Source: Candidatus Contendobacter odensis Run_B_J11
Lineage (GTDB): Bacteria; Pseudomonadota; Gammaproteobacteria; Competibacterales; Competibacteraceae
Assembly (NCBI RefSeq): GCF_000531125.1
Contig: NZ_CBTK010000295.1
Span: forward strand, 1-64,000
Direction: 5' to 3'
Length of the DNA stretch: 64,000 bases
The position numbers and the translations under genes were made by a program. The notes under the pieces are model-generated. The model was given only the letters and a program-made list of their open reading frames with translations, made no database searches and was not told the DNA's origin. Positions 1 through 64,000 of the stretch are shown in pieces (within the stretch, counting starts at the first letter, position 1; every line of letters starts with the position of its first letter).

Positions 1-69
1 TCCTCGCTTGACGGCAAAACCCCCGATAGCGTGTACTTTGATTCGCTGCCGATCCAGCAGGCAGCCTAA
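1..69 (+). CDS. IS3-family transposase (OrfB), C-terminal end only
   Basis: Reading frame 1 runs from the window edge to TAA at 67-69 and gives 22 residues containing SSLDGKTPDSVYFDSLP. This matches the end of IS3-family OrfB integrases, whose tail follows the pattern SSL-x-G-x-TPxxVYF. The catalytic DDE core must lie upstream of the window. The next 60 bases look like the non-coding end of such an element, but I cannot place its terminal inverted repeat. Whether the element is intact cannot be judged from here. Confidence 0.7.
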   Translation, partial: SSLDGKTPDSVYFDSLPIQQAA

Positions 70-134
70 ACCGCAGAAACCCACTTAAGCCCGGTAAAAT
101 CCTGTCCAACAAACCGGGGCCACCGCTGACCGCC

Positions 135-335
135 TTGAATCTCCTCAAACTGGAAGATCGACAACGCACTGAGGGTACGGATCGATCGGTCATCTCCATT
201 GCCCGTTGGAAAATTCGCACATTCAATGAGCATTTGCTCAAACGCTTTTCTTCCATCTTAGGTTTAGACTTCAGTTTGATTAAATCCAACCCCGAGTTCG
301 GTAACCTATGTAACTACGGGGCTATCGCCGCATAA
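135..335 (+). pseudogene. Transposase C-terminal remnant (family uncertain)
   Basis: A 66-codon open frame starts with TTG and ends in TAA. Its last third contains LLKRFSSILGLDFSLIKSNP followed by CNYGAIAA, a tail that resembles the C-terminus of transposases. No catalytic domain is present, and the piece is sandwiched between an IS3 end and an IS1-like transposase, so it is most likely debris left by nested insertions. I cannot assign an IS family with confidence. It could also be a chance open frame. Confidence 0.35.
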
Positions 336-349
336 AACTGTCCGAAGTA

Positions 350-382
350 TTGATCTAAATGAACATCACCTATTTAGATCAA
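350..382. repeat. Perfect 11-bp inverted repeat ahead of the IS1-like transposase
   Basis: TTGATCTAAAT at 350-360 and ATTTAGATCAA at 372-382 are exact inverted copies separated by 11 bases. The repeat sits immediately before the IS1-like frame. It may be an element end or a site that shields the transposase gene from outside transcription. I found no matching copy after 1442. Confidence 0.5.
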
Positions 383-1442
383 TGGGTTGGATTCAGTCAA
401 CGCCCTCGCCTGACGCTACCAACCCTCGCCATCACAGGAAAATTTACAGGACCGTAAAATTCGAGACGGCCCTGCGCGCGCTCGCCGAGGGAAATTCGCT
501 GCGTGCCACTGCGCGCATCGTCGAAGTAGATAAGGACACGGTCTGTGCGTGGCTGGATCGGGGTGCCCGGCAATGCCGGTCAGTGATCCTGGCATTGTGG
601 CAAAACTTGCCAGTGACGGAATGCCAACTCGGTGAATTGTGGGGTTTTATTCATACCCAACAAGAAAATCTGCCCGGTGCCAAGGAATACATCGAGACGT
701 ATGGAGACGCTTGGGTTTGGTTGGCGTTTGCTCCTGTTTGGCGCTTGGTCTTGGGCTTTGTGATCGGCAAACATGACCCACCCGGCGCAGACCGGTGGTT
801 GGAACAGGTCGCTTGGGTAACGGATGAAACCGTACCCTTTTTTACCAGCGATCAATGGCCTGCCTATACGCAAGCGTTGTTGAATACCTATGGGGAATGG
901 TATTGCCCGCTGCGCCGTGGGGCGCGCGGGCGCCAGCCCAAACCCCGACAACGCCCCTGTTCCAATCTGTGCTGTACGCCCAAGTGATTAAGCAACGAAC
1001 CGGTGGGCGAATTACGGCCATCTCCACCCATGTTGTCTTTGGAGACCCCGCAGTGGTCGCGGCTCGGCTGGCGCAGTCACCGGTCAGTCAAACGATCAAC
1101 ACGAGTTTCGTCGAGCGGGACAATCTGACTCAGCGACAACAGAACCGCCGGTTGACCCGTCGCACCAACGGTTTTTCCAAGGCGTTAAGTGGGTTTGAAA
1201 AACAACTGTGGTTGTCCTTGGCCTACTACCCTTTTGTGTTACCCCATGACAGCTTGCGTCATCCCCTGCCGATCACCGAACCGACGCGAGGATCCGGCTC
1301 TCCCCGTCGATGGTGTCCCAGCACTCCCGCGATGGCGGCGGGCGTGACCGATCCTGTCTGGACCACCCAAGAGCTGCTGTCGTATCGGGTCTCACCGCTG
1401 TACTGGACAGAATGCCCCGATCTTGAAAAGCTATTTCGCTAG
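382..1442 (+). pseudogene. IS1-like transposase, frameshifted and with a mutated catalytic Asp
   Basis: Two overlapping frames together encode one IS1-like transposase. The first (382-987) has an N-terminal helix-turn-helix (about residues 26-60) and the start of the DDE domain. The second (open until TAG at 1440-1442) holds the rest, including FVERDNLTQRQQNRRLTRRT around the third catalytic Glu. The reading frame shifts by -1 somewhere around 935-975. No slippery heptamer is in register there, so an indel is more likely than programmed frameshifting. The first catalytic Asp, normally in LDELW, is replaced by Gly (GGT at 631-633, giving QLGELWGF). The second Asp (TSDQWPAY) is intact. With both lesions the copy should be dead. 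Confidence 0.75.
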
Positions 1443-1763
1443 ACCGAGGTTCCTCACGGAAACTGAGGGACACTACCTGGCAATCTAATTCATCTAAAAA
1501 TGTCTATGTCTGGTTAGCACTTAATTCGCATTATAGCTGTACGATATTTGGGGACCACTATACAGAGAACGAGATTACCGCCGTCCCGCTATCCGGGAGT
1601 ACCGCTTCCAACCTTGGGACAGCAGGAAAAATTCCCCGCGAATTTTGGCGTTGTTCCATGGCAGAATGACCCCTACCATTCCGGTGGGTCTTCCAGCTAC
1701 TAATGCTCATCACCCTTTCGTTGCTCTCTTTTTCCTTTAACTTCAATGAGATTAATATCAACT
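1443..1763. other. Intergenic stretch between IS debris and PPi-phosphofructokinase
   Basis: This 321-base region has no convincing gene on either strand. It should hold the promoter of the phosphofructokinase gene; TAATAT at 1753-1758 is a possible -10, but no good -35 stands at the right spacing. It probably also includes the right end of the IS1-like element. I see no tRNA, terminator or recognisable inverted repeat. Confidence 0.4.
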
Positions 1764-2993
1764 ATGAGTAAGCCCAAGAAAGTTGCTCTTCTCACGGCGG
1801 GCGGTCTGGCCCCCTGCCTCAGCTCGGCCATTGGCAGCCTCATCGAGCGCTACACCGAGATTGATCCCACCATTGAAATCATCTGCTATCGCAGCGGCTA
1901 CAAAGGGTTGCTGCTCGGTGATTCCTACAAAGTCACCCCGGAAATCCGCGAAAAGGCCGGACTGCTGCACCGCTTCGGCGGCTCGCCCATCGGCAACAGC
2001 CGAGTCAAGCTCACCAACGTCAAGGACTGCGTAAAGCGCGGCTTGGTCAAGGAAGGCGAGGACCCGCAGAAAGTCGCCGCTGATCAATTGATCAAGGATG
2101 GCGTGGACATCCTCCACACCATCGGTGGCGACGATACCAATACCGCCGCCGCCGATCTCGCCGCCTTCCTGGCTAAAAACAACTACGGCCTCACCGTCAT
2201 CGGCCTGCCCAAGACGGTGGACAACGATGTGTTCCCGATCAGGCAATCGCTCGGCGCCTGGACCGCCGCCGAACAGGGCGCCCGCAACTTTCAGAATGTC
2301 GCGGCTGAGAACAACGCCAACCCGCGCATGCTGATCGTGCATGAAGTGATGGGCCGCAACTGTGGCTGGCTCACCGCCGCCACCGCCCAGGAGTATCGCA
2401 AGCTGCTCGACCGCACCGAATGGCTGCCCGCCATCGGCCTCGACCGCGCCGCCTTTGAAGTCCATGCCGTCTTCGTCCCGGAGATGGAAATCGACCTCGC
2501 CGCCGAAGCCAAGCGCCTGCGTGCGGTGATGGATAAAGTGGACTGCATCAACATCTTCGTCTCCGAAGGTGCCGGTGTGGAAGCTATCGTGGCGCAACTT
2601 CAGGCCAAGGGCGAAGAAGTGCCACGTGACGCTTTCGGCCACATCAAGCTCGACGCCATCAACCCCGGCAAATGGTTCGGCGAGCAATTCGCCCAGATGA
2701 TCGGCGCGGAAAAAACTCTGGTCCAGAAATCCGGCTACTTCGCCCGTGCCTCCGCCGCCAATGTCGAGGACATCCATCTGATCAAGTCATGCGCCGATCT
2801 GGCCGTCGAATGCGCCTTCCGTGGTGAATCCGGCGTCATCGGCCATGATGAAGACCAGGGAGGTGTGCTGCGCGCTATTGAATTCCCGCGCATCAAGGGC
2901 GGCAAACCCTTCAACATTGATACCCCCTGGTTCACCGAAATGCTGGCGGCCATTGGGCAACCCAAGGGTGGGAAGGTCGCGGTAAGCCACTAA
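1764..2993 (+). CDS. pfp: Pyrophosphate--fructose-6-phosphate 1-phosphotransferase
   Basis: This cytosolic enzyme interconverts fructose-6-phosphate and fructose-1,6-bisphosphate using PPi/Pi, giving a reversible glycolytic step. The protein is 409 residues from the ATG at 1764; an in-frame ATG at 1746 would add six residues, and neither has a clear Shine-Dalgarno. The phosphofructokinase signatures are in order: LLTAGGLAPCLSSAIG at the N-terminus, HRFGGSPIGNSR, GGDDTNT at about residues 121-127 and PKTVDND at about 149-155. In ATP-dependent enzymes the second motif reads GGDGT; Asp after GGD blocks ATP and marks PPi dependence, so the phosphoryl donor is predicted from sequence. It stands alone, with IS debris upstream and ftsK convergent downstream. 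A PPi enzyme suits an organism that cycles glycogen under energy limitation. Confidence 0.9.
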   Translation: MSKPKKVALLTAGGLAPCLSSAIGSLIERYTEIDPTIEIICYRSGYKGLLLGDSYKVTPEIREKAGLLHRFGGSPIGNSRVKLTNVKDCVKRGLVKEGEDPQKVAADQLIKDGVDILHTIGGDDTNTAAADLAAFLAKNNYGLTVIGLPKTVDNDVFPIRQSLGAWTAAEQGARNFQNVAAENNANPRMLIVHEVMGRNCGWLTAATAQEYRKLLDRTEWLPAIGLDRAAFEVHAVFVPEMEIDLAAEAKRLRAVMDKVDCINIFVSEGAGVEAIVAQLQAKGEEVPRDAFGHIKLDAINPGKWFGEQFAQMIGAEKTLVQKSGYFARASAANVEDIHLIKSCADLAVECAFRGESGVIGHDEDQGGVLRAIEFPRIKGGKPFNIDTPWFTEMLAAIGQPKGGKVAVSH

Positions 2994-3069
2994 GGGCGGA
3001 TCGTAGCAGGATCGGGGTGAAGCAATGCGGCATCCCGGTCTTGCCCGCCATCCCTCAGCAAAGCCCCAC

Positions 3070-5913
3070 TCACGGCGGCGGCGGCGCTAATACCTCGCGG
3101 CTACCGTTGGGCTGCACCGACCCCACCACACCCGCCGTTTCCATCTCCTCGACCAGCCGCGCCGCCCGGTTGTAACCAATGCGTAGCCGGCGCTGTACTC
3201 CGGACACCGAAGCCCGCCGCGACTCAGTCACGATGCGCACCGCCTCATCGTACAGTGGATCGCTCTCGCCGCTGCGCCCATTTCCGTTATCGGCCTCATC
3301 CCCGCTATCGCCGTCTTCACTGGACCCGGCCAGCACCTCGTCCATGTAATCCGGCGCACCCGTTTGCCGTAGATAATCCACCACCCGAGTCACCTCGTGA
3401 TCGTCCACAAACGCACCATGCGCTCGCTGTGGCAGACCCGTGCCGGGCGGCAGATAAAGCATGTCACCATGGCCCAATAACTGTTCTGCACCCATCTGGT
3501 CAAGGATGGTGCGGGAATCCACCCGCGACGACACCTGAAACGCGATCCGGGTCGGGATATTGGCTTTGATCAGGCCGGTGATCACGTCCACTGACGGTCG
3601 CTGGGTCGCAAGAATCAGATGGATCCCGGCGGCGCGCGCCTTCTGCGCCAGCCGTGCGATCAACTCCTCCACCTTTTTGCCCACCACCATCATCATGTCC
3701 GCCAGTTCATCGATCACCACCACAATGAACGGCAATGGCTCCAGCAACGGAGATACACTCCACACCCCCGCATCGCCCGGCTTCCAGAATGGATCGCTGA
3801 TGCCTTCTCCCGCCGCTTGCGCATCACTGAGCTTGCGGTTGAAACCGGCAATGTTGCGCACCTTCAACACCGCCATCAGCCGGTAGCGGCGTTCCATCTC
3901 GCCCACGCACCAGCGCAGGGCATTAGCCGCCTCCTTCATATCGGTGACCACCGGAGTCAACAGATGCGGGATATCCTCGTACATGGATAGTTCCAGCATC
4001 TTCGGGTCAACCAGAATCAGTCGCACCTCGCGAGGCGGAGCCTTGTACAGCAGGCTCAGCAGCATGGCGTTGATCGCCACTGATTTACCGGAACCCGTGG
4101 TGCCGGCCACCAGCAGATGCGGCATTTTCCCCAGATTCGCCACCACCGGATTACCACCGATATCCTTGCCCAAGGCCAGCGTCAAGGGTGACAAGGACTG
4201 GGTATAGATCGGTGCTTCCAACACTTCGCGCAAATAGACGACTTCACGGTGCTGGTTGGGAATTTCCAGCCCAATAACCGACTTGCCGGGGATGATTTCC
4301 ACCACCCGGACACTGATAACCGACAGGCCGCGCGCCATATCCTTGGCCAGATTGCTGATCTGGCTGACTTTGACGCCCGGCGCCGGATCGATCTCGAAGC
4401 GGGTAATCACCGGCCCCGGCTCCACTGCCACGACCTTGACTTCAATACCAAAGTGTTTAAGCAGAACTTCCACTCGCCGCGACATCTGTTCCAGCGTTTC
4501 CGAGGAATAGCCGGCGGTGTTGGCGGAGGGCCGGTCGAGCAAATCCAGGGGAGGCAGCGAATACGGCGCGACCGGAGCGGGCGACGTCACCTGTCGCTTC
4601 ATGACTGCTGCCTTATCCAGCGATGCAGCAGGCGCCGGTGGTACGCTCAGTGGTTGCGGCGCTGAAACGGGAAGCGAAACCAAGGGCGAGCGGGATGCAA
4701 TTTCATCCGTCTCTACCTCCTCTTCACCCACATTGAGTTCAGTGACGGGCTGCGTCCATGGAACGGGAGAGACCAACGGGATCGAGGCTGCGGCAACCCT
4801 GACCGGCGCGACCGTCGGCACCAGGGTCAGCATCTCTGACCCGGCAGGTAACTCCCAAACCGGAGGCGTGGACCTCATCGGATCAGCAACCGACGATTCC
4901 GGGCGCAGTGATTCCTGATTAGGCGACAGATTAAAGACTGGCTCAATCCGCGCCGGATGCCAGCCAGCCGGCAATTCAGTCTCAATAGCAGGTGCTGAAT
5001 CGGTAGGAGAGGTAGCAGGCGATCTGATCGGTGGCGGTACACGGTCCACTGTCTCGGTCACCACCGCCGGTTCGACCGATGCCGCAGGCATCCGCCACGC
5101 CCGCCACTTAGCCAGCGGCCACTTAACCACCTGCCTAGACCTACGCTCCGGGTTCATCTTCACCACCGGAGTAACCATCTCTCCATCAGAGATTAGCGCG
5201 ATTTCGACCGCAGGATCCACGTTCTCGCTACCGCTGGCGCTGGTATCCGGGTGCGTCCGGCGCAACGGAGCTATCACTAGAGTGCTGATCCAGCCCACCG
5301 CCTTCAGCGCCGTCTGACCTACCCAATCCAGCAGTGTCAACCAGGAAAAACCGGTTGTCAGGGTCAGCCCGGCCAACAATAAAAAAACCATGAACAGGTT
5401 GCCACCCGCAAACTCGAAGGCATGGGTCAGAAACTGGCTGGCATGGATCCCCACCAGTCCGCCGGCTGATCCGGCACCGGGAATCGTACCCGGCGCCGGG
5501 TGTACATGCAGCGCCGCCAGCCCACAAGCCATGGTCAATGTCACCACAAAGCCCAGTACCCGGAGCAGCACGATCTCACCGTCCAGTTCCAGCAGAGCGC
5601 CGCGCATAAACAACCGCCAGCCACCGAAGACCACGCCTAGCGGCAGCAGGTAAGCGGGGTAGCCGAAAAAATAGAGATTCACGTCGGCGAACCAGGCGCC
5701 GATCACCCCACCGAGATTATGAAACTGGCTCACATTTGCGGTGTGGGTCCAGGCTGGATCTTCGGGGCTGAACGTCGCCAGCGCGATTATCATTCCCAAC
5801 GCGATAGCAGCCAGCAGCCAGAAGCCGATCTCGCGCAATACTCCCTTGAGGAACCGGAAAATACCCACCCGAATCACCGGGGGTTCAGTCTTGATTCGAT
5901 GTGCCTGCACCAA
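3070..5913 (-). CDS. ftsK: DNA translocase FtsK
   Basis: FtsK is a septal membrane ATPase that pumps DNA and activates XerCD at dif during division. The protein has 947 residues. The N-terminal 200 contain about four hydrophobic segments, then comes a Pro/Val-rich linker (about 220-460), then the motor. Walker A GTTGSGKS lies near residue 603 and Walker [13 protein letters not shown] near 730. The last 70 residues form the gamma winged-helix domain ([20 protein letters not shown]), which reads KOPS sequences. The start is taken as TTG at 5913, since AGGA stands 7 bases upstream; the very next codon is GTG and could also serve. The linker is shorter than in E. coli FtsK (1329 residues), as is common outside the enterics. 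In many gammaproteobacteria ftsK lies near aat, infA and clpA, which is partly kept here. Confidence 0.95.
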
Positions 5914-6099
5914 AATTCAGTCCTGTCGTATGCGGAGGGCAAGAGCGGTGAAATCCACTCTGAGATGAAATTTATACCGCTTTTAATAAACAAGCATTGT
6001 CCCATTCAAGCGTGCCAAGGTGAAGGGCGAACCGACCCCCGGTTTAGAGTTCCAAAGCCATGCATCCAACCTCAACCTACTGACACTGACCCGTGAATC

Positions 6100-7275
6100 A
6101 TGCGCATTGAACGGATCGACGCTCTGACTGATATTCTCGCCGCCGAGTGGAACGCCCTGGTTCCCGACCGCAATCCGTTTCTCAGCCATGAGTTCCTCAG
6201 CGCGCTGGAACGCCATCACTGCGTCGGCGAGCGTACCGGCTGGTTACCATGGCACATCATCTGCCGAGACGAGCAGGGGTTATTGCTGGGTGCTGCGCCG
6301 CTGTATCTAAAATTCAACTCCTACGGCGAGTTCGTGTTTGACTGGGGCTGGGCGGAAGCCTACCGACGGCATGGCCTGCCCTACTACCCCAAACTGGTCG
6401 GCGCCATTCCCTATACCCCGGCCACCAGTCCCCGCTTATTGCTGGCCCCCGATCAACCGCATCCCGAAACCACGGCGCGGGCCATGGTGGACTATGTGCT
6501 GGAACAATCTCACCGCCAGCGCTGGTCCTCGATCCATTGGCTATTTCCGACCCTGACTGAGACCGGCCTGTTGCAAAATAAAGGCTTCCTGTCTCGAATC
6601 GGCTGCCAGTTCCATTGGCACAATCGCGACTACCGGGATTTTCAGGACTTTCTTGATACGCTCACCGCCAAGCGGCGCAAGAACATCAACCGCGAACGCC
6701 GACTGGTGCGCGAAGCCGGGCTGGAATTGCAGATTTTGAGCGGGCGAGAACTCAGCGAGGCGCAATGGCCCATCGTGTACGAATTCTACCGCTCCACCTT
6801 TGAACGCTTGGGCGGGATGCCCACGCTCACTCTTCCCTTCTTTCAGGACATTGCCGAAACGTTGAGTGAGCAGTTGATGCTGGTTCTAGCCTTCGACCAA
6901 GGTCGCGAGGTCGCTGGCGCAATCAGTTTTCGCAGCGCCAGCACCCTCTACGGACGACATTGGGGCTGTCGGGCCGATCATGACAGCCTGCATTTTGAAG
7001 CCTGCTATTATCAGGGTTTGGACTATTGCATCCAGCAGGGCTTGCAGCGCTTTGAGCCGGGCGCGCAGGGCGAACATAAAATTTACCGGGGCTTTCTGCC
7101 AACCCTCACCCACTCGGCCCACTGGATCGCCCATCCCGGTTTCCGCCAGGTAATCACTGATTTCCTCGACCGTGAAACGCCCGCAGTCCGGCAATATGCA
7201 CAAGAACTGCTGCAACATTCACCCTACCGGGACGAGGTAACTCCCGATGCATCTGCCATGGCTAGATCCGCGTGA
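6100..7275 (+). CDS. FemAB/GNAT-like acyltransferase family protein (COG3146 type)
   Basis: A 391-residue protein of the DUF482/FemAB-like group in the GNAT fold superfamily. Hallmarks are the N-terminal NPFLSHEFLSALE, the central basic stretch AKRRKNINRERR (about residues 189-200) and a C-terminal EPGAQGEHKIYRGF segment. Members are often annotated as peptidoglycan-biosynthesis or N-acetyltransferase proteins, but I know of no settled substrate. There is no signal peptide or membrane segment. The next gene, aat, starts inside its 3' end (29-base overlap), so the two are probably co-transcribed and translationally coupled. Aat also has a GNAT-like fold, which may be coincidence. Confidence 0.75.
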   Translation: MRIERIDALTDILAAEWNALVPDRNPFLSHEFLSALERHHCVGERTGWLPWHIICRDEQGLLLGAAPLYLKFNSYGEFVFDWGWAEAYRRHGLPYYPKLVGAIPYTPATSPRLLLAPDQPHPETTARAMVDYVLEQSHRQRWSSIHWLFPTLTETGLLQNKGFLSRIGCQFHWHNRDYRDFQDFLDTLTAKRRKNINRERRLVREAGLELQILSGRELSEAQWPIVYEFYRSTFERLGGMPTLTLPFFQDIAETLSEQLMLVLAFDQGREVAGAISFRSASTLYGRHWGCRADHDSLHFEACYYQGLDYCIQQGLQRFEPGAQGEHKIYRGFLPTLTHSAHWIAHPGFRQVITDFLDRETPAVRQYAQELLQHSPYRDEVTPDASAMARSA

Positions 7276-7984
7276 CGACAGTCAGCCGTTTCCCCCGCAT
7301 GAACGCGCTCTAACCGAACCCGATGGTCTGCTGGCCGCCGGCGGCAACTTGTCGCCACGCCGGCTGCTGCGCGCCTACCGCATCGGTATCTTCCCGTGGT
7401 ATTCGCCAGGCCAACCGATCCTGTGGTGGTCACCGGATCCGCGCCTGGTGCTGTTCCCGGAATCGGTCAATCTCTCGCGCAGCCTGCGCAAGACCTTAAA
7501 AAAAGGGCTATTCACGGTGACCGCCGATACGGCCTTCGCTGCGGTTATTGCTGCCTGTGCCGCGCCGCGTGGTGAAGATTCTGGAACCTGGATCACCGCA
7601 GAGATGAATCGAGCCTATGTCAGGCTGCATCAGCTCGGTCACTCCCATTCCATCGAAACCTGGTATGAGGGCGAATTGGTGGGCGGCTTGTACGGGGTTG
7701 CCGTAGGTCGGGTGTTCTATGGCGAATCCATGTTCTGCATTATGAGCGACGCTTCCAAAGTGGCGCTGGCCGCGCTGGCCGCGCAATTGTGGCGCTGGCA
7801 ATTCACCCTAATTGACTGCCAAGTGCATACCGAGCATCTGACCCGGATGGGCGCGGTGGAAATTCCCCGCGCTACCTTTCTCCAGTTGCTGGAACGCTAT
7901 TGTATCCTGCCGGGCCGGGATGGATTCTGGCGTCTCGACGATGATCTGGTTACCGACCTGCTAACTCCCGCCACGCTACCATGA
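7247..7984 (+). CDS. aat: Leucyl/phenylalanyl-tRNA--protein transferase
   Basis: Aat transfers Leu or Phe from aminoacyl-tRNA to proteins with N-terminal Arg or Lys, making N-degrons for ClpS/ClpAP. The protein is 245 residues, close to E. coli Aat (234). Diagnostic stretches are FPPHERALTEPDGLLAAGGN, GIFPWYSPGQPILWWSPDPR, TWITAEMNRAY and VGGLYGVAVGRVFYGESMF. The segment after GESMF reads CIMSDASK where most family members have a Ser-Arg pair (SMFSR); this is a local oddity. ATG at 7247 is preceded by GAGG nine bases upstream. The stop overlaps the bpt start by four bases (ATGA), so aat and bpt form a coupled pair. The partner genes clpA and clpS are at 52.6-55.2 kb. Confidence 0.95.
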   Translation: MHLPWLDPRDDSQPFPPHERALTEPDGLLAAGGNLSPRRLLRAYRIGIFPWYSPGQPILWWSPDPRLVLFPESVNLSRSLRKTLKKGLFTVTADTAFAAVIAACAAPRGEDSGTWITAEMNRAYVRLHQLGHSHSIETWYEGELVGGLYGVAVGRVFYGESMFCIMSDASKVALAALAAQLWRWQFTLIDCQVHTEHLTRMGAVEIPRATFLQLLERYCILPGRDGFWRLDDDLVTDLLTPATLP

Positions 7985-8751
7985 GCAATCCCCGCGATTC
8001 GCTGTACGATTTGCGCATGTTCCTGACCACTGAATATCCATGCAGTTATCTGCCGGGCCGGCGGGCGCGTAATCTGGTCGCTGACCCAGCCGTGACCGAT
8101 AGCCGGATTTACACCCAACTGGCCGATTTGGGATTCCGGCGCAGTGGCGACCATGTTTATCGGCCGCACTGCCGAAGTTGCATGGCGTGCCGGTCGCTGC
8201 GAATCCCAGCAGAGCGGTTTCGCCCGAACCGTTCACAGCGGCGGATCTGGACTCGCAATCAGGATGTGCAGACCCGGATGACTGAAGCGGAGTTCCAGGA
8301 CGAACACTTTGACTTGTTCGCCCGTTACATCCGGGTCCGGCATTCCGGCGGCGGCATGGATCCGGCCAGCCCGGACAGTTATTGGTCGTTCATCACCTCG
8401 CGCTGGTGCCCGACTTGGCTGTGTGAATTTCGCCGCGACCAGCAATTGCTGGCAGTCGCCGTCGTGGATCGCTTGGATGACGGGTTGTCAGCGGTCTACA
8501 CCTTTTTCGACCCATTCCAGAATGAGCGCGGTTTAGGCACCTTCGCGATCCTGTGGCAGATTGCCGAAGCGCAGCGATTGGGACTGAAATGGGTATATCT
8601 GGGCTATTGGGTCGAACACTGCGACAAGATGGCGTATAAGGCTCGTTTCACTCCGCACGAAGTATTCGTCGCGGAACGCTGGGGCTGGGTATGCTCTTCC
8701 TCATCAGGATTTTCGCTTTCCGTCATTCCCGCGTCAGCGGGAATCCAGTAA
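7981..8751 (+). CDS. bpt: Aspartate/glutamate leucyltransferase Bpt with repeat-derived tail
   Basis: Bpt adds Leu to proteins beginning with Asp or Glu, feeding the bacterial N-degron pathway. The N-terminal ATE domain shows PCSYLPGRRAR with Cys21 and the Cys cluster CRSCMAC (Cys64, 67, 70). The C-terminal ATE domain contains RHSGGGMD, YTFFDP and the GYWVEHCDKMAYKARFTPHE block. Homologues end a few residues after the conserved Trp that follows. Here residues from about 239 onward (SSSSGFSLSVIPASAGIQ) are translated from a palindromic repeat at 8697-8775, so the native C-terminus has been replaced. All catalytic regions look intact, so activity is likely. The start overlaps aat by ATGA. infA normally follows this gene in relatives but lies 43 kb away here. 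Confidence 0.92.
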   Translation: MSNPRDSLYDLRMFLTTEYPCSYLPGRRARNLVADPAVTDSRIYTQLADLGFRRSGDHVYRPHCRSCMACRSLRIPAERFRPNRSQRRIWTRNQDVQTRMTEAEFQDEHFDLFARYIRVRHSGGGMDPASPDSYWSFITSRWCPTWLCEFRRDQQLLAVAVVDRLDDGLSAVYTFFDPFQNERGLGTFAILWQIAEAQRLGLKWVYLGYWVEHCDKMAYKARFTPHEVFVAERWGWVCSSSSGFSLSVIPASAGIQ

Positions 8752-8775
8752 CCCACTGAAAAGACTGATGAGGAA
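8697..8775. repeat. Palindromic dispersed repeat overlapping the bpt 3' end
   Basis: TTCCTCATCAG (8697-8707) and CTGATGAGGAA (8765-8775) are exact inverted copies enclosing CGTCATTCCCGCGTCAGCGG and GGGTTACTGG-like segments in reverse order. The core matches copies at about 17070-17179, 18376-18441 and 41732-41845. Elements of this type typically encode peptides such as VIPASAGIQ when they run into genes, which is what has happened to bpt. Confidence 0.8.
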
Positions 8776-8900
8776 ATGCGGCTTGGCCCGTATCAATAAA
8801 TCCTTTCCACAGATCAGAGCAGAAGCCTTCAATCCCCTCACACCCATCAGTCCCCGGGTTCTTGGAGCCTGTGTGCCGCTTCATGGAACTCCTCGACGGG

Positions 8901-9719
8901 CTAACTTTTTTCCAGCTTCAGCCTTTGCGCAAAATCACTGTGCGTTAACTCATACAGCACATCCAGCAATGCCACCTGCAAACTCCCCGGCCCCCGCGCC
9001 TGCGCCGCCGCCAATTCCCCTGCCACACCGAATACCGCCAGCGCTGCCGTCGTCGCCGTAAATGCATCCGGCGTCACCGCCAAAAGTGCCCCAATCACGG
9101 CAGTTGCTGAACAGCCCAGTCCAGTGACTCGCGTCATCAGCGGATGGCCGTTCTCAATTGCGACCACCCGTGCCCCGTCGGTCACATAATCCACCGCTCC
9201 GGTCACCGCAACTACTGATCCGGTATCTATCGCCAACAACCGCGCCGCGCCCAGCGCTGTTTCTGAACCCTGAGTGCTGTCCACTCCTCTGCCCTGCCCA
9301 GCGTGTTGTGCCAACGTCAGAATCTCCGACCCATTGCCACGGATGACGCTCGGCCCCAATCGCGTCAAAGCCCTCGCTGCAGCCAGTCGGTACGGCGTTG
9401 CGCCCGCGCCTACCGGATCGAGAATCCACGGTATGCCCGCAGTACCCGCCCGCATCGCCGCCAGCTTGCTGGCCGCAATCTGTTGTGAATCCAGCGTACC
9501 AATGTTGACGACCAGCGCCTGGCTCATCGCAACAAAATCCTCAACCTCGTCCAGCGAATGCACCATCGCCGGTGATGCCCCCAGCGCCAGCAGCACGTTG
9601 GCCGTGTTGTTCATCACCACGAAGTTAGTGATGTTGTGGACCAGCGGCGCCCGCTCCCGAACCGTCGCTACCAACGTCCACAACTGTTTCACGTCCAATG
9701 GCTCAATAGGCATGGTCAC
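8901..9719 (-). CDS. thiM: Hydroxyethylthiazole kinase
   Basis: ThiM phosphorylates 4-methyl-5-(2-hydroxyethyl)thiazole with ATP for thiamine salvage. The protein has 272 residues, near E. coli ThiM (262). Family stretches present are [50 protein letters not shown] and the active-site [16 protein letters not shown]. The start is GTG at 9719, overlapping the guaC stop as GTGA; an ATG two codons later is the alternative. It is the last gene of the glgC-malQ-guaC-thiM run. Its partners thiD and thiE are at 46.6-48.1 kb. I see no TPP riboswitch in front of it, and the tight coupling to guaC means it is probably expressed from upstream. Confidence 0.93.
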
Positions 9720-10768
9720 GTCTCAAAAATCGGATTTTCCTGCTCAGTCACTCGCACGAAGGTGGTGCGTTTGGTCAATTCCTTCAACTGTCCCGCACCA
9801 ACATAGGTACAGGCCGACCGCAACCCACCTAAAACATCCTTAACCGTTTCCTCTACTGAACCTCGGTACGGTATCTCAACGGTTTTGCCTTCGGAGGCAC
9901 GATATTCAGCGACTCCGCCGCTATATTTTTCCATTGCGGTACGCGAACTCATCCCGTAAAACCGTACCCGGCGCTGTCCCTCCCGCTCCAGAACCTCGCC
10001 GCCACCCTCATCGTGCCCCGCCAGCATCCCGCCGAGCATCACAAAGTCCGCTCCAGCGCCAAAAGCCTTGGCTACATCACCCGCGCAGGCGCAACCACCA
10101 TCCGAGATAATCTGCCCGGACAGTCCATGCGCCGCATCGGCACACTCAATGATCGCCGACAGTTGCGGGTAGCCCACTCCGGTTTTAACCCGCGTGGTGC
10201 AGACCGAACCCGGCCCGATGCCCACTTTGACGATATCAGCGCCGGACAACAACAGCTCCTCCACCATCTCACCGGTGACCACGTTACCCGCAATAATCAC
10301 TTGGTCCGGATGCCGCGCTCTAATCTCAGCCACCCGCGCCACGAAATGCTCGGAATAACCGTTCGCCACGTCCATGCAGATAAACCTGAGTTCGGGTAGG
10401 CGCTCCAGAATCTGATCCAGTTTTTCGAGATCGCCATCAAGAATGCCGGTACTCACCGCTACATGCGCCAACCCACCTTCATGGCCGTCAGCGCGCAATC
10501 CGGCCACGAAATATTCCCATTCCTCCACCGGGTAATATTTATGTACCGTCGTACACAATCCATGGCGCGCCAGCGCCTTCGCCATGGCGAAGGTGCCGAC
10601 GGTATCCATATTGGCAGCCATGATCGGGATACCGGTCCAACTTCGCCCACTGTGGCGAAACCGAAAGGTTCGTTCCAGCTTCACCTGCGCCCGACTACCC
10701 AAGGTAGAACGCTTGGGCCGGATCAGCACATCCTTGAAGCCCAGTTTCAGATCGGCTTCGATGCGCAT
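9716..10768 (-). CDS. guaC: GMP reductase
   Basis: GuaC converts GMP to IMP plus ammonia using NADPH, rebalancing purine pools. The protein is 350 residues and very close to the E. coli-type enzyme from the first residues ([20 protein letters not shown]). It is a TIM barrel of the IMPDH/GMPR superfamily without CBS domains, which separates it from GuaB. The catalytic loop [18 protein letters not shown] carries the nucleophilic Cys, and [20 protein letters not shown] forms the phosphate-binding part. The ATG abuts the TAA of malQ directly (TAAATG), and its TGA overlaps thiM. It is unusual to find it wedged between glycogen and thiamine genes. Confidence 0.97.
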
Positions 10769-12244
10769 TTACACTCGTCCATACAATTCCAATAAATGCC
10801 GATAATGGCCCGCCACCTCATGGCCTACCTGATCCCAGCGGAATCGCCAACGCCAACAGCCGTCTGCAACTCCGGGCCGGTTCATCCGATGTTCACCGCC
10901 CAGCGCCAGTACATCCTGCATCGGCGTCACCGCCAGCCGCGCCACCGAGGCAAACGCCGCCCGCACCAACAACTCAGGCATTTGCTTCGGCCCACCGCCC
11001 AGATAGTCGAATACATGCGCCCGAGTGGATTCATCCAGTTCGTGGAACCAGCCCAGCGTCGTGTTGTTATCGTGGGTTCCGGTGTAAATCACTGAACTAT
11101 CAAGATGATTATGCGGCAGATAGGGATTATCGGCTCCGCCGCCAAAGGCAAAGTGCAACACCTTCATCCCTGGCAAATGATGCGCGTCACGCAAAGTTTC
11201 AACTTCGGGAGTGATAATGCCCAAATCCTCGGCGACCAGTGGTAACGCGCCAAATTCCGTCTTCAAGGCTTTGAAAAGTGCGTCGCCGGGTGCCAACTGC
11301 CAGCGCCCCGCCACCGCAGTTTCAGCACTGGCGGGAATTTCCCAGTACGCCTCCAACCCCCGGAAATGATCGATTCGCAGCAGGTCAAACTGCGTCAGTT
11401 GAGTACGAATCCGTTCTTTCCACCACTGAAAACCGTCCGCCTCCATCCGCTCCCAGGCGTAATGTGGATTGCCCCATAACTGTCCAGTGGCGGAAAAATA
11501 ATCCGGTGGTACCCCGGCCACCACTTCCCGCCGACCGTCGCGATCCAGCAAAAACATATCACGCTGAGCCCATACATCGGCGCTGTCGTAACCGACAAAT
11601 AGTGGAATATCACCGAACATCAGGATGCCACGCTCGTTGGCATAACGCTTGAGCGCCATCCATTGCCGATCAAACAGGAACTGCTCAAACTGGCACTGCG
11701 TGATGGCCTCCACGCATTGCTGCCGCATCGAGGTCAACGCCTTCGGCTGGCGGTCGCGCTGTTCATTCGGCCAGACAAACCAGGCCCGTTGCCCGTTGGC
11801 CGCCCGGATCGCTTGATACAGAGCGTAATCGTCCAACCAGTGGCGATGCTGATGGCGAAACGCCTCAAAGGCTGCGAAATCTTTTCCACCCCGCCCTTGA
11901 AACCCCTGTCTGGCCTCACCCAGTCGCCGCCGCCGGTAGGCCCATCCGTCCTCACCCGCACCCGGTCCTCCATCCGCCCGTAACCAGCCTGCGTCAACCA
12001 GTGGCTCCAGCGCAATGAGTCGTGGATTACCGGCATGAACCGACTGGGCCGAATACGGCGATAGATCGTCATGAGTCGGTCCCAGCGGCAACGTCTGCCA
12101 AACCGTAAATCCGCATGCCGCCAGAAATTCCACGAACCGATAAGCATCCGAGCCTAGATCACCATTGCCATAGCCACCTGGCAGCGAAGTTGGATGCAAC
12201 AGCAATCCCGCCCGCCGGCGGTCAAATGGCGAACCTATAGTCAT
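10769..12244 (-). CDS. malQ: 4-alpha-glucanotransferase (amylomaltase)
   Basis: MalQ moves alpha-1,4-glucan segments between maltodextrins and releases glucose, cytosolically. The GH77 protein is 491 residues from the ATG at 12244, which has AAGAGG about 9 bases upstream; in-frame codons further up (to 12280) lack support. Family motifs are GLLLHPTSLPGGYGNGDLG at the N-terminus, LRIDHFRGLEAYWEIP with the nucleophilic Asp, LVAEDLGIIT with the acid/base Glu and YTGTHDNNT. Its 491 residues resemble plant DPE1 and Thermus enzymes rather than the longer E. coli MalQ (694). It sits 64 bases after glgC and directly ahead of guaC. It likely handles short glucans released by GlgX. Confidence 0.95.
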   Translation of the reverse strand: MTIGSPFDRRRAGLLLHPTSLPGGYGNGDLGSDAYRFVEFLAACGFTVWQTLPLGPTHDDLSPYSAQSVHAGNPRLIALEPLVDAGWLRADGGPGAGEDGWAYRRRRLGEARQGFQGRGGKDFAAFEAFRHQHRHWLDDYALYQAIRAANGQRAWFVWPNEQRDRQPKALTSMRQQCVEAITQCQFEQFLFDRQWMALKRYANERGILMFGDIPLFVGYDSADVWAQRDMFLLDRDGRREVVAGVPPDYFSATGQLWGNPHYAWERMEADGFQWWKERIRTQLTQFDLLRIDHFRGLEAYWEIPASAETAVAGRWQLAPGDALFKALKTEFGALPLVAEDLGIITPEVETLRDAHHLPGMKVLHFAFGGGADNPYLPHNHLDSSVIYTGTHDNNTTLGWFHELDESTRAHVFDYLGGGPKQMPELLVRAAFASVARLAVTPMQDVLALGGEHRMNRPGVADGCWRWRFRWDQVGHEVAGHYRHLLELYGRV

Positions 12245-12308
12245 GAACAATAACCTCTTGATGAGTTGAGTAATTAACAATGGGTGGATCGAGCAGAATT
12301 GAGCCGTA

Positions 12309-13580
12309 TCAGCGAACTCGATGCAGTTCCTGACCCAGCATCTCGCGGGTAATCAGCACTACCCCTTTCTCGGTTCGATAGAAACGCCTTGCATCTTCCT
12401 GAGGATTTTCACCGACTACGGTACCGGGTGGGATGACGCAACCTCGGTCAATAATAATCTTACTGAGATGACAGTAGCGACCGATATCTACCTCAGGCAA
12501 CACCACGGCATCTCGCAATTGCACGAAGGAATGCACTTGGACTCGCGGGAAAAGTAGCGAATGATTAACGTAACCACCAGAAATGATACATCCTTCTGCG
12601 ATCATCGAATCCACGGCCATGCCCCGCCGTCCGTCATCATCAAATACAAACTTGGCAGGTGGCAACTGTTCCTGATAGGTCCAGATGGGCCAGTGTTCAT
12701 CGTAGAGGTTTAACTCCGGATCCACACCCACCAGTTCCATATTCGATTCCCAGAATGCATCCACCGTCCCGACATCGCGCCAGTAACTCTGCGTCTTGGT
12801 CTGTACATCGCTGAACGGATAGATGACCACCCGATGTCGTCCAAGCAACCGGGGTAGCAAATCCTTGCCAAAATCATGGTGCGAATCCGGGTTCTCGGCA
12901 TCCTCAATTAATTGATTGTACAGGAATTGAGTATTGAATACATAAATACCCATTGAAGCCAACACCATACCGTTCCGGCCTGGTAGCGTCTCTGGTTCTT
13001 GCGGTTTTTCCACGAACCGGATCACTTCATTGCGCTCGTTCACCGTGAGTACTCCAAACTCACGCGCCCGTTCGTGCGACACCTCAACACTGCCAACAGT
13101 GACTTCGGCCTTACTTTCTACATGGTGTGCCACCATCGGTCCATAATCCATCTTGTAAATATGATCTCCAGCCAGGATGAGTACAAACTCAGGAGCATGG
13201 CTGCGGATAATGTCCAGATTCTGATAGACGGCGTCGGCTGTTCCCTTGTACCAGGAAGTTTCGTCGATCCGTTGCTGGGCCGGCAGCAATTCAACGAACT
13301 CACCGAACTCCCCACGCAGGAAACCCCAACCACGCTGAATATGTTGAATCAGTGAGTGTGCCTTGTACTGAGTCAGCACACAGACGCGCCGGATTCCAGA
13401 ATTGATACAATTAGACAGTGGAAAATCAATAATTCGGTACTTGCCACCGAACGGCGTCGCCGGTTTTGCGCGCCACAGTGTTAGTTGTTTAAGTCGGCTA
13501 CCACGCCCGCCTGCCAGGATCAGGGCCAGTGTTTCCCGGGTTAGGCGACTAACGAAACGTGAGGTGATGGCGGCGCTCAT
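12309..13580 (-). CDS. glgC: Glucose-1-phosphate adenylyltransferase
   Basis: GlgC makes ADP-glucose from glucose-1-phosphate and ATP, the committed and regulated step of bacterial glycogen synthesis. The protein is 423 residues (E. coli 431). It has the nucleotidyltransferase N-terminus [57 protein letters not shown] and a C-terminal left-handed beta-helix. The start is ATG at 13580, with GAGGA about 10 bases upstream and the usual short lead before the P-loop-like motif; an upstream open extension is probably not translated. It is divergent from glgB across about 200 bases, so both probably share a regulatory region. It heads the minus-strand run with malQ, guaC and thiM. No glgA or glgP is in the window. 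Confidence 0.96.
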
Positions 13581-13783
13581 GCGTTTAATGTTCCTCTCTG
13601 CTATGCTGTTTTGATTTTCAGGATCTAAGAAACAGGCCGCTTGGCGGGCAAGGTGCCAAGGATGCAGTAACGGCAAGCGATGAACGGATGTTTGGCACCT
13701 CCACCTTTATATTAGTTGGTTTTCAAAGGTAGTTTTCGCCATTCGTAGCGCTTGGTTGGAAGGATGCCGAGCGGATTAGATTA

Positions 13784-16045
13784 ATGGGATGCTCAACTTT
13801 TCCAATGACGCACTCTGATCACAATAACGATATGCAGCATCATCGACCATCCACAGACGAGCGGTTGATGATTGATGCAGCTTTGCTGAGCAAAGGAATC
13901 CATCCCGATCCCTTTGCAGTGCTGGGTCGCCATGGTCGTGGTGAGCAGGTCATGGTTCGAGCTTTTATCCCTGGCGCTCGGACAGTGAGATTGACCGATA
14001 TCGATCAATCGCTGCGGCGGTTGGTGGATACCGATCTGTTTGAGTGGCGTGGTGCAGTGGGTACGCTGCCACTGCATTATCGACTGACATGGATTGACGC
14101 TATCGGTTGCGAACGGACAGATCACGATCCTTACAGCTTTTCCCCACAGATCAGCTTGTATGATTTGCACCTCTTTAATGAAGGTCGTCATCTGCACGTT
14201 TATCGGGTGTTAGGGGCACATCCGCGTGTAGTAGACGGTATTGTCGGCGTCCTTTTCGCCGTCTGGGCTCCGAATGCGGCTCAAGTCAGCGTGGTGGGCG
14301 ATTTTAACGGATGGTGCGGTCCGCGCCATCCGTTGCGGCGGCGAGGGGGAGTCTGGGAACTCTTCGTCCCTAGCATCAGCATAGGTACCCGCTACCAGTA
14401 TGAGATTTGTGTCCAGGGATCTGGCGAATGGCTGCGTAAGAGCGATCCTTACGGTAGCGGCTTCGAACGGCGACCAGCGACTGCTAATCTCATCGTTAAT
14501 CATATCCCCTATCCATGGCGTGATGAGACTTGGATGACGCGGCGGCGACGGCGGAAATGGGAACAGACACCGTTGGCAATTTATGAAGTCCACCTTGGTT
14601 CCTGGCAGCGGGATTATCAGGGTCATTATTTGAACTATCAGGAATTAGCCCAACGTTTGGTCGCTTACGCCGGGTCTTTGGGCTTCACCCATATCGAACT
14701 AATGCCGGTGACTGAACATCCACTGGATGCGTCTTGGGGCTATCAGCCGACCGGGTATTTTGCTCCTACCAGTCGCCATGGTGATGTGAACGATTTTCGC
14801 TGGTTCGTGGATTATTGTCATCAGGCCGGTCTCGGTGTAATCCTGGATTGGGTGCCTGGACACTTTCCCAAGGATCCTCATGGTCTGGCTCAATTTGATG
14901 GCACCTATCTTTACGAACACGAAGATCCAACTCGACGTGAGCAGCGTGGATGGGGCACATTGGCATTTAACTATGGTCGTACTCAGGTTAAAAATTTTTT
15001 GCTGGCCAGCGCTTGCTTTTGGCTTGAAGAATGTCACTTGGATGGATTACGGGTTGATGCCGTCGCTTCTATGCTCTATCTGGACTATTCCCGTGAATCA
15101 AATGAGTGGGCACCTAATCCTTTTGGTGGTAATGAGAATCTGGAAGCGATTGCTTTTTTACGAGAACTGAATGATGTCATTCACCGCCGTTATCCTGGCG
15201 TATCAATGATTGCTGAGGAGTCCACTGCTTGGCCACTGGTGACGCGCCCTTCCTGGATGGGTGGGCTGGGTTTTAGTATGAAATGGAACATGGGATGGAT
15301 GCATGATACCTTGGAATATATAGCTAACGATCCAGCTCTGCGTCGCCGCCATCATGATTTGCTCACTTTTGGTTTGCTATATGCTTTTACTGAAAATTTT
15401 ATGTTGCCTCTATCCCATGATGAGGTGGTGCATGGTAAGGGTTCCCTACTTTCCAGAATGCCAGGAGATCGCCGACAGCGTTTCGCAAATATACGGTTGC
15501 TCTATGTGTATATGTGGACTTATCCAGGTAAAAAAATTCTATTTATGGGTAACGAATTTGCTCAGGAACAGGAATGGGATCATGCAAGTATCTTAGATTG
15601 GGATTTGTTAAATCAAATGGAGCATCATGGAATTCAGGCACTAATTCGTGATCTTAACTGTTTGTACCGCGTTACGCCGGGTTTGCATGGATGTGAGTTC
15701 GCTCAGGAAGGTTTTGAATGGCTGGATTGTCATGATGCAACTCATTCAATTATGGCTTATCTTCGTCGGGGTGATGATAACAAGCCAGTTGTTGTTGTTT
15801 TTAATTTTGCGGCGGTAGCACGATTAGGTTATCGGGTAGGCGTTCCGAATCCAGGAAATTATTGCCAACTTTTGAATTCTGATTATTGGGCTTATGGCAG
15901 TGGTAACCATGGTGCTGATAGTAGGAATATACTTGCTGATCAAATGATTCACATGGGGCATCCTTACTCATTGCTGCTGGATTTGCCACCACTGACTGCA
16001 GTAGTGATCGCCTTACTGGAACCGAATGGAGATGATTTTTCTTGA
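13784..16045 (+). CDS. glgB: 1,4-alpha-glucan branching enzyme
   Basis: GlgB introduces alpha-1,6 branches into glycogen. The protein is 753 residues from ATG 13784 (E. coli 728); in-frame ATGs at 13805 and 13832 are alternatives and none has a strong Shine-Dalgarno. Domains in order are an N1 module (about 30-140), a CBM48 module (FAVWAPNAAQVSVVGDFNGW), the GH13 barrel and an all-beta C-domain. Catalytic segments are DWVPGHFPKD, GLRVDAVASMLYLDY with the nucleophile Asp, MIAEEST with the acid/base Glu and LSHDEVVHGKGSLL. Base composition becomes clearly AT-richer in the second half of the gene and stays so into cysB. The TGA overlaps the TTG start of cysB by four bases, an unusual coupling of glycogen and sulfur-regulator genes. 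Confidence 0.96.
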   Translation: MGCSTFPMTHSDHNNDMQHHRPSTDERLMIDAALLSKGIHPDPFAVLGRHGRGEQVMVRAFIPGARTVRLTDIDQSLRRLVDTDLFEWRGAVGTLPLHYRLTWIDAIGCERTDHDPYSFSPQISLYDLHLFNEGRHLHVYRVLGAHPRVVDGIVGVLFAVWAPNAAQVSVVGDFNGWCGPRHPLRRRGGVWELFVPSISIGTRYQYEICVQGSGEWLRKSDPYGSGFERRPATANLIVNHIPYPWRDETWMTRRRRRKWEQTPLAIYEVHLGSWQRDYQGHYLNYQELAQRLVAYAGSLGFTHIELMPVTEHPLDASWGYQPTGYFAPTSRHGDVNDFRWFVDYCHQAGLGVILDWVPGHFPKDPHGLAQFDGTYLYEHEDPTRREQRGWGTLAFNYGRTQVKNFLLASACFWLEECHLDGLRVDAVASMLYLDYSRESNEWAPNPFGGNENLEAIAFLRELNDVIHRRYPGVSMIAEESTAWPLVTRPSWMGGLGFSMKWNMGWMHDTLEYIANDPALRRRHHDLLTFGLLYAFTENFMLPLSHDEVVHGKGSLLSRMPGDRRQRFANIRLLYVYMWTYPGKKILFMGNEFAQEQEWDHASILDWDLLNQMEHHGIQALIRDLNCLYRVTPGLHGCEFAQEGFEWLDCHDATHSIMAYLRRGDDNKPVVVVFNFAAVARLGYRVGVPNPGNYCQLLNSDYWAYGSGNHGADSRNILADQMIHMGHPYSLLLDLPPLTAVVIALLEPNGDDFS

Positions 16046-17016
16046 AGTTACAACAGCTACGTTATCTTACTGCGATTGTTCGGAATAATCTGAATATTTC
16101 TTCAGCGGCTGAGAGTTTGTATACTTCTCAGCCAGGAATTAGTAAGCAATTGCGCCTGCTTGAGGAAGAGCTGGGGGTTGAGTTATTTGGTCGTAACGGC
16201 AAACATCTCACTGAGGTCACTCCGATTGGCCGACAGATCATTACTAAGGCTGAAAGTATCCTGCGTGAGGTGAATAATATCCAGATATTAGCTGAAGAGT
16301 ATCGTGATGATCGGCGTGGTAGCTTATCTATTGCTACGACCCATACTCAGGCTCGTTATGCATTACCACCAGTGATTAAAATTTTTCGGGAGCGTTATCC
16401 AGCAGTTACTTTACAAATTCACCAAGGTTCTCCAGCACAGATTGCTGATCTAGTGCAGTCGGGTGAAGTAGATTTCGCGATTGCTACTGAGTCTTTGGAG
16501 CTATTTGAAGATTTAGTAATGATGCCCTGCTATGTTTGGCAGCGCTGTGTGCTAGTACCATCTGGACACCCGTTGGCTGATATTGATCGTTTGACGCTGC
16601 ATGATGTTGCTCAATATCCGCTGGTCACCTATGTATTTGGTTTTACTGGACGATCACAACTGGATGAAACTTTTCGTAACGCTCAACTTAAGCCCACTGT
16701 GGCTTTTACTGCCACTGATGCGGATGTCATTAAAACTTATGTGCGTTTGGGAATGGGTGTAGGTATTATTGCACGGATGGCATATGACTCTCGGCAGGAT
16801 CAGGATCTGATTCAGTTGGATGCCAGTCACCTGTTTTCTACTAACATAACAAAAATAGGGTTTAGGCGCGGTATGTTTCTGCGATTTTATATGTATGATT
16901 TTATAGAGTTATTTGCTCCTCATTTGACTCGGGATCGGGTGCGGATGATGGAACATCTCCAGACATCTGAGGAAATTGGTGTGTTGCTTGAATCTATGGA
17001 GTTACCTGTTTTCTAG
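16042..17016 (+). CDS. cysB: LysR-type regulator CysB
   Basis: CysB activates sulfate and thiosulfate assimilation genes in response to N-acetylserine. The protein has 324 residues, exactly CysB size. The winged helix-turn-helix (residues 1-60) reads MKLQQLRYLTAIVRNNLNIS and LYTSQPGISKQLRLLEEELG. The effector domain keeps the CysB/Cbl-specific blocks SIATTHTQARYALPPVIK, HQGSPAQIADLV, YPLVTYVFGFTGRSQLD, FTATDADVIKTYVRLGMGVG and the tail FRRGMFLRFYMYDFIELFAP. The start is TTG in TTGA overlapping the glgB stop. The GC content is low compared with flanks: 24 of 60 bases on the line beginning at 16081. The sulfate permease genes at 20.8-23.7 kb are its likely targets; Cbl is the alternative identity. 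Confidence 0.93.
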   Translation: MKLQQLRYLTAIVRNNLNISSAAESLYTSQPGISKQLRLLEEELGVELFGRNGKHLTEVTPIGRQIITKAESILREVNNIQILAEEYRDDRRGSLSIATTHTQARYALPPVIKIFRERYPAVTLQIHQGSPAQIADLVQSGEVDFAIATESLELFEDLVMMPCYVWQRCVLVPSGHPLADIDRLTLHDVAQYPLVTYVFGFTGRSQLDETFRNAQLKPTVAFTATDADVIKTYVRLGMGVGIIARMAYDSRQDQDLIQLDASHLFSTNITKIGFRRGMFLRFYMYDFIELFAPHLTRDRVRMMEHLQTSEEIGVLLESMELPVF

Positions 17017-17069
17017 CAACTGATGTGGTTTTATTTTTTGCTAATTTAGCAACCATGACGACATAATAA

Positions 17070-17179
17070 AATTTTGCTTTCCGTCATTCCCGCGTCAGCG
17101 GGAGTTCAATCACTCGTTAAAAAGACTGGATCTCTATTTTTACCGATATGACGACACATGGTTTATTAGCGAAAGTCCT
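17070..17179. repeat. Palindromic dispersed repeat upstream of the tus-like gene
   Basis: The left part (GCTTTCCGTCATTCCCGCG, from about 17076) matches the repeat at 8.7 kb. The right part (17148-17179) is the reverse complement of 41733-41764 with 30 of 32 bases identical, including GCGAAAGTCCT at the outer end. The copy is inverted relative to the one at 41.8 kb. It fills much of the gap between cysB and the tus-like gene. Confidence 0.75.
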
Positions 17180-17282
17180 ATGTAAATATGGTGTTCTTAG
17201 ATAATTTACAGGTTGAATTAAGTGACAACTCGACACGTTACAAATATCCATGACTGATTTAGGATTGCTCCAGGAGAGTCGC

Positions 17283-18200
17283 ATGCAGTCTTTACCCGTT
17301 GCTGCTCGGATTGATCTATTATCCAGTTTTGAAGCCGTGCTTGCGCAAGTAGATAAGTTCTGCGCTAAAGCACGTCAAGATACTGCATTACCGGCTTGGG
17401 TTTCGCGTACTGAAGCAGAACTGACTGAAAATCTCGATATGCGTTTTAAGGCAATTCAAGTTTATCGCGCACTCTGGTATGAAAATAGCCAAGATGGGCG
17501 AGAGACACTGACTTGTCCAGGGATTGTTGGCGCTAGTTCAGATACCTTAGCGGCTGCCCATGCCTGTAATAGAGCTAAGGATGACTTTAAAACGGCTGTA
17601 CTGACGATAAAAGCTCTGGGTCAGGTTGAAACCAAGGAGGCAATGGTTGACTTGCACCGGCGTTGGGAAATTGTAGCAGCGGCAATGCGACGCATGGGAG
17701 CTGCTCGCTTGAATCTTAAACAGGCCTACCGCCATATTCCACTCCTTGAGCGATGCCCGATCAAGATTGGTTTTACTTGGTCCAAACAAGGCCGTGTGAT
17801 TCAGCGTACCAGTGTAGCTGCTGCTCGACGCTTGCTGGAACAGCGGGCTGAAACACCGCAGATTCGATTGGAAATGCAGCGTTTAGCCGAAATCAGCGCT
17901 GATGAGTTGCTAGCGCGTGTTCGCAGTGTTTGTCCACATTTACGCGCTAATATCGTTTTTGCTGATTCGGAAAATTCCGGGAGGGTATCACGTCGACTAA
18001 TGCAGGCTCCCCTGCCGATTCTGGTGCCACTCCAGGCTAATGAGCAATTGCCTGATTTTGTAGCAGTGGCATCGGAGCCACCGGCGAGTCCTCGCCTGCG
18101 ACGGGCAGATGTACGGATTGAGGATGAACTTTTTTTACCTTCGATTCGAATGCATCGCTATCGTGATTTTTGTCGGTCTAATAATTCCATACCAATGTGA
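17283..18200 (+). CDS. Divergent Tus-like DNA replication terminus site-binding protein
   Basis: The 305-residue protein matches E. coli Tus (309) in length and, by eye, in a colinear set of segments. These are RIDLLSSFEAVLAQV at the N-terminus (Tus YDLVDRLNTTFRQM), CPGIVGASSDTLAAAHACN with DDFKTAV (Tus LPGVLCYQVDNLSQAAL with TTFEHIV), AYRHIPLLE with IKIGFTWSKQGRVIQRTS (Tus AYRTLTVL, LRFGWANKHIIKNL), and a C-terminal LPSIRMHRYRD (Tus IPRLHLYV). Tus binds Ter sites as a monomer and blocks the replisome from one side. Identity to E. coli Tus is low, so the call rests on order and spacing. ATG 17283 is chosen because AGGAG stands six bases upstream; ATG 17250 would add 11 residues. The gene is AT-rich, and tus is otherwise best known from enterics and Vibrio-related plasmids. 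A role other than termination cannot be excluded. Confidence 0.72.
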   Translation: MQSLPVAARIDLLSSFEAVLAQVDKFCAKARQDTALPAWVSRTEAELTENLDMRFKAIQVYRALWYENSQDGRETLTCPGIVGASSDTLAAAHACNRAKDDFKTAVLTIKALGQVETKEAMVDLHRRWEIVAAAMRRMGAARLNLKQAYRHIPLLERCPIKIGFTWSKQGRVIQRTSVAAARRLLEQRAETPQIRLEMQRLAEISADELLARVRSVCPHLRANIVFADSENSGRVSRRLMQAPLPILVPLQANEQLPDFVAVASEPPASPRLRRADVRIEDELFLPSIRMHRYRDFCRSNNSIPM

Positions 18201-18375
18201 TGAGATAAAAACCGAGATTTTGAGTACGTTGAGGAATCGGGCGCAGTGGGATCCACTTCAAACATCAATCAACCGTCGCGAAAATATCCTAAGATAATAA
18301 TCGGTCCAAGCACCTTTATTAGGTTCTCAGAACTCTTTTGCCCACAACCTTCCTTCGCCATGCCAGCGGCTACTG

Positions 18376-18441
18376 GTATCCATATTTTTTAACTGGTTAC
18401 TTGGATTCTAGCTTTCGCTGGAATGATGGAGAGCGAAAGCC
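18376..18441. repeat. Degenerate dispersed repeat upstream of glgX
   Basis: GTATCCATATTTTTT, then GGTTACTTGGATTC and GGAGAGCGAAAGCC, follow the same order as GTATCCAGTTTTTC, GGTTACTGGATTC and GGAAAGCGAAAGTCC in the 41.8 kb copy. Only about half of the element is present and it is more diverged. Translated in the glgX frame it gives SSFRWNDG, a typical repeat peptide, but it lies upstream of the real start. Confidence 0.65.
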
Positions 18442-18478
18442 TTATTTCTTTTATCCGAACTTATCAGGAGACTCCCTT

Positions 18479-20620
18479 ATGTCAGCGCGCACTCGCGTAT
18501 GGCCCGGCATTCCATATCCCCTCGGCGCCACATGGGACGGCAAGGGCGTCAATTTCGCCCTCTTTTCCGCCCACGCTGAAAAGGTCGAGTTATGCCTATT
18601 CGATTCATCGGGCCAGCGCGAAATTGAACGCTTGGTGCTGGCCGAGAATACCGACCAGATATGGCATGGTTATGTGCCAGGCTTGTGGCCGGGCGCCTTG
18701 TATGGCTATCGGGTCTCTGGACCCTACGAACCGCAGATTGGTCATCGTTTCAATCACCATAAATTGCTGCTTGATCCCTATGCTAAGCAATTCTATGGTT
18801 CACTGCACCTGCGCGACGAACACTGTGGTTACCAAGTCGGTCACCGCGACGCCGACTTGTCTTTCGATACTCGCGACAGTGCTCGCGATATGCTGAAATG
18901 CGTCGTGGTAGACACTCGCTATAACTGGGAAGGGGATCGTTCGCCCGATGGACCTTGGTCACGAACACTGATTTATGAAACCCACGTTCGCGGCTTCACC
19001 ATCCGCCATGAAGGCGTACCCCACCATTTGCGCGGCACTTTCGCCGGCCTTGCCCACCCCGAAGTAATCAAATATCTTCAGTCTCTCGGCATCACTGCGA
19101 TAGAACTGATGCCGGTTCACGCCTTCGTGGATGACCGGTTTCTGACCGACCGTGGGCTACGTAATTACTGGGGTTACAATACCCTTTGCTTTTTTGCCCC
19201 AGAAACCCGTTACCTGAGCGGGGGAGACTTGGTCGAGTTTAAGACCATGGTCAAGCGGTTGCATGATGCCGGCATTGAGGTCTTGCTGGACGTGGTTTAC
19301 AACCACACCGCCGAAGGTGATCAGATGGGACCCACTCTGAGCTTCAAAGGCATCGATAACGCCTCTTATTACCGGCTGCTGCCCCATGACCGTCGTCACT
19401 ACATCAATGACACCGGTTGCGGCAATACTCTTAATCTGATGCATCCTCGAGTATTGCAGATGGTGATGGACAGCTTGCGCTACTGGGTCAACGAAATGCA
19501 TGTGGACGGCTTTCGATTCGATCTGGCAGTCACTCTGGGCCGTGAAGAATATGGTTATGACCGTGCCGGCGGTTTTTTCGATGCCATTCGCCAAGACCCA
19601 GCCATGTCACGGGTTAAGGTTATTGCTGAACCGTGGGACATCGGTCCCGGTGGCTATCAACTTGGTAGCTTTCCAGCCGGCACCACCGAATGGAACGACC
19701 GCTTCCGTGATACGGTACGCCGATTCTGGCGGGGCGATGACGGCATGCTGTCTAAACTGGCACCCAACCTGCTTGCATCCAGTGATTTGTTCGAACACGA
19801 CTGTCGGAGACCCTGGGCCACGGTCAACTACATCGCCAGCCACGATGGCTTCACATTGGCCGACCTGGTCAGCTACAACGAGCGCCACAACGAGGCCAAC
19901 GGCGAGCAAAATCGCGATGGACATCCCTCCAACTTCAGCAACAACCACGGCGTTGAAGGGCTGACTACTGATCCCGGTATCCGGCAAATCCGCCTGCGTC
20001 AACGCCGTAACATGCTGGCGACCGTGCTGCTGGCGCAAGGCACCCCGATGTTGTTAGCCGGTGACGAGTTCGGCCGCAGCCAGCAGGGTAATAACAATGC
20101 CTATTGTCAGGATAACGAAATCAACTGGTTGAATTGGGACAACCCAACACCTGATGAGCGGGAATTCCTGGACTTTGTCCGCCGACTGATCAATCTGCGC
20201 CGGGATCATCCGGTACTGCGGCGACCGCGCTTCATGCATGGCTTGCAGGCCTCGAAAACCACTGGATTGCGCGACGTTGATTGGATTAGCCCTGGCGGCA
20301 GCACGATGAGCGACTACCACTGGCAGGAACCTAAAGCCCGCTGCTTCGGCCTTCTGCTGGCGGGTGACGCCGGCGAACACTTCACTGCCGACGGCTACCC
20401 GGAAACCGATGATGCACTGCTGATTATTTTCAACGCCGGTCCGGCCACTACTCCGTTTCGGATGCCTTCCGTTCGCGGCGCCGGCCACTGGCGTTGCTTG
20501 CTTGACACCACCCAACCGCAGTTAGCATCCGGCGAGTTGCTGCTGGACAACGGCGGCGAATTCCAGATGGAGTCCTGGGCGGTGACCGTGTTTGCCCTGG
20601 TGATGACGGATACCGACTGA
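18479..20620 (+). CDS. glgX: Glycogen debranching enzyme
   Basis: GlgX hydrolyses alpha-1,6 branches of phosphorylase-limited glycogen. The protein is 713 residues (E. coli GlgX 657). An N-terminal CBM48/isoamylase module (residues 5-110; PLGATWDGKGVNFALFSAHA) precedes a GH13 barrel with VLLDVVYNHTAEGD, VDGFRFDLAVTLGRE (nucleophile Asp), VIAEPWDIGPGGYQLG (acid/base Glu) and YIASHDGFTLADLVSYNERHN (transition-state Asp). The start ATG 18479 has AGGAG seven to eight bases upstream; the frame stays open further 5' but that part is translated repeat. Composition returns to GC-rich within this gene. A good terminator follows at 20706-20741. It pairs functionally with malQ at 10.8 kb. Confidence 0.96.
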   Translation: MSARTRVWPGIPYPLGATWDGKGVNFALFSAHAEKVELCLFDSSGQREIERLVLAENTDQIWHGYVPGLWPGALYGYRVSGPYEPQIGHRFNHHKLLLDPYAKQFYGSLHLRDEHCGYQVGHRDADLSFDTRDSARDMLKCVVVDTRYNWEGDRSPDGPWSRTLIYETHVRGFTIRHEGVPHHLRGTFAGLAHPEVIKYLQSLGITAIELMPVHAFVDDRFLTDRGLRNYWGYNTLCFFAPETRYLSGGDLVEFKTMVKRLHDAGIEVLLDVVYNHTAEGDQMGPTLSFKGIDNASYYRLLPHDRRHYINDTGCGNTLNLMHPRVLQMVMDSLRYWVNEMHVDGFRFDLAVTLGREEYGYDRAGGFFDAIRQDPAMSRVKVIAEPWDIGPGGYQLGSFPAGTTEWNDRFRDTVRRFWRGDDGMLSKLAPNLLASSDLFEHDCRRPWATVNYIASHDGFTLADLVSYNERHNEANGEQNRDGHPSNFSNNHGVEGLTTDPGIRQIRLRQRRNMLATVLLAQGTPMLLAGDEFGRSQQGNNNAYCQDNEINWLNWDNPTPDEREFLDFVRRLINLRRDHPVLRRPRFMHGLQASKTTGLRDVDWISPGGSTMSDYHWQEPKARCFGLLLAGDAGEHFTADGYPETDDALLIIFNAGPATTPFRMPSVRGAGHWRCLLDTTQPQLASGELLLDNGGEFQMESWAVTVFALVMTDTD

Positions 20621-20705
20621 ATCGTGGGTTATCCGACAAAATGGCTATATAAATATCATTAAACATTCTTTTTGATTATTTAGCCTGCCCTCTATAGTCA
20701 CCGGT

Positions 20706-20741
20706 CACCCGGCCACGTTGATTCTGCGCCGGGTGTTTTTT
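20706..20741 (+). terminator. Rho-independent terminator after glgX
   Basis: CACCCGGC at 20706-20713 pairs exactly with GCCGGGTG at 20728-20735 and is followed by six Ts at 20736-20741. It ends the glgX transcript and separates it from the cysTWA operon. A TATAGT box at 20692-20697 just before it could belong to a promoter reading into cysT, in which case the hairpin would act as an attenuator. Confidence 0.8.
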
Positions 20742-20847
20742 ATCGTCATTGATCCTATGGAGTCTTCATCGTGTACGCACCCCCGCCCTATTTTTCATCC
20801 GTACCTGCGATACCCATCCCGATCTCGGATCGTAGGGGGCAGTGGGG

Positions 20848-21693
20848 ATGATGTTCCGGTTTCGCCAGCCGAGTGTTCTGCCGGGTTTCGGCCTGACCCT
20901 TGGTTTCACCCTTGGCTATCTCGGATTGATCGTCCTCATCCCGCTGGCGATGGCTTTTACCCAAGCCTTTCATCTGAGCTGGGATCAGTTCTGGCATACC
21001 GTGACCGCACCCCGGGTTTTGGCTTCCTATCGTCTGACTTTCGGCGCCGCTTTCCTGGCTGCTGTCATCAATACCGGCTTTGGTTTCATCATCGCCTGGG
21101 TACTGGTTCGCTATCCGTTCCCCGGCAAGCGTCTAGTGGACGCGCTGGTAGACCTGCCGTTCGCCTTGCCCACTGCGGTAGCTGGCATCACCCTGGCCGC
21201 GATCTATTCCAGCAACGGCTGGATCGGCCATGCCCTTAAGCCACTGGGAATTAAAATCGCCTTTACTCCGCTAGGAGTGATCGTAGCGTTAGTGTTTATC
21301 AGTCTGCCGTTCGTGGTGCGCACCGTACAACCGGTGCTGGAAGATCTGGAGGCTGAGGTCGAGGAAGCTGCGGCCAGCTTGGGTGCAGATCGCTGGCAAA
21401 TTTTCTGGCGGGTCATCTTTCCAGCGGTCCGTCCTGCCCTGTTGACCGGTTTTACCCTGGCTTTCGCTCGCGCTATCGGCGAGTACGGCTCGGTCATCTT
21501 CATTGCCGGCAATCTGCCGATGATATCGGAAATTACGCCTCTGCTGATCGTCAGCAAGCTGGAGCAGTACGACTATAGCGGCGCAGCAGCCGTCTCGGTG
21601 GTCATGCTGGTAATCTCCTTCATGCTACTGCTCGTGATCAACTTGCTCCAACGCTGGAGTCGAATCCGGAACGGCTGGGAGGCGGTCACATGA
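20848..21693 (+). CDS. cysT: Sulfate/thiosulfate ABC transporter permease CysT (CysU)
   Basis: One of two inner-membrane permease subunits of the sulfate importer. The protein is 281 residues with about six membrane helices. [20 protein letters not shown] and [29 protein letters not shown], which includes the EAA loop that contacts CysA, are typical of CysT. GTG 20842, ATG 20848 and ATG 20851 are all possible starts; ATG 20848 is taken because AGGGGG lies about nine bases upstream. The stop overlaps cysW (ATGA). The periplasmic sulfate- or thiosulfate-binding protein (Sbp/CysP) that normally precedes cysT is not in this operon. CysB, coded 3.8 kb upstream, is the expected activator. Confidence 0.95.
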
Positions 21694-22565
21694 ACTCTTC
21701 TCTGCAACCCAGTCCAGTTTCCGTCACCAATAGCGAGCCGCCACTGATTCGTCGGCTGCTGCTGGCAGTGGCGCTGATCTTTCTCACCCTGTTCTTGTTT
21801 ATACCGCTGGCTGCTGTGTTCTATGAGGCGCTTCGCAAAGGACTGGGGGTTTATCTAGCCGCAATTACTGACCCTTATGCCCTGGACGCAATTCGCTTAA
21901 CTCTGCTTAGCGCAGCCATTGCCGTACCGCTGAATATTGTGTTTGGCGTCGCTGCCGCTTGGGCGATTGCCAAATTTGAATTCTATGGCAAGAGTGTCTT
22001 GATCACTTTGATTGATTTGCCTTTTGCTGTCTCACCGGTGATCGCCGGCCTGATTTATGTACTGCTGTTCGGTGCGCAAGGCTGGCTGGGACCGTGGCTG
22101 GCAGCTCACGACATTAAGATCATTTTTGCCGTGCCCGGTATTGTCCTCGCTACCGTGTTCGTAACTGTGCCATTTATCGCTCGTGAGTTGATCCCGCTGA
22201 TGCAGGCCCAAGGTACCGAGGAGGAAGAGGCTGCGATGGTGCTTGGCGCCAGTGGCTGGCTGACCTTCTGGCGTATCACCCTACCCAACATTAAATGGGG
22301 CTTGCTGTACGGTGTGGTGCTCTGCACTGCCCGTGCTATGGGTGAGTTTGGTGCAGTATCAGTGGTATCAGGGCATATTCGCGGCTTGACGAATACCCTG
22401 CCTTTACATATAGAAATTTTGTATAACGAATACCAGTTTGCTGCGGCCTTCGCTTGTGCCTCGCTGCTGACGCTATTGGCGCTGGTTATGCTGGCGCTTA
22501 AGGCTCTGATTGAGCGCTATACCCTCAAGCAACGCTGGATCGTGACTTTGGAAGAAACTAAATGA
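21690..22565 (+). CDS. cysW: Sulfate ABC transporter permease CysW
   Basis: This is the second permease subunit, 291 residues and about six membrane helices. CysW-type blocks include [50 protein letters not shown] with its EAA loop, and [22 protein letters not shown] followed by [13 protein letters not shown]. The gene starts inside the cysT stop and ends inside the cysA start, each a four-base ATGA overlap, so the three subunits are translated as a coupled set. It shows no change in composition relative to cysT. Confidence 0.96.
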
Positions 22566-23677
22566 GTATTGAAATTCAAGGATTGCATAAGCGCTTCGGC
22601 CATTTTGTAGCTCTCGACGGGATTGATCTTACTATCCCAGCGGGTCAGTTGGTTGCTCTACTTGGACCGTCCGGCTGTGGAAAAACGACGTTGCTGCGAA
22701 TTATCGCTGGGCTGGAAATGGCGGACTGCGGCCAAATTTTATTCAACGGCGAGGACGCCAGCCGTCGGCAGGTCCAGGATCGTCAGGTGGGTTTCGTATT
22801 CCAGCACTACGCGCTATTTCAGCATATGAGCGTGTTTGAGAACGTCGCCTTTGGCCTGCGGGTCCGGCCACGCGCCCGCCGTCCGAGTGATGCACAGATT
22901 CGCGACAAAGTTCATGCCCTGCTGGAGCTGGTGCAACTGAGCTGGGTGGCAAATCGTTATCCCAGTCAGTTATCCGGTGGACAGCGCCAGCGCATCGCCT
23001 TGGCGCGAGCATTGGCGGTCGAGCCTCAAGTATTACTGCTCGATGAGCCGTTCGGTGCCCTCGATACCAAGGTACGTAAAGAACTACGCCGCTGGCTGCG
23101 CCGACTGCATGATGATTTACATATTACCAGTGTATTTGTCACTCATGATCAGGAGGAGGCGTTAGAAGTAGCCGACCAGATCGTGGTGATGAATCGCGGT
23201 CATATTGAACAGGTGGGTTCACCACAGGAAGTCTACGACGCGCCGGCAACACCCTTCGTCTATCAATTCCTGGGCAATATCAATCTGTTTCACAGCCGGG
23301 TTCATGCGGGTTGGGTCAAGGTAGGGGGGCTACGAGTTCAGGTTCCCGAGCATGATGCTGCTGAACATGCCCCTGCGATGGCCTACGTTCGGCCCCATGA
23401 TATTGATGTACTGCGTGAACCTGAAGACGGCGATACCACCCTTGCCGCTACCATTAGTCGAGTTTCTTCACTGGGTTCATTGGTACGGCTGGAATTGATC
23501 CAAGCGCCGAGCGGTGAAATCGCTGAGGTAGAAATGACCCGCGAGCGCTACGCTGCTGATCCGTTGCAAGTAGGCGACTTGGTGTTTGTTAAGCCGCGTC
23601 AATTGCGGGTTTTTCTGTATAACGATCCAAAAGTCGAATCACCGATGCACTGGAGCGGGGATGGTGATGGTATTTGA
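22562..23677 (+). CDS. cysA: Sulfate/thiosulfate ABC transporter ATP-binding protein CysA
   Basis: The ATPase of the importer, cytosolic face of the membrane. The protein has 371 residues: an ABC domain (1-235) with Walker [13 protein letters not shown]-loop [20 protein letters not shown], signature [16 protein letters not shown], Walker [12 protein letters not shown] and H-loop [14 protein letters not shown], then a TOBE-type regulatory domain (about 280-355; [13 protein letters not shown]). The FQHYALF and [13 protein letters not shown] stretches are CysA-like. It is the last gene of the operon. Without a linked binding protein the set must borrow one encoded elsewhere. Confidence 0.96.
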
Positions 23678-23773
23678 ATGTTGGCTTAGTCATTTCCTAA
23701 ATTTTGATGATGGTATAAAAGACTTAAAACGGCTGATGGTTCCCACCAAAGCGCAAAACACTCCTGTCAGCAG

Positions 23774-24505
23774 TCAGCGCTCATCCCCGGCGGTCTGCGC
23801 TGCGGAATCGCTAACGCTGGGTAAATTCTCATTGCCAACGGTCCGAATCATAAAATACGTCGGTAATGCATTTTTATCCGTGAGTTGGAACGCTGCGGAA
23901 TAGGATCGCACTTCACCCATGCCAAGGCTGGCGGCTTTTAATGCCCCTGGGCTTGCGGTACCAATCTCGGTACTACCGACCTGAATGCCCAGTTCATTAA
24001 ACAGAAAAAGCTGAATTTCCGGCCATAGCAGCGCACGGGTATTGTTCTGCACCACCAGCTTGTATTCATAATTCTGAACACCGCGATTGACGACCTTGGT
24101 AAACGAGATATTCTTCAAATGACCCTCGTCCAAAGGCAGTACCTGGTCATATTCCAGCTTGCGCAAATGCGGCAGCTTGCCACGAATTAATTCATCCAGG
24201 TCTTGTCGCAACTGTCGTAATTCAGGCATAGCTTGACGTAATTCTTCCTGGCTTTTAGCTAACTCACTCCGCAATATCTGGTTTTGGCGGCTTAGATCAT
24301 AGGTCTGCGTTCCCAACAGCAGCGCTGTGAAAAAATCCACCAGAATCATCACTACCACAAGACCTAACAGTAACTTGTTGCGTCGGCTCCACTCGCGGGT
24401 GCGCCGACTGGTATGTTGGGATCGCTCCCGATCCAACGGTGCCATATCAAACTTCGTATTGGCGGAAAAACGCGACGGCTGACTACTTCGGTAATGACTA
24501 CTCAT
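23774..24505 (-). CDS. Single-pass membrane protein with coiled coil, unknown function
   Basis: The 243-residue protein is not one I recognise. A basic, Ser/Arg-rich N-terminus (1-42) precedes one membrane helix (about 44-66, KLLLGLVVVMILVDFFTALL), a probable coiled coil (about 70-112, rich in Leu, Gln and Glu) and a predicted beta-rich periplasmic domain (about 130-230) with the phrases YEYKLVVQNNTRALLWPEIQ and SYSAAFQLTDKNALPTYFMI. This resembles a N-in, C-out anchored protein with an FxLYD/DUF3426-like domain, but I cannot confirm that. It is convergent with cysA and lies 61 bases after the DUF2058 gene, with which it may be co-transcribed. ATG at 24505 is the only ATG near the start of the frame. 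Confidence 0.65.
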   Translation of the reverse strand: MSSHYRSSQPSRFSANTKFDMAPLDRERSQHTSRRTREWSRRNKLLLGLVVVMILVDFFTALLLGTQTYDLSRQNQILRSELAKSQEELRQAMPELRQLRQDLDELIRGKLPHLRKLEYDQVLPLDEGHLKNISFTKVVNRGVQNYEYKLVVQNNTRALLWPEIQLFLFNELGIQVGSTEIGTASPGALKAASLGMGEVRSYSAAFQLTDKNALPTYFMIRTVGNENLPSVSDSAAQTAGDER

Positions 24506-24566
24506 TGGATTTTTACCTAAAAACTACGGCAAACAAGCGATTATCCTATCCGTTCGGTCCAAACCC

Positions 24567-25106
24567 TTATTCCCAATCGCCCCACTCGTCATCGGAATCG
24601 ACATCACTGCTTTCGGGGTGCAGCAATAACACTCGATCCGGCACAAACTCAGCCAGCTTATGGGCGATCTCACGGGGCGCCAGTGCAAAATCAAATTCGC
24701 GACGATCCCCTCGCACAATAGCCAGCCGCCCCATCGCCAGCGCCTTGCGTTGCGGTGATGTCACCCGAATCGTGCGAATCCGGTTGCCGTCCTGAAAGTT
24801 ATAGGCAATCTCCGCCGCTGGATCATTGATGCGATGCGCTTCAATCAACTGGTAAGCGCGGGCGATGTGTTCCCGGCGCTGTTTTTCAGCCTCACGCGCC
24901 AAATTTAATTGCCGATCCTGTTCGCGTTTATGAGCGGCATCCGCTTCAGCTTGCTGCCGCGCTTGTGTCCGCTGCGCTTCCTCTTCGGGAGTCAGCGCCT
25001 TGCCTTTTTTGCGCTGGTAATCGTGCTTGCGTCCATCAGAGTCCAGTTTTTTAGCCTTATCCGACGATACCAAACCTGCTCTCAGCAATTCATCACGCAG
25101 CGACAT
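24567..25106 (-). CDS. DUF2058 (YaiL-like) protein
   Basis: A 179-residue soluble protein of the YaiL/DUF2058 family. The start MSLRDELLRAGLVSSDKAKK and the phrase RKHDYQRKKGKALTPEEEA are characteristic. Residues 40-95 are highly charged and helical (Arg, Gln, Glu, Ala), and the C-terminal half (IAYNFQDGNRIRTIRVTSPQ, ALAMGRLAIVRGDRREFDF) forms the compact domain. Its molecular role is unknown; the E. coli homologue is described as nucleoprotein- or polysome-associated in annotations. ATG 25106 has AGGAG about nine bases upstream. It lies 38 bases after serA on the same strand. Confidence 0.88.
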   Translation of the reverse strand: MSLRDELLRAGLVSSDKAKKLDSDGRKHDYQRKKGKALTPEEEAQRTQARQQAEADAAHKREQDRQLNLAREAEKQRREHIARAYQLIEAHRINDPAAEIAYNFQDGNRIRTIRVTSPQRKALAMGRLAIVRGDRREFDFALAPREIAHKLAEFVPDRVLLLHPESSDVDSDDEWGDWE

Positions 25107-25144
25107 CAGCCACATCTCCTCGCTCTCGCCAAATTTACCACGAC

Positions 25145-26383
25145 TCAGTACAGAATCCGGGTCCGAATCGTACCGGCGATTTCATCCAATCGCTTTTTCA
25201 ATTGCAGCGTCTCGGCACGCTCGTGGCTATCTACATCAATCACCACATAACCGATTTTAGCGTTAGTTTGCAGATATTGCCCGGCGATGTTGATTTGCTG
25301 CTCAGAGAAGATGGCGTTGATCCGGGACAAGACACCGGGCTGATTACGGTGAATATGCAGCAGCCGATGCTTGCCGGGATGTTCCGGCAAGGTAACTTCC
25401 GGGAAATTGACCGAACTGACGGTCGAACCGTTGTTGCTGTATTTAATCAGCTTGCTGGCGACTTCAAGACCGATGTTCTGCTGCGCTTCCTCGGTACTGC
25501 CACCGACGTGAGGGGTCAGCAGCACGTTGTCAAAGCGGCGCAGTGGCGATACAAATTCCTCGTCGTTAGCCTTTGGCTCCTCCGGGAACACATCGAGCGC
25601 TGCCCCGGAGAGGTGCTTGGATTCCAGCACTTGCACCAGTGCGTTGACATCTACCACGGTACCGCGCGCGGCATTGATCAAGCTGGCACCCGGTTTCATC
25701 CTTGCCAGTTGTGCCGCACCGATCATCTGATAGGTCTGCGGCGTCTCCGGCACATGCAGGGTCACCACGTCGGCCACCTCCAGCAGCACGTCCAGTGACG
25801 GCAACGGTTGTGCATTACCCAGCGCCAGCTTGGTTTCAATATCGTAAAACACCACTCGCATCCCCAGCGCCTCTGCCAGCAAACCGGTCTGGGTACCAAT
25901 ATGGCCGTAACCCACGATACCGAGGCACTTGCCACGCGCTTCATGGGAACCGGTGGCGGTCTTCACCCAGCCACCGCGATGCGCCACCGAGCTGCGCTGA
26001 GGAATCCCGCGCAACAGCAGGATGATTTCGGCCAGCACCAGTTCCGCCACGCTACGAGTGTTGGAAAACGGCGCGTTGAACACCGGAATACCGTGTTCCT
26101 GAGCGGCGTCGAGATCGACCTGATTGGTACCGATACAGAAACAGCCGATCCCCATCAGACGAGGGGCTTGTTCGAGAATCCGGGCGGTCAACTGGGTCGC
26201 GGAACGGATGCCAACCACATAGGCGTCGCTGATCGCTTCCAGCAGTTGCGGTTCCGGCAAAGCCTTCTGCTGGTATTCGATATTGGTATAACCATCCGCC
26301 TGGAACGCTTCTACCGCGCTGGCATGGAGACCCTCCAGCAACAGAATCTTGATCTTGCTTTTATCGAGTGAAGTTTTGCTCAT
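25145..26383 (-). CDS. serA: D-3-phosphoglycerate dehydrogenase
   Basis: SerA oxidises 3-phosphoglycerate, opening serine synthesis; many family members instead reduce 2-oxoglutarate to D-2-hydroxyglutarate to regenerate NAD. The protein is 412 residues (E. coli 410). The NAD-binding loop is LGIVGYGHIGTQTGLLAEALG, catalytic regions are NAARGTVVDVNAL and LTPHVGGSTEEAQ, and an ACT domain occupies about 335-412 (HRLLHIHRNQPGVLSRINAI), implying serine feedback. The start is ATG 26383, matching MSKTSLDKSKIKILLLEG of relatives; an upstream extension is not needed. It is divergent from a D-2-hydroxyglutarate-dehydrogenase-like gene across about 100 bases, which suggests the E. coli-like dual activity. 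Confidence 0.96.
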   Translation of the reverse strand: MSKTSLDKSKIKILLLEGLHASAVEAFQADGYTNIEYQQKALPEPQLLEAISDAYVVGIRSATQLTARILEQAPRLMGIGCFCIGTNQVDLDAAQEHGIPVFNAPFSNTRSVAELVLAEIILLLRGIPQRSSVAHRGGWVKTATGSHEARGKCLGIVGYGHIGTQTGLLAEALGMRVVFYDIETKLALGNAQPLPSLDVLLEVADVVTLHVPETPQTYQMIGAAQLARMKPGASLINAARGTVVDVNALVQVLESKHLSGAALDVFPEEPKANDEEFVSPLRRFDNVLLTPHVGGSTEEAQQNIGLEVASKLIKYSNNGSTVSSVNFPEVTLPEHPGKHRLLHIHRNQPGVLSRINAIFSEQQINIAGQYLQTNAKIGYVVIDVDSHERAETLQLKKRLDEIAGTIRTRILY

Positions 26384-26486
26384 CAGTGCGCCAGCCTCGC
26401 CAGTGGTAGAATGCCGCCGAAAATAATCCCTATAGCCGGGGCTGGCAACCTTCACTAACCCCTTTTTTTAATCGAGGCGACCCTCC

Positions 26487-27887
26487 ATGCACACCCCGAA
26501 TGAATCCGCCGCCCTGCTCGACGGCATCCGCGTCTTCATCGAACCCGCTCATGTGCGTAGCGACCCGGACAGTTGTTTGAACTACGGTCGCGACTGGACC
26601 CGGCTGTATACGCCGAATCCGCTGGCGGTGGTGCTACCCGGCACTGTTGAACAGGTGCAACAACTGGTGCGCTACGCTAATGAACACCGACTGGCGCTGG
26701 TGCCGTCGGGTGGACGTACCGGCTTGAGCGGTGCAGCGGTGGCCTGTCGGGGCGAGCTGGTGGTCTCGCTAGAACGCATGAGCCGGATTCTGGATTTCGA
26801 CCCGACCGACCGCAGCGTGACCTGTCAGGCCGGTGTCGTCACCGAAGCAGTGCAAAATTTCGCCCGTGATCATGGCCTGTACTATCCGGTAGATTTCGCC
26901 TCACGCGGTTCCAGCCAGATCGGCGGCAACATTGCCACCAATGCTGGTGGCATCAAGGTCATCCGCTATGGTCTGACCCGCGACTGGGTGACCGGGCTGA
27001 AAGTAGTGACCGGGTGCGGCGATCTACTCGATCTCAATCGGGGCCTAATCAAGAATGCCAGCGGCTATGATTTGCGGCATCTATTCATCGGCAGCGAGGG
27101 TACGCTGGGCATCATCGTCGAGGCGACCCTGAAGCTGACCCGACCCTTGCGCGAGCCGAGTGTGATGGTGCTGGGAGTACCGGATTTAGATAGCGTGATG
27201 TCGCTCTATCACATTCTCCGTAATAAGCTGGAACTCAGCGCCTTTGAGTTCTTCTCGGAAAGAGCCTTACGCCATGTGCTGAAAAAAGGTCTGCATCGCC
27301 CATTTGATACCGAAACGCCCTACTACGTACTGGTCGAGTTTGAAAATCCAGAGCAACTGCATACCGATACTGCGCTGGCACTGTTTGAACATTGCGCTGA
27401 ACAGGGCTGGCTGGCCGATGGCGTTATCAGTCAGAGTGAGAGTCAGGTCAAGGAATTATGGCGACTACGTGAAGATATCAGTGAATCCATCGCCGAATAT
27501 CAGCCCTATAAAAATGATGTATCGGTGCGAATTTCGCGGGTTCCAGATTTTCTAGCCGAGGCGGATACACTATTGACGCAGGAATACCCGGATTTTGAGG
27601 TGCTTTGGTACGGACATATTGGTGATGGCAATCTGCACATCAACATTCTCAAACCAGTGGGCATGAACCCCACCGCCTTTGCGCAAAAGTGTGGAGCGGT
27701 GAGTGAACATCTGTTTGCGATCTTGCAGCGCCACGGCGGCAGCATCTCCGCTGAACACGGCGTCGGCCTGACCAAGAAGCCGTACTTGCATTACACCCGC
27801 GACGAGACCGAGGTGAATTATTTACGGGCGATTAAGCAAGTCTTTGACCCGAACCGGATCATGAATCCAGGAAAGATTTTTGATTGA
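26487..27887 (+). CDS. FAD-linked oxidase, probable D-2-hydroxyglutarate dehydrogenase
   Basis: A 466-residue flavoprotein of the GlcD/D-lactate dehydrogenase superfamily. The FAD-binding half (about 40-215) shows VVLPGTVEQVQQLVRYANEH, VPSGGRTGLSGAAVA, GSSQIGGNIATNAGGIKVIR and GSEGTLGIIVEATLKL. The C-terminal substrate domain ends with GHIGDGNLHINI, SAEHGVGLTKKPYL and FDPNRIMNPGKIF. The divergent neighbour serA makes D-2-hydroxyglutarate as a by-product in several bacteria, and a linked enzyme of this family reoxidises it, with electrons going to the respiratory chain. Substrate is therefore inferred from context; glycolate or D-lactate are alternatives. A hairpin at 27891-27930 directly follows the stop. 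Confidence 0.87.
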   Translation: MHTPNESAALLDGIRVFIEPAHVRSDPDSCLNYGRDWTRLYTPNPLAVVLPGTVEQVQQLVRYANEHRLALVPSGGRTGLSGAAVACRGELVVSLERMSRILDFDPTDRSVTCQAGVVTEAVQNFARDHGLYYPVDFASRGSSQIGGNIATNAGGIKVIRYGLTRDWVTGLKVVTGCGDLLDLNRGLIKNASGYDLRHLFIGSEGTLGIIVEATLKLTRPLREPSVMVLGVPDLDSVMSLYHILRNKLELSAFEFFSERALRHVLKKGLHRPFDTETPYYVLVEFENPEQLHTDTALALFEHCAEQGWLADGVISQSESQVKELWRLREDISESIAEYQPYKNDVSVRISRVPDFLAEADTLLTQEYPDFEVLWYGHIGDGNLHINILKPVGMNPTAFAQKCGAVSEHLFAILQRHGGSISAEHGVGLTKKPYLHYTRDETEVNYLRAIKQVFDPNRIMNPGKIFD

Positions 27888-27890
27888 TAT

Positions 27891-27934
27891 CGTCGGTTGG
27901 TCTCACTCAGCCTTCACTGCCCAACCGACGGTTT
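27891..27934 (+). terminator. Hairpin with short T-run between two plus-strand genes
   Basis: CGTCGGTTGG (27891-27900) and CCAACCGACG (27921-27930) pair perfectly over 10 bp, with a 20-base loop, followed by GTTTTA. It lies three bases after the flavoenzyme stop and five bases before the ATG of the small Cys-rich gene. It may terminate or attenuate the transcript, or block ribosome access to the small gene, which has no visible Shine-Dalgarno. Confidence 0.6.
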
Positions 27935-27935
27935 T

Positions 27936-28133
27936 ATGGTCAACCGGACTTGCGAAACCTGTCGGTATGGCGATTTTGGCCAATCAGGCTATGAAGGACG
28001 TTGCCGCCGCCTGCCCCCGGTCGCCACCCTAGCCTACGCCGATACCGACCCGCGTCCTGTAGCGATCTGGCCGACCGTCAAAACCTCGGATTGGTGCGGC
28101 GAACACCAACCCAAGCACGACGCCAAGCCATAA
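27936..28133 (+). CDS. Small Cys-rich, probably zinc-binding protein
   Basis: A 65-residue protein with four conserved-looking Cys: CETC at 6-9, Cys23 in GRCRRLPP and Cys54 in SDWCGEH. This C-x2-C-x13-C-x30-C arrangement with the phrase W(P)TVKTSDWCGE resembles a group of short uncharacterised bacterial and phage proteins that probably bind one zinc or iron ion. No function is known to me. ATG 27936 is preferred because the Cys pattern starts just after it; an in-frame TTG-type start at 27897 lies inside the upstream hairpin. It is convergent with the ter operon, whose last gene ends at 28155. Confidence 0.6.
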   Translation: MVNRTCETCRYGDFGQSGYEGRCRRLPPVATLAYADTDPRPVAIWPTVKTSDWCGEHQPKHDAKP

Positions 28134-28154
28134 GAATTTATTTTTTTAATTCAA

Positions 28155-29129
28155 TTAATTACACCCTACATCTACTCCAAAAACCCGCGCCCGTTCCAAC
28201 ACTCCCGCCGCCCAGCGCCGATGAGTGGCCGGCTCGCAGAAGGTCCTGCAGCGTTTGAATACCGCTGCGGCATCCGGCGCCAGCACCGCCGAGGCCATCT
28301 CATAGTCGTCGCGGCAAACCCGGTACAGCGCTTCGATGACTGGAATTTGCGCCGGATGAATCGCGGTCTTGCCGATCAAGCCATACTGCAAATCGGCTTC
28401 CACCTCACGCGCTAACACCTCCGGCATATCCAGACGCTCGAATACCGGGGCACTCAAACGATACCCCGCTGGATGAAAAATACACACCAGATCGGCGATA
28501 ACGCCCCGCAACGGCGTGTCATAAATCGTCGCGCCGCGCCCCCGACGGATGCCAAGCAAACCCAGTAGATCATTGCCACCAATTCGCAAACCAAGCACCT
28601 GCTCACTGAGTCCGCTGTCTTCCAACCGGTCACGCAGCAACTCCATCTTCCGGTGATCAAACACCTCAGCCGTTTCCAGGATCGGCAATAGATAGTGGCT
28701 GTGTCGGTCATCCCAGACCCGCAGCCAGTCGCTCAACGTATTCGGGCCAAACTTGGGCAGCGCAAAGCCGTGAATTCGCTCAATTCCTTCCATCCGCAAT
28801 AAGCGCCGCAAGACCGCTGGACTACGCGGGCGGATAAAACGCAGTAACGGTCCCGATTTCAACTCCGGTAACAGCGCCGCTAAATGAATGAGCGCCGCTT
28901 CTAAATCCCGTTCGTGGATTGCGTCCTCGGTGCAAAAAATCACCGACCGCAATTCCGGAAACTTCGAGCTGCTGGCAACAGCCGCCAAATCGGGACGACT
29001 GGCGGGCACATACAGCGATGCTCCCAAATGGATGGCTGACAGGGCCGGTTGAGACTCCTGACATTCGGCGGTGAGATTATCCAGATCACCATGCTGCAAA
29101 GCACGGAAATCAACAGGGATGACGCTCAT
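28155..29129 (-). CDS. HpcH/HpaI aldolase--citrate lyase beta-like protein of the ter operon
   Basis: The 324-residue protein belongs to the CitE/HpcH TIM-barrel superfamily. Segments that support this are SVIFCTEDAIHERDLEAAL near the N-terminus, GFALPKFGPNTLSDWL, VLGLRIGGNDLLGLLGIRRG and GKTAIHPAQIPVIEALYR, followed by MCEPATHRRW-like FCEPATHRRWAAGVLERARV. The superfamily cleaves or forms C-C bonds next to a carboxylate or CoA thioester with bound metal. The subgroup found in ter operons has no proven substrate; it was proposed to build part of a nucleoside-like metabolite. It is the last gene of the eight-gene operon, starting inside the previous stop (ATGA). The operon ends here at an AT-rich spacer of about 20 bases. 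Confidence 0.88.
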   Translation of the reverse strand: MSVIPVDFRALQHGDLDNLTAECQESQPALSAIHLGASLYVPASRPDLAAVASSSKFPELRSVIFCTEDAIHERDLEAALIHLAALLPELKSGPLLRFIRPRSPAVLRRLLRMEGIERIHGFALPKFGPNTLSDWLRVWDDRHSHYLLPILETAEVFDHRKMELLRDRLEDSGLSEQVLGLRIGGNDLLGLLGIRRGRGATIYDTPLRGVIADLVCIFHPAGYRLSAPVFERLDMPEVLAREVEADLQYGLIGKTAIHPAQIPVIEALYRVCRDDYEMASAVLAPDAAAVFKRCRTFCEPATHRRWAAGVLERARVFGVDVGCN

Positions 29130-30211
29130 GATAAATCCTTAATCAGGGCGGTAGCATGAATCGGCATGGTTGAATCGATAACGATAGGCACCTGCTTTTC
29201 CCTAGCCAGCAGCCGAAGATGTTCAACATCAGGATGATCCAGATCACGCAGCAGCAATAAATCGGGCAAACGGCGCAATAAAACCCGAGTCGCTTCGGCG
29301 ACACCCGGCTTGACGAAATTGCGGTCGCTAATCCGGTAATCGGCATGGATGCGCACCAGAAACTCCACCATGAGCCGCCGGCGATCCAATCGTGTACCGG
29401 GATCGTGGCGCACTTCAATCGGTTTAGCCCTGGCGAAATGCTCAGCAACCCGATCGAGAAACCAGTTGGAACGGTCATGCTGGACAAACTCCGGGTAAAA
29501 CACGCAACCGTGAAAATCCTCCGGGCCAATAGCCGCATTGAGAATCGAGCGGCTGGTCAAGCCAGAAACGGTGGCATTGAGAATGCCGCTGGGAATAGCG
29601 TAATCATCGTAAGTCGCAGCCACATCAGCGACACCGCCCATATCGGACACCACATACAGCGCCTCAGTCAGTTGCTCAGGCTGGCGGGCGTTCCAATGCC
29701 GTAGCGCTTGCCGCAACTCCTCAGTAATCACCCCTTTAGCAGTCCAACCGTCCACAAAGGCCAATCCTGCCGGTTCCCGCCCTTCCTGCCGCAACATAAA
29801 CGCCAGTGCATTCTCATCAATTCCCCGGTCGCGGATAATGGAAATCGAGTAATGGCGGGCATCCGCCCGACCCTGTTGCTGCAAAGCGCGAGTCAACAGC
29901 GCGCCAATCGGAGTCCCGGCGCGGGCCAGCGACACCACCGTAATTTGCCGGGGGCGCGTTGCCATCAGATGACAGGCCAGCGCCATAATCTCCGTCGCCA
30001 GTCGCCGGGCGTAACGGACGGTCAGCGCCTCGAACAGCTCCAGATAACGCAGGTCCGGTGCCCGCTCCGGCGCCAGCATCTCGCTGTAATGGCGCTGGCC
30101 GGACTGAATCAGGCGTTCCTTGGCCGCCACATCGACCGTCTCCATAGCCATCGGCTTGAGCAGAAACACGGTATCTTCGGGACGGTAGCTGCCGGAAAAT
30201 GGGGTCGTCAA
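29126..30211 (-). CDS. PRTase-fold/StiP-family protein with C-terminal PELOTA domain
   Basis: The 361-residue protein matches the StiP family (named as a cysteine protease in databases but with a phosphoribosyltransferase-like fold). The PRTase part (about 60-260) includes ITVVSLARAGTPIGALLTRA, SISIIRDRGIDENAL, LAFVDGWTAKGVITEEL and YVVSDMGGVADVAATYDDYA with SGILNATVSGLTSRS. The last 90 residues (from about GTRLDRRRLMVEFL) fit the PELOTA RNA-binding domain described in ter operons. The start is TTG at 30211, overlapping the HAD stop as TTGA, with GGAG about nine bases upstream. Predicted role: glycosyl-bond chemistry on a base, perhaps with RNA contact; this is not demonstrated. Protease activity is the name-based alternative, which the PRTase motifs argue against. 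Confidence 0.83.
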   Translation of the reverse strand: MTTPFSGSYRPEDTVFLLKPMAMETVDVAAKERLIQSGQRHYSEMLAPERAPDLRYLELFEALTVRYARRLATEIMALACHLMATRPRQITVVSLARAGTPIGALLTRALQQQGRADARHYSISIIRDRGIDENALAFMLRQEGREPAGLAFVDGWTAKGVITEELRQALRHWNARQPEQLTEALYVVSDMGGVADVAATYDDYAIPSGILNATVSGLTSRSILNAAIGPEDFHGCVFYPEFVQHDRSNWFLDRVAEHFARAKPIEVRHDPGTRLDRRRLMVEFLVRIHADYRISDRNFVKPGVAEATRVLLRRLPDLLLLRDLDHPDVEHLRLLAREKQVPIVIDSTMPIHATALIKDLS

Positions 30212-30945
30212 CGGGACCCGCTCCAGGTTTCAGTCTGAATCTGACTGTCCTTGGGCACCAGAGCGAAATCGCAGGCCCGCAAAAAGGGGATATCGGTGAG
30301 GCTGTCACCAGCACCAATCGTCACAATTGGCCCGTCCCGTTCCAGTTCCGCTACCACCCGGCGCACCGCATCCTGCTTTTGCGCACCCTTGACCGTGATC
30401 GCGAGATTGTTGCCGTTGCAGTGCAACGTCAATTCCGGCGGCAGTCCGACCTTTTGCAACTGCGCCCGCACCCGCACCAGCGCCACGCCCTCATCATTGG
30501 ACTTGACCGAGACATAGGTTAGCCATTCATCAACCGAATGGCTGCTCACCCGATAACCTCCCGCTGTGGCGTCAGTAGTCAAGCGGGCGGCGAGACTCCA
30601 CAACAGCGGTTGCGCCGCTACCAGCAACGGGCGCACCTGGGTATACCACCAGGTCGGCAGGAATCCGTTAGGCTGGCGGATGACCGCGCCGTGATGGGTG
30701 ATGCGCCAGGAGGTGAACGCAATATTCACCCGCGCCAGTGCATCATCGGTGCGGCCGGTTACCGGAATCACCGTACCCTGATCCAGCCAGAACGCCAGCA
30801 AGCGCTGCTGGGCGCGGGTCATAAATGACAGCGCCCGACCGGTGCGATCCATTGCTGCCGGTATGACCGCCTCACCGGGCGGACACTTGGGCGCGGTTTG
30901 CAGAATAGTGTCGTCGAGGTCGAGAAAAATCACGATGCGCGGCAT
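30208..30945 (-). CDS. HAD-superfamily phosphatase of the ter operon
   Basis: A 245-residue HAD hydrolase. Motif I is FLDLDDT (residues 7-13, nucleophile Asp and acid/base Asp), motif II is in PVTGRTDDAL, motif III is the Lys in AITVKGAQKQDAV and motif IV is GAGDSLTDIPFL. The cap region between about 85 and 195 resembles the C2B caps of sucrose-phosphate and trehalose-phosphate phosphatases, so a phosphorylated sugar or nucleotide is a reasonable substrate. It overlaps the upstream PRTase/TRSP gene by 16 bases and the downstream StiP-like gene by four. HAD phosphatases recur in ter biosynthetic operons, where they are proposed to dephosphorylate the product of the PRTases. Confidence 0.88.
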   Translation of the reverse strand: MPRIVIFLDLDDTILQTAPKCPPGEAVIPAAMDRTGRALSFMTRAQQRLLAFWLDQGTVIPVTGRTDDALARVNIAFTSWRITHHGAVIRQPNGFLPTWWYTQVRPLLVAAQPLLWSLAARLTTDATAGGYRVSSHSVDEWLTYVSVKSNDEGVALVRVRAQLQKVGLPPELTLHCNGNNLAITVKGAQKQDAVRRVVAELERDGPIVTIGAGDSLTDIPFLRACDFALVPKDSQIQTETWSGSR

Positions 30946-32075
30946 GATTCCTCCACCGCAACCGCCAGACCGCCCAGATCGTCCGCCAGGGAATGCGCAG
31001 CCAGCATGGCGGGATGTTCGTAAACGATCACCGGCAACCGGACCGGATCGAGGTTATAGAGATAGTTGGGAATGCCATCGCCGTAGTTGTCCAGAAATTC
31101 TCGCCGACAGGCAATGGCGTCGCCAACCAGAATCGGCGACCGGGTGGTGGACTGATAACGCACGTCGTAGCCTTGTTCTTCCAGCGCCAAGGCCATCCGA
31201 AAGGGCGTATAGGCATACTCGCCAGTGCCAATGATCGCCAACGGCTGATCCTTCCTCCCCCTCGCCCTGACACTCTCCCACTGGGAAAGAGAATTCGTGC
31301 GCCAACGTCCCGCAATTAAACCGGTGCGCGCTGAATCGGTCGCTATGTCATCGTGACTACGATTCGGATGACCTATCACCCATGGCAAAACCGGCGCTGG
31401 GAATCGCGGATCAGGCTCAAATTGGAAACTACCCTCGATCAACGCCGGGAACAGCAGCGGACGTTCCAGCAGCGCCGTCAATTGCTGCTGCTGCGTGACG
31501 CTCAGCCAGTGAGTGATACAGACCAGCGCGATCTGCTCGATGCCCGGATTCAGCCGCAAACAGGCGCGGGCCAATTCCGCCAAGGTGCGTCCGGTCGAGA
31601 TTTCATCATCCACCAGCACCAGGGTTCGTGCCGCCCGAAACAGCGGCTGCAACGCCGGATCGGGCAGATAGACCGCATGATCCGGGGCGTGGCTGTGGCA
31701 CTCGTCGAAACCGAACGCCAGCGGGCGCGACAACCGACAGCGGGTGGTTTGCAGATACAAAATATCGTCACGCCCGGTTTGCAGCGCGGCTTCCTCGGCC
31801 ACGCCGCGCCCCAACGCCGTCGCCGTTTCCGCCATCCCGATGACGAGCAGCGGCCCCGGCAAATGAGCCATTTTCTCAGCCAGGCGCCGGTGAACATCGC
31901 GCATCACCCGGGGCCGAACCGGCCAGTGCTTGCCCAACACCTTGCTGACAAACAGGTAGTGTCGCTTCGGATTCTGGCGGGTGGCGCCGGCCAGACAATC
32001 CTCCAGCGCCAGTTCCTCACGCCGGGTAGTGATCATCATCCGTCCGGCTTGAATCGGTAGGGTCAGACTTCGCAT
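30930..32075 (-). CDS. Phosphoribosyltransferase with TRSP domain, carrying a repeat insertion
   Basis: The 381-residue protein has an N-terminal PRTase domain with the PRPP loop LVLVDDEISTGRT (about 153-164) and LLVIGMAETATALG, then a C-terminal TRSP domain (about 278-375; LAIIGTGEYAYTPFRMALAL, LDNYGDGIPNYLYNLDP, VYEHPAML). Residues about 261-276 (NSLSQWESVRARGRKD) are the translation of a palindromic intergenic repeat inserted in frame exactly at the domain junction. ATG 32075 has GGAG five bases upstream and begins 10 bases after the glycosyltransferase stop. In ter operons this PRTase is proposed to attach or remove ribose-phosphate from a base; the substrate is unknown. Confidence 0.87.
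   Translation of the reverse strand: MRSLTLPIQAGRMMITTRREELALEDCLAGATRQNPKRHYLFVSKVLGKHWPVRPRVMRDVHRRLAEKMAHLPGPLLVIGMAETATALGRGVAEEAALQTGRDDILYLQTTRCRLSRPLAFGFDECHSHAPDHAVYLPDPALQPLFRAARTLVLVDDEISTGRTLAELARACLRLNPGIEQIALVCITHWLSVTQQQQLTALLERPLLFPALIEGSFQFEPDPRFPAPVLPWVIGHPNRSHDDIATDSARTGLIAGRWRTNSLSQWESVRARGRKDQPLAIIGTGEYAYTPFRMALALEEQGYDVRYQSTTRSPILVGDAIACRREFLDNYGDGIPNYLYNLDPVRLPVIVYEHPAMLAAHSLADDLGGLAVAVEESCRAS
31256..31297. repeat. Palindromic repeat inserted in frame inside the PRTase/TRSP gene
   Basis: CCTCCCCCTCGCCCTGACAC followed by TCTCCCACTGGGAAAGAGAA is a typical dispersed GC-rich repeat whose translation gives LSQWERVR-like peptides. The same kind of element, in the form CCCCTCTCCCC...GGGCGAGGGG, occurs at 36792-36817. 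Its position between the two domains of the host protein, with the frame kept, suggests insertion tolerated in a flexible linker. Confidence 0.7.
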
Positions 32076-32085
32076 GGCCGCTCCG

Positions 32086-33081
32086 TCACAGACTCAGATC
32101 GTTGAGGATAGCGCGGACTCGATGACCATAGGTGTGTTCGGCCAACACTCGCCGGCGACCGGCCTCGGCCACGCTCGTCGCAACCGCCGGATCCCGGCGC
32201 AACCGCGCCACCAGCGCGTTGAGTTCATTGGTATCCCGATACACCAGAATTTCCCGGCCCGGCTCGAAACAGCGCGGTAAGTCGGGCAGATCATCGTTCA
32301 ATACCAGTGCGCCGCAGGCCAGCGGCTCAAAACTGCGCTGATTCAAACCGTGTTCTACATTAGCTTCGTTACGGATGTTCAATACTGCCCGATGACGTTG
32401 ATAGAGTCGGATGAGCGCGTTGCGGCTGATTTTTCGATTCTGCACCCGATGAATTCCGTCGCGCGCCAGCCCGCTCCAGTCGGTGCCAATGACGAGAGCA
32501 GGCGCATCCAGAGCGCGCACTACCGCTTCACGAAACAGGGTGCGGCTGGCAACAAACAGCAGTTCAGGATGACGCGCAGCAGTGCCGGGTGCGAACAACT
32601 CCGGGTCTACCGCCAGCGGCAAATAATGACCCGTCGTGGTGAAACCAGCGGCTTCAGCGTCATGGAAAAAGCGGGTATCGGTGAAATAGAGCCGGTCGCA
32701 ACTATTGGCCCGCTCGCGGCAGTCCAGCGGAAACCGGTCACCCACCAGACCGGCAATCAGTGGGCGCCGGGCCAGTGCGTACAGCATCCGGTAATAAGCC
32801 GGCGGTACCCCAAACACGCCAGCCACCAGCACCAGATCGGGACGAAACCACGCCAGCATCCGCTCGAAGCGGGCCAGCATCCAATCAGCGCTGGCCGAGT
32901 CGCGCCCCTGCCACTTGACCCGCAGCCGCGAACCAAGGCTATCGCCGTTGATAGCAAAAACCTGGGTGGCATGGCCCAGCCGGATGCAAGCGCGATGCAG
33001 GTTTTCCAGCCATAACACCAGACTGCCGCGCTTGCCGAGTAACAGAATCCGGGCGGGTCTCCGGGCCGTCGCTGTTATCAC
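32086..33081 (-). CDS. GT-B glycosyltransferase of the ter operon
   Basis: A 331-residue protein with a two-domain GT-B layout. N-terminal part: ARILLLGKRGSLVLWLENLH, LVLVAGVFGVPPAYYRML. C-terminal part: ALDAPALVIGTDWSGLA, ALIRLYQRHRAVLNIRNEAN, then NQRSFEPLACGALVLNDDLP and GREILVYRDTNEL, which match the glycosyl transferase group 1 C-terminal donor-binding region (Glu in FEPLACG). The start is GTG at 33081 in a GTGA overlap with the ATP-grasp stop; the open frame continues upstream but only through the antisense of that gene. Donor and acceptor are unknown. Some ter operons carry such an enzyme next to the ATP-grasp and PRTase genes. Confidence 0.83.
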   Translation of the reverse strand: MITATARRPARILLLGKRGSLVLWLENLHRACIRLGHATQVFAINGDSLGSRLRVKWQGRDSASADWMLARFERMLAWFRPDLVLVAGVFGVPPAYYRMLYALARRPLIAGLVGDRFPLDCRERANSCDRLYFTDTRFFHDAEAAGFTTTGHYLPLAVDPELFAPGTAARHPELLFVASRTLFREAVVRALDAPALVIGTDWSGLARDGIHRVQNRKISRNALIRLYQRHRAVLNIRNEANVEHGLNQRSFEPLACGALVLNDDLPDLPRCFEPGREILVYRDTNELNALVARLRRDPAVATSVAEAGRRRVLAEHTYGHRVRAILNDLSL

Positions 33082-34139
33082 ACCACCACCGCCCGCTCGA
33101 TTTTCGCCACCCGCACGCCGGCGCTCGGCCACGGAATAGCGGCCTCCTCCACCGTACCGACGAGTAATCGCAGGAGCCAATACGGCAGATTCAACCCCGC
33201 CTGACAGGCCATATCCATCCCACCCGACATGCGCGGATTCACTTCCAGAAAGCATTGCTCGCGCCGGCCATCGGGATGCAATCGCTCGCGGGTTTGCACA
33301 TTGACCAATCCATGAAGGCTCAATGCGGCAATAGCATGGCGGGCGATCTCCCGTCCTTCCGGGTCGTCCTCAATCAGTTGCCAGCGGCCATGCGCGTTCG
33401 CCGGCTTGCGCCGAACCACCGCACGCACCAACCGCCCTTGATGCGCCAGGCAATCGATGGAGCGCTCATCGCCGGCCAGATATTCCATCGCCAGAAACGG
33501 ACGCTGGCCGGCGGCGGCAACCAGCAGATCCGCAAACTCGGCGCTGCCCAAGGTGTAGCAATCGTTGGCTAAAAACCGGTCGAGTGGGCGCTTGCGGTCA
33601 TCAATCCGGCGGAACCCAAGGCCATAGATGGAACGAACTGGCTTGACGCAGACCTGCCGCGTGCCGTTGTCGCCCAGAATCGCTAAGGCGGCGTTGAAGT
33701 CGGCGGCAGTGGTGACCGGCAGGGTTTGGGGCAGCGCTACTCCAGTGGCGGCCAGTCGAGCATTGGCGCGGGCTTTATCCTGCACCGCATCCAGCGTATC
33801 GGTATCGGGGCACGGCAAGATAAGTTGAACCCCGGCCGCCGCAAACCGGGACTGCTGGTTCAGCAACAGCGACCAGCGGCTTTGCGGCCAGACCCAGGCG
33901 AAATCCCGTTCCTGGCACAACGCCAGCAGCCACTCGATATAGGCGCCCGGTTCCGGATCATCCGGTTCGAGAACAAAGGAATCGGCCACCCGGCGCAGCG
34001 GGGTATATTCGGTGGCGTAGGCCGCGCCCAAATGAAACTCATCCGGCGCCATCACCCCATGAATCAGATCAATGGCATCACGGACGTTGGACAGGCCCCG
34101 AGTCAGCAGTAAGCGGGTCGTCAAAGCCGACCGAACCAC
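33078..34139 (-). CDS. ATP-grasp ligase of the ter operon
   Basis: A 353-residue ATP-grasp protein. The pre-ATP-grasp part (1-105) includes LLLTRGLSNVRDAIDLIHGV and WVWPQSRWSLLLNQQ. The ATP-grasp fold shows QVCVKPVRSIYGLGFRRID with the ATP-binding Lys, FLAMEYLAGDERSIDCLAHQ with the hinge Glu, and FLEVNPRMSGGMDMACQAG with the metal-binding Glu and Asn. Such ligases join a carboxylate to an amine or thiol via an acyl-phosphate. The start is taken as GTG at 34139, sharing one base with the TAG of the preceding gene (TAGTG), with GGGAG about nine bases upstream. It is proposed to add an amino acid or similar group to the ter-linked metabolite; this is unproved. Confidence 0.85.
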   Translation of the reverse strand: MVRSALTTRLLLTRGLSNVRDAIDLIHGVMAPDEFHLGAAYATEYTPLRRVADSFVLEPDDPEPGAYIEWLLALCQERDFAWVWPQSRWSLLLNQQSRFAAAGVQLILPCPDTDTLDAVQDKARANARLAATGVALPQTLPVTTAADFNAALAILGDNGTRQVCVKPVRSIYGLGFRRIDDRKRPLDRFLANDCYTLGSAEFADLLVAAAGQRPFLAMEYLAGDERSIDCLAHQGRLVRAVVRRKPANAHGRWQLIEDDPEGREIARHAIAALSLHGLVNVQTRERLHPDGRREQCFLEVNPRMSGGMDMACQAGLNLPYWLLRLLVGTVEEAAIPWPSAGVRVAKIERAVVV

Positions 34140-34843
34140 TAAGCGCGGCTCCCGCCGATTCCGGCACCGATCCAACTCTTGAAGGCATTGCGGTTGCGGG
34201 AACTAATCACCACCTTGCCTTGCCCGGAAAAGCGCAGGACGATGCCTTCGCCACTGGTCGCGCTATTGATCAGACGACCGAGCAGCCCACTACTCTGATT
34301 GGGCACCGAAATCTGGTAGTGCAAACGGCTGTCCCACGCCACTACATGGGCGTTATCAATCACCATATCCCGGCCGGGCACGACCTCCAGAATGAAGTTG
34401 GAGCCAAAGCCGGATACCACCAACTTGCCTTGACCGGTCGCCTCGCCGACAAAAAAACCGCCGGTCTGCGCGAAAAGGGCATTACCGATGTTTTGCGCAC
34501 GGGCGCGAAGATCCACCCCGCTTTCGGCGGCCAAAAATGCGCCATCGCTAATGAGGTAGCTGGTCACCCCGACCTCCAACACCTGCATCGCTCCCGGCAG
34601 CATCGGCGACAGCAGACAATCCCCGTCGCCCCGAACCGCTTCGATATGCTGCTGAAAAAAAGACTCGCCGTTGGCGAAGCGGCGCATCAGCGCACTCATC
34701 AACCCCCCGGTCATCCGCCCGGACAAATCGAGGGTGTCTTCCATCATCACCATGGCATCGGATTCACAATAAATCCGTTCGCCCTTGCGTAAGGAGACAT
34801 GCAGAAAGGGATCAACATCACCCGTGATTGTGAACGCCGTCAT
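34139..34843 (-). CDS. AIM24/TIGR00266-family protein
   Basis: The 234-residue protein belongs to the AIM24 family, a beta-rich trimeric fold. Typical parts are the N-terminal FLHVSLRKGERIYCESDAMV, GESFFQQHIEA, the Gly-rich middle LFAQTGGFFVGEATGQGKLV, GSNFILEVVPGRDMVIDNAH and the C-terminal SGEGIVLRFSGQGKVVISSR. No enzymatic activity is established for the family; a mitochondrial homologue affects inner-membrane organisation. It is a frequent partner of TerD genes. It lies 77 bases after terD and shares one base with the ATP-grasp start. An oddity is the absence of the N-terminal extension seen in some homologues. Confidence 0.9.
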   Translation of the reverse strand: MTAFTITGDVDPFLHVSLRKGERIYCESDAMVMMEDTLDLSGRMTGGLMSALMRRFANGESFFQQHIEAVRGDGDCLLSPMLPGAMQVLEVGVTSYLISDGAFLAAESGVDLRARAQNIGNALFAQTGGFFVGEATGQGKLVVSGFGSNFILEVVPGRDMVIDNAHVVAWDSRLHYQISVPNQSSGLLGRLINSATSGEGIVLRFSGQGKVVISSRNRNAFKSWIGAGIGGSRA

Positions 34844-34920
34844 GGTCGTCTCTCAGCGTGATTTCGCGGCTCGTCGGTCAAAGCTGAGGGCAGGAAGCGC
34901 GAAACTCCCCGCCCGCAGCC

Positions 34921-35496
34921 TCAAACCTTCACGCCATGCGCCCGCGCCAGCGGCCCCAGACCGCCGGCAAAGCCTTGTCCAACCGCCTTGAACTTCCAGT
35001 CGGCTCCGTTGCGGTAGACCTCGCCAAAGATCATCGCGGTTTCGGTAGACGCATCTTCACTCAGGTCATAGCGGGCGATCTCCTGGCTATTATCTTCATT
35101 AACAATACGGATGAACGCCTGACTGACTTGGCCGAAGTTCTGGCGACGCGCTTCGGCCTCGTGGATCGTCACCGCGACCACAATTTTGGCGATCTCCTCC
35201 GGCACCAGCGCCAAGCTCACCCGAATAATTTCATCGTCACCCTCGCCAGCGCCGGTGAGATTGTCACCACCATGCTCAACCGCGCCACTGGCACCTTTAG
35301 CGTTGTTATAAAACACAAAATCACTATCGTCCCGCACCTTGCCATCGCTCTTGACCAGAAACGCGCTGGCATCCAAATCGAACGCTGCGCCATCGGTGGC
35401 GCGGGTATCCCAGCCTAATCCGACCTTAATCTTGGCCAGGCCCGGCGCTTCCTTGCTCAGATTGACGTTGCCGCCTTTTTGCAGACTGATTGCCAT
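34921..35496 (-). CDS. terD: TerD-family calcium-binding stress protein
   Basis: The 191-residue protein is a full-length TerD domain (E. coli TerD 192). Motifs in order are [25 protein letters not shown] (25-30), DLDASAFLV (40-48), [10 protein letters not shown] (56-65), [15 protein letters not shown] (77-90) with the calcium-binding acidic loop, [18 protein letters not shown] and the C-terminal [23 protein letters not shown] 35496 has GAGGG seven bases upstream. It is the first gene of the operon and has no terZ, terA, terB or terC neighbour, so this is the biosynthetic ter arrangement rather than the plasmid tellurite-resistance locus. TerD is thought to sense calcium or act at the membrane in stress and phage responses. 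Confidence 0.95.
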
Positions 35497-35749
35497 GATG
35501 TAGCCCTCTCTATCCACGGTTGATCTTAAAAGCTCTTTGATTTTACCACGGGGAACACCCTGCAAGGTCACAGGCAGACCCAGTGGCTGTCGTCCAGACC
35601 GGTGGGTGAGCCATGCCGCCAATCCCTGATCGCTTCGATCCACCCCAGTATCATTCGGATTCAGCACGCTTCTACTATATTTTTTTAGCCCTGTCCGGTT
35701 AATACTAAAAAAGCAGCCGCTTCATCCACTCATCCCCAGGAGATACCGC

Positions 35750-36772
35750 ATGATTCCGATCAAAACCCTCACTACCGCTGCTACGGTACTGCTACTCACC
35801 ACCACCGGCATGGTTCAAGCCGGCGTCACTTTGGACGGTATCAAGAAAAACGGCTTCATTAAATGCGGGGTCAGCGATGGCCTGCCCGGTTTCTCCTACG
35901 CCGATGAAAAAGGCAACTACAACGGCATTGATGTGGATGTCTGCCGCGCTGTCGCCGCAGCAGTGTTCGGCGACGCCACCAAAGTCAAGTTCACCCCGCT
36001 GACGGCCAAAGAACGTCTCACTGCCCTGCAATCCGGCGAAATTGACGTGCTGTCGCGCAACACCACCTGGACTTCCAGCCGCGACTCCGCCCAAGGGATG
36101 AACTTTACCGGCATCACCTACTATGATGGTCAGGGCTTTCTGGTGAACAAGAAACTGGGGGTCAAAAACGCCAAGGGGCTGGATGGCGCCACCGTCTGCG
36201 TCCAAGCTGGCACCACCACCGAGTTGAATCTGAGCGACTACTTCCGCGCCAACAAGATGAAATACACCCCAATCAGCTACGACAAATCGGACGAAAGCGC
36301 CAAGTCGCTGGAAGCGGGCCGCTGCGATGTGCTGACCTCCGACCAGTCGCAGCTTTATGCCCAGCGGATCAAGCTGGCCAAGCCGGATGACTACATCGTG
36401 CTGCCGGACGTAATCTCCAAGGAACCGCTGGGGCCGGTGGTCCGTCACGGTGACGACGACTGGTTCGATATTGTCAAATGGACGCTTTTTGTCATGGTCA
36501 ATGCCGAAGAGCTGGGGATCACCTCCAAAAATGTCGAGGAGATGAAGAAATCCACCAATCCTGATGTGAAGCGACTGCTCGGTGTCGAGGGCGATAAAGG
36601 CAAGGATTTTGGTCTGGCGAATGACTGGATGGCGGTAGTGATTAAGCAGGTCGGCAACTACGGCGAGATTTTCGAGCGCAATGTCGGCAAGGGCAGCTCG
36701 CTCAAGATCGAGCGCGGCCTGAACGCGCTGTGGAATCAAGGGGGTCTGCAATACGCGCCGCCGATGCGCTGA
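35750..36772 (+). CDS. aapJ: General L-amino acid ABC transporter, periplasmic binding protein
   Basis: The 340-residue protein has a signal peptide (about residues 1-24, cut after MVQA) and the family 3 solute-binding fold. Segments such as GFIKCGVSDGLPGFSYADEKG, GIDVDVCRAVAAAVFGD, LQSGEIDVLSRNTTWTSSRD, GATVCVQAGTTTELNLSDYF and EPLGPVVRHGDDDWFDIVKW are typical of AapJ/BztA, which bind a broad range of L-amino acids. ATG 35750 follows CAGGAG about seven bases upstream. It starts the aapJQMP operon, divergent from terD across 253 bases. A GC-rich hairpin between aapJ and aapQ may set the high ratio of binding protein to permease. Confidence 0.95.
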   Translation: MIPIKTLTTAATVLLLTTTGMVQAGVTLDGIKKNGFIKCGVSDGLPGFSYADEKGNYNGIDVDVCRAVAAAVFGDATKVKFTPLTAKERLTALQSGEIDVLSRNTTWTSSRDSAQGMNFTGITYYDGQGFLVNKKLGVKNAKGLDGATVCVQAGTTTELNLSDYFRANKMKYTPISYDKSDESAKSLEAGRCDVLTSDQSQLYAQRIKLAKPDDYIVLPDVISKEPLGPVVRHGDDDWFDIVKWTLFVMVNAEELGITSKNVEEMKKSTNPDVKRLLGVEGDKGKDFGLANDWMAVVIKQVGNYGEIFERNVGKGSSLKIERGLNALWNQGGLQYAPPMR

Positions 36773-36791
36773 GCGCGGCAATCACCCTCAA

Positions 36792-36817
36792 CCCCTCTCC
36801 CCGATGCGGGCGAGGGG
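36792..36817 (+). repeat. GC-rich hairpin between aapJ and aapQ
   Basis: CCCCTC at 36792-36797 pairs with GAGGGG at 36812-36817, with further CCC/GGG pairing inside. The surrounding sequence is of the CCCTCACCCCAACCCCTCTCC dispersed-repeat type. Lying 20 bases after the aapJ stop it could stabilise the aapJ 3' end or reduce read-through. Its GAGGGG also stands seven bases before an in-frame ATG at 36825. Confidence 0.6.
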
Positions 36818-36857
36818 CGTTTTCATGCAGGATCTCACTCAAATTTCCGGGAACCCC

Positions 36858-38039
36858 ATGACCGAGTCGATCTCCACCCCGGTCAAGCCGCCGATCTGGA
36901 ATAACCCGCAAGTGCGGGCGATTGCGTTCCAGATCATCGCCCTCGTGGCCACCGTCGCCTTTGGGCTGTACATCTTCCAAAATACTCAGACTAATCTGCG
37001 CCAATTAGGCATTACCTCCGGCTTCGATTTTCTGTCTTCGCAATCCGGCTTCGGCATCGTCCAGAGCCTGATCCCCCACTCCGAGAGTTCCAGCTATGGT
37101 CGGGTGTTCTGGGTGGCGCTACTTAATACCCTGCTGGTGTCGGTGCTGGGCGTTATCTTCGCGACCCTGCTCGGTTTCATCATCGGCATCGCCCGGCTGT
37201 CCAAAAACTGGCTGATTTCCCGGCTGGCCTTGGCCTATATCGAGACTTTCCGCAATATCCCGCTGCTGCTACAAATTTTCTTCTGGTACTTCGCGGTGCT
37301 GCGGGCGATGCCGGCACCGCGCCAGAGCTTCAGTCTCGGTGAAGCCGCATTCCTGAACATTCGCGGTTTGTATCTGCCCGCGCCGCAATTCCAGCCTGGC
37401 TTTGGCTGGGTGCTGGTGGCGCTTGGAATCGCGGTAGTTTTGGTCATCCTCCTTTCACGCTGGGCGCATCAGCGGCAAATGGCGACCGGCCAGCAATTCC
37501 CGACTTTCCAGACCGTGCTGGCGCTACTGCTAGGTCTACCGCTGTTGATCTTTTGGCTGACCGGTTCACCGCTCAGTTGGCAATACCCGGCATTGCAGGG
37601 TTTCAACTTCCGGGGCGGCTGGGTGATCATCCCGGAAATGGCCTCGCTGCTGCTGGCCCTCTCGCTCTACACCGCTGCCTTCATCGCCGAAATTGTCCGC
37701 GCCGGAATTCAGGCAGTCAGCCACGGCCAGACCGAAGCCTCGTTTTCGCTCGGTATCAACTCCAGCAAAACCTTACGGCTGATCATCCTGCCGCAAGCGC
37801 TACGGGTCATCATCCCACCCCTGACCAACCAATACCTGAATCTGACCAAGAACTCGTCGCTGGCTGCCGCGATTGGTTATCCCGACCTGGTATCGACCTT
37901 TGCTGGCACCGTGCTGAACCAGACCGGGCAAGCAATTGAATGCATCGCGATTACCATGGCGGTTTACCTGACCATCAGCCTGTTGATCTCGCTGCTGATG
38001 AACCTGTACAACCGGCGGGTCGCCCTGGTGGAGCGTTGA
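36858..38039 (+). CDS. aapQ: General L-amino acid ABC transporter permease AapQ
   Basis: A 393-residue inner-membrane permease with about eight helices. The N-terminal part (ESSSYGRVFWVALLNTLLVS) is followed by the HisM/ArtQ-type core: ARLSKNWLISRLALAYIETFRNIPLLLQIFF, and AEIVRAGIQAVSHGQTEASFSLGI with the EAA loop and LRLIILPQALRVIIPPLTNQ. The large insertion between those parts is typical of AapQ/BztB. ATG 36858 is chosen as the conventional start; ATG 36825 would add 11 residues and has a GAGGGG motif, but that belongs to a dispersed repeat. It is followed after three bases by aapM. Confidence 0.92.
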   Translation: MTESISTPVKPPIWNNPQVRAIAFQIIALVATVAFGLYIFQNTQTNLRQLGITSGFDFLSSQSGFGIVQSLIPHSESSSYGRVFWVALLNTLLVSVLGVIFATLLGFIIGIARLSKNWLISRLALAYIETFRNIPLLLQIFFWYFAVLRAMPAPRQSFSLGEAAFLNIRGLYLPAPQFQPGFGWVLVALGIAVVLVILLSRWAHQRQMATGQQFPTFQTVLALLLGLPLLIFWLTGSPLSWQYPALQGFNFRGGWVIIPEMASLLLALSLYTAAFIAEIVRAGIQAVSHGQTEASFSLGINSSKTLRLIILPQALRVIIPPLTNQYLNLTKNSSLAAAIGYPDLVSTFAGTVLNQTGQAIECIAITMAVYLTISLLISLLMNLYNRRVALVER

Positions 38040-38042
38040 TAC

Positions 38043-39152
38043 ATGGCTGAAGCTCATATTCCCCATCCCGATCTGCCGCCGCCGGTCAGTACCATCGGCG
38101 TCATCGGCTGGCTGCGCCGCAATCTGTTCTCCTCGCCGCTCAATATCGTGCTGACGATCCTGGCGGTCTACCTGCTTTATACCGCCCTCCCGCCACTGCT
38201 GCGCTGGGTACTCTGGAATGCGCATTGGAGTGGCGATAACCGCGCTGACTGCCCGGCGGATGGCGGTGCCTGCTGGGTCTTCATCCGGGTTCACTTCGAG
38301 CAATTCATGTACGGTTTCTACCCGGATGATCAACGCTGGCGGGTGAAAACCGCTTTAGTCGTACTCATCCTGAGCGCCGCGCCGCTGTTCATTCGCAGCG
38401 TGCCCGGTAAAATCAAGATGCGGCTGGGATTAAGCCTGCTGGCAATTTATCCCGTGATTGCCTTCGTATTATTCAAAGGCGGCCTGTTGGGTCTGGCGAC
38501 GGTGGAAACCAGCAAATGGGGTGGATTGCTATTGACGCTGGTGATTGCCGGAGTGGGCATGACGGCGGCTCTGCCCTTGGGCGTATTGCTGGCGCTCGGT
38601 CGGCGCTCACAGATGCCGGCTATTCAAACCTTGTGCGTCACCTTCATCGAGTTCTGGCGCGGCGTCCCACTGATCACCGTACTTTTTATGTCCTCGGTGA
38701 TGTTGCCGCTGTTTATGCCCGCCGGAGTGAGCTTCGACAAGCTGTTGCGGGCGCTGATCGGGATTACCCTGTTTCAGGCCGCTTACATGGCTGAAGTGGT
38801 GCGCGGCGGTTTGCAGGCCATTCCCAAAGGCCAGATCGAAGCCGCTGCCGCGCTAGGATTGGGCTATTGGAAAACGATGGGGCTGATCGTTTTGCCGCAG
38901 GCGCTGAAACTGGTGATTCCCGGTATCGTCAACACCTTTATCGCTCTGTTCAAGGATACGTCGCTGGTCCTCATCATCGGCTTGTTCGATCTGATGAACA
39001 TTGTCCACAATGCCACAACCAATCCTGACTGGCTGGGCTTTTCCACCGAAGGCTATGTCTTCACTGCCGCAGTGTACTGGCTGTTCTGTTTCAGCATGTC
39101 GCGCTACAGCCACAGTCTGGAAAAACGCCTGCATACCGGCCATAAACGCTAG
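38043..39152 (+). CDS. aapM: General L-amino acid ABC transporter permease AapM
   Basis: A 369-residue permease, partner of AapQ. A hydrophobic N-terminal half ([20 protein letters not shown], and the Cys-containing [20 protein letters not shown]) precedes the conserved permease core: [41 protein letters not shown], then [29 protein letters not shown] with the EAA motif and [32 protein letters not shown] is a common AapM/BztC signature. The gene begins three bases after the aapQ stop and ends 13 bases before aapP. Confidence 0.94.
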
Positions 39153-39165
39153 AGGAAATCTTGTC

Positions 39166-39945
39166 ATGCCCGATTCGTTATCGACTCCTGCCCATAAGCC
39201 GCTGTCCAATGAGATCATGATCCAGATGGAAGGGGTCCATAAATGGTATGGCGCATTCCACGTTCTCAAAAATATCAATCTGACCGTCCAGAAAGGCGAG
39301 CGCATTGTTATTTGCGGCCCCTCCGGTTCCGGTAAATCTACGACCATCCGCTGTATTAACCGGCTGGAAGAATACCAGAGCGGTCGGATTGTGGTCAGTG
39401 GGCAGGAATTAAGTAACGATGTAAAACAGATTGAGCAAATCCGTCGCGAGGTCGGCATGGTATTCCAGCACTTCAATCTGTTCCCGCATCTGACGGTATT
39501 AGAGAACTGCGCACTGGCGCCGATTTGGGTGCGCAAGCTGCCGCGCAAACAGGCTGAAGCGATGGCGATGCAATACCTGGAGCGGGTCAAGATTCCTGAA
39601 CAGGCGCGCAAATATCCGGGGCAACTCTCCGGCGGTCAGCAACAGCGGGTCGCTATTGCTCGCAGCCTGTGCATGAATCCCAAGATCATGCTGTTCGACG
39701 AACCCACTTCAGCGCTGGACCCGGAGATGATCAAGGAAGTGCTGGATACCATGGTGACACTGGCCGAAGACGGTATGACCATGATCTGCGTGACTCACGA
39801 GATGGGTTTCGCCAAAACCGTTGCTCATCGAGTCATCTTCATGGACAGCGGCGAAATCATTGAGGAGAAACCGCCAGAGCAGTTTTTCACTAACCCCGAA
39901 TCCGAGCGTACCAAGCTGTTTTTGAGCCAGATATTGCATCATTAG
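39166..39945 (+). CDS. aapP: General L-amino acid ABC transporter ATP-binding protein AapP
   Basis: A 259-residue ABC ATPase of the polar amino-acid class. Walker A is [19 protein letters not shown], the Q-loop is [21 protein letters not shown], the signature [15 protein letters not shown], Walker [16 protein letters not shown] and the H-loop [20 protein letters not shown]. The phrase [19 protein letters not shown] is AapP-like. ATG 39166 has AGAGGA about nine bases upstream; an upstream open stretch is shared with the aapM 3' end and is not used. With it the four-gene transporter is complete. Confidence 0.96.
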
Positions 39946-39977
39946 AGGTAAGCCGAAACCAATTGCGCTTTCGTTCG

Positions 39978-40739
39978 CTAACCGGCCAGCATCTCGCCCA
40001 AGGTGCGGGTCAACAGTCGCAAATCCGATTCCCGCGATAAGGTATGTTCACCATCCTTGACCAGAATCAGCCGGGTATCAGGACTGCTGAGTTTCTCCGC
40101 TACCTGTACACTGATCCGCCACGGCACATCGGCGTCGCCCATCCCATGAATCAACCGCACCGGACAACGGATCGGCAGTTCCGGTCGGTTCAGCAACTGG
40201 TGCTGCTTCGCTTCTTCAATCAGGTTCAGGGCAATGATGTAGGGTTCGCCATACGACGACGGCAACGTGATCACTCGGTCGCGCTGCAAGCGATCCCGCA
40301 ACCGGTCGTCAAGCCGCTCCCACAACAGATAGTCAGTGAAGTCAGCGGCGCAGGCCAAACCCAGCAGACCGGCGATCCGCTCCGGGCGCGCCAGCGCGAC
40401 CAGCAGCATCAGCCATGCGCCCATTGAGGAACCCACCAGCAGTTGCGGCCCTTCGGTCAACCGATCCAGCACGGTGATGGCCTCCGCCGCCCAGCCGCCG
40501 ATGGTTCCCTCCGCAAATTGGCCACTGGACGCGCCGTGACCAGAATAGTCGAAGCGCACGAAGGCTTGGCCGCGTTTCTGGCACCACTGTTCCAGCGTGG
40601 TTGCCTTGATCCCGGTCATGTCCGAGGTGAAACCGCCAAGGAACATCACGCCCGGCCCGATGCCCGGATTGCGGTGATAGGCGAGGCTGACGCCATTGGC
40701 GAGCGCCATTCGTTCGGGGCGGGCGGTGAACAGGCTCAT
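39978..40739 (-). CDS. Alpha/beta hydrolase (ABHD10-like)
   Basis: The 253-residue protein has the alpha/beta-hydrolase triad: nucleophile elbow LVGSSMGAWLMLL (Ser about 105), Asp in IHGMGDADVPWRIS and His in VKDGEHTLSRESDL. MFLGGFTSDMTGIKATTLEQ and FVRFDYSGHGASSGQF are shared with proteins related to ABHD10, a mitochondrial thioesterase that removes S-acyl groups, so a thioesterase or carboxylesterase role is plausible. There is no signal peptide. ATG 40739 overlaps the cobB stop (ATGA), so it is the second gene of a cobB operon; an acyl-cleaving pair is an attractive but unproved idea. Confidence 0.85.
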   Translation of the reverse strand: MSLFTARPERMALANGVSLAYHRNPGIGPGVMFLGGFTSDMTGIKATTLEQWCQKRGQAFVRFDYSGHGASSGQFAEGTIGGWAAEAITVLDRLTEGPQLLVGSSMGAWLMLLVALARPERIAGLLGLACAADFTDYLLWERLDDRLRDRLQRDRVITLPSSYGEPYIIALNLIEEAKQHQLLNRPELPIRCPVRLIHGMGDADVPWRISVQVAEKLSSPDTRLILVKDGEHTLSRESDLRLLTRTLGEMLAG

Positions 40740-41515
40740 AAGCGGCACTCGCTGATCCCGACGGCGTCGCCCCATACCTGTTCGACCAAGCGGGGCAGAA
40801 TCACCCCGGCGGGTCCGTTCAAGCTAAAGGTAACCTGCGGGCTAAGCGGGGTCGGTTGCGGATTGATTTCCACCACGGTCGCCCCGGCGGCCAGCGCGGT
40901 GAAGGGCAAATTAGCGGCGGGATAGACCAAAGCCGACGTGCCGATGCTGAAGAAAATTTCAGCGGTTACCGCCGCCTGTTCCGCTACCCGCAACGCACTC
41001 GCCGCTAGACTTTCTCCAAACCAGACCACATCGGGCCGTAACAAACTGCCGCAGTGTGGACAGCGTGGCGGGATGTTGGCGCTCTCCGGCCAATTTTCTA
41101 CTGGACGGTCCTCGGCAAAGCACTTGACCCGGAACAGGTTGCCGTGCAATTCCACCACCTGCTGGCTACCGGCCCGGCGGTGCAGACCATCCACGTTTTG
41201 CGTGATCAAGGCAACCTCAGCAATCCGGCGTTCCATCTCCACCAGAGCGTAATGACCGGCATTCGGCTCAGCCTGCCGCACCCGCTCCTGCCGCCAGGCG
41301 TACCATTCCCAAACCAGCCTGGGATTGCGCCGAAAAGCTTCCGGCGTCGCCAGCTCTTCCGGGTTGTAGCGCGCCCACAGCCCGGTCTGCGCTTCGCGAA
41401 AAGTCGGTACGCCGCTCTCGGCGGAAATACCGGCGCCAGTTAATACAGCGACCCGGCGGGCGGTGCGCAACCGGGTGACAAGATCAGTGGGAATCAGGAG
41501 TGGGTTCATAACCAT
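40736..41515 (-). CDS. cobB: NAD-dependent protein deacylase, class III sirtuin
   Basis: CobB removes acyl groups from lysines using NAD. The 259-residue protein has the NAD-binding GAGISAESGVPTFR, TQNVDGLHRRAG and catalytic His124 in VELHGNLF. Tyr72 and Arg75 in WYAWRQER form the Tyr-x-x-Arg pair of desuccinylating and demalonylating sirtuins. The zinc region keeps only three of the usual four Cys (Cys132, Cys152, Cys155 in RCPHCG); Glu135 sits where the second Cys would be. ATG 41515 is used; ATG 41509 is equally possible. The start lies only six bases from the end of a MITE-like element (41521-41695), so promoter and ribosome-binding sequence must come largely from that element; TATAAT overlaps the start codon. 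Confidence 0.93.
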   Translation of the reverse strand: MVMNPLLIPTDLVTRLRTARRVAVLTGAGISAESGVPTFREAQTGLWARYNPEELATPEAFRRNPRLVWEWYAWRQERVRQAEPNAGHYALVEMERRIAEVALITQNVDGLHRRAGSQQVVELHGNLFRVKCFAEDRPVENWPESANIPPRCPHCGSLLRPDVVWFGESLAASALRVAEQAAVTAEIFFSIGTSALVYPAANLPFTALAAGATVVEINPQPTPLSPQVTFSLNGPAGVILPRLVEQVWGDAVGISECRL

Positions 41516-41520
41516 TATAT

Positions 41521-41695
41521 GGTTCTTCGAGGATTCTTATGGAAACCAGTGTTTTATGCCACAAAAATGTGTCTAATAGTTGGAGATTCTTAAGCAACCG
41601 ATTGATTTACAAAGGTGCATACCGAGCCACTAGCCGTCTTGGCAGGCCCAGACCGGCCTCTCAAGGCCGGCTCCACAAGAATCCTCGAAGAACCA
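41521..41695. mobile_element. MITE-like element with 23-bp terminal inverted repeats
   Basis: The left end (41521-41543, beginning TGGTTCTTCGAGGATTCTT) and the right end (41673-41695) are inverted copies with 22 of 23 bases matching. The 175-base interior has no gene; near the right end CCGGCC (41653-41658) and GGCCGG (41665-41670) form a hairpin. A non-autonomous transposon of the MITE type is the simplest reading. I could not identify a target-site duplication. Together with the palindromic repeat at 41732-41845 it accounts for most of the 334-base gap between cobB and the next gene; bases 41696-41731 show nothing I can name. Confidence 0.7.
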
Positions 41696-41731
41696 ATTTT
41701 TTCTTAATAGCTGAACAATGTCAGTTTTAAC

Positions 41732-41845
41732 CAGGACTTTCGCTAATAAACCTTGCGTCGTCATACCCGTGAAAACGGGTATCCAGTTTTTCAGCGGGTT
41801 ACTGGATTCCTGCTGACGCGGGAATGACGGAAAGCGAAAGTCCTG
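41732..41845. repeat. Long palindromic dispersed repeat, best copy
   Basis: CAGGACTTTCGCT (41732-41744) and AGCGAAAGTCCTG (41833-41845) are exact inverted copies. Inside are the hairpin ACCCGTGAAAACGGGT and two further arms ending in CCCGCGTCA-type sequence. It shares its core with the repeats at 8.7, 17.1 and 18.4 kb. The lytic transglycosylase stop codon is five bases from its end. Confidence 0.8.
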
Positions 41846-41849
41846 TTAA

Positions 41850-42821
41850 CTAAGGCTTGCGGGCTGTGGTTATCAGCAGCGAGGACGGCGCTGACGGAGT
41901 GACCACCGGTGAGGCTAACGCAGACACAAACGGTGGTCGGTTTAGAACCGCCGGTCGGGTCACCGCCGCTACCGGAGGGTGCGCCAGTTGACCGTAAACG
42001 CGGGTGATTTTTTCGACATAGGCCCGGGTTTCCGCATAAGGCGGAACGCCACCATGACGAACCACTGCGCCCTCACCGGCGTTGTAACCAGCCAAGGTCA
42101 GGCGGACATCACCCTGGAAATACGCCAGCAACCAGCGTAGATACGCCATGCCGCCTTGCAGATTCTGCACCGGATCATAGGGATTCTGCACCCCGAAGCG
42201 TTCGGCAGTCGCGGGAATCAACTGCATCAGCCCTTGGGCATCCTTGGGTGAGCGGGCCTGATCGTTAAAGCTGGATTCAGCCTCGATCACTGCCAGCACC
42301 AGCGCCGGCTGCAAACCATAACTCGGGGCGATCCGGTTCACCAGCGCCTCAACTTTGGCCCGTTCCGGCGAGAAGGGTCTCGACCGGGAGGCGAACTGTT
42401 GCAGCGGCGGTTTGGGCGTCGGGTCCACCGGTTCGACGCAATTCGCTGGCTTGATTTTGGCCGGATCGTCCAGTCGAGCCAACATCCGCTGGGCGAGCGC
42501 ATCACCCTTCGCCGCCGCCAACCGGAACCAGGCCGCCGCCTGAACATCATCCCGTGCCACGCCGCGACCGTTGGCATAGATCCAGCCCAGTTGATACTGC
42601 GCCAAGGCGTGACCCCGCCGGGCAGCGGCGCAATACAACTGCATCGCCCGGCCATAATCCTGCGGCAAGCCCTCGCCGTGCTCGTAGCGCGTTGCCCATT
42701 CCACTTGCACGGTCGGGGTCTCCCGGATCAGTTTGAGCCAATCGGGTGCAATACCCGCTACCGACCCGCTGACCCCGCAAGCGGTGAGTAACCAGAATCC
42801 AATACAGTTTCGTACTCTCAT
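41850..42821 (-). CDS. Sel1-repeat lytic transglycosylase, probable lipoprotein
   Basis: A 323-residue envelope protein. The N-terminus has a hydrophobic stretch ending in LTAC (Cys15), a plausible lipobox. Two Sel1-like repeats follow (about 40-115; YEHGEGLPQDYGRAMQLYCA and YANGRGVARDDVQAAAWFRL). A soluble lytic transglycosylase domain (about 150-285) has the catalytic Glu in LVLAVIEAESSFND, GLMQLIPATAERFGV and LAGYNAGEGAVVRHGGVPPY. Such enzymes cut peptidoglycan glycan strands, often at sites of machinery assembly; Sel1 repeats mediate protein contacts. The last 40 residues are Pro/Ala/Val-rich and low complexity. It stands alone. Confidence 0.9.
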   Translation of the reverse strand: MRVRNCIGFWLLTACGVSGSVAGIAPDWLKLIRETPTVQVEWATRYEHGEGLPQDYGRAMQLYCAAARRGHALAQYQLGWIYANGRGVARDDVQAAAWFRLAAAKGDALAQRMLARLDDPAKIKPANCVEPVDPTPKPPLQQFASRSRPFSPERAKVEALVNRIAPSYGLQPALVLAVIEAESSFNDQARSPKDAQGLMQLIPATAERFGVQNPYDPVQNLQGGMAYLRWLLAYFQGDVRLTLAGYNAGEGAVVRHGGVPPYAETRAYVEKITRVYGQLAHPPVAAVTRPAVLNRPPFVSALASPVVTPSAPSSLLITTARKP

Positions 42822-43076
42822 CCAATCAGTTTCCTGTAGTACCGTTGTTGTCCTGTCCGCATCCTAGGCAATTTTGGTTCCAGCCGCTAACCGACGCTCC
42901 AAATTCTTGTAGGGCGAAGCCAAACCGGAACTTCCACGCTGTGCGGCGAGCTTTGCAAAAAAATGACAACGCCAACATGAGAAACCCCTACCTGTCCTGT
43001 AAACTTTCCCAGTTCGTACCGGATCGTTTGACTTAAAAATTATACCGTACCGAATCCTAGCGACAGGAGGCCATAA

Positions 43077-45119
43077 ATGAGTCACACCACCGAATCCATC
43101 CGCAATATCGTTCTGGCTGGACATGGCGCGGCTGGAAAAACCACCTTGGTGGAATCCATCCTTTACCATGCTGGCAAGCTCCCCGCACCCGGCGCCGTGG
43201 AAAAAGGCAATACCGTTTGCGATTTTGATCCGCAGGAAAAAGCGCATCAGCACTCGCTGGATGCTGCTCTGGCAAATCTCGATTACAACGGTATCCACAT
43301 CAATCTCATCGACACCCCCGGCTTTCCCGATTTCATCGGCCAGGCGATTGCTGCCTTGCCGGCGGTGGAGACGGTGGCGGTAGTCATCAACGCCCAAACC
43401 GGCATCGAGGCGATCACCCAGCGGATGATGGACCGCGCCGCTGAGCGCGGGCAATGCCGGATGATCATCGTTAACAAGATCGATGCCGAGAACGTCAATC
43501 TGCCTGCTCTGCTAAACCAGATTCAGGACACCTTCGGCAAGGAATGTCTGCCGATCAATCTGCCGGCCAATAACAACACCCGGGTGGTGGACTGCTTCTT
43601 TAATCCCGCTGGAGAAAGCGATTTTTCCAGCGTCGCCGCCACCCACTCCGCTTTGATTGATCAAGTGGTTGAAGTGGATGAAGAGTTGATGGCGCTGTAT
43701 CTGGAACAGGGTGAAGACCTCCAACCGGAACAATTGCACGCGCCGTTTGAGAAGGCGCTGCGTGAGGGTCACCTGATTCCGATCTGCTTCGTTTCTGCCC
43801 GTTCTGGGGTGGGTATCAAGGAATTGCTGGATATTTTTGTCCGGTTGCTACCCAACCCTATCGAGGGCAATCCCGAACCTTTTTTGAAGAGTACGGGGGC
43901 AACAACCGAGAGACTGTACGCGATTCCCGACCCGCTGCAACATGTGGTGGCGCATGTGTTCAAGGTGCTGATTGACCCGTTCATCGGCAAACTCGGCATT
44001 TTCCGTATTCACCAGGGCACGATCACCAAGGACAGCTCGCTCTTCATCGGCGACGGCCGCAAACCGTTCAAGGTCAGCCACCTGTTCCAGATCCACGGCA
44101 AGGAACATCCCGAAGTAGCGGTTGGCGTCCCCGGTGACCTGTGTGCCGTAGCCAAGGTGGATGAAATCCATCACAACATGGTGTTGCATGATTCCCACGA
44201 TGAAGATCAGATTCACCTGCGCCCGCTGATTTTCCCGACCCCACTGTTCGGCCTGGCGATCCGTGCCGCCACCCGGGGCGATGAACAGAAACTGTCGGAT
44301 ACCCTGCACAAACTGCTGGAGGAAGACCCCTGTCTAGCGCTGGAACACAACACTCATACCAAGGAAACCGTGCTGCGCGGCCTGAGCGATCTGCACTTGC
44401 GCATCACCCTGGAAAAGATGCAGCAACGCTACAACCTGCAAGTCGAAACCAAACCGCCCAAGATCGCTTATAAGGAAACCATCGGCCAGCCCGCCGAGGG
44501 CCATCACCGCCACAAAAAGCAAACCGGTGGCGCGGGTCAGTTCGGCGAGGTGTACTTGCGCATCGAACCGCTGCCACGCGACGCCGGCTTCGAGTTCGTC
44601 AGCGAAGTGGTGGGCGGCACTATCCCGACTTCCTTCCTGCCCGCTGTGGAAAAAGGTATCCGCGAAGCCCTGCACGAAGGCATCATCGCCGGCTATCCAG
44701 TACAGGATGTGCGCGCTATCGCCACCGACGGCAAATACCATCCGGTGGATTCCAAGGAAATCGCCTTTATTACTGCCGGACGCGAGGCTTTTCTGGATGC
44801 CGTCAGCAAAGCCAAACCCATCGTTCTGGAACCGATCATCAATCTGGAAGTGCGGGCGCCCGCCGACTGCGTAGGCGCAATCACCGGCGATTTGTCCAGC
44901 CGGCGCGGTCGTATCGTGGGTACGGACGCTGGATCGCAGGGCATGAGCATCATCAGTGCGCAGGTTCCCCAAGCGGAATTGGAAGGCTATGAGTCACAGT
45001 TGAAATCCATGACCGGTGGCCTGGGCTCATACAACATTGAGTTGAGTCATTACGATCCGGTGCCCAGCGACATCCAGCAAAAGCTGCACACCGCGTACAA
45101 GAAGCAGTTGGAAAGTTAA
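43077..45119 (+). CDS. Elongation factor G-like GTPase (EF-G paralogue)
   Basis: The 680-residue protein has all EF-G domains: GTPase (1-265) with G1 GHGAAGKTTL, G3 DTPGFPDF and G4 NKID (133-136), domain II (about 290-380), III, IV (GGAGQFGEVYLRIEPLPRDA through AFLDAVSKAKPIVLEP) and V (INLEVRAPADCVGAITGDLS). In translocating EF-G the G3 motif is DTPGHVDF, where His activates water; here it is Phe83. This and its reduced length (E. coli FusA 704) place it with accessory EF-G-like proteins rather than the main translocase. The str operon context (rpsL, rpsG, tuf) is absent. AGGAGG lies about seven bases before ATG 43077. Its role is unknown. Confidence 0.9.
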   Translation: MSHTTESIRNIVLAGHGAAGKTTLVESILYHAGKLPAPGAVEKGNTVCDFDPQEKAHQHSLDAALANLDYNGIHINLIDTPGFPDFIGQAIAALPAVETVAVVINAQTGIEAITQRMMDRAAERGQCRMIIVNKIDAENVNLPALLNQIQDTFGKECLPINLPANNNTRVVDCFFNPAGESDFSSVAATHSALIDQVVEVDEELMALYLEQGEDLQPEQLHAPFEKALREGHLIPICFVSARSGVGIKELLDIFVRLLPNPIEGNPEPFLKSTGATTERLYAIPDPLQHVVAHVFKVLIDPFIGKLGIFRIHQGTITKDSSLFIGDGRKPFKVSHLFQIHGKEHPEVAVGVPGDLCAVAKVDEIHHNMVLHDSHDEDQIHLRPLIFPTPLFGLAIRAATRGDEQKLSDTLHKLLEEDPCLALEHNTHTKETVLRGLSDLHLRITLEKMQQRYNLQVETKPPKIAYKETIGQPAEGHHRHKKQTGGAGQFGEVYLRIEPLPRDAGFEFVSEVVGGTIPTSFLPAVEKGIREALHEGIIAGYPVQDVRAIATDGKYHPVDSKEIAFITAGREAFLDAVSKAKPIVLEPIINLEVRAPADCVGAITGDLSSRRGRIVGTDAGSQGMSIISAQVPQAELEGYESQLKSMTGGLGSYNIELSHYDPVPSDIQQKLHTAYKKQLES

Positions 45120-45248
45120 TCAGCCGTCCAAGACGTCCCTCGCCCGCCTCCGGGAGGGGGGCTAAGGGCGATTATTCAATGCCAGCGCAGCAAAAACCCA
45201 GTGACCAACCGGGTTACAAACTTTGTACATTAACTTTGCATTTTATGC

Positions 45249-45276
45249 TTGACTTTACTGAAATTCCTTGTATAAA
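45249..45276 (+). promoter_or_regulatory. Sigma-70-type promoter for the small membrane protein gene
   Basis: TTGACT (45249-45254) and TATAAA (45271-45276) are separated by 16 bases in a distinctly AT-rich stretch 58 bases upstream of ATG 45334. This is one of the closest matches to the consensus in the window. Confidence 0.65.
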
Positions 45277-45333
45277 TTTACTTAAAAGCTGTACAAAACT
45301 TAATTTTTCCACTCGTATCGCCCGAGGTGAGTC

Positions 45334-45711
45334 ATGCGTAACACCCTCCGCAACCTCAGAAACTTTATTCCCTACCTGCTGACTGCCTCCTTGTTCACTA
45401 TCGCCGGTGTGCTGCTGGTGGGTTTGCTGTATTACCCCCTGCCTTCGGCCAGCACCACCCATGCCACCGAAAGTGTCGCCACCACGGACCAAGCATACTG
45501 GCGGTCCCACGCCGAAAATATGCTGGCGGCGATGCTGGCTGATGCGGTGCGCCAGCTTCAAGCGGAACGGCAAACTCAGACCCATAACCCACGCTCTCCC
45601 CATGGGAATAGCGCCCCATCCGGGGAATTACCTGCCGGACTACGGGTAGCGCCGCTAATAATCATCGAAAACGGTGGCGATCCCAGCCGTCCCGTTCTAA
45701 TCCGACTCTAG
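45334..45711 (+). CDS. Small single-pass membrane protein, unknown function
   Basis: The 125-residue protein is not one I recognise. Residues about 12-36 (FIPYLLTASLFTIAGVLLVG) form one membrane helix, with a positively charged N-terminus (MRNTLRNLRN) on the inside. The rest is probably periplasmic: a helical stretch (50-85), a Pro/Ser/Gly-rich link that may include a repeat fragment (NPRSPHGNSAPSG) and a hydrophobic tail (APLIIIENGGDPSRPVLIRL). A good promoter at 45249-45276 and GAGGTG seven bases before the ATG argue it is really expressed. It stands alone between the EF-G paralogue and a convergent macrodomain gene. Confidence 0.65.
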   Translation: MRNTLRNLRNFIPYLLTASLFTIAGVLLVGLLYYPLPSASTTHATESVATTDQAYWRSHAENMLAAMLADAVRQLQAERQTQTHNPRSPHGNSAPSGELPAGLRVAPLIIIENGGDPSRPVLIRL

Positions 45712-45790
45712 CGCTCTCGCTTTCGCCAACAACAGCAATCGGTGAACTGAGCCTCGCTCCAGCATACTGGATGCGAGGTTTGCCGATTTT

Positions 45791-46321
45791 TCATCCACCC
45801 CGCATTGTTTGCAGCGCCTGTTCATACGCTTGGCGCACTTCCTCCCCGAAACACACCAGATAGACCGTCTCGATTCGGTCATCCTTCGCCAGAAAATCCA
45901 TGACCTCCCGCACCGCGATATACGCCGCTTGGTCCAGTGGATAACCGTACATACCGCAACTGATGGCAGGAAAAGCGAGGGTGCGAATCCCGTTATCCAC
46001 CGCCAATTTCAAGCTGTTGCCATAGCAGGCCGCCAATAATTCCAGCGCACTCGCAGCGCCACCCTGCCAGATCGGCCCGACCGTGTGAATGACAGAGCGG
46101 GCCGGCAAGCGGTAACCGCGAGTGAGCTTGGCCTGACCCGTCTTGCATCCACCCAAGGTTTGGCACTCTGCCAACAGTTCCGGTCCAGCAGCGCGGTGAA
46201 TAGCACCATCTACGCCGCCGCCGCCCAGCAGCGAAGAGTTGGCGGCATTGACAATGGCATCCACCCGTAACTGGGTAATATCGCCCGAAGTGAGTTGAAT
46301 TCGACCGGGATCAACGCTCAT
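45791..46321 (-). CDS. Macrodomain protein, probable O-acetyl-ADP-ribose deacetylase
   Basis: A 176-residue single macrodomain of the MacroD/YmdB type. The ADP-ribose-binding segments are [21 protein letters not shown] with Asn-Ala-Ala-Asn, [29 protein letters not shown] and [17 protein letters not shown]. Such enzymes hydrolyse O-acetyl-ADP-ribose, the by-product of sirtuins, and can remove mono-ADP-ribose from proteins. The sirtuin gene cobB is 4.3 kb away, so the two may act in sequence, though they are not in one operon. Rubredoxin follows upstream on the same strand (11-base gap), giving a short rubredoxin-macrodomain operon. Confidence 0.92.
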
Positions 46322-46332
46322 GTCAGTCTCTG

Positions 46333-46497
46333 CTAAATCTCAACCATCTCGAAATCATTCTTGGTGGCGCCGCATTCAGGACAGGTCCAAGTCAGCGGTA
46401 CATCGTCCCAGCAGGTGCCCGGTGCGATGCCATCGTCGGGCCAGCCTTTTTCTTCATCATAAATCCACCCGCAAATCAAACACATGTATTTTTTCAT
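46333..46497 (-). CDS. Rubredoxin
   Basis: A 54-residue one-iron electron carrier. The two metal-binding pairs are [14 protein letters not shown] (Cys6, Cys9) and [13 protein letters not shown] near residues 39-42; [20 protein letters not shown] contains the usual aromatic-rich loop. ATG 46497 gives exactly rubredoxin size; an open frame further upstream is antisense to the thiD leader. It precedes the macrodomain gene by 11 bases and is divergent from thiD. Partner reductase not in window. Confidence 0.96.
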
Positions 46498-46634
46498 TGG
46501 AATCACGCTTTCTGTTGGCAAGGGTTTGGCGGCGGCGATTGTCCCACACTGGCGCATCCCGAAAAACCCGCAGCGTTTGTTAGAATCCGGCCATTCGCAA
46601 TCCTTTCTATCCACCCGTTCGGAGTATCGGCCCG

Positions 46635-47462
46635 ATGCAGCCTGCTTTCCCGCCCTTCCCCGTCGTGATGACTTTAGCCGGCAATGATCCCAGCGGTGGA
46701 GCCGGTCTCGCCGCCGACATTGAAACTCTGGTCAGTCTGGGTTGTCACCCCGCGCCGGTTGTCACCGCCCTGACGGTGCAGAATACCCATAATGTTCAGG
46801 CGTTGTTGCCGGTCAGCCCAGAGCAGATCCTCGCTCAGGCACGGGCGATATTGGCGGACATGCCGGTAGCGGTGTTCAAAATCGGGGTCATCGGTAGCGC
46901 CGAAAATGCCGTTGCCCTGCGTGAGTTATTGACTGCCCATCCCGATATTCCGGTGGTGCTTGATCCGGTGCTGGCGGCCGGTGGCGGAACCGAACTGGCC
47001 GGAGCGGAGCTAATCGAAGCGATTCAGGATTTGCTGCTACCACTGACAACCATACTGACGCCCAATAGCATCGAAGCCCGCCGACTGGCGCCGGAAGCTG
47101 ACACACTCAGCGCCTGCGCCATGGCGCTATTGGCACGGGGCTGCGGGTATGTACTGATCAGTGGCGGGCATGAATCCGGCGCTGAGGTTATCAACACTCT
47201 GTATGGCAATCATCGGCAGTTGGAAAGCTGGCGCTGGCCGCGATTACCCCACGAGTATCATGGCTCTGGCTGCACTCTGGCCGCTGCCATCGCGGCACTA
47301 CTGGCCCAAGGCCGAGAACTCCACTCAGATGTTCCTCACTCCGCTATTCATCACGCTCAAGCTTACACTTGGCGTTCCCTGCAAGCAGGCTATCCAGCCG
47401 GCGGCGGGCAATGGCTCCCCAACCGGCTGTTTTGGGCCACTGCTGCCCGAGGTCAGGCATGA
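46635..47462 (+). CDS. thiD: Hydroxymethylpyrimidine/phosphomethylpyrimidine kinase
   Basis: ThiD phosphorylates HMP and HMP-phosphate for thiamine synthesis and salvage. The 275-residue ribokinase-fold protein has the N-terminal [65 protein letters not shown] and the catalytic [18 protein letters not shown]. There is no C-terminal ThiE or ThiN fusion. The stop overlaps the thiE start (ATGA). ATG 46635 has CGGAG about 11 bases upstream. I see no TPP riboswitch in the 137 bases between rubredoxin and thiD. Confidence 0.96.
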
Positions 47463-48085
47463 ACCAACCTTCCTGTCACGGTCTATACGCGGTCACCGAT
47501 GCGGTGCTGCTACCCGATGATCGCCTGGTCCATGCGGTCGAGCAGGCCATTCTGGGCGGCGCCCGACTGATTCAGTACCGTGATAAGAGTACGGATCCAG
47601 CGCGGCGGCTGATACAGGCACGAGCCTTGAATACTCTGTGCCAGCGTTATGAGGTGCCCCTAATCGTCAACGACGATGTAGAACTGGCGTTTCAGGTCGG
47701 TGCAGCGGGCGTTCATCTCGGCCAACACGATCCATCGCTCGCTACGGCCCGCGACCGTTTAGGCGAAACCGCCCTCATCGGTGTGTCCTGTTACGACCGG
47801 CTGGATTTGGCATTAGCCGCTGAGCGGGCTGGCGCCGATCAGGTCGCGTTTGGCGCTTTTTTCCCGTCGCCGACCAAGCCGAATGAAATTCGCCCACCGA
47901 TCACCCTGCTACAGGAAGCGCGGGCGGTGTTGACCGTGCCCATCGTCGCTATCGGTGGCATCACGCCTGATAACGCGCCACTGCTGCTGGACGCCGGTGC
48001 CGACGTGCTGGCGGTGGTTAGCGCGGTGTTCGCCCAACCCGATATTCAAACTGCCGCCCGCCGTTTTGCCGCCCTGTTTACTTGA
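47459..48085 (+). CDS. thiE: Thiamine-phosphate synthase
   Basis: ThiE joins HMP-diphosphate and thiazole-phosphate to thiamine monophosphate. The 208-residue TIM barrel has [44 protein letters not shown] with [37 protein letters not shown] and [20 protein letters not shown] with [10 protein letters not shown]. The start ATG overlaps the thiD stop, ruling out the longer open frame upstream, which is thiD read in another frame. hemL follows 11 bases after the stop, a thiD-thiE-hemL order seen in other Proteobacteria. Confidence 0.96.
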
Positions 48086-48096
48086 GGAATTGCGCT

Positions 48097-49374
48097 ATGA
48101 CCCGTTCCGAAACCCTGTTCGCCGAAGCCCAGAACTACATTCCCGGCGGCGTCAATTCGCCAGTGCGCGCCTTTCGCGGCGTCGGCGGCACCCCGATATT
48201 TTTCAAGCGCGGCGCGGGCGCTTATTTATATGACGAGGATGACCGCCGCTATATTGACTATGTCGGTTCCTGGGGACCGATGATCGCCGGTCATGCGCAT
48301 CCTGCCGTGGTGAGTGCGGTGCAGGAAGCAGCCGCCGACGGCCTGAGTTTTGGCGCGCCGACCGCCATTGAAACCGTCATGGCGCGCCAAATCCGGCAAC
48401 TCATACCGTCCATGGGTCTGGTGCGGATGTGCAATTCCGGCACCGAAGCCACCATGAGCGCCATCCGACTGGCGCGTGGCTTTACCGGCCGCGATACCCT
48501 TATCAAGTTTGAGGGCTGCTACCACGGCCATTCCGATTCATTGCTGATTAAAGCCGGTTCCGGCGCACTGACGCTGGGAATACCGACTTCGCCCGGTGTC
48601 CCAGCGGCGCTGGCGGCATACACCGTGACCCTGACTTACAACGATCTCGCTCAGGTCCGGGAAGTGTTTACAGCGATTGGCGAACAGATTGCGGGCGTGA
48701 TCGTCGAACCGGTCGCCGGCAATATGAACTGCATCCCACCGGTGCCCGGTTTTCTGGAAGGCTTGCGCGAGCTTTGTGATCACTATGGCAGTGTGCTGAT
48801 TTTCGATGAAGTAATGACCGGGTTTCGGGTGGCAGCGGGCGGCGCACAAGAGTTGTATAACATCGCCCCGGATCTCACTACGCTCGGCAAGATTATCGGC
48901 GGCGGAATGCCAGTCGGCGCCTTTGGCGGCAAGCGGGCGATCATGGAAAAACTGGCGCCGCTGGGACCGATCTATCAGGCCGGTACGCTGTCGGGCAATC
49001 CGGTGGCGATGGCCGCCGGCCTAGCAACGCTGAAGTTGATTTCTACGCCCGGTTTCCATACTGAACTCGCCGCCAAAACCCGCCGGTTATGCGATGGACT
49101 GGTCGCTGCTGCCGGTGAAGCAGGCATCCCGTTGACGACGAATCACGTCGGCGGGATGTTCGGCTTCTTTTTCAACAGTGAAACCGTGACCCGTTACGCC
49201 CAAGCCATTGCCTGCGATGTTGAACGCTTCAAGGCGTTTTTCCACGGAATGCTGGCTGAGGGGGTTTATCTGGCGCCATCGGCGTTTGAGGCGGGATTCA
49301 TGTCATCGGCGCATAGCACGGCGGATATTGACGCGACGATTGCCGCTGCCCGGCGGGTGTTCGCCCGTATTTGA
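48097..49374 (+). CDS. hemL: Glutamate-1-semialdehyde 2,1-aminomutase
   Basis: HemL converts glutamate-1-semialdehyde to 5-aminolevulinate in the C5 haem pathway, with PLP. The 425-residue protein (E. coli 426) has [66 protein letters not shown] with the PLP-binding Asp and Lys265 in [22 protein letters not shown] 48097 is chosen because GAGGA stands eight bases before it and the N-terminus then matches the family; an in-frame start at 48082 would overlap thiE. Confidence 0.97.
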
Positions 49375-49389
49375 TTCGGAGGATCCACC

Positions 49390-49998
49390 ATGTCCAGACC
49401 TGCTGAGCAGTTCATCACCGCCGCCGACTATCTGGCGCTGGAACGCAAAGCCGAAACCAAGAGCGAGTATCTCAACGGCCATATTTACGCGATGAGCGGG
49501 GCCAGCCGCAGCCATAACCGTATCACTATTAACCTGGTCGCAATGCTGCATTCCCGACTCAAGGGCAAGCCCTGTGAACCCTTCGCCGGTGACATGCGGG
49601 TCAAGGTCAATCCTACCGGTCTTTACACCTACCCGGATCTGGTAGTCGCCTGTGGCGAATCACGGTTCGATGACCAACAACTCGACACGCTGCTCAATCC
49701 CACGGTGATTATTGAAGTGTTGTCCGAAAGCACGGCAGCGTATGACCGGGGCGACAAGTTTGCTCATTACCGTGCGCTGGAATCGCTCACTGACTATGTG
49801 CTGGTCGCTCAGGACAAGCCGTGTATCGAACACTACCGCCGGCAAGCCAATGGGCAATGGCTCTATTCCGCTGCTGATGGGTTGGACGCCCAAGTCGAAA
49901 TCGCCACTATTGGCTATGGGTTACCGCTGGCTGAAGTGTATGAGCGTGTGGTTTTTCCCGATTCCAGCGAAAACATTCATCCGAGGATAGGCGGGTAA
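49390..49998 (+). CDS. Uma2-family (DUF820) nuclease-fold protein
   Basis: A 202-residue protein of the Uma2/DUF820 family with a PD-(D/E)XK fold. FITAADYLALERKAETKSEY at the N-terminus, HIYAMSGASRSHNRITINLV, YTYPDLVVACGE (catalytic Asp) and IIEVLSESTAAYDRGDKFAH (catalytic Glu) followed by YRALESLTDYVLV are all family hallmarks. These proteins are abundant in cyanobacteria and some Proteobacteria, often near mobile DNA, and no cellular function is settled. It follows hemL by 15 bases with GGAGGA before the ATG, but is probably a passenger. Hairpin-rich sequence that may be insertion-sequence debris lies just downstream. Confidence 0.9.
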   Translation: MSRPAEQFITAADYLALERKAETKSEYLNGHIYAMSGASRSHNRITINLVAMLHSRLKGKPCEPFAGDMRVKVNPTGLYTYPDLVVACGESRFDDQQLDTLLNPTVIIEVLSESTAAYDRGDKFAHYRALESLTDYVLVAQDKPCIEHYRRQANGQWLYSAADGLDAQVEIATIGYGLPLAEVYERVVFPDSSENIHPRIGG

Positions 49999-50021
49999 AA
50001 TCTTAATCGCGTTCAAAAGCA

Positions 50022-50178
50022 GGGCCGTATCGGCCCACCTGTCGCCGGTGGGTTGTTGCGCCACCTTGGCCGCAAGGCCAAGGGGAGATCAGAGAACATT
50101 CAGTGTTCTCGGTGTGGGGCATCATACCCTCTACAGAGGCATCCCCGTCCTTCAGAGCCTGCCCCCGCGTAGGGCGGG
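50022..50178 (+). repeat. Cluster of perfect hairpins, possibly a transposon end or structured RNA
   Basis: In about 155 bases I see GGGCCG/CGGCCC (50022-50036), CCCACC/GGTGGG (50034-50052), CCTTGGCC/GGCCAAGG with a GCAA loop (50064-50083), GAGAACA/TGTTCTC (50092-50110) and a C-run/G-run pair near 50161-50178. The last stretch ends in GGGCGGGGAGGATGTCAA, which resembles right ends of IS200/IS605-type elements carrying tnpB. No tnpA or tnpB gene is present. It may be a remnant element end. Confidence 0.45.
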
Positions 50179-50185
50179 GAGGATG

Positions 50186-50752
50186 TCAACTACGACGCAG
50201 CCGCCAATTACCGACCACGCCCACCACGCCCACGCCGACAAACAGCAGCAATGTCCATACGGGCATACTCACTCCCAGCAGGAGATCGACCTTAGCGCAC
50301 TCACCGGAACCGGTCAGCACCTCGCGGATCGTCTCGGTCAATGGGAAAGCCTCCAGCATATAATCCAGACTTGGCCCGCAACGCGGCACTTCATCGGGTG
50401 GCAGGTGCTGCAACCAAATCTGCCGGGCGGCAATGCTCGCACCGATACCCGCACCCAAACCCAGCAGCAAACCGTACACCTTCGCACCCCAACCGCGTGG
50501 GTTATGAAGGGCCGCCGCCAGAAATACCAACCCGACCACCAACAGCGCCAGCCGTTGGAAAATACACAGCGGACACGGCTCCAGCCTCAAGTAAAACTGC
50601 GCGTAGTAGGCAAAACCCAATCCGCCCACGCAAATTAGAAAGCCTAGCCCATTCAGCCGTCGAAGATAAGACGCCCCGAACCGTTCCGACACGGAATCAC
50701 TGAACACTTGCAAGTCTTGCATGGTTTTTCCCAATAAAGGTATGGATTTCAA
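50186..50752 (-). CDS. dsbB: Disulfide bond formation protein B
   Basis: DsbB reoxidises DsbA and passes electrons to quinones in the inner membrane. The 188-residue protein has four membrane helices and both Cys pairs: LEPCPLCIFQRLA in the first periplasmic loop and RCGPSLDYMLEAFPLTETIR with GSGECAKVD in the second. The 30 residues before the first helix are longer than in E. coli DsbB (176); ATG 50722 (MQDLQVF) may be the real start and neither site has a strong Shine-Dalgarno. The C-terminus ends in RLRRS exactly where the upstream hairpin cluster ends, so the last residues may be altered. No dsbA is next to it. Confidence 0.94.
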   Translation of the reverse strand: MKSIPLLGKTMQDLQVFSDSVSERFGASYLRRLNGLGFLICVGGLGFAYYAQFYLRLEPCPLCIFQRLALLVVGLVFLAAALHNPRGWGAKVYGLLLGLGAGIGASIAARQIWLQHLPPDEVPRCGPSLDYMLEAFPLTETIREVLTGSGECAKVDLLLGVSMPVWTLLLFVGVGVVGVVGNWRLRRS

Positions 50753-50857
50753 TCGGATCAGCGGATCAAATCAGCGATCCGAATACGCCATTCGTGAGTA
50801 GCAATCGGCGGGCGGTGGGAGTTTGGAATCGACCGATCCAGCCACGCAACCGCTCGC

Positions 50858-51325
50858 TTAGAAAATGCCCCACGCCACCCCCAAAGCCATCGTCTCGCCC
50901 AGTTCCTCGCAATGTTGCAGAATTTCGGTGCTGAGTTCGCCCCGGGCGATAATCGGGTCGCACACTGGTTTGAGCGGATAACCCCGAGCAATGCGCTCAA
51001 TGCTGGTCAGCGCTCCGATGCCGTCGTTGCCAGCGCTGATAAAGACCGCGTAGGGCAGCCCGCTGATTTTGCCCTGCGCCGGATAGTAAGTGCGATCCAG
51101 AAAATTCTTCAACGCCCCGGACATGTAGCCGAAATTTTCCGGTGTCCCCAGCAAGAGGCCATGCGCCCATAACAGATCGTCCAGGCCAGCGCGCAAGGCT
51201 CTTTTCAGCCGTATTTCGACTTCTGGAACCCGCCGTGCCCCACGCAGCACCGCCTGCGCCATCATCCGGGTATGACCGGTCTGAGAGTGATAGACCATTA
51301 GCAAATGCTTGCGCGATTCTGTCAT
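50858..51325 (-). CDS. Flavodoxin-family protein
   Basis: A 155-residue flavodoxin-like protein. The phosphate-binding loop YHSQTGHTRMMAQAVLRGAR is followed by LLWAHGLLLGTPENFGYMSG, FLDRTYYPAQGKISGLPYAV and a C-terminal REGARGE-like stretch (CDPIIARGELSTEIL). Members of this NAD(P)H-dependent oxidoreductase-like group bind FMN; substrate unknown. ATG 51325 is preferred, since upstream codons are antisense to the neighbouring isomerase gene's 3' end. Its gene lies 52 bases after the isomerase gene on the same strand. WrbA is longer (198 residues), so I do not use that name. Confidence 0.82.
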   Translation of the reverse strand: MTESRKHLLMVYHSQTGHTRMMAQAVLRGARRVPEVEIRLKRALRAGLDDLLWAHGLLLGTPENFGYMSGALKNFLDRTYYPAQGKISGLPYAVFISAGNDGIGALTSIERIARGYPLKPVCDPIIARGELSTEILQHCEELGETMALGVAWGIF

Positions 51326-51377
51326 AACAGCGCTCGGATAATAATAAAAAGTTAAAATTTTACAGGAAGATACAACA

Positions 51378-51989
51378 TTAAGCGGGTGGATTGAGGCCAG
51401 GCGATTTGCACCATGCCATTGCCTGCTCCAACCGATCATTGCCCCAGAAAATCTCGTGATCGACGATGAAGGTCGGTGCGCCGAATACGCTGATGGCCGC
51501 CGCGTGTTCGGTTTGCGCCCGAAGCAAGTTCTTGCTGGCGGGCATCAAGGCCTGTTCGATTTTCTCGGCGCCCGGCACGCCAACACGGTCGAGACACCCC
51601 TCAATGACCGCACGATTGGAGATATCCTGATCGTCGGCGAAGTTGGCAGAGAAGACGTGCCGCACGAATTCCGGGAGCCAGGGTTCCGATGCGAAACAGC
51701 AGGCGACCCGTGCGGCCAGTACGCTATTGCGCGGGAACACCGACGGCTGCCGCAACGGTATACCCAAATCTGCGCAGATACGTTCGAGATCACGCCACAT
51801 GTAGCAACCCTGCGTGGGGTAGATATTGAACGGTGAATCATTCCAGCCTTGTTGCTGGAAGATCGGCCCCAACAAAAATGATCTCCAGATCACGGAAATC
51901 CCTTTCTCACACGCCAGCCTTTCAATTCTTGCTGCTGCGGGATAGCTATACGTGCTGGCGAAATCAAACCAGAATTCAATAGTTGCCAT
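51378..51989 (-). CDS. DsbA-like 2-hydroxychromene-2-carboxylate isomerase family protein
   Basis: A 203-residue thioredoxin-fold protein of the HCCA isomerase/kappa-GST group. FWFDFASTYSYPAAARIERL at the N-terminus, SFLLGPIFQQQGWNDSPFNI, an all-helical insert (about 70-160) and ISVFGAPTFIVDHEIFWGND match the family, which binds glutathione and isomerises aromatic intermediates. No aromatic-degradation genes are near, so the real substrate is uncertain. It has no DsbA-type CxxC. It is 52 bases upstream of the flavodoxin-like gene and may share its transcript. Confidence 0.88.
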   Translation of the reverse strand: MATIEFWFDFASTYSYPAAARIERLACEKGISVIWRSFLLGPIFQQQGWNDSPFNIYPTQGCYMWRDLERICADLGIPLRQPSVFPRNSVLAARVACCFASEPWLPEFVRHVFSANFADDQDISNRAVIEGCLDRVGVPGAEKIEQALMPASKNLLRAQTEHAAAISVFGAPTFIVDHEIFWGNDRLEQAMAWCKSPGLNPPA

Positions 51990-52189
51990 GATGGGTCTTT
52001 AATGTCCGGCGTTGCAGTTTAGAAGCGTTCGAGCACCATTTGCCGTGAATGGGGAAACGCTCACCATGACAGGCGCTTTCCCGCTATGAAGCCACTGCAC
52101 GGAAATATCAACGCCTTAATCGGGGATGTCTATCAACAACGAGGGGCTGATTAAAACAAGAACTCGCAAGCCGGCTTTCAGTCGGTAAC

Positions 52190-52218
52190 TTGCCGCGCCA
52201 AGGGATTTCCGCTATGGT
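52190..52218 (+). promoter_or_regulatory. Probable infA promoter
   Basis: TTGCCG (52190-52195) and TATGGT (52213-52218) with a 17-base spacer lie 46 bases upstream of the infA ATG. The match is moderate but the spacing is ideal, and infA now stands apart from its usual upstream neighbours, so it needs its own promoter. Confidence 0.5.
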
Positions 52219-52264
52219 TGCGAGTCTTTTCAAAAGGCCGAAAGCGGCTTGCCAGCGAGGTTGT

Positions 52265-52483
52265 ATGTCGAAAGAAGATCATATCGAAATGGAAGGCACC
52301 GTGGTTGACACTCTGCCCAACACCACGTTCAGGGTGCAACTGGAAAACGGGCATGTAGTTACAGCGCACATCTCCGGACGGATGCGCAAGAACTACATCC
52401 GCATCCTGACTGGAGACAAGGTAAAAGTGGAACTCACTCCCTACGATCTCAGCAAGGGTCGCATCACCTATCGTGGACGCTGA
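52265..52483 (+). CDS. infA: Translation initiation factor IF-1
   Basis: IF-1 binds the ribosomal A site during initiation. The 72-residue OB-fold protein is near-identical in layout to E. coli IF-1: [40 protein letters not shown], and [20 protein letters not shown] ending in [11 protein letters not shown] 52265 follows GAGG. clpA and clpS lie convergently just downstream, as in E. coli and Pseudomonas, but aat and bpt, usually directly upstream, are at 7.2-8.8 kb. No terminator with a T-run is obvious in the 110 bases between infA and clpA. Confidence 0.98.
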
Positions 52484-52593
52484 TCACACCGCAACCGCAA
52501 CGCTCTACCGTTGGTATCTACCCTGGTATTGCGTGGCAGCCAGCGGCTTTTGCGCCGCACGCCGCCGACTATCCCTAGGCCGCATACTCCATC

Positions 52594-54852
<2,259 letters not shown>

Positions 54853-54891
54853 ACCTCACTCATACCTCGAATCGCGCTGTGGGTGGCAGGT

Positions 54892-55218
54892 TTAGGCTTC
54901 TTCCAGGGTACATAACAACGGATGCTGGTGCCGACGGGAAAACTCGTTCACTTGTACCACCTTGGTTTCGGCAATCTCGTGGGTGTAGACCCCACACACG
55001 CCGCGACCTCGGGTATGAACATGCAGCATAACTTGCGTGGCTTTCTCCCGGCCAAGGCTGAAAAAGCCTTCCAGAACCCGCACCACAAACTCCATGGGAG
55101 TGTAGTCATCGTTGAGCAGAATCACCTTGTACAGCGGCGGTTGCTTGAGTTCCGGCTTGGCCGGTTCCACGACAAGGCCGCGATCTGGATCGGAAGAAGA
55201 TGAATAGTCCGCGCTCAT
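54892..55218 (-). CDS. clpS: ATP-dependent Clp protease adaptor ClpS
   Basis: ClpS recognises N-terminal Leu, Phe, Tyr and Trp and hands the protein to ClpA. The 108-residue protein has a flexible N-terminal extension (1-27) and the core [20 protein letters not shown] with the LNDDxTPM N-degron pocket, [43 protein letters not shown] 55218 is used rather than TTG two codons upstream. With Aat and Bpt, both encoded in this window, the full recognition branch of the N-degron pathway is present. Confidence 0.97.
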
Positions 55219-55281
55219 GGTCAATAAACAATATCTGACAGGGAATCGTGCAAGCGTTCAGTGGCGACGCGGCGGAGGGTC

Positions 55282-55302
55282 TCATACCGTTCGCGGTTAT
55301 GA
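55282..55302. other. Hairpin with UUCG tetraloop upstream of clpS
   Basis: TCATACCG and CGGTTATGA flank TTCG and pair with one bulged base. The loop is the very stable C(UUCG)G type. It lies 64 bases before the clpS start and 108 bases after the lrgB stop. There is no T-run on either strand, so it is not a classical terminator; it may protect the lrgB mRNA end. Confidence 0.45.
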
Positions 55303-55409
55303 ACTGACCTTCTTTAGATCATACGCGGCCTGTAAGTTTCCTCAAGGGCGATCCGTGCAATAAAAAACTCGTGGATCATTTACTGGGTTATCGGGGGGCT
55401 GCCTTGCAC

Positions 55410-56141
55410 TCAATACAGCCATCTGCCCAGCCACGCCATGACTAACGGCAACAACGCCGCCGTTACCAACCCATTCAATCCCATCGCCAGCGCCGCAAAC
55501 GCGCCGGCCTGCTCGCTCTCCTGGAACGCACGGGCGGTGCCAATCCCGTGGGAGGCAATGCCAAGGGCGAAACCACGGGTCGCCTGATCTTCGATCCGCA
55601 ACGCCTGATAAACGTAGCGAGCGCCGACTGCGCCGAGAATGCCGGTGATAATCACCAGCACCGCAGTCAGGGAAGGTAAACCGCCAATGCGTTCAGCAAT
55701 CCCCATTGCAATAGGCGTAGTTACCGACTTGGGCGCCAGCGACAACAGGACGGCCTTGCTGGCGCCGAGCCAATAACCCACGGCAACGGCTGACAACGCG
55801 GCGGTTAATGATCCTGCCACCAAGGCAACCAGTAGCGGCAACGCCATGGCTCGCAACCGTCTAAACTGGGCGTGAAGTGGAATCGCCAGCGCGACGGTCG
55901 CCGGCCCCAGCAGAAAATGCACAAACTGAGCGCCATCGAAGTAGCTGCGGTAAGGCGTACCGGTGATCCAGAGAATGCTCACCAGCATCGCCACCGCCAG
56001 CATCACTGGATTGGCGAGCGGGTGACTACCGGTGCGGCGATACAACCAGAATGCGCCTTGGTAAGCCAGCAGGGTCAAGGTTAGGCCAAACAGCGGCGAA
56101 GCGGCGAGATACACCCAGATTTCGGTCAAACGGCTCGGCAT
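55410..56141 (-). CDS. lrgB: LrgB/CidB-family membrane protein
   Basis: A 243-residue polytopic protein with about seven helices. GTPYRSYFDGAQFVHFLLGPATVALAIPL, SLAPKSVTTPIAMGIAERIG, LTAVLVIITGILGAVGARYV and GFALGIASHGIGTARAFQES are strongly conserved in the LrgB family, also called YohK in E. coli. With LrgA it forms a holin/antiholin-like or metabolite (pyruvate, glycolate) transport system. It begins two bases after the lrgA stop. Direction of action and substrate are not clear from sequence. Confidence 0.94.
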   Translation of the reverse strand: MPSRLTEIWVYLAASPLFGLTLTLLAYQGAFWLYRRTGSHPLANPVMLAVAMLVSILWITGTPYRSYFDGAQFVHFLLGPATVALAIPLHAQFRRLRAMALPLLVALVAGSLTAALSAVAVGYWLGASKAVLLSLAPKSVTTPIAMGIAERIGGLPSLTAVLVIITGILGAVGARYVYQALRIEDQATRGFALGIASHGIGTARAFQESEQAGAFAALAMGLNGLVTAALLPLVMAWLGRWLY

Positions 56142-56143
56142 GG

Positions 56144-56497
56144 CTACTTCTCCCGCGCTGCCGGATGACGGATCAGTACGCGCAAGACCAGAGCCGTGAC
56201 CGCAATGGTGATAAAAGTACTGACGACCAAGGAAACCGCCAGCGGCAACCAGGCGTCAGCCATCAGTTGGAAATACAGCATGACGCCGACGCCGGCGGGC
56301 ACAAACAACAAAGACAGATGTTGCAGCAAGTGACCGGTGGTGCGATGCAACTCCTCATCCGGGCCATCCCTCAGAATCAGCGTCACGAAAAGCAACCCCA
56401 TCCCGATGACCGGGCCAGGAATGGGCCAATTAAAAGCACGGGCGATCACTTCGCCGATCAGTTGAAAAACCAGCAGCAAGCTCAAAGCGCCGATCAT
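56144..56497 (-). CDS. lrgA: CidA/LrgA-family membrane protein
   Basis: A 117-residue holin-like protein with four membrane helices. LLLVFQLIGEVIARAFNWPI with PGPVIGMGLLF, and HLLQHLSLLFVPAGVGVMLY are family signatures (YohJ in E. coli). It is the first gene of an lrgA-lrgB pair. It lies downstream of aceB on the same strand, with a good terminator in between, so it should have its own promoter in the short space after 56541. Confidence 0.93.
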   Translation of the reverse strand: MIGALSLLLVFQLIGEVIARAFNWPIPGPVIGMGLLFVTLILRDGPDEELHRTTGHLLQHLSLLFVPAGVGVMLYFQLMADAWLPLAVSLVVSTFITIAVTALVLRVLIRHPAAREK

Positions 56498-56540
56498 GAT
56501 GGCTATCTCCGCATTTCGGCATAAATCGGGATTATGAAAT

Positions 56541-56565
56541 TAAAAACGGCGCCCGTAAGCGCCGT
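56541..56565 (-). terminator. Rho-independent terminator after aceB
   Basis: On the minus strand ACGGCGC (56565-56559) pairs with GCGCCGT (56552-56546), loop of six, followed by five Ts (56546-56542 read as complement of AAAAA). It stands 30 bases after the aceB stop and separates aceB from lrgA. Confidence 0.85.
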
Positions 56566-56594
56566 CTTTCGTTGCAACCGATGGATAATGGCAA

Positions 56595-58193
56595 TCAGTC
56601 CATCGCTTCATACAACGGCAGAGTCAAGAACTCAGGATAATCCGCCGACAACGACATCTCTTCAAAGATCTTCGCAGCCTGATCGTAGGTCGCAGTGTCC
56701 TCGCCTTGGGCCGTTACCGTCGCTTTAACCTTCGCCAGTTCCTCAGGAATAAAGCCGCGCACCATATCAGCGGTGACCTTGCGGCCATCGTCCAAAATGC
56801 CCTTTGGACTCACCACCCACTGCCACACTTGCGAGCGGGCGATTTCCGCCGTAGCCGCGTCTTCCATCAGATTATGAATCGGTACGCAGCCATTACCTGC
56901 CAGCCAGGAGCCGAGATAGTGAATACCGACATTGATGTTATTGCGCACACCTAATTCGGTAATCGGTTGTTCCGGCTGGAAATTCAGGAAGTCCTTGGCG
57001 GTAAACACTTCGTCGCGCTGCTTTTGCCACTGATTCGGCTTGTCACCCAGCACCTTGACAAATTCCTCGTGGGCAATGGGCACCAGACCGGGATGCGCCA
57101 CCCAGCCGCCGTCAAAACCGTCGTTGGCGTCGCGGGTCTTGTCGTGGCGAATACCGGCCAGCGCTTTCTCATTCGCCACCGGGTCATTCTTAATCGGGAT
57201 CAGCGCACTCATGCCGCCCATGGCCGGAGCGCCGCGCTTATGGCAAATCTTGACCAGTTGCAGCGCGTAGGAACGCATAAACGGCACTTCCATCGTAATC
57301 GCGGCGCGATTGGCCAGGCAGAACTCCTTATTCTTCTTAAACTTCTTGATACAGCTAAAGATGTAATCCCAGCGCCCGGCATTCAGACCGGCAGAATGCT
57401 CGCGCAATTCGTACAGAATTTCTTCCATCTCAAAGGTGGCGAGAATGGTTTCCACCAATACGGTGGCTTTAATCGTGCCTTGGGGAATACCGCACTCGTT
57501 CTGCGCCATGACGAAAAGGTCATTCCACAACCGCGCTTCGAGGTGTGACTCCATCTTCGGCAAGTAAAAAAACGGCCCCGCGCCAGCCGCAACCTGTTCT
57601 TTGGCGTTGTGGAAGAATACCAGGCCGAAATCGAAAATACCGCCGGAGACCCGCTGACCATCCACCAACACATGCTTCTCATCCAGATGCCAGCCACGCG
57701 GGCGAATTTGCAGCGTCGCGATGGTGTCATTGAGCCGGTATTCCTTGCCGACTTCGTTGGTAAAGCTGAGTTTGCGGCGAATGGCGTCGAACAGATTCAC
57801 CTGGCCCTGAATCTGGTTGTACCAGTTGGGGCTGTTGGAATCCTCAAAGTCGGTCATGTAGGAATCAGCGCCGGAGTTGTAGGCGTTGATGATCATTTTG
57901 GCCTCGACCGGGCCAGTAATTTCGGTGCGGCGGCGCTCCAGCGCTTTCGGCAACGGCGCAATTTTCCAGTCGCCTTCACGGATAGGCTTCGTTTCCGGCA
58001 GAAAATCCGGCAACTCACCCGCATCAATCCGGGCTTGACGGGCGACACGGGCTTTGAGCAACTCTTGGCGGCGACCTTCAAAAGCGCGGTGCAGCTTGGC
58101 AACCAGCGCCAAAGCATCATGGCTCAGGATTTGGTCGAAGCGGGGATGCAGCGGGGCATTGACTTGTACGCCAGCAGGCAAATTCAGACTCAT
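56595..58193 (-). CDS. aceB: Malate synthase A
   Basis: AceB condenses glyoxylate with acetyl-CoA to malate, the second step of the glyoxylate shunt. The 532-residue protein (E. coli 533) is isoform A. Signatures are NAPLHPRFDQILSHDALALV, ITGPVEAKMIINAYNSGADS, MTDFEDSNSPNWYNQIQGQV, KATVLVETILATFEMEEILY with the glyoxylate/Mg site and WQWVVSPKGILDDGRKVTAD. It is 161 bases downstream of aceA but a strong terminator lies between them, so it probably has its own promoter or depends on read-through. No aceK is present. Confidence 0.97.
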   Translation of the reverse strand: MSLNLPAGVQVNAPLHPRFDQILSHDALALVAKLHRAFEGRRQELLKARVARQARIDAGELPDFLPETKPIREGDWKIAPLPKALERRRTEITGPVEAKMIINAYNSGADSYMTDFEDSNSPNWYNQIQGQVNLFDAIRRKLSFTNEVGKEYRLNDTIATLQIRPRGWHLDEKHVLVDGQRVSGGIFDFGLVFFHNAKEQVAAGAGPFFYLPKMESHLEARLWNDLFVMAQNECGIPQGTIKATVLVETILATFEMEEILYELREHSAGLNAGRWDYIFSCIKKFKKNKEFCLANRAAITMEVPFMRSYALQLVKICHKRGAPAMGGMSALIPIKNDPVANEKALAGIRHDKTRDANDGFDGGWVAHPGLVPIAHEEFVKVLGDKPNQWQKQRDEVFTAKDFLNFQPEQPITELGVRNNINVGIHYLGSWLAGNGCVPIHNLMEDAATAEIARSQVWQWVVSPKGILDDGRKVTADMVRGFIPEELAKVKATVTAQGEDTATYDQAAKIFEEMSLSADYPEFLTLPLYEAMD

Positions 58194-58256
58194 GGCTGTT
58201 CCTCGATAGATGTTCGGGCAAAAACGGTGGCGGCATAGTAGCGCGGTTTCAAAGGC

Positions 58257-58284
58257 AAAAACCCGGAGGGTTTAGCTCCGGGTT
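58257..58284 (-). terminator. Rho-independent terminator between aceA and aceB
   Basis: AACCCGGAG and CTCCGGGTT form a perfect nine-pair stem with a seven-base loop; on the minus strand the T-run follows (complement of AAAAA at 58257-58261). It stands about 70 bases after the aceA stop and 64 bases before the aceB start. Confidence 0.9.
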
Positions 58285-58354
58285 ATCGTTGATGCCGGGA
58301 TTCCGCCAGCCGCTCATTTTTGAAAGCGACTAGCGGAGCAAGACCGTGGAGCGC

Positions 58355-59647
58355 TCAGTGGAATTGCTCTTCCTCGGTCGAACCGGTCAGCGCGGTAACA
58401 GAGGACACGCCGCCCTGAATCACTGTGGTCATGTCGTCGAAGTAGCCGGTGCCCACTTCCTGCTGATGACTGACGAAGGTGTAGCCGCGATCCCGCGCCG
58501 CGAATTCCTGCTCCTGCACCTTCTCGACGTAGGCGGTCATGCCACGCTTCACATAATCCTGCGCCAGATCAAACATGTGGTACCACATGTTGTGAATGCC
58601 GGCCAAGGTGATGAACTGGTACTTGTAGCCCATCGCGCCCAGCTCGCGCTGGAATTTAGCAATAGTGGCGTCATCCAGATTTTTCTTCCAGTTGAATGAC
58701 GGCGAGCAGTTGTAAGCCAGCATCTTGCCGGGGAATTTGGCCTGGATCGCCTCGGCAAAGCGGCGGGCAAATTCCAGATCAGGCGTACCGGTTTCGCACC
58801 ACACCATGTCGGCGTAGGGCGCATAAGCCAGACCGCGCGAAATCGCCTGTTCCAGACCTTTCTTGGTCTTGTAGAAGCCTTCGACGGTGCGTTCGCCGGT
58901 GCAGAACGGCTTGTCGTTTTCGTCGCAATCGCTGGTCAGCAAGTCCGCCGCTTCGGCGTCGGTGCGAGCCAGAATGATGGTCGGCACCCCGCAGACATCT
59001 GCCGCCAGCCGCGCCGCGATCAGCTTTTGCACCGCTTCCTGGGAAGGAACCAGCACCTTGCCGCCCATGTGGCCGCACTTCTTGACCGAGGCCAGTTGAT
59101 CCTCGAAATGCACCCCGCCCGCGCCAGCGCGGATCATGGACTTCATCAGTTCATGGGCGTTCAGCACCCCGCCAAACCCGGCTTCGGCATCACCGACAAT
59201 CGGCAGGAAGTAGTCAATGAAATCCTTGTGGCCGGGGCCAATGCCACGGGCGCACTGAATTTCGTCGGCGCGCTTGAAGGTATTGTTGATGCGCTCGACC
59301 ACCGCCGGTACCGAATTGACCGGATACAGCGACTGGTCGGGATACATCGCCATGTAGGTATTGTTGTCGGCGGCGACCTGCCAGCCGGACAGATAAATGG
59401 CCTTGACCCCGGCCTTGGCCTGCTGCATCGCCTGGCCGCCGGTCAACGCCCCCAAGCAATTGACATAGGGTTCAGTGGTGATCAACTGCCACAGCCTCTC
59501 CGCTCCCCGCTGCGCCAAGCTGTATTCAATCGGCATGTTGCCACGCAACCGCACCACATCTTCAGCGGTATAGCCGCGTTCGATACCTTTCCAGCGAGGA
59601 TTCTCGGCCCAGTCTTTTTTCAGTTGCGCAGCGCTCAGATGTGCCAT
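58355..59647 (-). CDS. aceA: Isocitrate lyase
   Basis: AceA splits isocitrate into glyoxylate and succinate, bypassing the decarboxylating TCA steps. The 430-residue protein (E. coli 434) has the catalytic [57 protein letters not shown] and [16 protein letters not shown]. Starting as [20 protein letters not shown] it is a typical proteobacterial aceA. It is divergent from glk across about 250 bases. In an acetate- or PHA-using organism the pair aceA-aceB allows growth and storage from C2 units. Confidence 0.97.
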
Positions 59648-59894
59648 TTTTTCGTGTCCTCTTCGAGAGTTACGGGGTTGGTGGTTAGAACTCGCTTACT
59701 GTCGCCGAAAGGCCCCTGAGATTTTGTAGTGTAAAATGGGGAGCAAATCGCGAAATTACGTTTATCTTAATGTGGCTATGCAACATTTTACAAGATGGTG
59801 ACGGTGAATCCCCACTCTGGCTTGGCGCGTGGCAGCATCAACGTGCAGTGCTATCGAAACTGTCCTGATTTTTCACCCAACTGGAAACCGTGTA

Positions 59895-60854
59895 ATGGCA
59901 AAAAACCGCTCTGAACATCCCGATTTGATCGCCGACATTGGCGGCACCAACGCCCGGTTCGCACGGATTGACGCTCAGCGCCGGCCTTACGCCGAACACC
60001 TTCTGGCCTGCGCCGATTTCCCCAATTTGAGCGCCGCGACTGAAGCCTATCTGGCGAGCGTAGGTGGACCGCGCCCGACTCAGGCAGCGGTTGCGGTCGC
60101 TACCCCCATCACCGGCGACTGGATTCAGTTTACCAACAGCGCCTGGTCATTCTCGACCGAAACGACGCAACGGGAACTGGGGCTGGATCGGTTGCTGATT
60201 CTCAATGATTTCACCGCGCTGGCGCTGGCGCTGCCCCTGCTGAACTCCGATGAACGCCGGGCGGTCGGCGGTGGAACAGCAGTTGCCGAAGCGCCCATTG
60301 GGCTGATTGGACCCGGCACCGGTCTGGGGGTATCGGGATTGGTATGGTCAGGCAGCCGCTGGATTCCATTGCAGACCGAAGGGGGGCACGTTACTTTTTC
60401 GCCGTTGAACGAGAAGGAATGGGCGATCAGCCGGATATTGCAGCGCCAGTTCGGCCATGTCTCACCGGAGCGGCTGCTGGCCGGGCCAGGATTGATCAAT
60501 CTCTATACGGCGCTGGCGGAAGTGGAAGGCTGGCCGACGGAGAAATTAAATCCCGCTGATATAAGCGACCGCGGATTAGCCGGAAGCTGTCCGCATTGCG
60601 TAGACGTATTAAACCTGTTCTGCGGGGCGCTGGGCGCGGCGGCGGGCAATCTGGCGCTCACTCTGGGCGCACGCGGCGGTGTTTATATCGGCGGCGGCAT
60701 CGTGCCGCGTTTGGGGGAATTTTTTGACCACTCAACCTTCCGCGCCCACTTTGAGGCCAAGGGCCGGTTCAGCGACTATCTGGCCACGATCCCAACCTGG
60801 GTGATCACCGCCGCCAACCCGGCATTAAGAGGCGTGGCGGCGGCGCTGGAATAG
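59895..60854 (+). CDS. glk: Glucokinase
   Basis: Glk phosphorylates glucose with ATP. The 319-residue protein (E. coli 321) has the phosphate-binding DLIADIGGTNARFARIDAQR, LILNDFTALALALPLL with the catalytic Asp, LIGPGTGLGVSGLVWSG, EGGHVTFSPLNEKEWAI and GGVYIGGGIVPRLGEFF. ATG 59895 has GGAAA eight bases upstream and matches the family N-terminus; an in-frame extension to 59829 is unlikely. It is convergent with the transglutaminase-like gene. It links glucose released by MalQ to PPi-phosphofructokinase or back to glycogen. Confidence 0.96.
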   Translation: MAKNRSEHPDLIADIGGTNARFARIDAQRRPYAEHLLACADFPNLSAATEAYLASVGGPRPTQAAVAVATPITGDWIQFTNSAWSFSTETTQRELGLDRLLILNDFTALALALPLLNSDERRAVGGGTAVAEAPIGLIGPGTGLGVSGLVWSGSRWIPLQTEGGHVTFSPLNEKEWAISRILQRQFGHVSPERLLAGPGLINLYTALAEVEGWPTEKLNPADISDRGLAGSCPHCVDVLNLFCGALGAAAGNLALTLGARGGVYIGGGIVPRLGEFFDHSTFRAHFEAKGRFSDYLATIPTWVITAANPALRGVAAALE

Positions 60855-60865
60855 GTTTCATCAAT

Positions 60866-61699
60866 CTAGCTTGTGACCGGCAACAAGGCATCTGCGCCCA
60901 CTGGATCGGTCCACACGGTGAATCGCTCCAGCCGGCTGGGGCCGAAGGAGGTCAAGAGCGCTACATCAGCGGCGTCGTGACCATAGGCCATCAAGATCCG
61001 ACCGATGCGCGGGGTGTGGTTACGCGGATCAAAGGCGTACCAGCGCCCCCCCAGGTACGCCTCAAACCATGCGCTGAAGTCCATCGGTTCAGGCGTTGAC
61101 GCCACCCCAACATCGCCGAGATAACCGGTGCAATACCGAGCGGGGATGTTCAGACAGCGGCAGAAGGTGACCGCCAGATGGGTGAAATCGCGACAGACGC
61201 CGACCCGCTCCTGGTACACCTCATACGCCGTGCGCGTCTTTCGCGCCTGCATGTAATCAAAGGTGATGTGATGATGCACAAAGTCGCAGATCGCCTGCAC
61301 TCGCGCCCAACCTTTCGGCACGGTGCTAAACAGCGACCAGGCGATATCCACCATCCGATCTACTTCGCAATAGCGGCTCGGCATCAAAAACGTGAGCGTC
61401 ATATCCGGTAAATCATAGATTTCATCTTGTCCGGCGGCGGGATTCTGATAATCCGGCTGGCCGCTGTCCTCCACCACTGCATCATTCCAGAACCGGATCG
61501 GACCGGCGGGCGCAATCAGACGAACACAGCGATTGCCAAACCGATCCATGTATTCGCTGATCGGCACCGAAGGTTCAACCAGCAGATAGTCACCCCGGCG
61601 GATCGCCAGCTTCCATGAGGGATGGAGGTAAAGCATCGCAATCATCGGCGTCGGTGCCGGATGCTCGAAGATAATGTCGTACCCAACTCGAATCAGCAT
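60866..61699 (-). CDS. Transglutaminase-like cysteine peptidase family protein
   Basis: A 277-residue protein with an N-terminal beta domain (1-120) and a transglutaminase-like core. The nucleophilic Cys lies in QERVGVCRDFTHLAVTFCRC, followed by LNIPARYCTGYLGDVG and MDFSAWFEAYLGGRWYAFDP. Where many transglutaminase-fold enzymes have His-Ala-Trp, this has Ser-Ala-Trp; I believe this is shared by the subfamily rather than a lesion, with the catalytic His supplied by a nearby residue such as the one in DPRNHTPRIG. Likely activity is amide-bond cleavage, target unknown. It has no signal peptide. Confidence 0.88.
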   Translation of the reverse strand: MLIRVGYDIIFEHPAPTPMIAMLYLHPSWKLAIRRGDYLLVEPSVPISEYMDRFGNRCVRLIAPAGPIRFWNDAVVEDSGQPDYQNPAAGQDEIYDLPDMTLTFLMPSRYCEVDRMVDIAWSLFSTVPKGWARVQAICDFVHHHITFDYMQARKTRTAYEVYQERVGVCRDFTHLAVTFCRCLNIPARYCTGYLGDVGVASTPEPMDFSAWFEAYLGGRWYAFDPRNHTPRIGRILMAYGHDAADVALLTSFGPSRLERFTVWTDPVGADALLPVTS

Positions 61700-61872
61700 C
61701 AGAGTTCCTTCTTGTTGAAGTGGAGATGCTTATGGCTCACCACCTATCAGATTCAAAATAGAATCGTGTAGTTGATGGAAAATGGAGGGCAGGAGTAGCC
61801 TGCTAAGCCGCTATTTTCACAAGCTAAAGCCTGTTCACGACATCGGTCGAAAACCGATAGGTGGCAAGATAT

Positions 61873-62724
61873 CTATGGCTTCATCTGCGAACTGCCCCAA
61901 TCCTCAAGCAGAATTTCCAGCTCCGCTAACTGAAGCTCAGTGATGCCCAATTGCACGGCCTCCTGGGTGGCCCCCAGCGCGATGTCGGGTTCATGGCGCA
62001 GACCGATTCCCAGCTTGTCACACATTTGATCCATCAAGCGCACCATGACTAACAGCGAGTTATTAGCGTCGTAAGGTTCCTTGTGATGATCGCGGGCCAC
62101 GACGCCGTATTCCTCCGGCAGGTTCCAGCGCTTCATCAGCACATAGCCCTGAGCGTTATGCATGGTGCTATCCAACACTTCCAGCAGCAGCGCTTCCGAT
62201 AATTGGCTGGCGTTAAGATTACGGCTGCCGCACAGTTCGTCAGCCAACCGCAGAATTGCCAGTTGGCCGATGTTGTGCAGCAAACCCGCCATAAAAGCGG
62301 TATCCACCAGCAGTTGATAACCACAGCGCTGAGCCAGCCACTGTGCACCCAATCCCGACGCGAAGGCGTGTTGCCAGAGTTTCTCCATGTACTGGCCAAT
62401 CTGTGGATTGCGAACCAGGTACAGGCTGGACAGGGACATCGCCATGGTCAGCGTCGCGACCTGACGAATGCCGAGGCGGATAATCGCTTTCTGGATGGTG
62501 GTGATCTTTTGCAGGCCGCTGTAGAACGATGAGTTAGCGGCCCGCAGAATCTGACTGGACAGAGCCTGATCGCCGATGATCATGGCTTCCAGATCGGCGA
62601 TCCGGGTATTGCTGTCGTGCAACGCTTTTTGCAGTTTCATCGCCACCGCAGGAAAAGCCGGCAGTTGCAACTTGTCTGAGGCGAGGGCCTTAATGAAAGT
62701 ATCCTGTAACGAATGCACACTCAT
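61873..62724 (-). CDS. HDOD-domain signalling protein
   Basis: A 283-residue single HDOD domain protein (about 18-215). LQLPAFPAVAMKLQKALHDS, DLEAMIIGDQALSSQILRAA, SSFYSGLQKITTIQKAIIRL, MAGLLHNIGQLAILRLADEL and WNLPEEYGVVARDHH are family blocks. The HDOD fold relates to HD phosphohydrolases but usually lacks catalysis and acts as a scaffold in signalling, motility or stress pathways. No attached EAL, GGDEF or receiver domain is present. It stands alone between the transglutaminase-like gene and the DUF188 gene. Confidence 0.92.
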   Translation of the reverse strand: MSVHSLQDTFIKALASDKLQLPAFPAVAMKLQKALHDSNTRIADLEAMIIGDQALSSQILRAANSSFYSGLQKITTIQKAIIRLGIRQVATLTMAMSLSSLYLVRNPQIGQYMEKLWQHAFASGLGAQWLAQRCGYQLLVDTAFMAGLLHNIGQLAILRLADELCGSRNLNASQLSEALLLEVLDSTMHNAQGYVLMKRWNLPEEYGVVARDHHKEPYDANNSLLVMVRLMDQMCDKLGIGLRHEPDIALGATQEAVQLGITELQLAELEILLEDWGSSQMKP

Positions 62725-62833
62725 TCATTCACCTCTCCCGCCGGAGAACTATGTTCAGCGCTTGCAAAATGAACGGAGTTTTCCAGATTTTCATCCGGGC
62801 CGACCCGTTCCAACATGCGGTGCGCAAAGCGTA

Positions 62834-63286
62834 CTAACGAACGCGGCGCTGCGCCAGCCAGCGATCCAGACTATTGGCGAAGGCTTGCTTATCGCGGTCG
62901 TGGTAGGGCGCAGGACCGCCGGTCACACCGCCCGCCGCCCGTAACTCTTCCTTGAGATTACGCAAGGCCAGTCGTTCCTGAATGTTATCCGCCGTATAAA
63001 GCTCACCACGCGGGTTGAGCGCAGGAACACCTTTCGCCACCAACCGCGCCGCCAGCGGAATATCAGCGGTGATCACCAGGTCGCTGGCCGTGGCTTGTTC
63101 GACGAGGTAATGATCGGCTTCGTCAAAGCCCTGGCTGACCTGTACTGCCGTGATCAGGGGTGAGGGCGGCGTTTGCAGCCGCTGGTTAGCCACCAGGGTG
63201 ACCGGAACTCCGACCCGTTGGGAAGCCCGGAACACGATGGTTTTGACCGGAAGGGGACAGGCGTCCGCGTCAATCCAGATTCTCAT
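62834..63286 (-). CDS. YaiI/YqxD family protein (DUF188)
   Basis: A 150-residue PIN-like protein of the DUF188 family. MRIWIDADACPLPVKTIVFR at the N-terminus carries the conserved Asp pair, then VSQGFDEADHYLVEQATASD, LVITADIPLAARLVAKG, and GELYTADNIQERLALRNLKE with GGPAPYHDRDKQAFANSLDR. The acidic residues and fold suggest a metal-dependent nuclease, but no activity is established to my knowledge. It overlaps the Bcr/CflA-type gene upstream by ATGA, so it is co-transcribed with it. Confidence 0.93.
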   Translation of the reverse strand: MRIWIDADACPLPVKTIVFRASQRVGVPVTLVANQRLQTPPSPLITAVQVSQGFDEADHYLVEQATASDLVITADIPLAARLVAKGVPALNPRGELYTADNIQERLALRNLKEELRAAGGVTGGPAPYHDRDKQAFANSLDRWLAQRRVR

Positions 63287-64000
63287 GCGCTCCCTCCGTC
63301 ACCCACCAAAGCACGATGCGTCCCATAGGCCAGCAGTCCGCAGCCGGCGATGACCGTCGCCATGGATAGCGCGGAACCGCCTAGCAATCCGACCAGCGTA
63401 CTCGATACTGTGGCTATCCCAAATTGTAGCGTGCCGATCAGCGCCGAGGCGCTACCGGCGCGGGCGCCCTGATCAGCCAAAGCTTCAGCCATTGCATTCG
63501 GCGCGGTGAAGCCGAGGCTGGCGAGATAACCGAACAGCGGGATCAGCAGCACCGGCAAACCACCCCAGCCACTCACCGCCACTGCCAGCAACCCCAATCC
63601 CAGCACCACTGTGGTGCGATTGGCGCGACGTAGAATGGTATCGGCGCTGTAGTGCAACAACAGTCGGCGATTGATTTGCGAACTGGCGATCAGCCCCAGC
63701 GCATTCAGGCCGAATAGCCAGCCATACGCCCATGTCGGTACGCCATACAGCTCGATGAAGACATGCGGTGAACCGGTGATGTAGGCGAACAAGCCCGCTT
63801 GCGCGAAGCCGCCACTCAGGGTGTAGCCGATCAAACGCCGGTCGCGCAGCAACGCGCCGTACCCGCGCAACGCCGCCCCGATCCCGCTGCTGGAAACTGT
63901 GTCCGCCGGTCGCGTTTCCGGCAGGTAGCGCCAACTGACCAGCAGACAGACCAGCCCGAACAACGCCAGCGTGGCAAAAATTGCGCGCCAGCCGGCGAAA
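63283..64000 (-). CDS. Bcr/CflA-type MFS multidrug transporter, N-terminal part outside window
   Basis: The C-terminal roughly 239 residues are visible, with about seven membrane helices. At the window edge the frame reads AGWRAIFATLALFGLV, then SWRYLPETR, which is the hallmark after helix 6 in Bcr/CflA drug efflux proteins. SPHVFIELYGVPTWAYGWLF and GFTAPNAMAEALADQGARAG with SASALIGTLQFG are further typical parts. It probably exports a drug or metabolite (bicyclomycin-type efflux). The gene continues beyond base 64000. It overlaps the DUF188 gene at its stop. Confidence 0.92.
   Translation of the reverse strand, partial: FAGWRAIFATLALFGLVCLLVSWRYLPETRPADTVSSSGIGAALRGYGALLRDRRLIGYTLSGGFAQAGLFAYITGSPHVFIELYGVPTWAYGWLFGLNALGLIASSQINRRLLLHYSADTILRRANRTTVVLGLGLLAVAVSGWGGLPVLLIPLFGYLASLGFTAPNAMAEALADQGARAGSASALIGTLQFGIATVSSTLVGLLGGSALSMATVIAGCGLLAYGTHRALVGDGGSA

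Follow-up and report, generated by a model that had tools for sequence, protein, structure and literature searches.

An intergenic-type BoxC repeat read in frame between the two domains of a PRTase_2-TRSP gene

A 33-nt repeat of the intergenic BoxC/PIT type has probably come to lie in frame in the linker between the PRTase_2 and TRSP domains of an enzyme gene, where it appears to be carried as a tolerated, decaying spacer. The gene was found in a window of 64,000 nucleotides, the whole stretch of DNA that was analysed, which belongs to contig C295 of a 4.6-Mb assembly (genome G000). Judged by its sequence, the repeat is a BoxC / PIT / intrastrand-triplex motif, a short and widespread bacterial repeat that usually sits between genes. 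The window copy has protein domains on either side within one ORF, and hence it is not intergenic. As far as sequence comparison goes, the addition to what is known is a coding BoxC copy that occurs in one linker across several genera. The features of the gene are listed below.

30930..32075, minus strand: ORF of a PRTase_2 + TRSP enzyme, 381 aa (Pfam; 26 of the 40 order genomes have an orthologue)
31431..31985, minus strand: PRTase_2 domain, residues 31-215 (Pfam, E 2.3e-59)
31023..31265, minus strand: TRSP domain match, residues 271-351 (Pfam, E 6.7e-17)
31236..31307, minus strand: variable inter-domain linker of 24 codons, RWRTNSLSQWESVRARGRKDQPLA, between conserved AG and IIGTGEY (alignment of orthologues)
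31251..31289, minus strand: peptide LSQWESVRARGRK, residues 263-275, derived from the repeat and its edge (translation; predicted helix at 263-272)
31259..31291, minus strand: decayed BoxC / PIT / intrastrand-triplex motif (consensus as excerpted from PMC4666352, profile, shuffles)
31283-31291, 31271-31279 and 31259-31267, minus strand: Y arm, R arm and third-strand arm of the motif, respectively

The PRTase_2-TRSP gene and its neighbours

The window protein passes both Pfam cut-offs (PRTase_2, 200.5 bits against a cut-off of 28.8; TRSP, 62.0 against 25.0). Neighbouring genes on the same strand have Pfam matches to C-C_Bond_Lyase, StiP-PELOTA_1, glycosyl transferase, ATPgrasp_Ter, AIM24 and TerD, and the gene sits in what is, by predicted domain content, a TerD-associated (ter-type) biosynthetic operon. 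In one Foldseek run, the PRTase_2 part resembled APRT-type (adenine) phosphoribosyltransferases; comparison of solved structures with the PRTase_2-TRSP family profile gave no match. Between the StiP-PELOTA and PRTase_2-TRSP genes lies an ORF (30208-30945, minus strand) that starts with MPRIVIFLDLDDT and has no Pfam match at 1e-3. Judged by eye from its motif, it is presumably HAD-phosphatase-like.

Identity of the repeat in the linker

The repeat at 31259-31291 (minus strand) has the composition CTCTTTCCC-AGT-GGGAGAGTG-TCA-GGGCGAGGG and is translated in frame as LSQWESVRARG. It was compared with the consensus given for BoxC / PIT / TM(ECO) in the excerpted text of PMC4666352, CCCTCNCCC-N3-6-GGGNGAGGG-N3-GGGNGAGGG. 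The window copy agrees at 21 of the 24 fixed positions (3 mismatches), a decayed match and the sole one in the 64 kb, and it differs from CTCTCCCNNNGGGAGAGNNNNNGGGNGAGGG by 1 mismatch.

We asked how far an ordinary linker could resemble the repeat by chance. The shortness of the motif argues for such a resemblance and nothing beyond it does, whereas 0 of 100 shuffled windows contained a match to the consensus as good as that of the window copy. On a profile built from 48 genomic copies outside the PRTase_2-TRSP gene, the window copy scored +35.0, and none of 618 windows taken elsewhere in these genes scored as high (the best reached -8.5). Codon usage also bears a signature of the repeat: all three AGG codons of the window gene fall inside the insert, and none of the 32 Arg codons that lie outside the linker is AGG. 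Against these controls, a chance likeness is hardly credible.

The original prediction of a repeat within 31256-31297 is thus borne out by consensus, profile and shuffle controls, with the repeat proper at 31259-31291 on the minus strand, and the view that a palindromic repeat, dispersed and for the most part intergenic, is here read in frame at a domain junction is supported. The further genomic copies that it expected were found as well: with a looser pattern at no more than 3 mismatches, the genome holds 17 matches at 16 places (two overlap), the window copy included, and the same pattern reversed gives 0 matches. The position 'exactly' at the junction needs refinement. The repeat is indeed inter-domain; more precisely, it lies where the linker ends on its C-terminal side, just before the first TRSP strand.

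Other searches of the region were uninformative as to family or structure. A search of the same genome with the 95-nt segment returned, besides itself, weak partial matches only. No Rfam family reached its gathering threshold in 30000-33000. Nor did a repeat finder pick up an inverted repeat between 30800 and 31700, presumably because the arms are too short and decayed.

Repeat sequence in the linkers of orthologous genes

Searching 40 genomes of the order gave 28 with a match, and 26 orthologues were counted, that of the window genome included. Outside this count are a distant copy in G001, which lacks the repeat on inspection, and a fragment in G021. The distant G001, G052 and G095 were left out of the fourfold-identity, AGG and profile comparisons, and the same three, together with G037 (in which the gene is split), were left out of the trees and linker lengths. 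Taken between AG and [VIL]IGTGEY, the linker ranges from 17 to 27 aa, as against 355-357 aa for the rest of the protein (n=25 orthologues).

BoxC sequence is recognisable in the same linker of 8 of the 26 orthologues, which represent four genera in all. These eight linkers score above every background window on the profile (G000, 35.0; G006, 30.1; G003, -1.1; G022, 44.0; G024, 52.1; G028, 2.6; G017, 12.3; G030, 9.4), and the other 18 do not. The best fits to the consensus are those of G024 (24 of 24 fixed positions) and G022 (23 of 24). Of the 38 Arg codons in the eight linkers that carry the repeat, 16 are AGG, as against 12 of the 801 Arg codons that lie outside the linker when all 26 genes are taken together; the Fisher p of 2e-16 for this enrichment overstates independence because the sequences are related. 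Candidate repeats in genus g12 (G025 and G036, for example) and in genus g11 (G032, G035 and G038) did not rise above the profile background and were scored as repeat-free. Linkers of 17 aa without any repeat occur in G004, G005, G007, G009, G012, G031 and G037.

These comparisons modify the claim that the insertion would simply be absent from related genomes. It is absent from the same-genus orthologues G004, G005 and G007, but seven orthologues besides that of the window have related sequence in the same linker. None of seven distant TRSP-type homologues (L124, L125, L126, L130, L131, G001 and G052) has the same residues at this position. Nor was a linker of about 15 residues added, as had been proposed: relative to the 17-aa linkers that lack a repeat, the linker has gained a net 7 residues, since part of the native linker was replaced as well.

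Two orthologues contain one in-frame stop within the match (G032:C17:5786-6910 and G026:C6:97210-98343), which may reflect decay, the end of the gene or an assembly error. An 80%-identical orthologue is present in L061 (JAAUTD010000043.1), titled Synechococcaceae cyanobacterium SM1_2_3, a name that looks wrong.

How often repeat DNA arrived in the linker

The linker of G011 (L160, G011:C76:40780-40812) carries a different dispersed repeat, CCCCCTTTTTAAAAATGGGGGCGCGGGGGATTT, which recurs 5 times elsewhere in that genome with no more than 3 mismatches (6 places in all), with 0 matches for the reversed pattern. This second family also has a pyrimidine-purine-purine plan, and a related pattern is present in 25 of the 40 genomes of the order. 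The linker has therefore received repeat DNA at least twice.

For BoxC itself, the evidence on the number of arrivals conflicts, with strand, frame and the distance to [DE][RQ]PL on one side and the tree and the G022/G024 identity on the other. The linker may be a landing hotspot, where each lineage acquired its own BoxC insertion at a single favoured site and in one orientation; we consider this a serious possibility, although not the favoured one. Independent insertion is consistent with the patchy distribution of the repeat. Placing the eight repeat-bearing genes in one clade is rejected (p-AU 3.7e-7), and a tree of 8 rows with the repeat versus 17 without it requires at least 5 changes between presence and absence, of which the starred branches alone force 2. 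It is also consistent with the near-perfect copies of G022 and G024, whose repeats are identical at 28 of 31 positions despite only 49% identity at the fourfold sites of the genes (n=151). Neutral drift from one old copy would yield this likeness with a binomial probability of 1.4e-6 at the fourfold rate and of 0.0097 at whole-gene identity. The other repeat family at the same place in G011 points the same way, as does the scarcity of the motif in the G024 genome, which has only 2 copies at no more than 2 mismatches, one of them in this linker.

A hotspot accounts less readily for the uniformity of the insertions. Strand and frame are identical in all eight linkers, the best of which read L-S-x-W-E-x-V-R-x-R, though 4-5 of the six frames of a BoxC copy are open (mean 4.6 of 6 in 48 copies). 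The distance from the repeat to the following conserved [DE][RQ]PL is similar in most repeat-bearing linkers. No consistent target-site duplication was seen in a search by eye, and no clean empty site was found.

Most likely, in our view, the repeat arrived early and was then often lost, with a presumed renewal through re-insertion or conversion in some lineages. One BoxC arrival would predate the split of G000, G006 and G003, whose shared decayed copies belong to a supported clade (97/89). The motif would since have decayed and in places been lost, as reported for triplex motifs; frequent loss fits the excerpted account of triplex-motif sites in PMC4666352, where changes between E. coli strains are mostly small, with the motif deleted or mutated. 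In G022 and G024, a near-perfect motif may have been kept, or else renewed, whether through a fresh insertion or through conversion from other copies.

The repeat as a probable spacer in the protein

We infer a tolerated spacer because the segment is variable in length and sequence and lies outside the conserved motifs. A reading frame without stops would have let the repeat persist as a basic, possibly helical spacer, and in the window genome it is probably near-neutral as well as decaying. AlphaFold2, run with a shallow alignment of 18 rows, predicted a helix at residues 263-272, near where a poorly ordered inter-domain stretch (222-278) ends on its C-terminal side, just before a TRSP strand at 279-284. 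This helix, together with the recurrence of WERVRVR-like residues among linkers, could be taken to mean that the peptide has a function under selection, namely to join the two domains as a basic amphipathic helix. However, confidence in the helix is low (mean pLDDT 65 for residues 261-270), and close relatives have 17-aa linkers without the peptide; we regard a selected function as very unlikely. The notion of protein evolution by repeat insertion holds as a description of how the segment originated, any benefit to the protein being hypothetical.

Conservation of the repeat as DNA

Copies of the repeat outside the linker allow its fate as DNA to be considered. Of the 40 genomes from the order, 16 contain a stricter BoxC pattern; at one mismatch, 41 of the 274 genomes from the class contain it. 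We compared the flanks of 50 copies, taking only 2 of the 35 copies of G023 and leaving out the weaker rows from the window genome. Seventeen copies fall into 7 shared sites at which both flanks match, so that site sharing is common for the BoxC repeat; 5 of these sites, that in the PRTase_2-TRSP gene included, extend across genera. Others common to different genera are L082, L115 and L049; L085 and L096; L111, L118 and L045; and L044 and L083. G023 itself (genus g10, a 2.7-Mb genome) is far above the other genomes of the order in copy number, and its 35 copies are mostly identical.

Shared sites of this kind, and a repeat better conserved than the adjacent non-coding DNA in several aligned pairs (L044/L083, for example), raise the alternative that selection or conversion preserves the repeat as DNA, just as at intergenic sites, with the peptide an incidental product. 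The state of the motif within the gene family argues otherwise. Counted from sequence alone, the window copy retains 7 Watson-Crick pairs out of 9 and 6 triplets out of 9, G024 has 9 of 9 triplets and G022 has 8 of 9, but G003, G017 and G030 have only 2-3; G028 is absent from this count because deletions break its motif. With so few triplets in the window copy, G003, G017 and G030, most of these genes do not maintain the motif. In addition, neither the region nor the motif by itself folded as RNA with excess stability (z 0.90 and 0.43, respectively), which gives no support to a function as a transcribed hairpin in the window. Published tests of the motif, as excerpted from PMC4666352, found no promoter or terminator activity. 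Maintenance for the sake of the DNA thus seems unlikely in this gene, and the tolerated, decaying spacer is preferred.

Relation to known repeats

In the excerpted text of PMC4666352 (Holder et al. 2015), E. coli MG1655 has 23 copies of BoxC/TM, always intergenic. The window repeat shares with BoxC/PIT/TM(ECO), as described there, the order of pyrimidine arm, loop, purine arm, 3-nt loop and third-strand arm, as well as dispersal and the loss or change of copies. Unlike the E. coli elements so described, it lies in frame in an enzyme gene and is decayed to 6 of 9 triplets. Searches of open-access literature yielded no reports of coding BoxC copies.

Coding palindromic repeats are best known from Rickettsia, and here one is tied to the widespread BoxC/PIT element. 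According to excerpts of PMC10969869 and PMC2229807, which describe the work of Ogata et al. (2000, 2002), the Rickettsia RPEs are small palindromic repeats of about 100-150 bp that lie in frame in conserved protein genes. The window repeat is likewise a small palindromic repeat in frame in a protein gene; it differs from the RPEs so described in having 33 nt, in matching BoxC and in occupying one linker in several genera, with length alone setting it apart from that class. GTAG/CGTC REPs, in the excerpted account of PMC3733652, are intragenic in several species, and many add some 20-30 aa. The window repeat resembles these intragenic REPs as a REP-sized palindrome within a gene, and direct reading of 31251-31297 against the excerpted definition (PMC3733652) found neither GTAG nor CGTC next to the arms. 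As pristine, decayed and repeat-free orthologues coexist in one family, the cost to the protein and the fate of the motif are directly comparable.

A second in-frame case in the same genome

Among 17 rows from the window genome that were examined, two sit in an ORF that stays open for 100 codons or more in both directions, namely the window copy and L052. The latter is in a GH94_b-supersand protein gene (L052:570-2570; G000:C299:16927-18927), in which two repeat units are in frame between domains, LTPDLFPMAGEG...PSPLAGEGRGEG, in a reading frame that differs from that of the PRTase_2-TRSP case. The linker of the GH94-like orthologues is variable at the same point. Tentatively, and with a somewhat unlikely reading in mind, a triplex motif in frame may, through its structure, drive turnover of the linker by local deletion, replacement and renewal, altering the length and sequence of the linker while the domains stay fixed. 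If so, the PRTase_2-TRSP and GH94-like proteins would be Competibacteraceae examples of such turnover, involving two triplex-like repeat families. A copy of the second family, L163 (G011:C36:72163-72195), falls within the coordinates of the GH94-like gene of G011.
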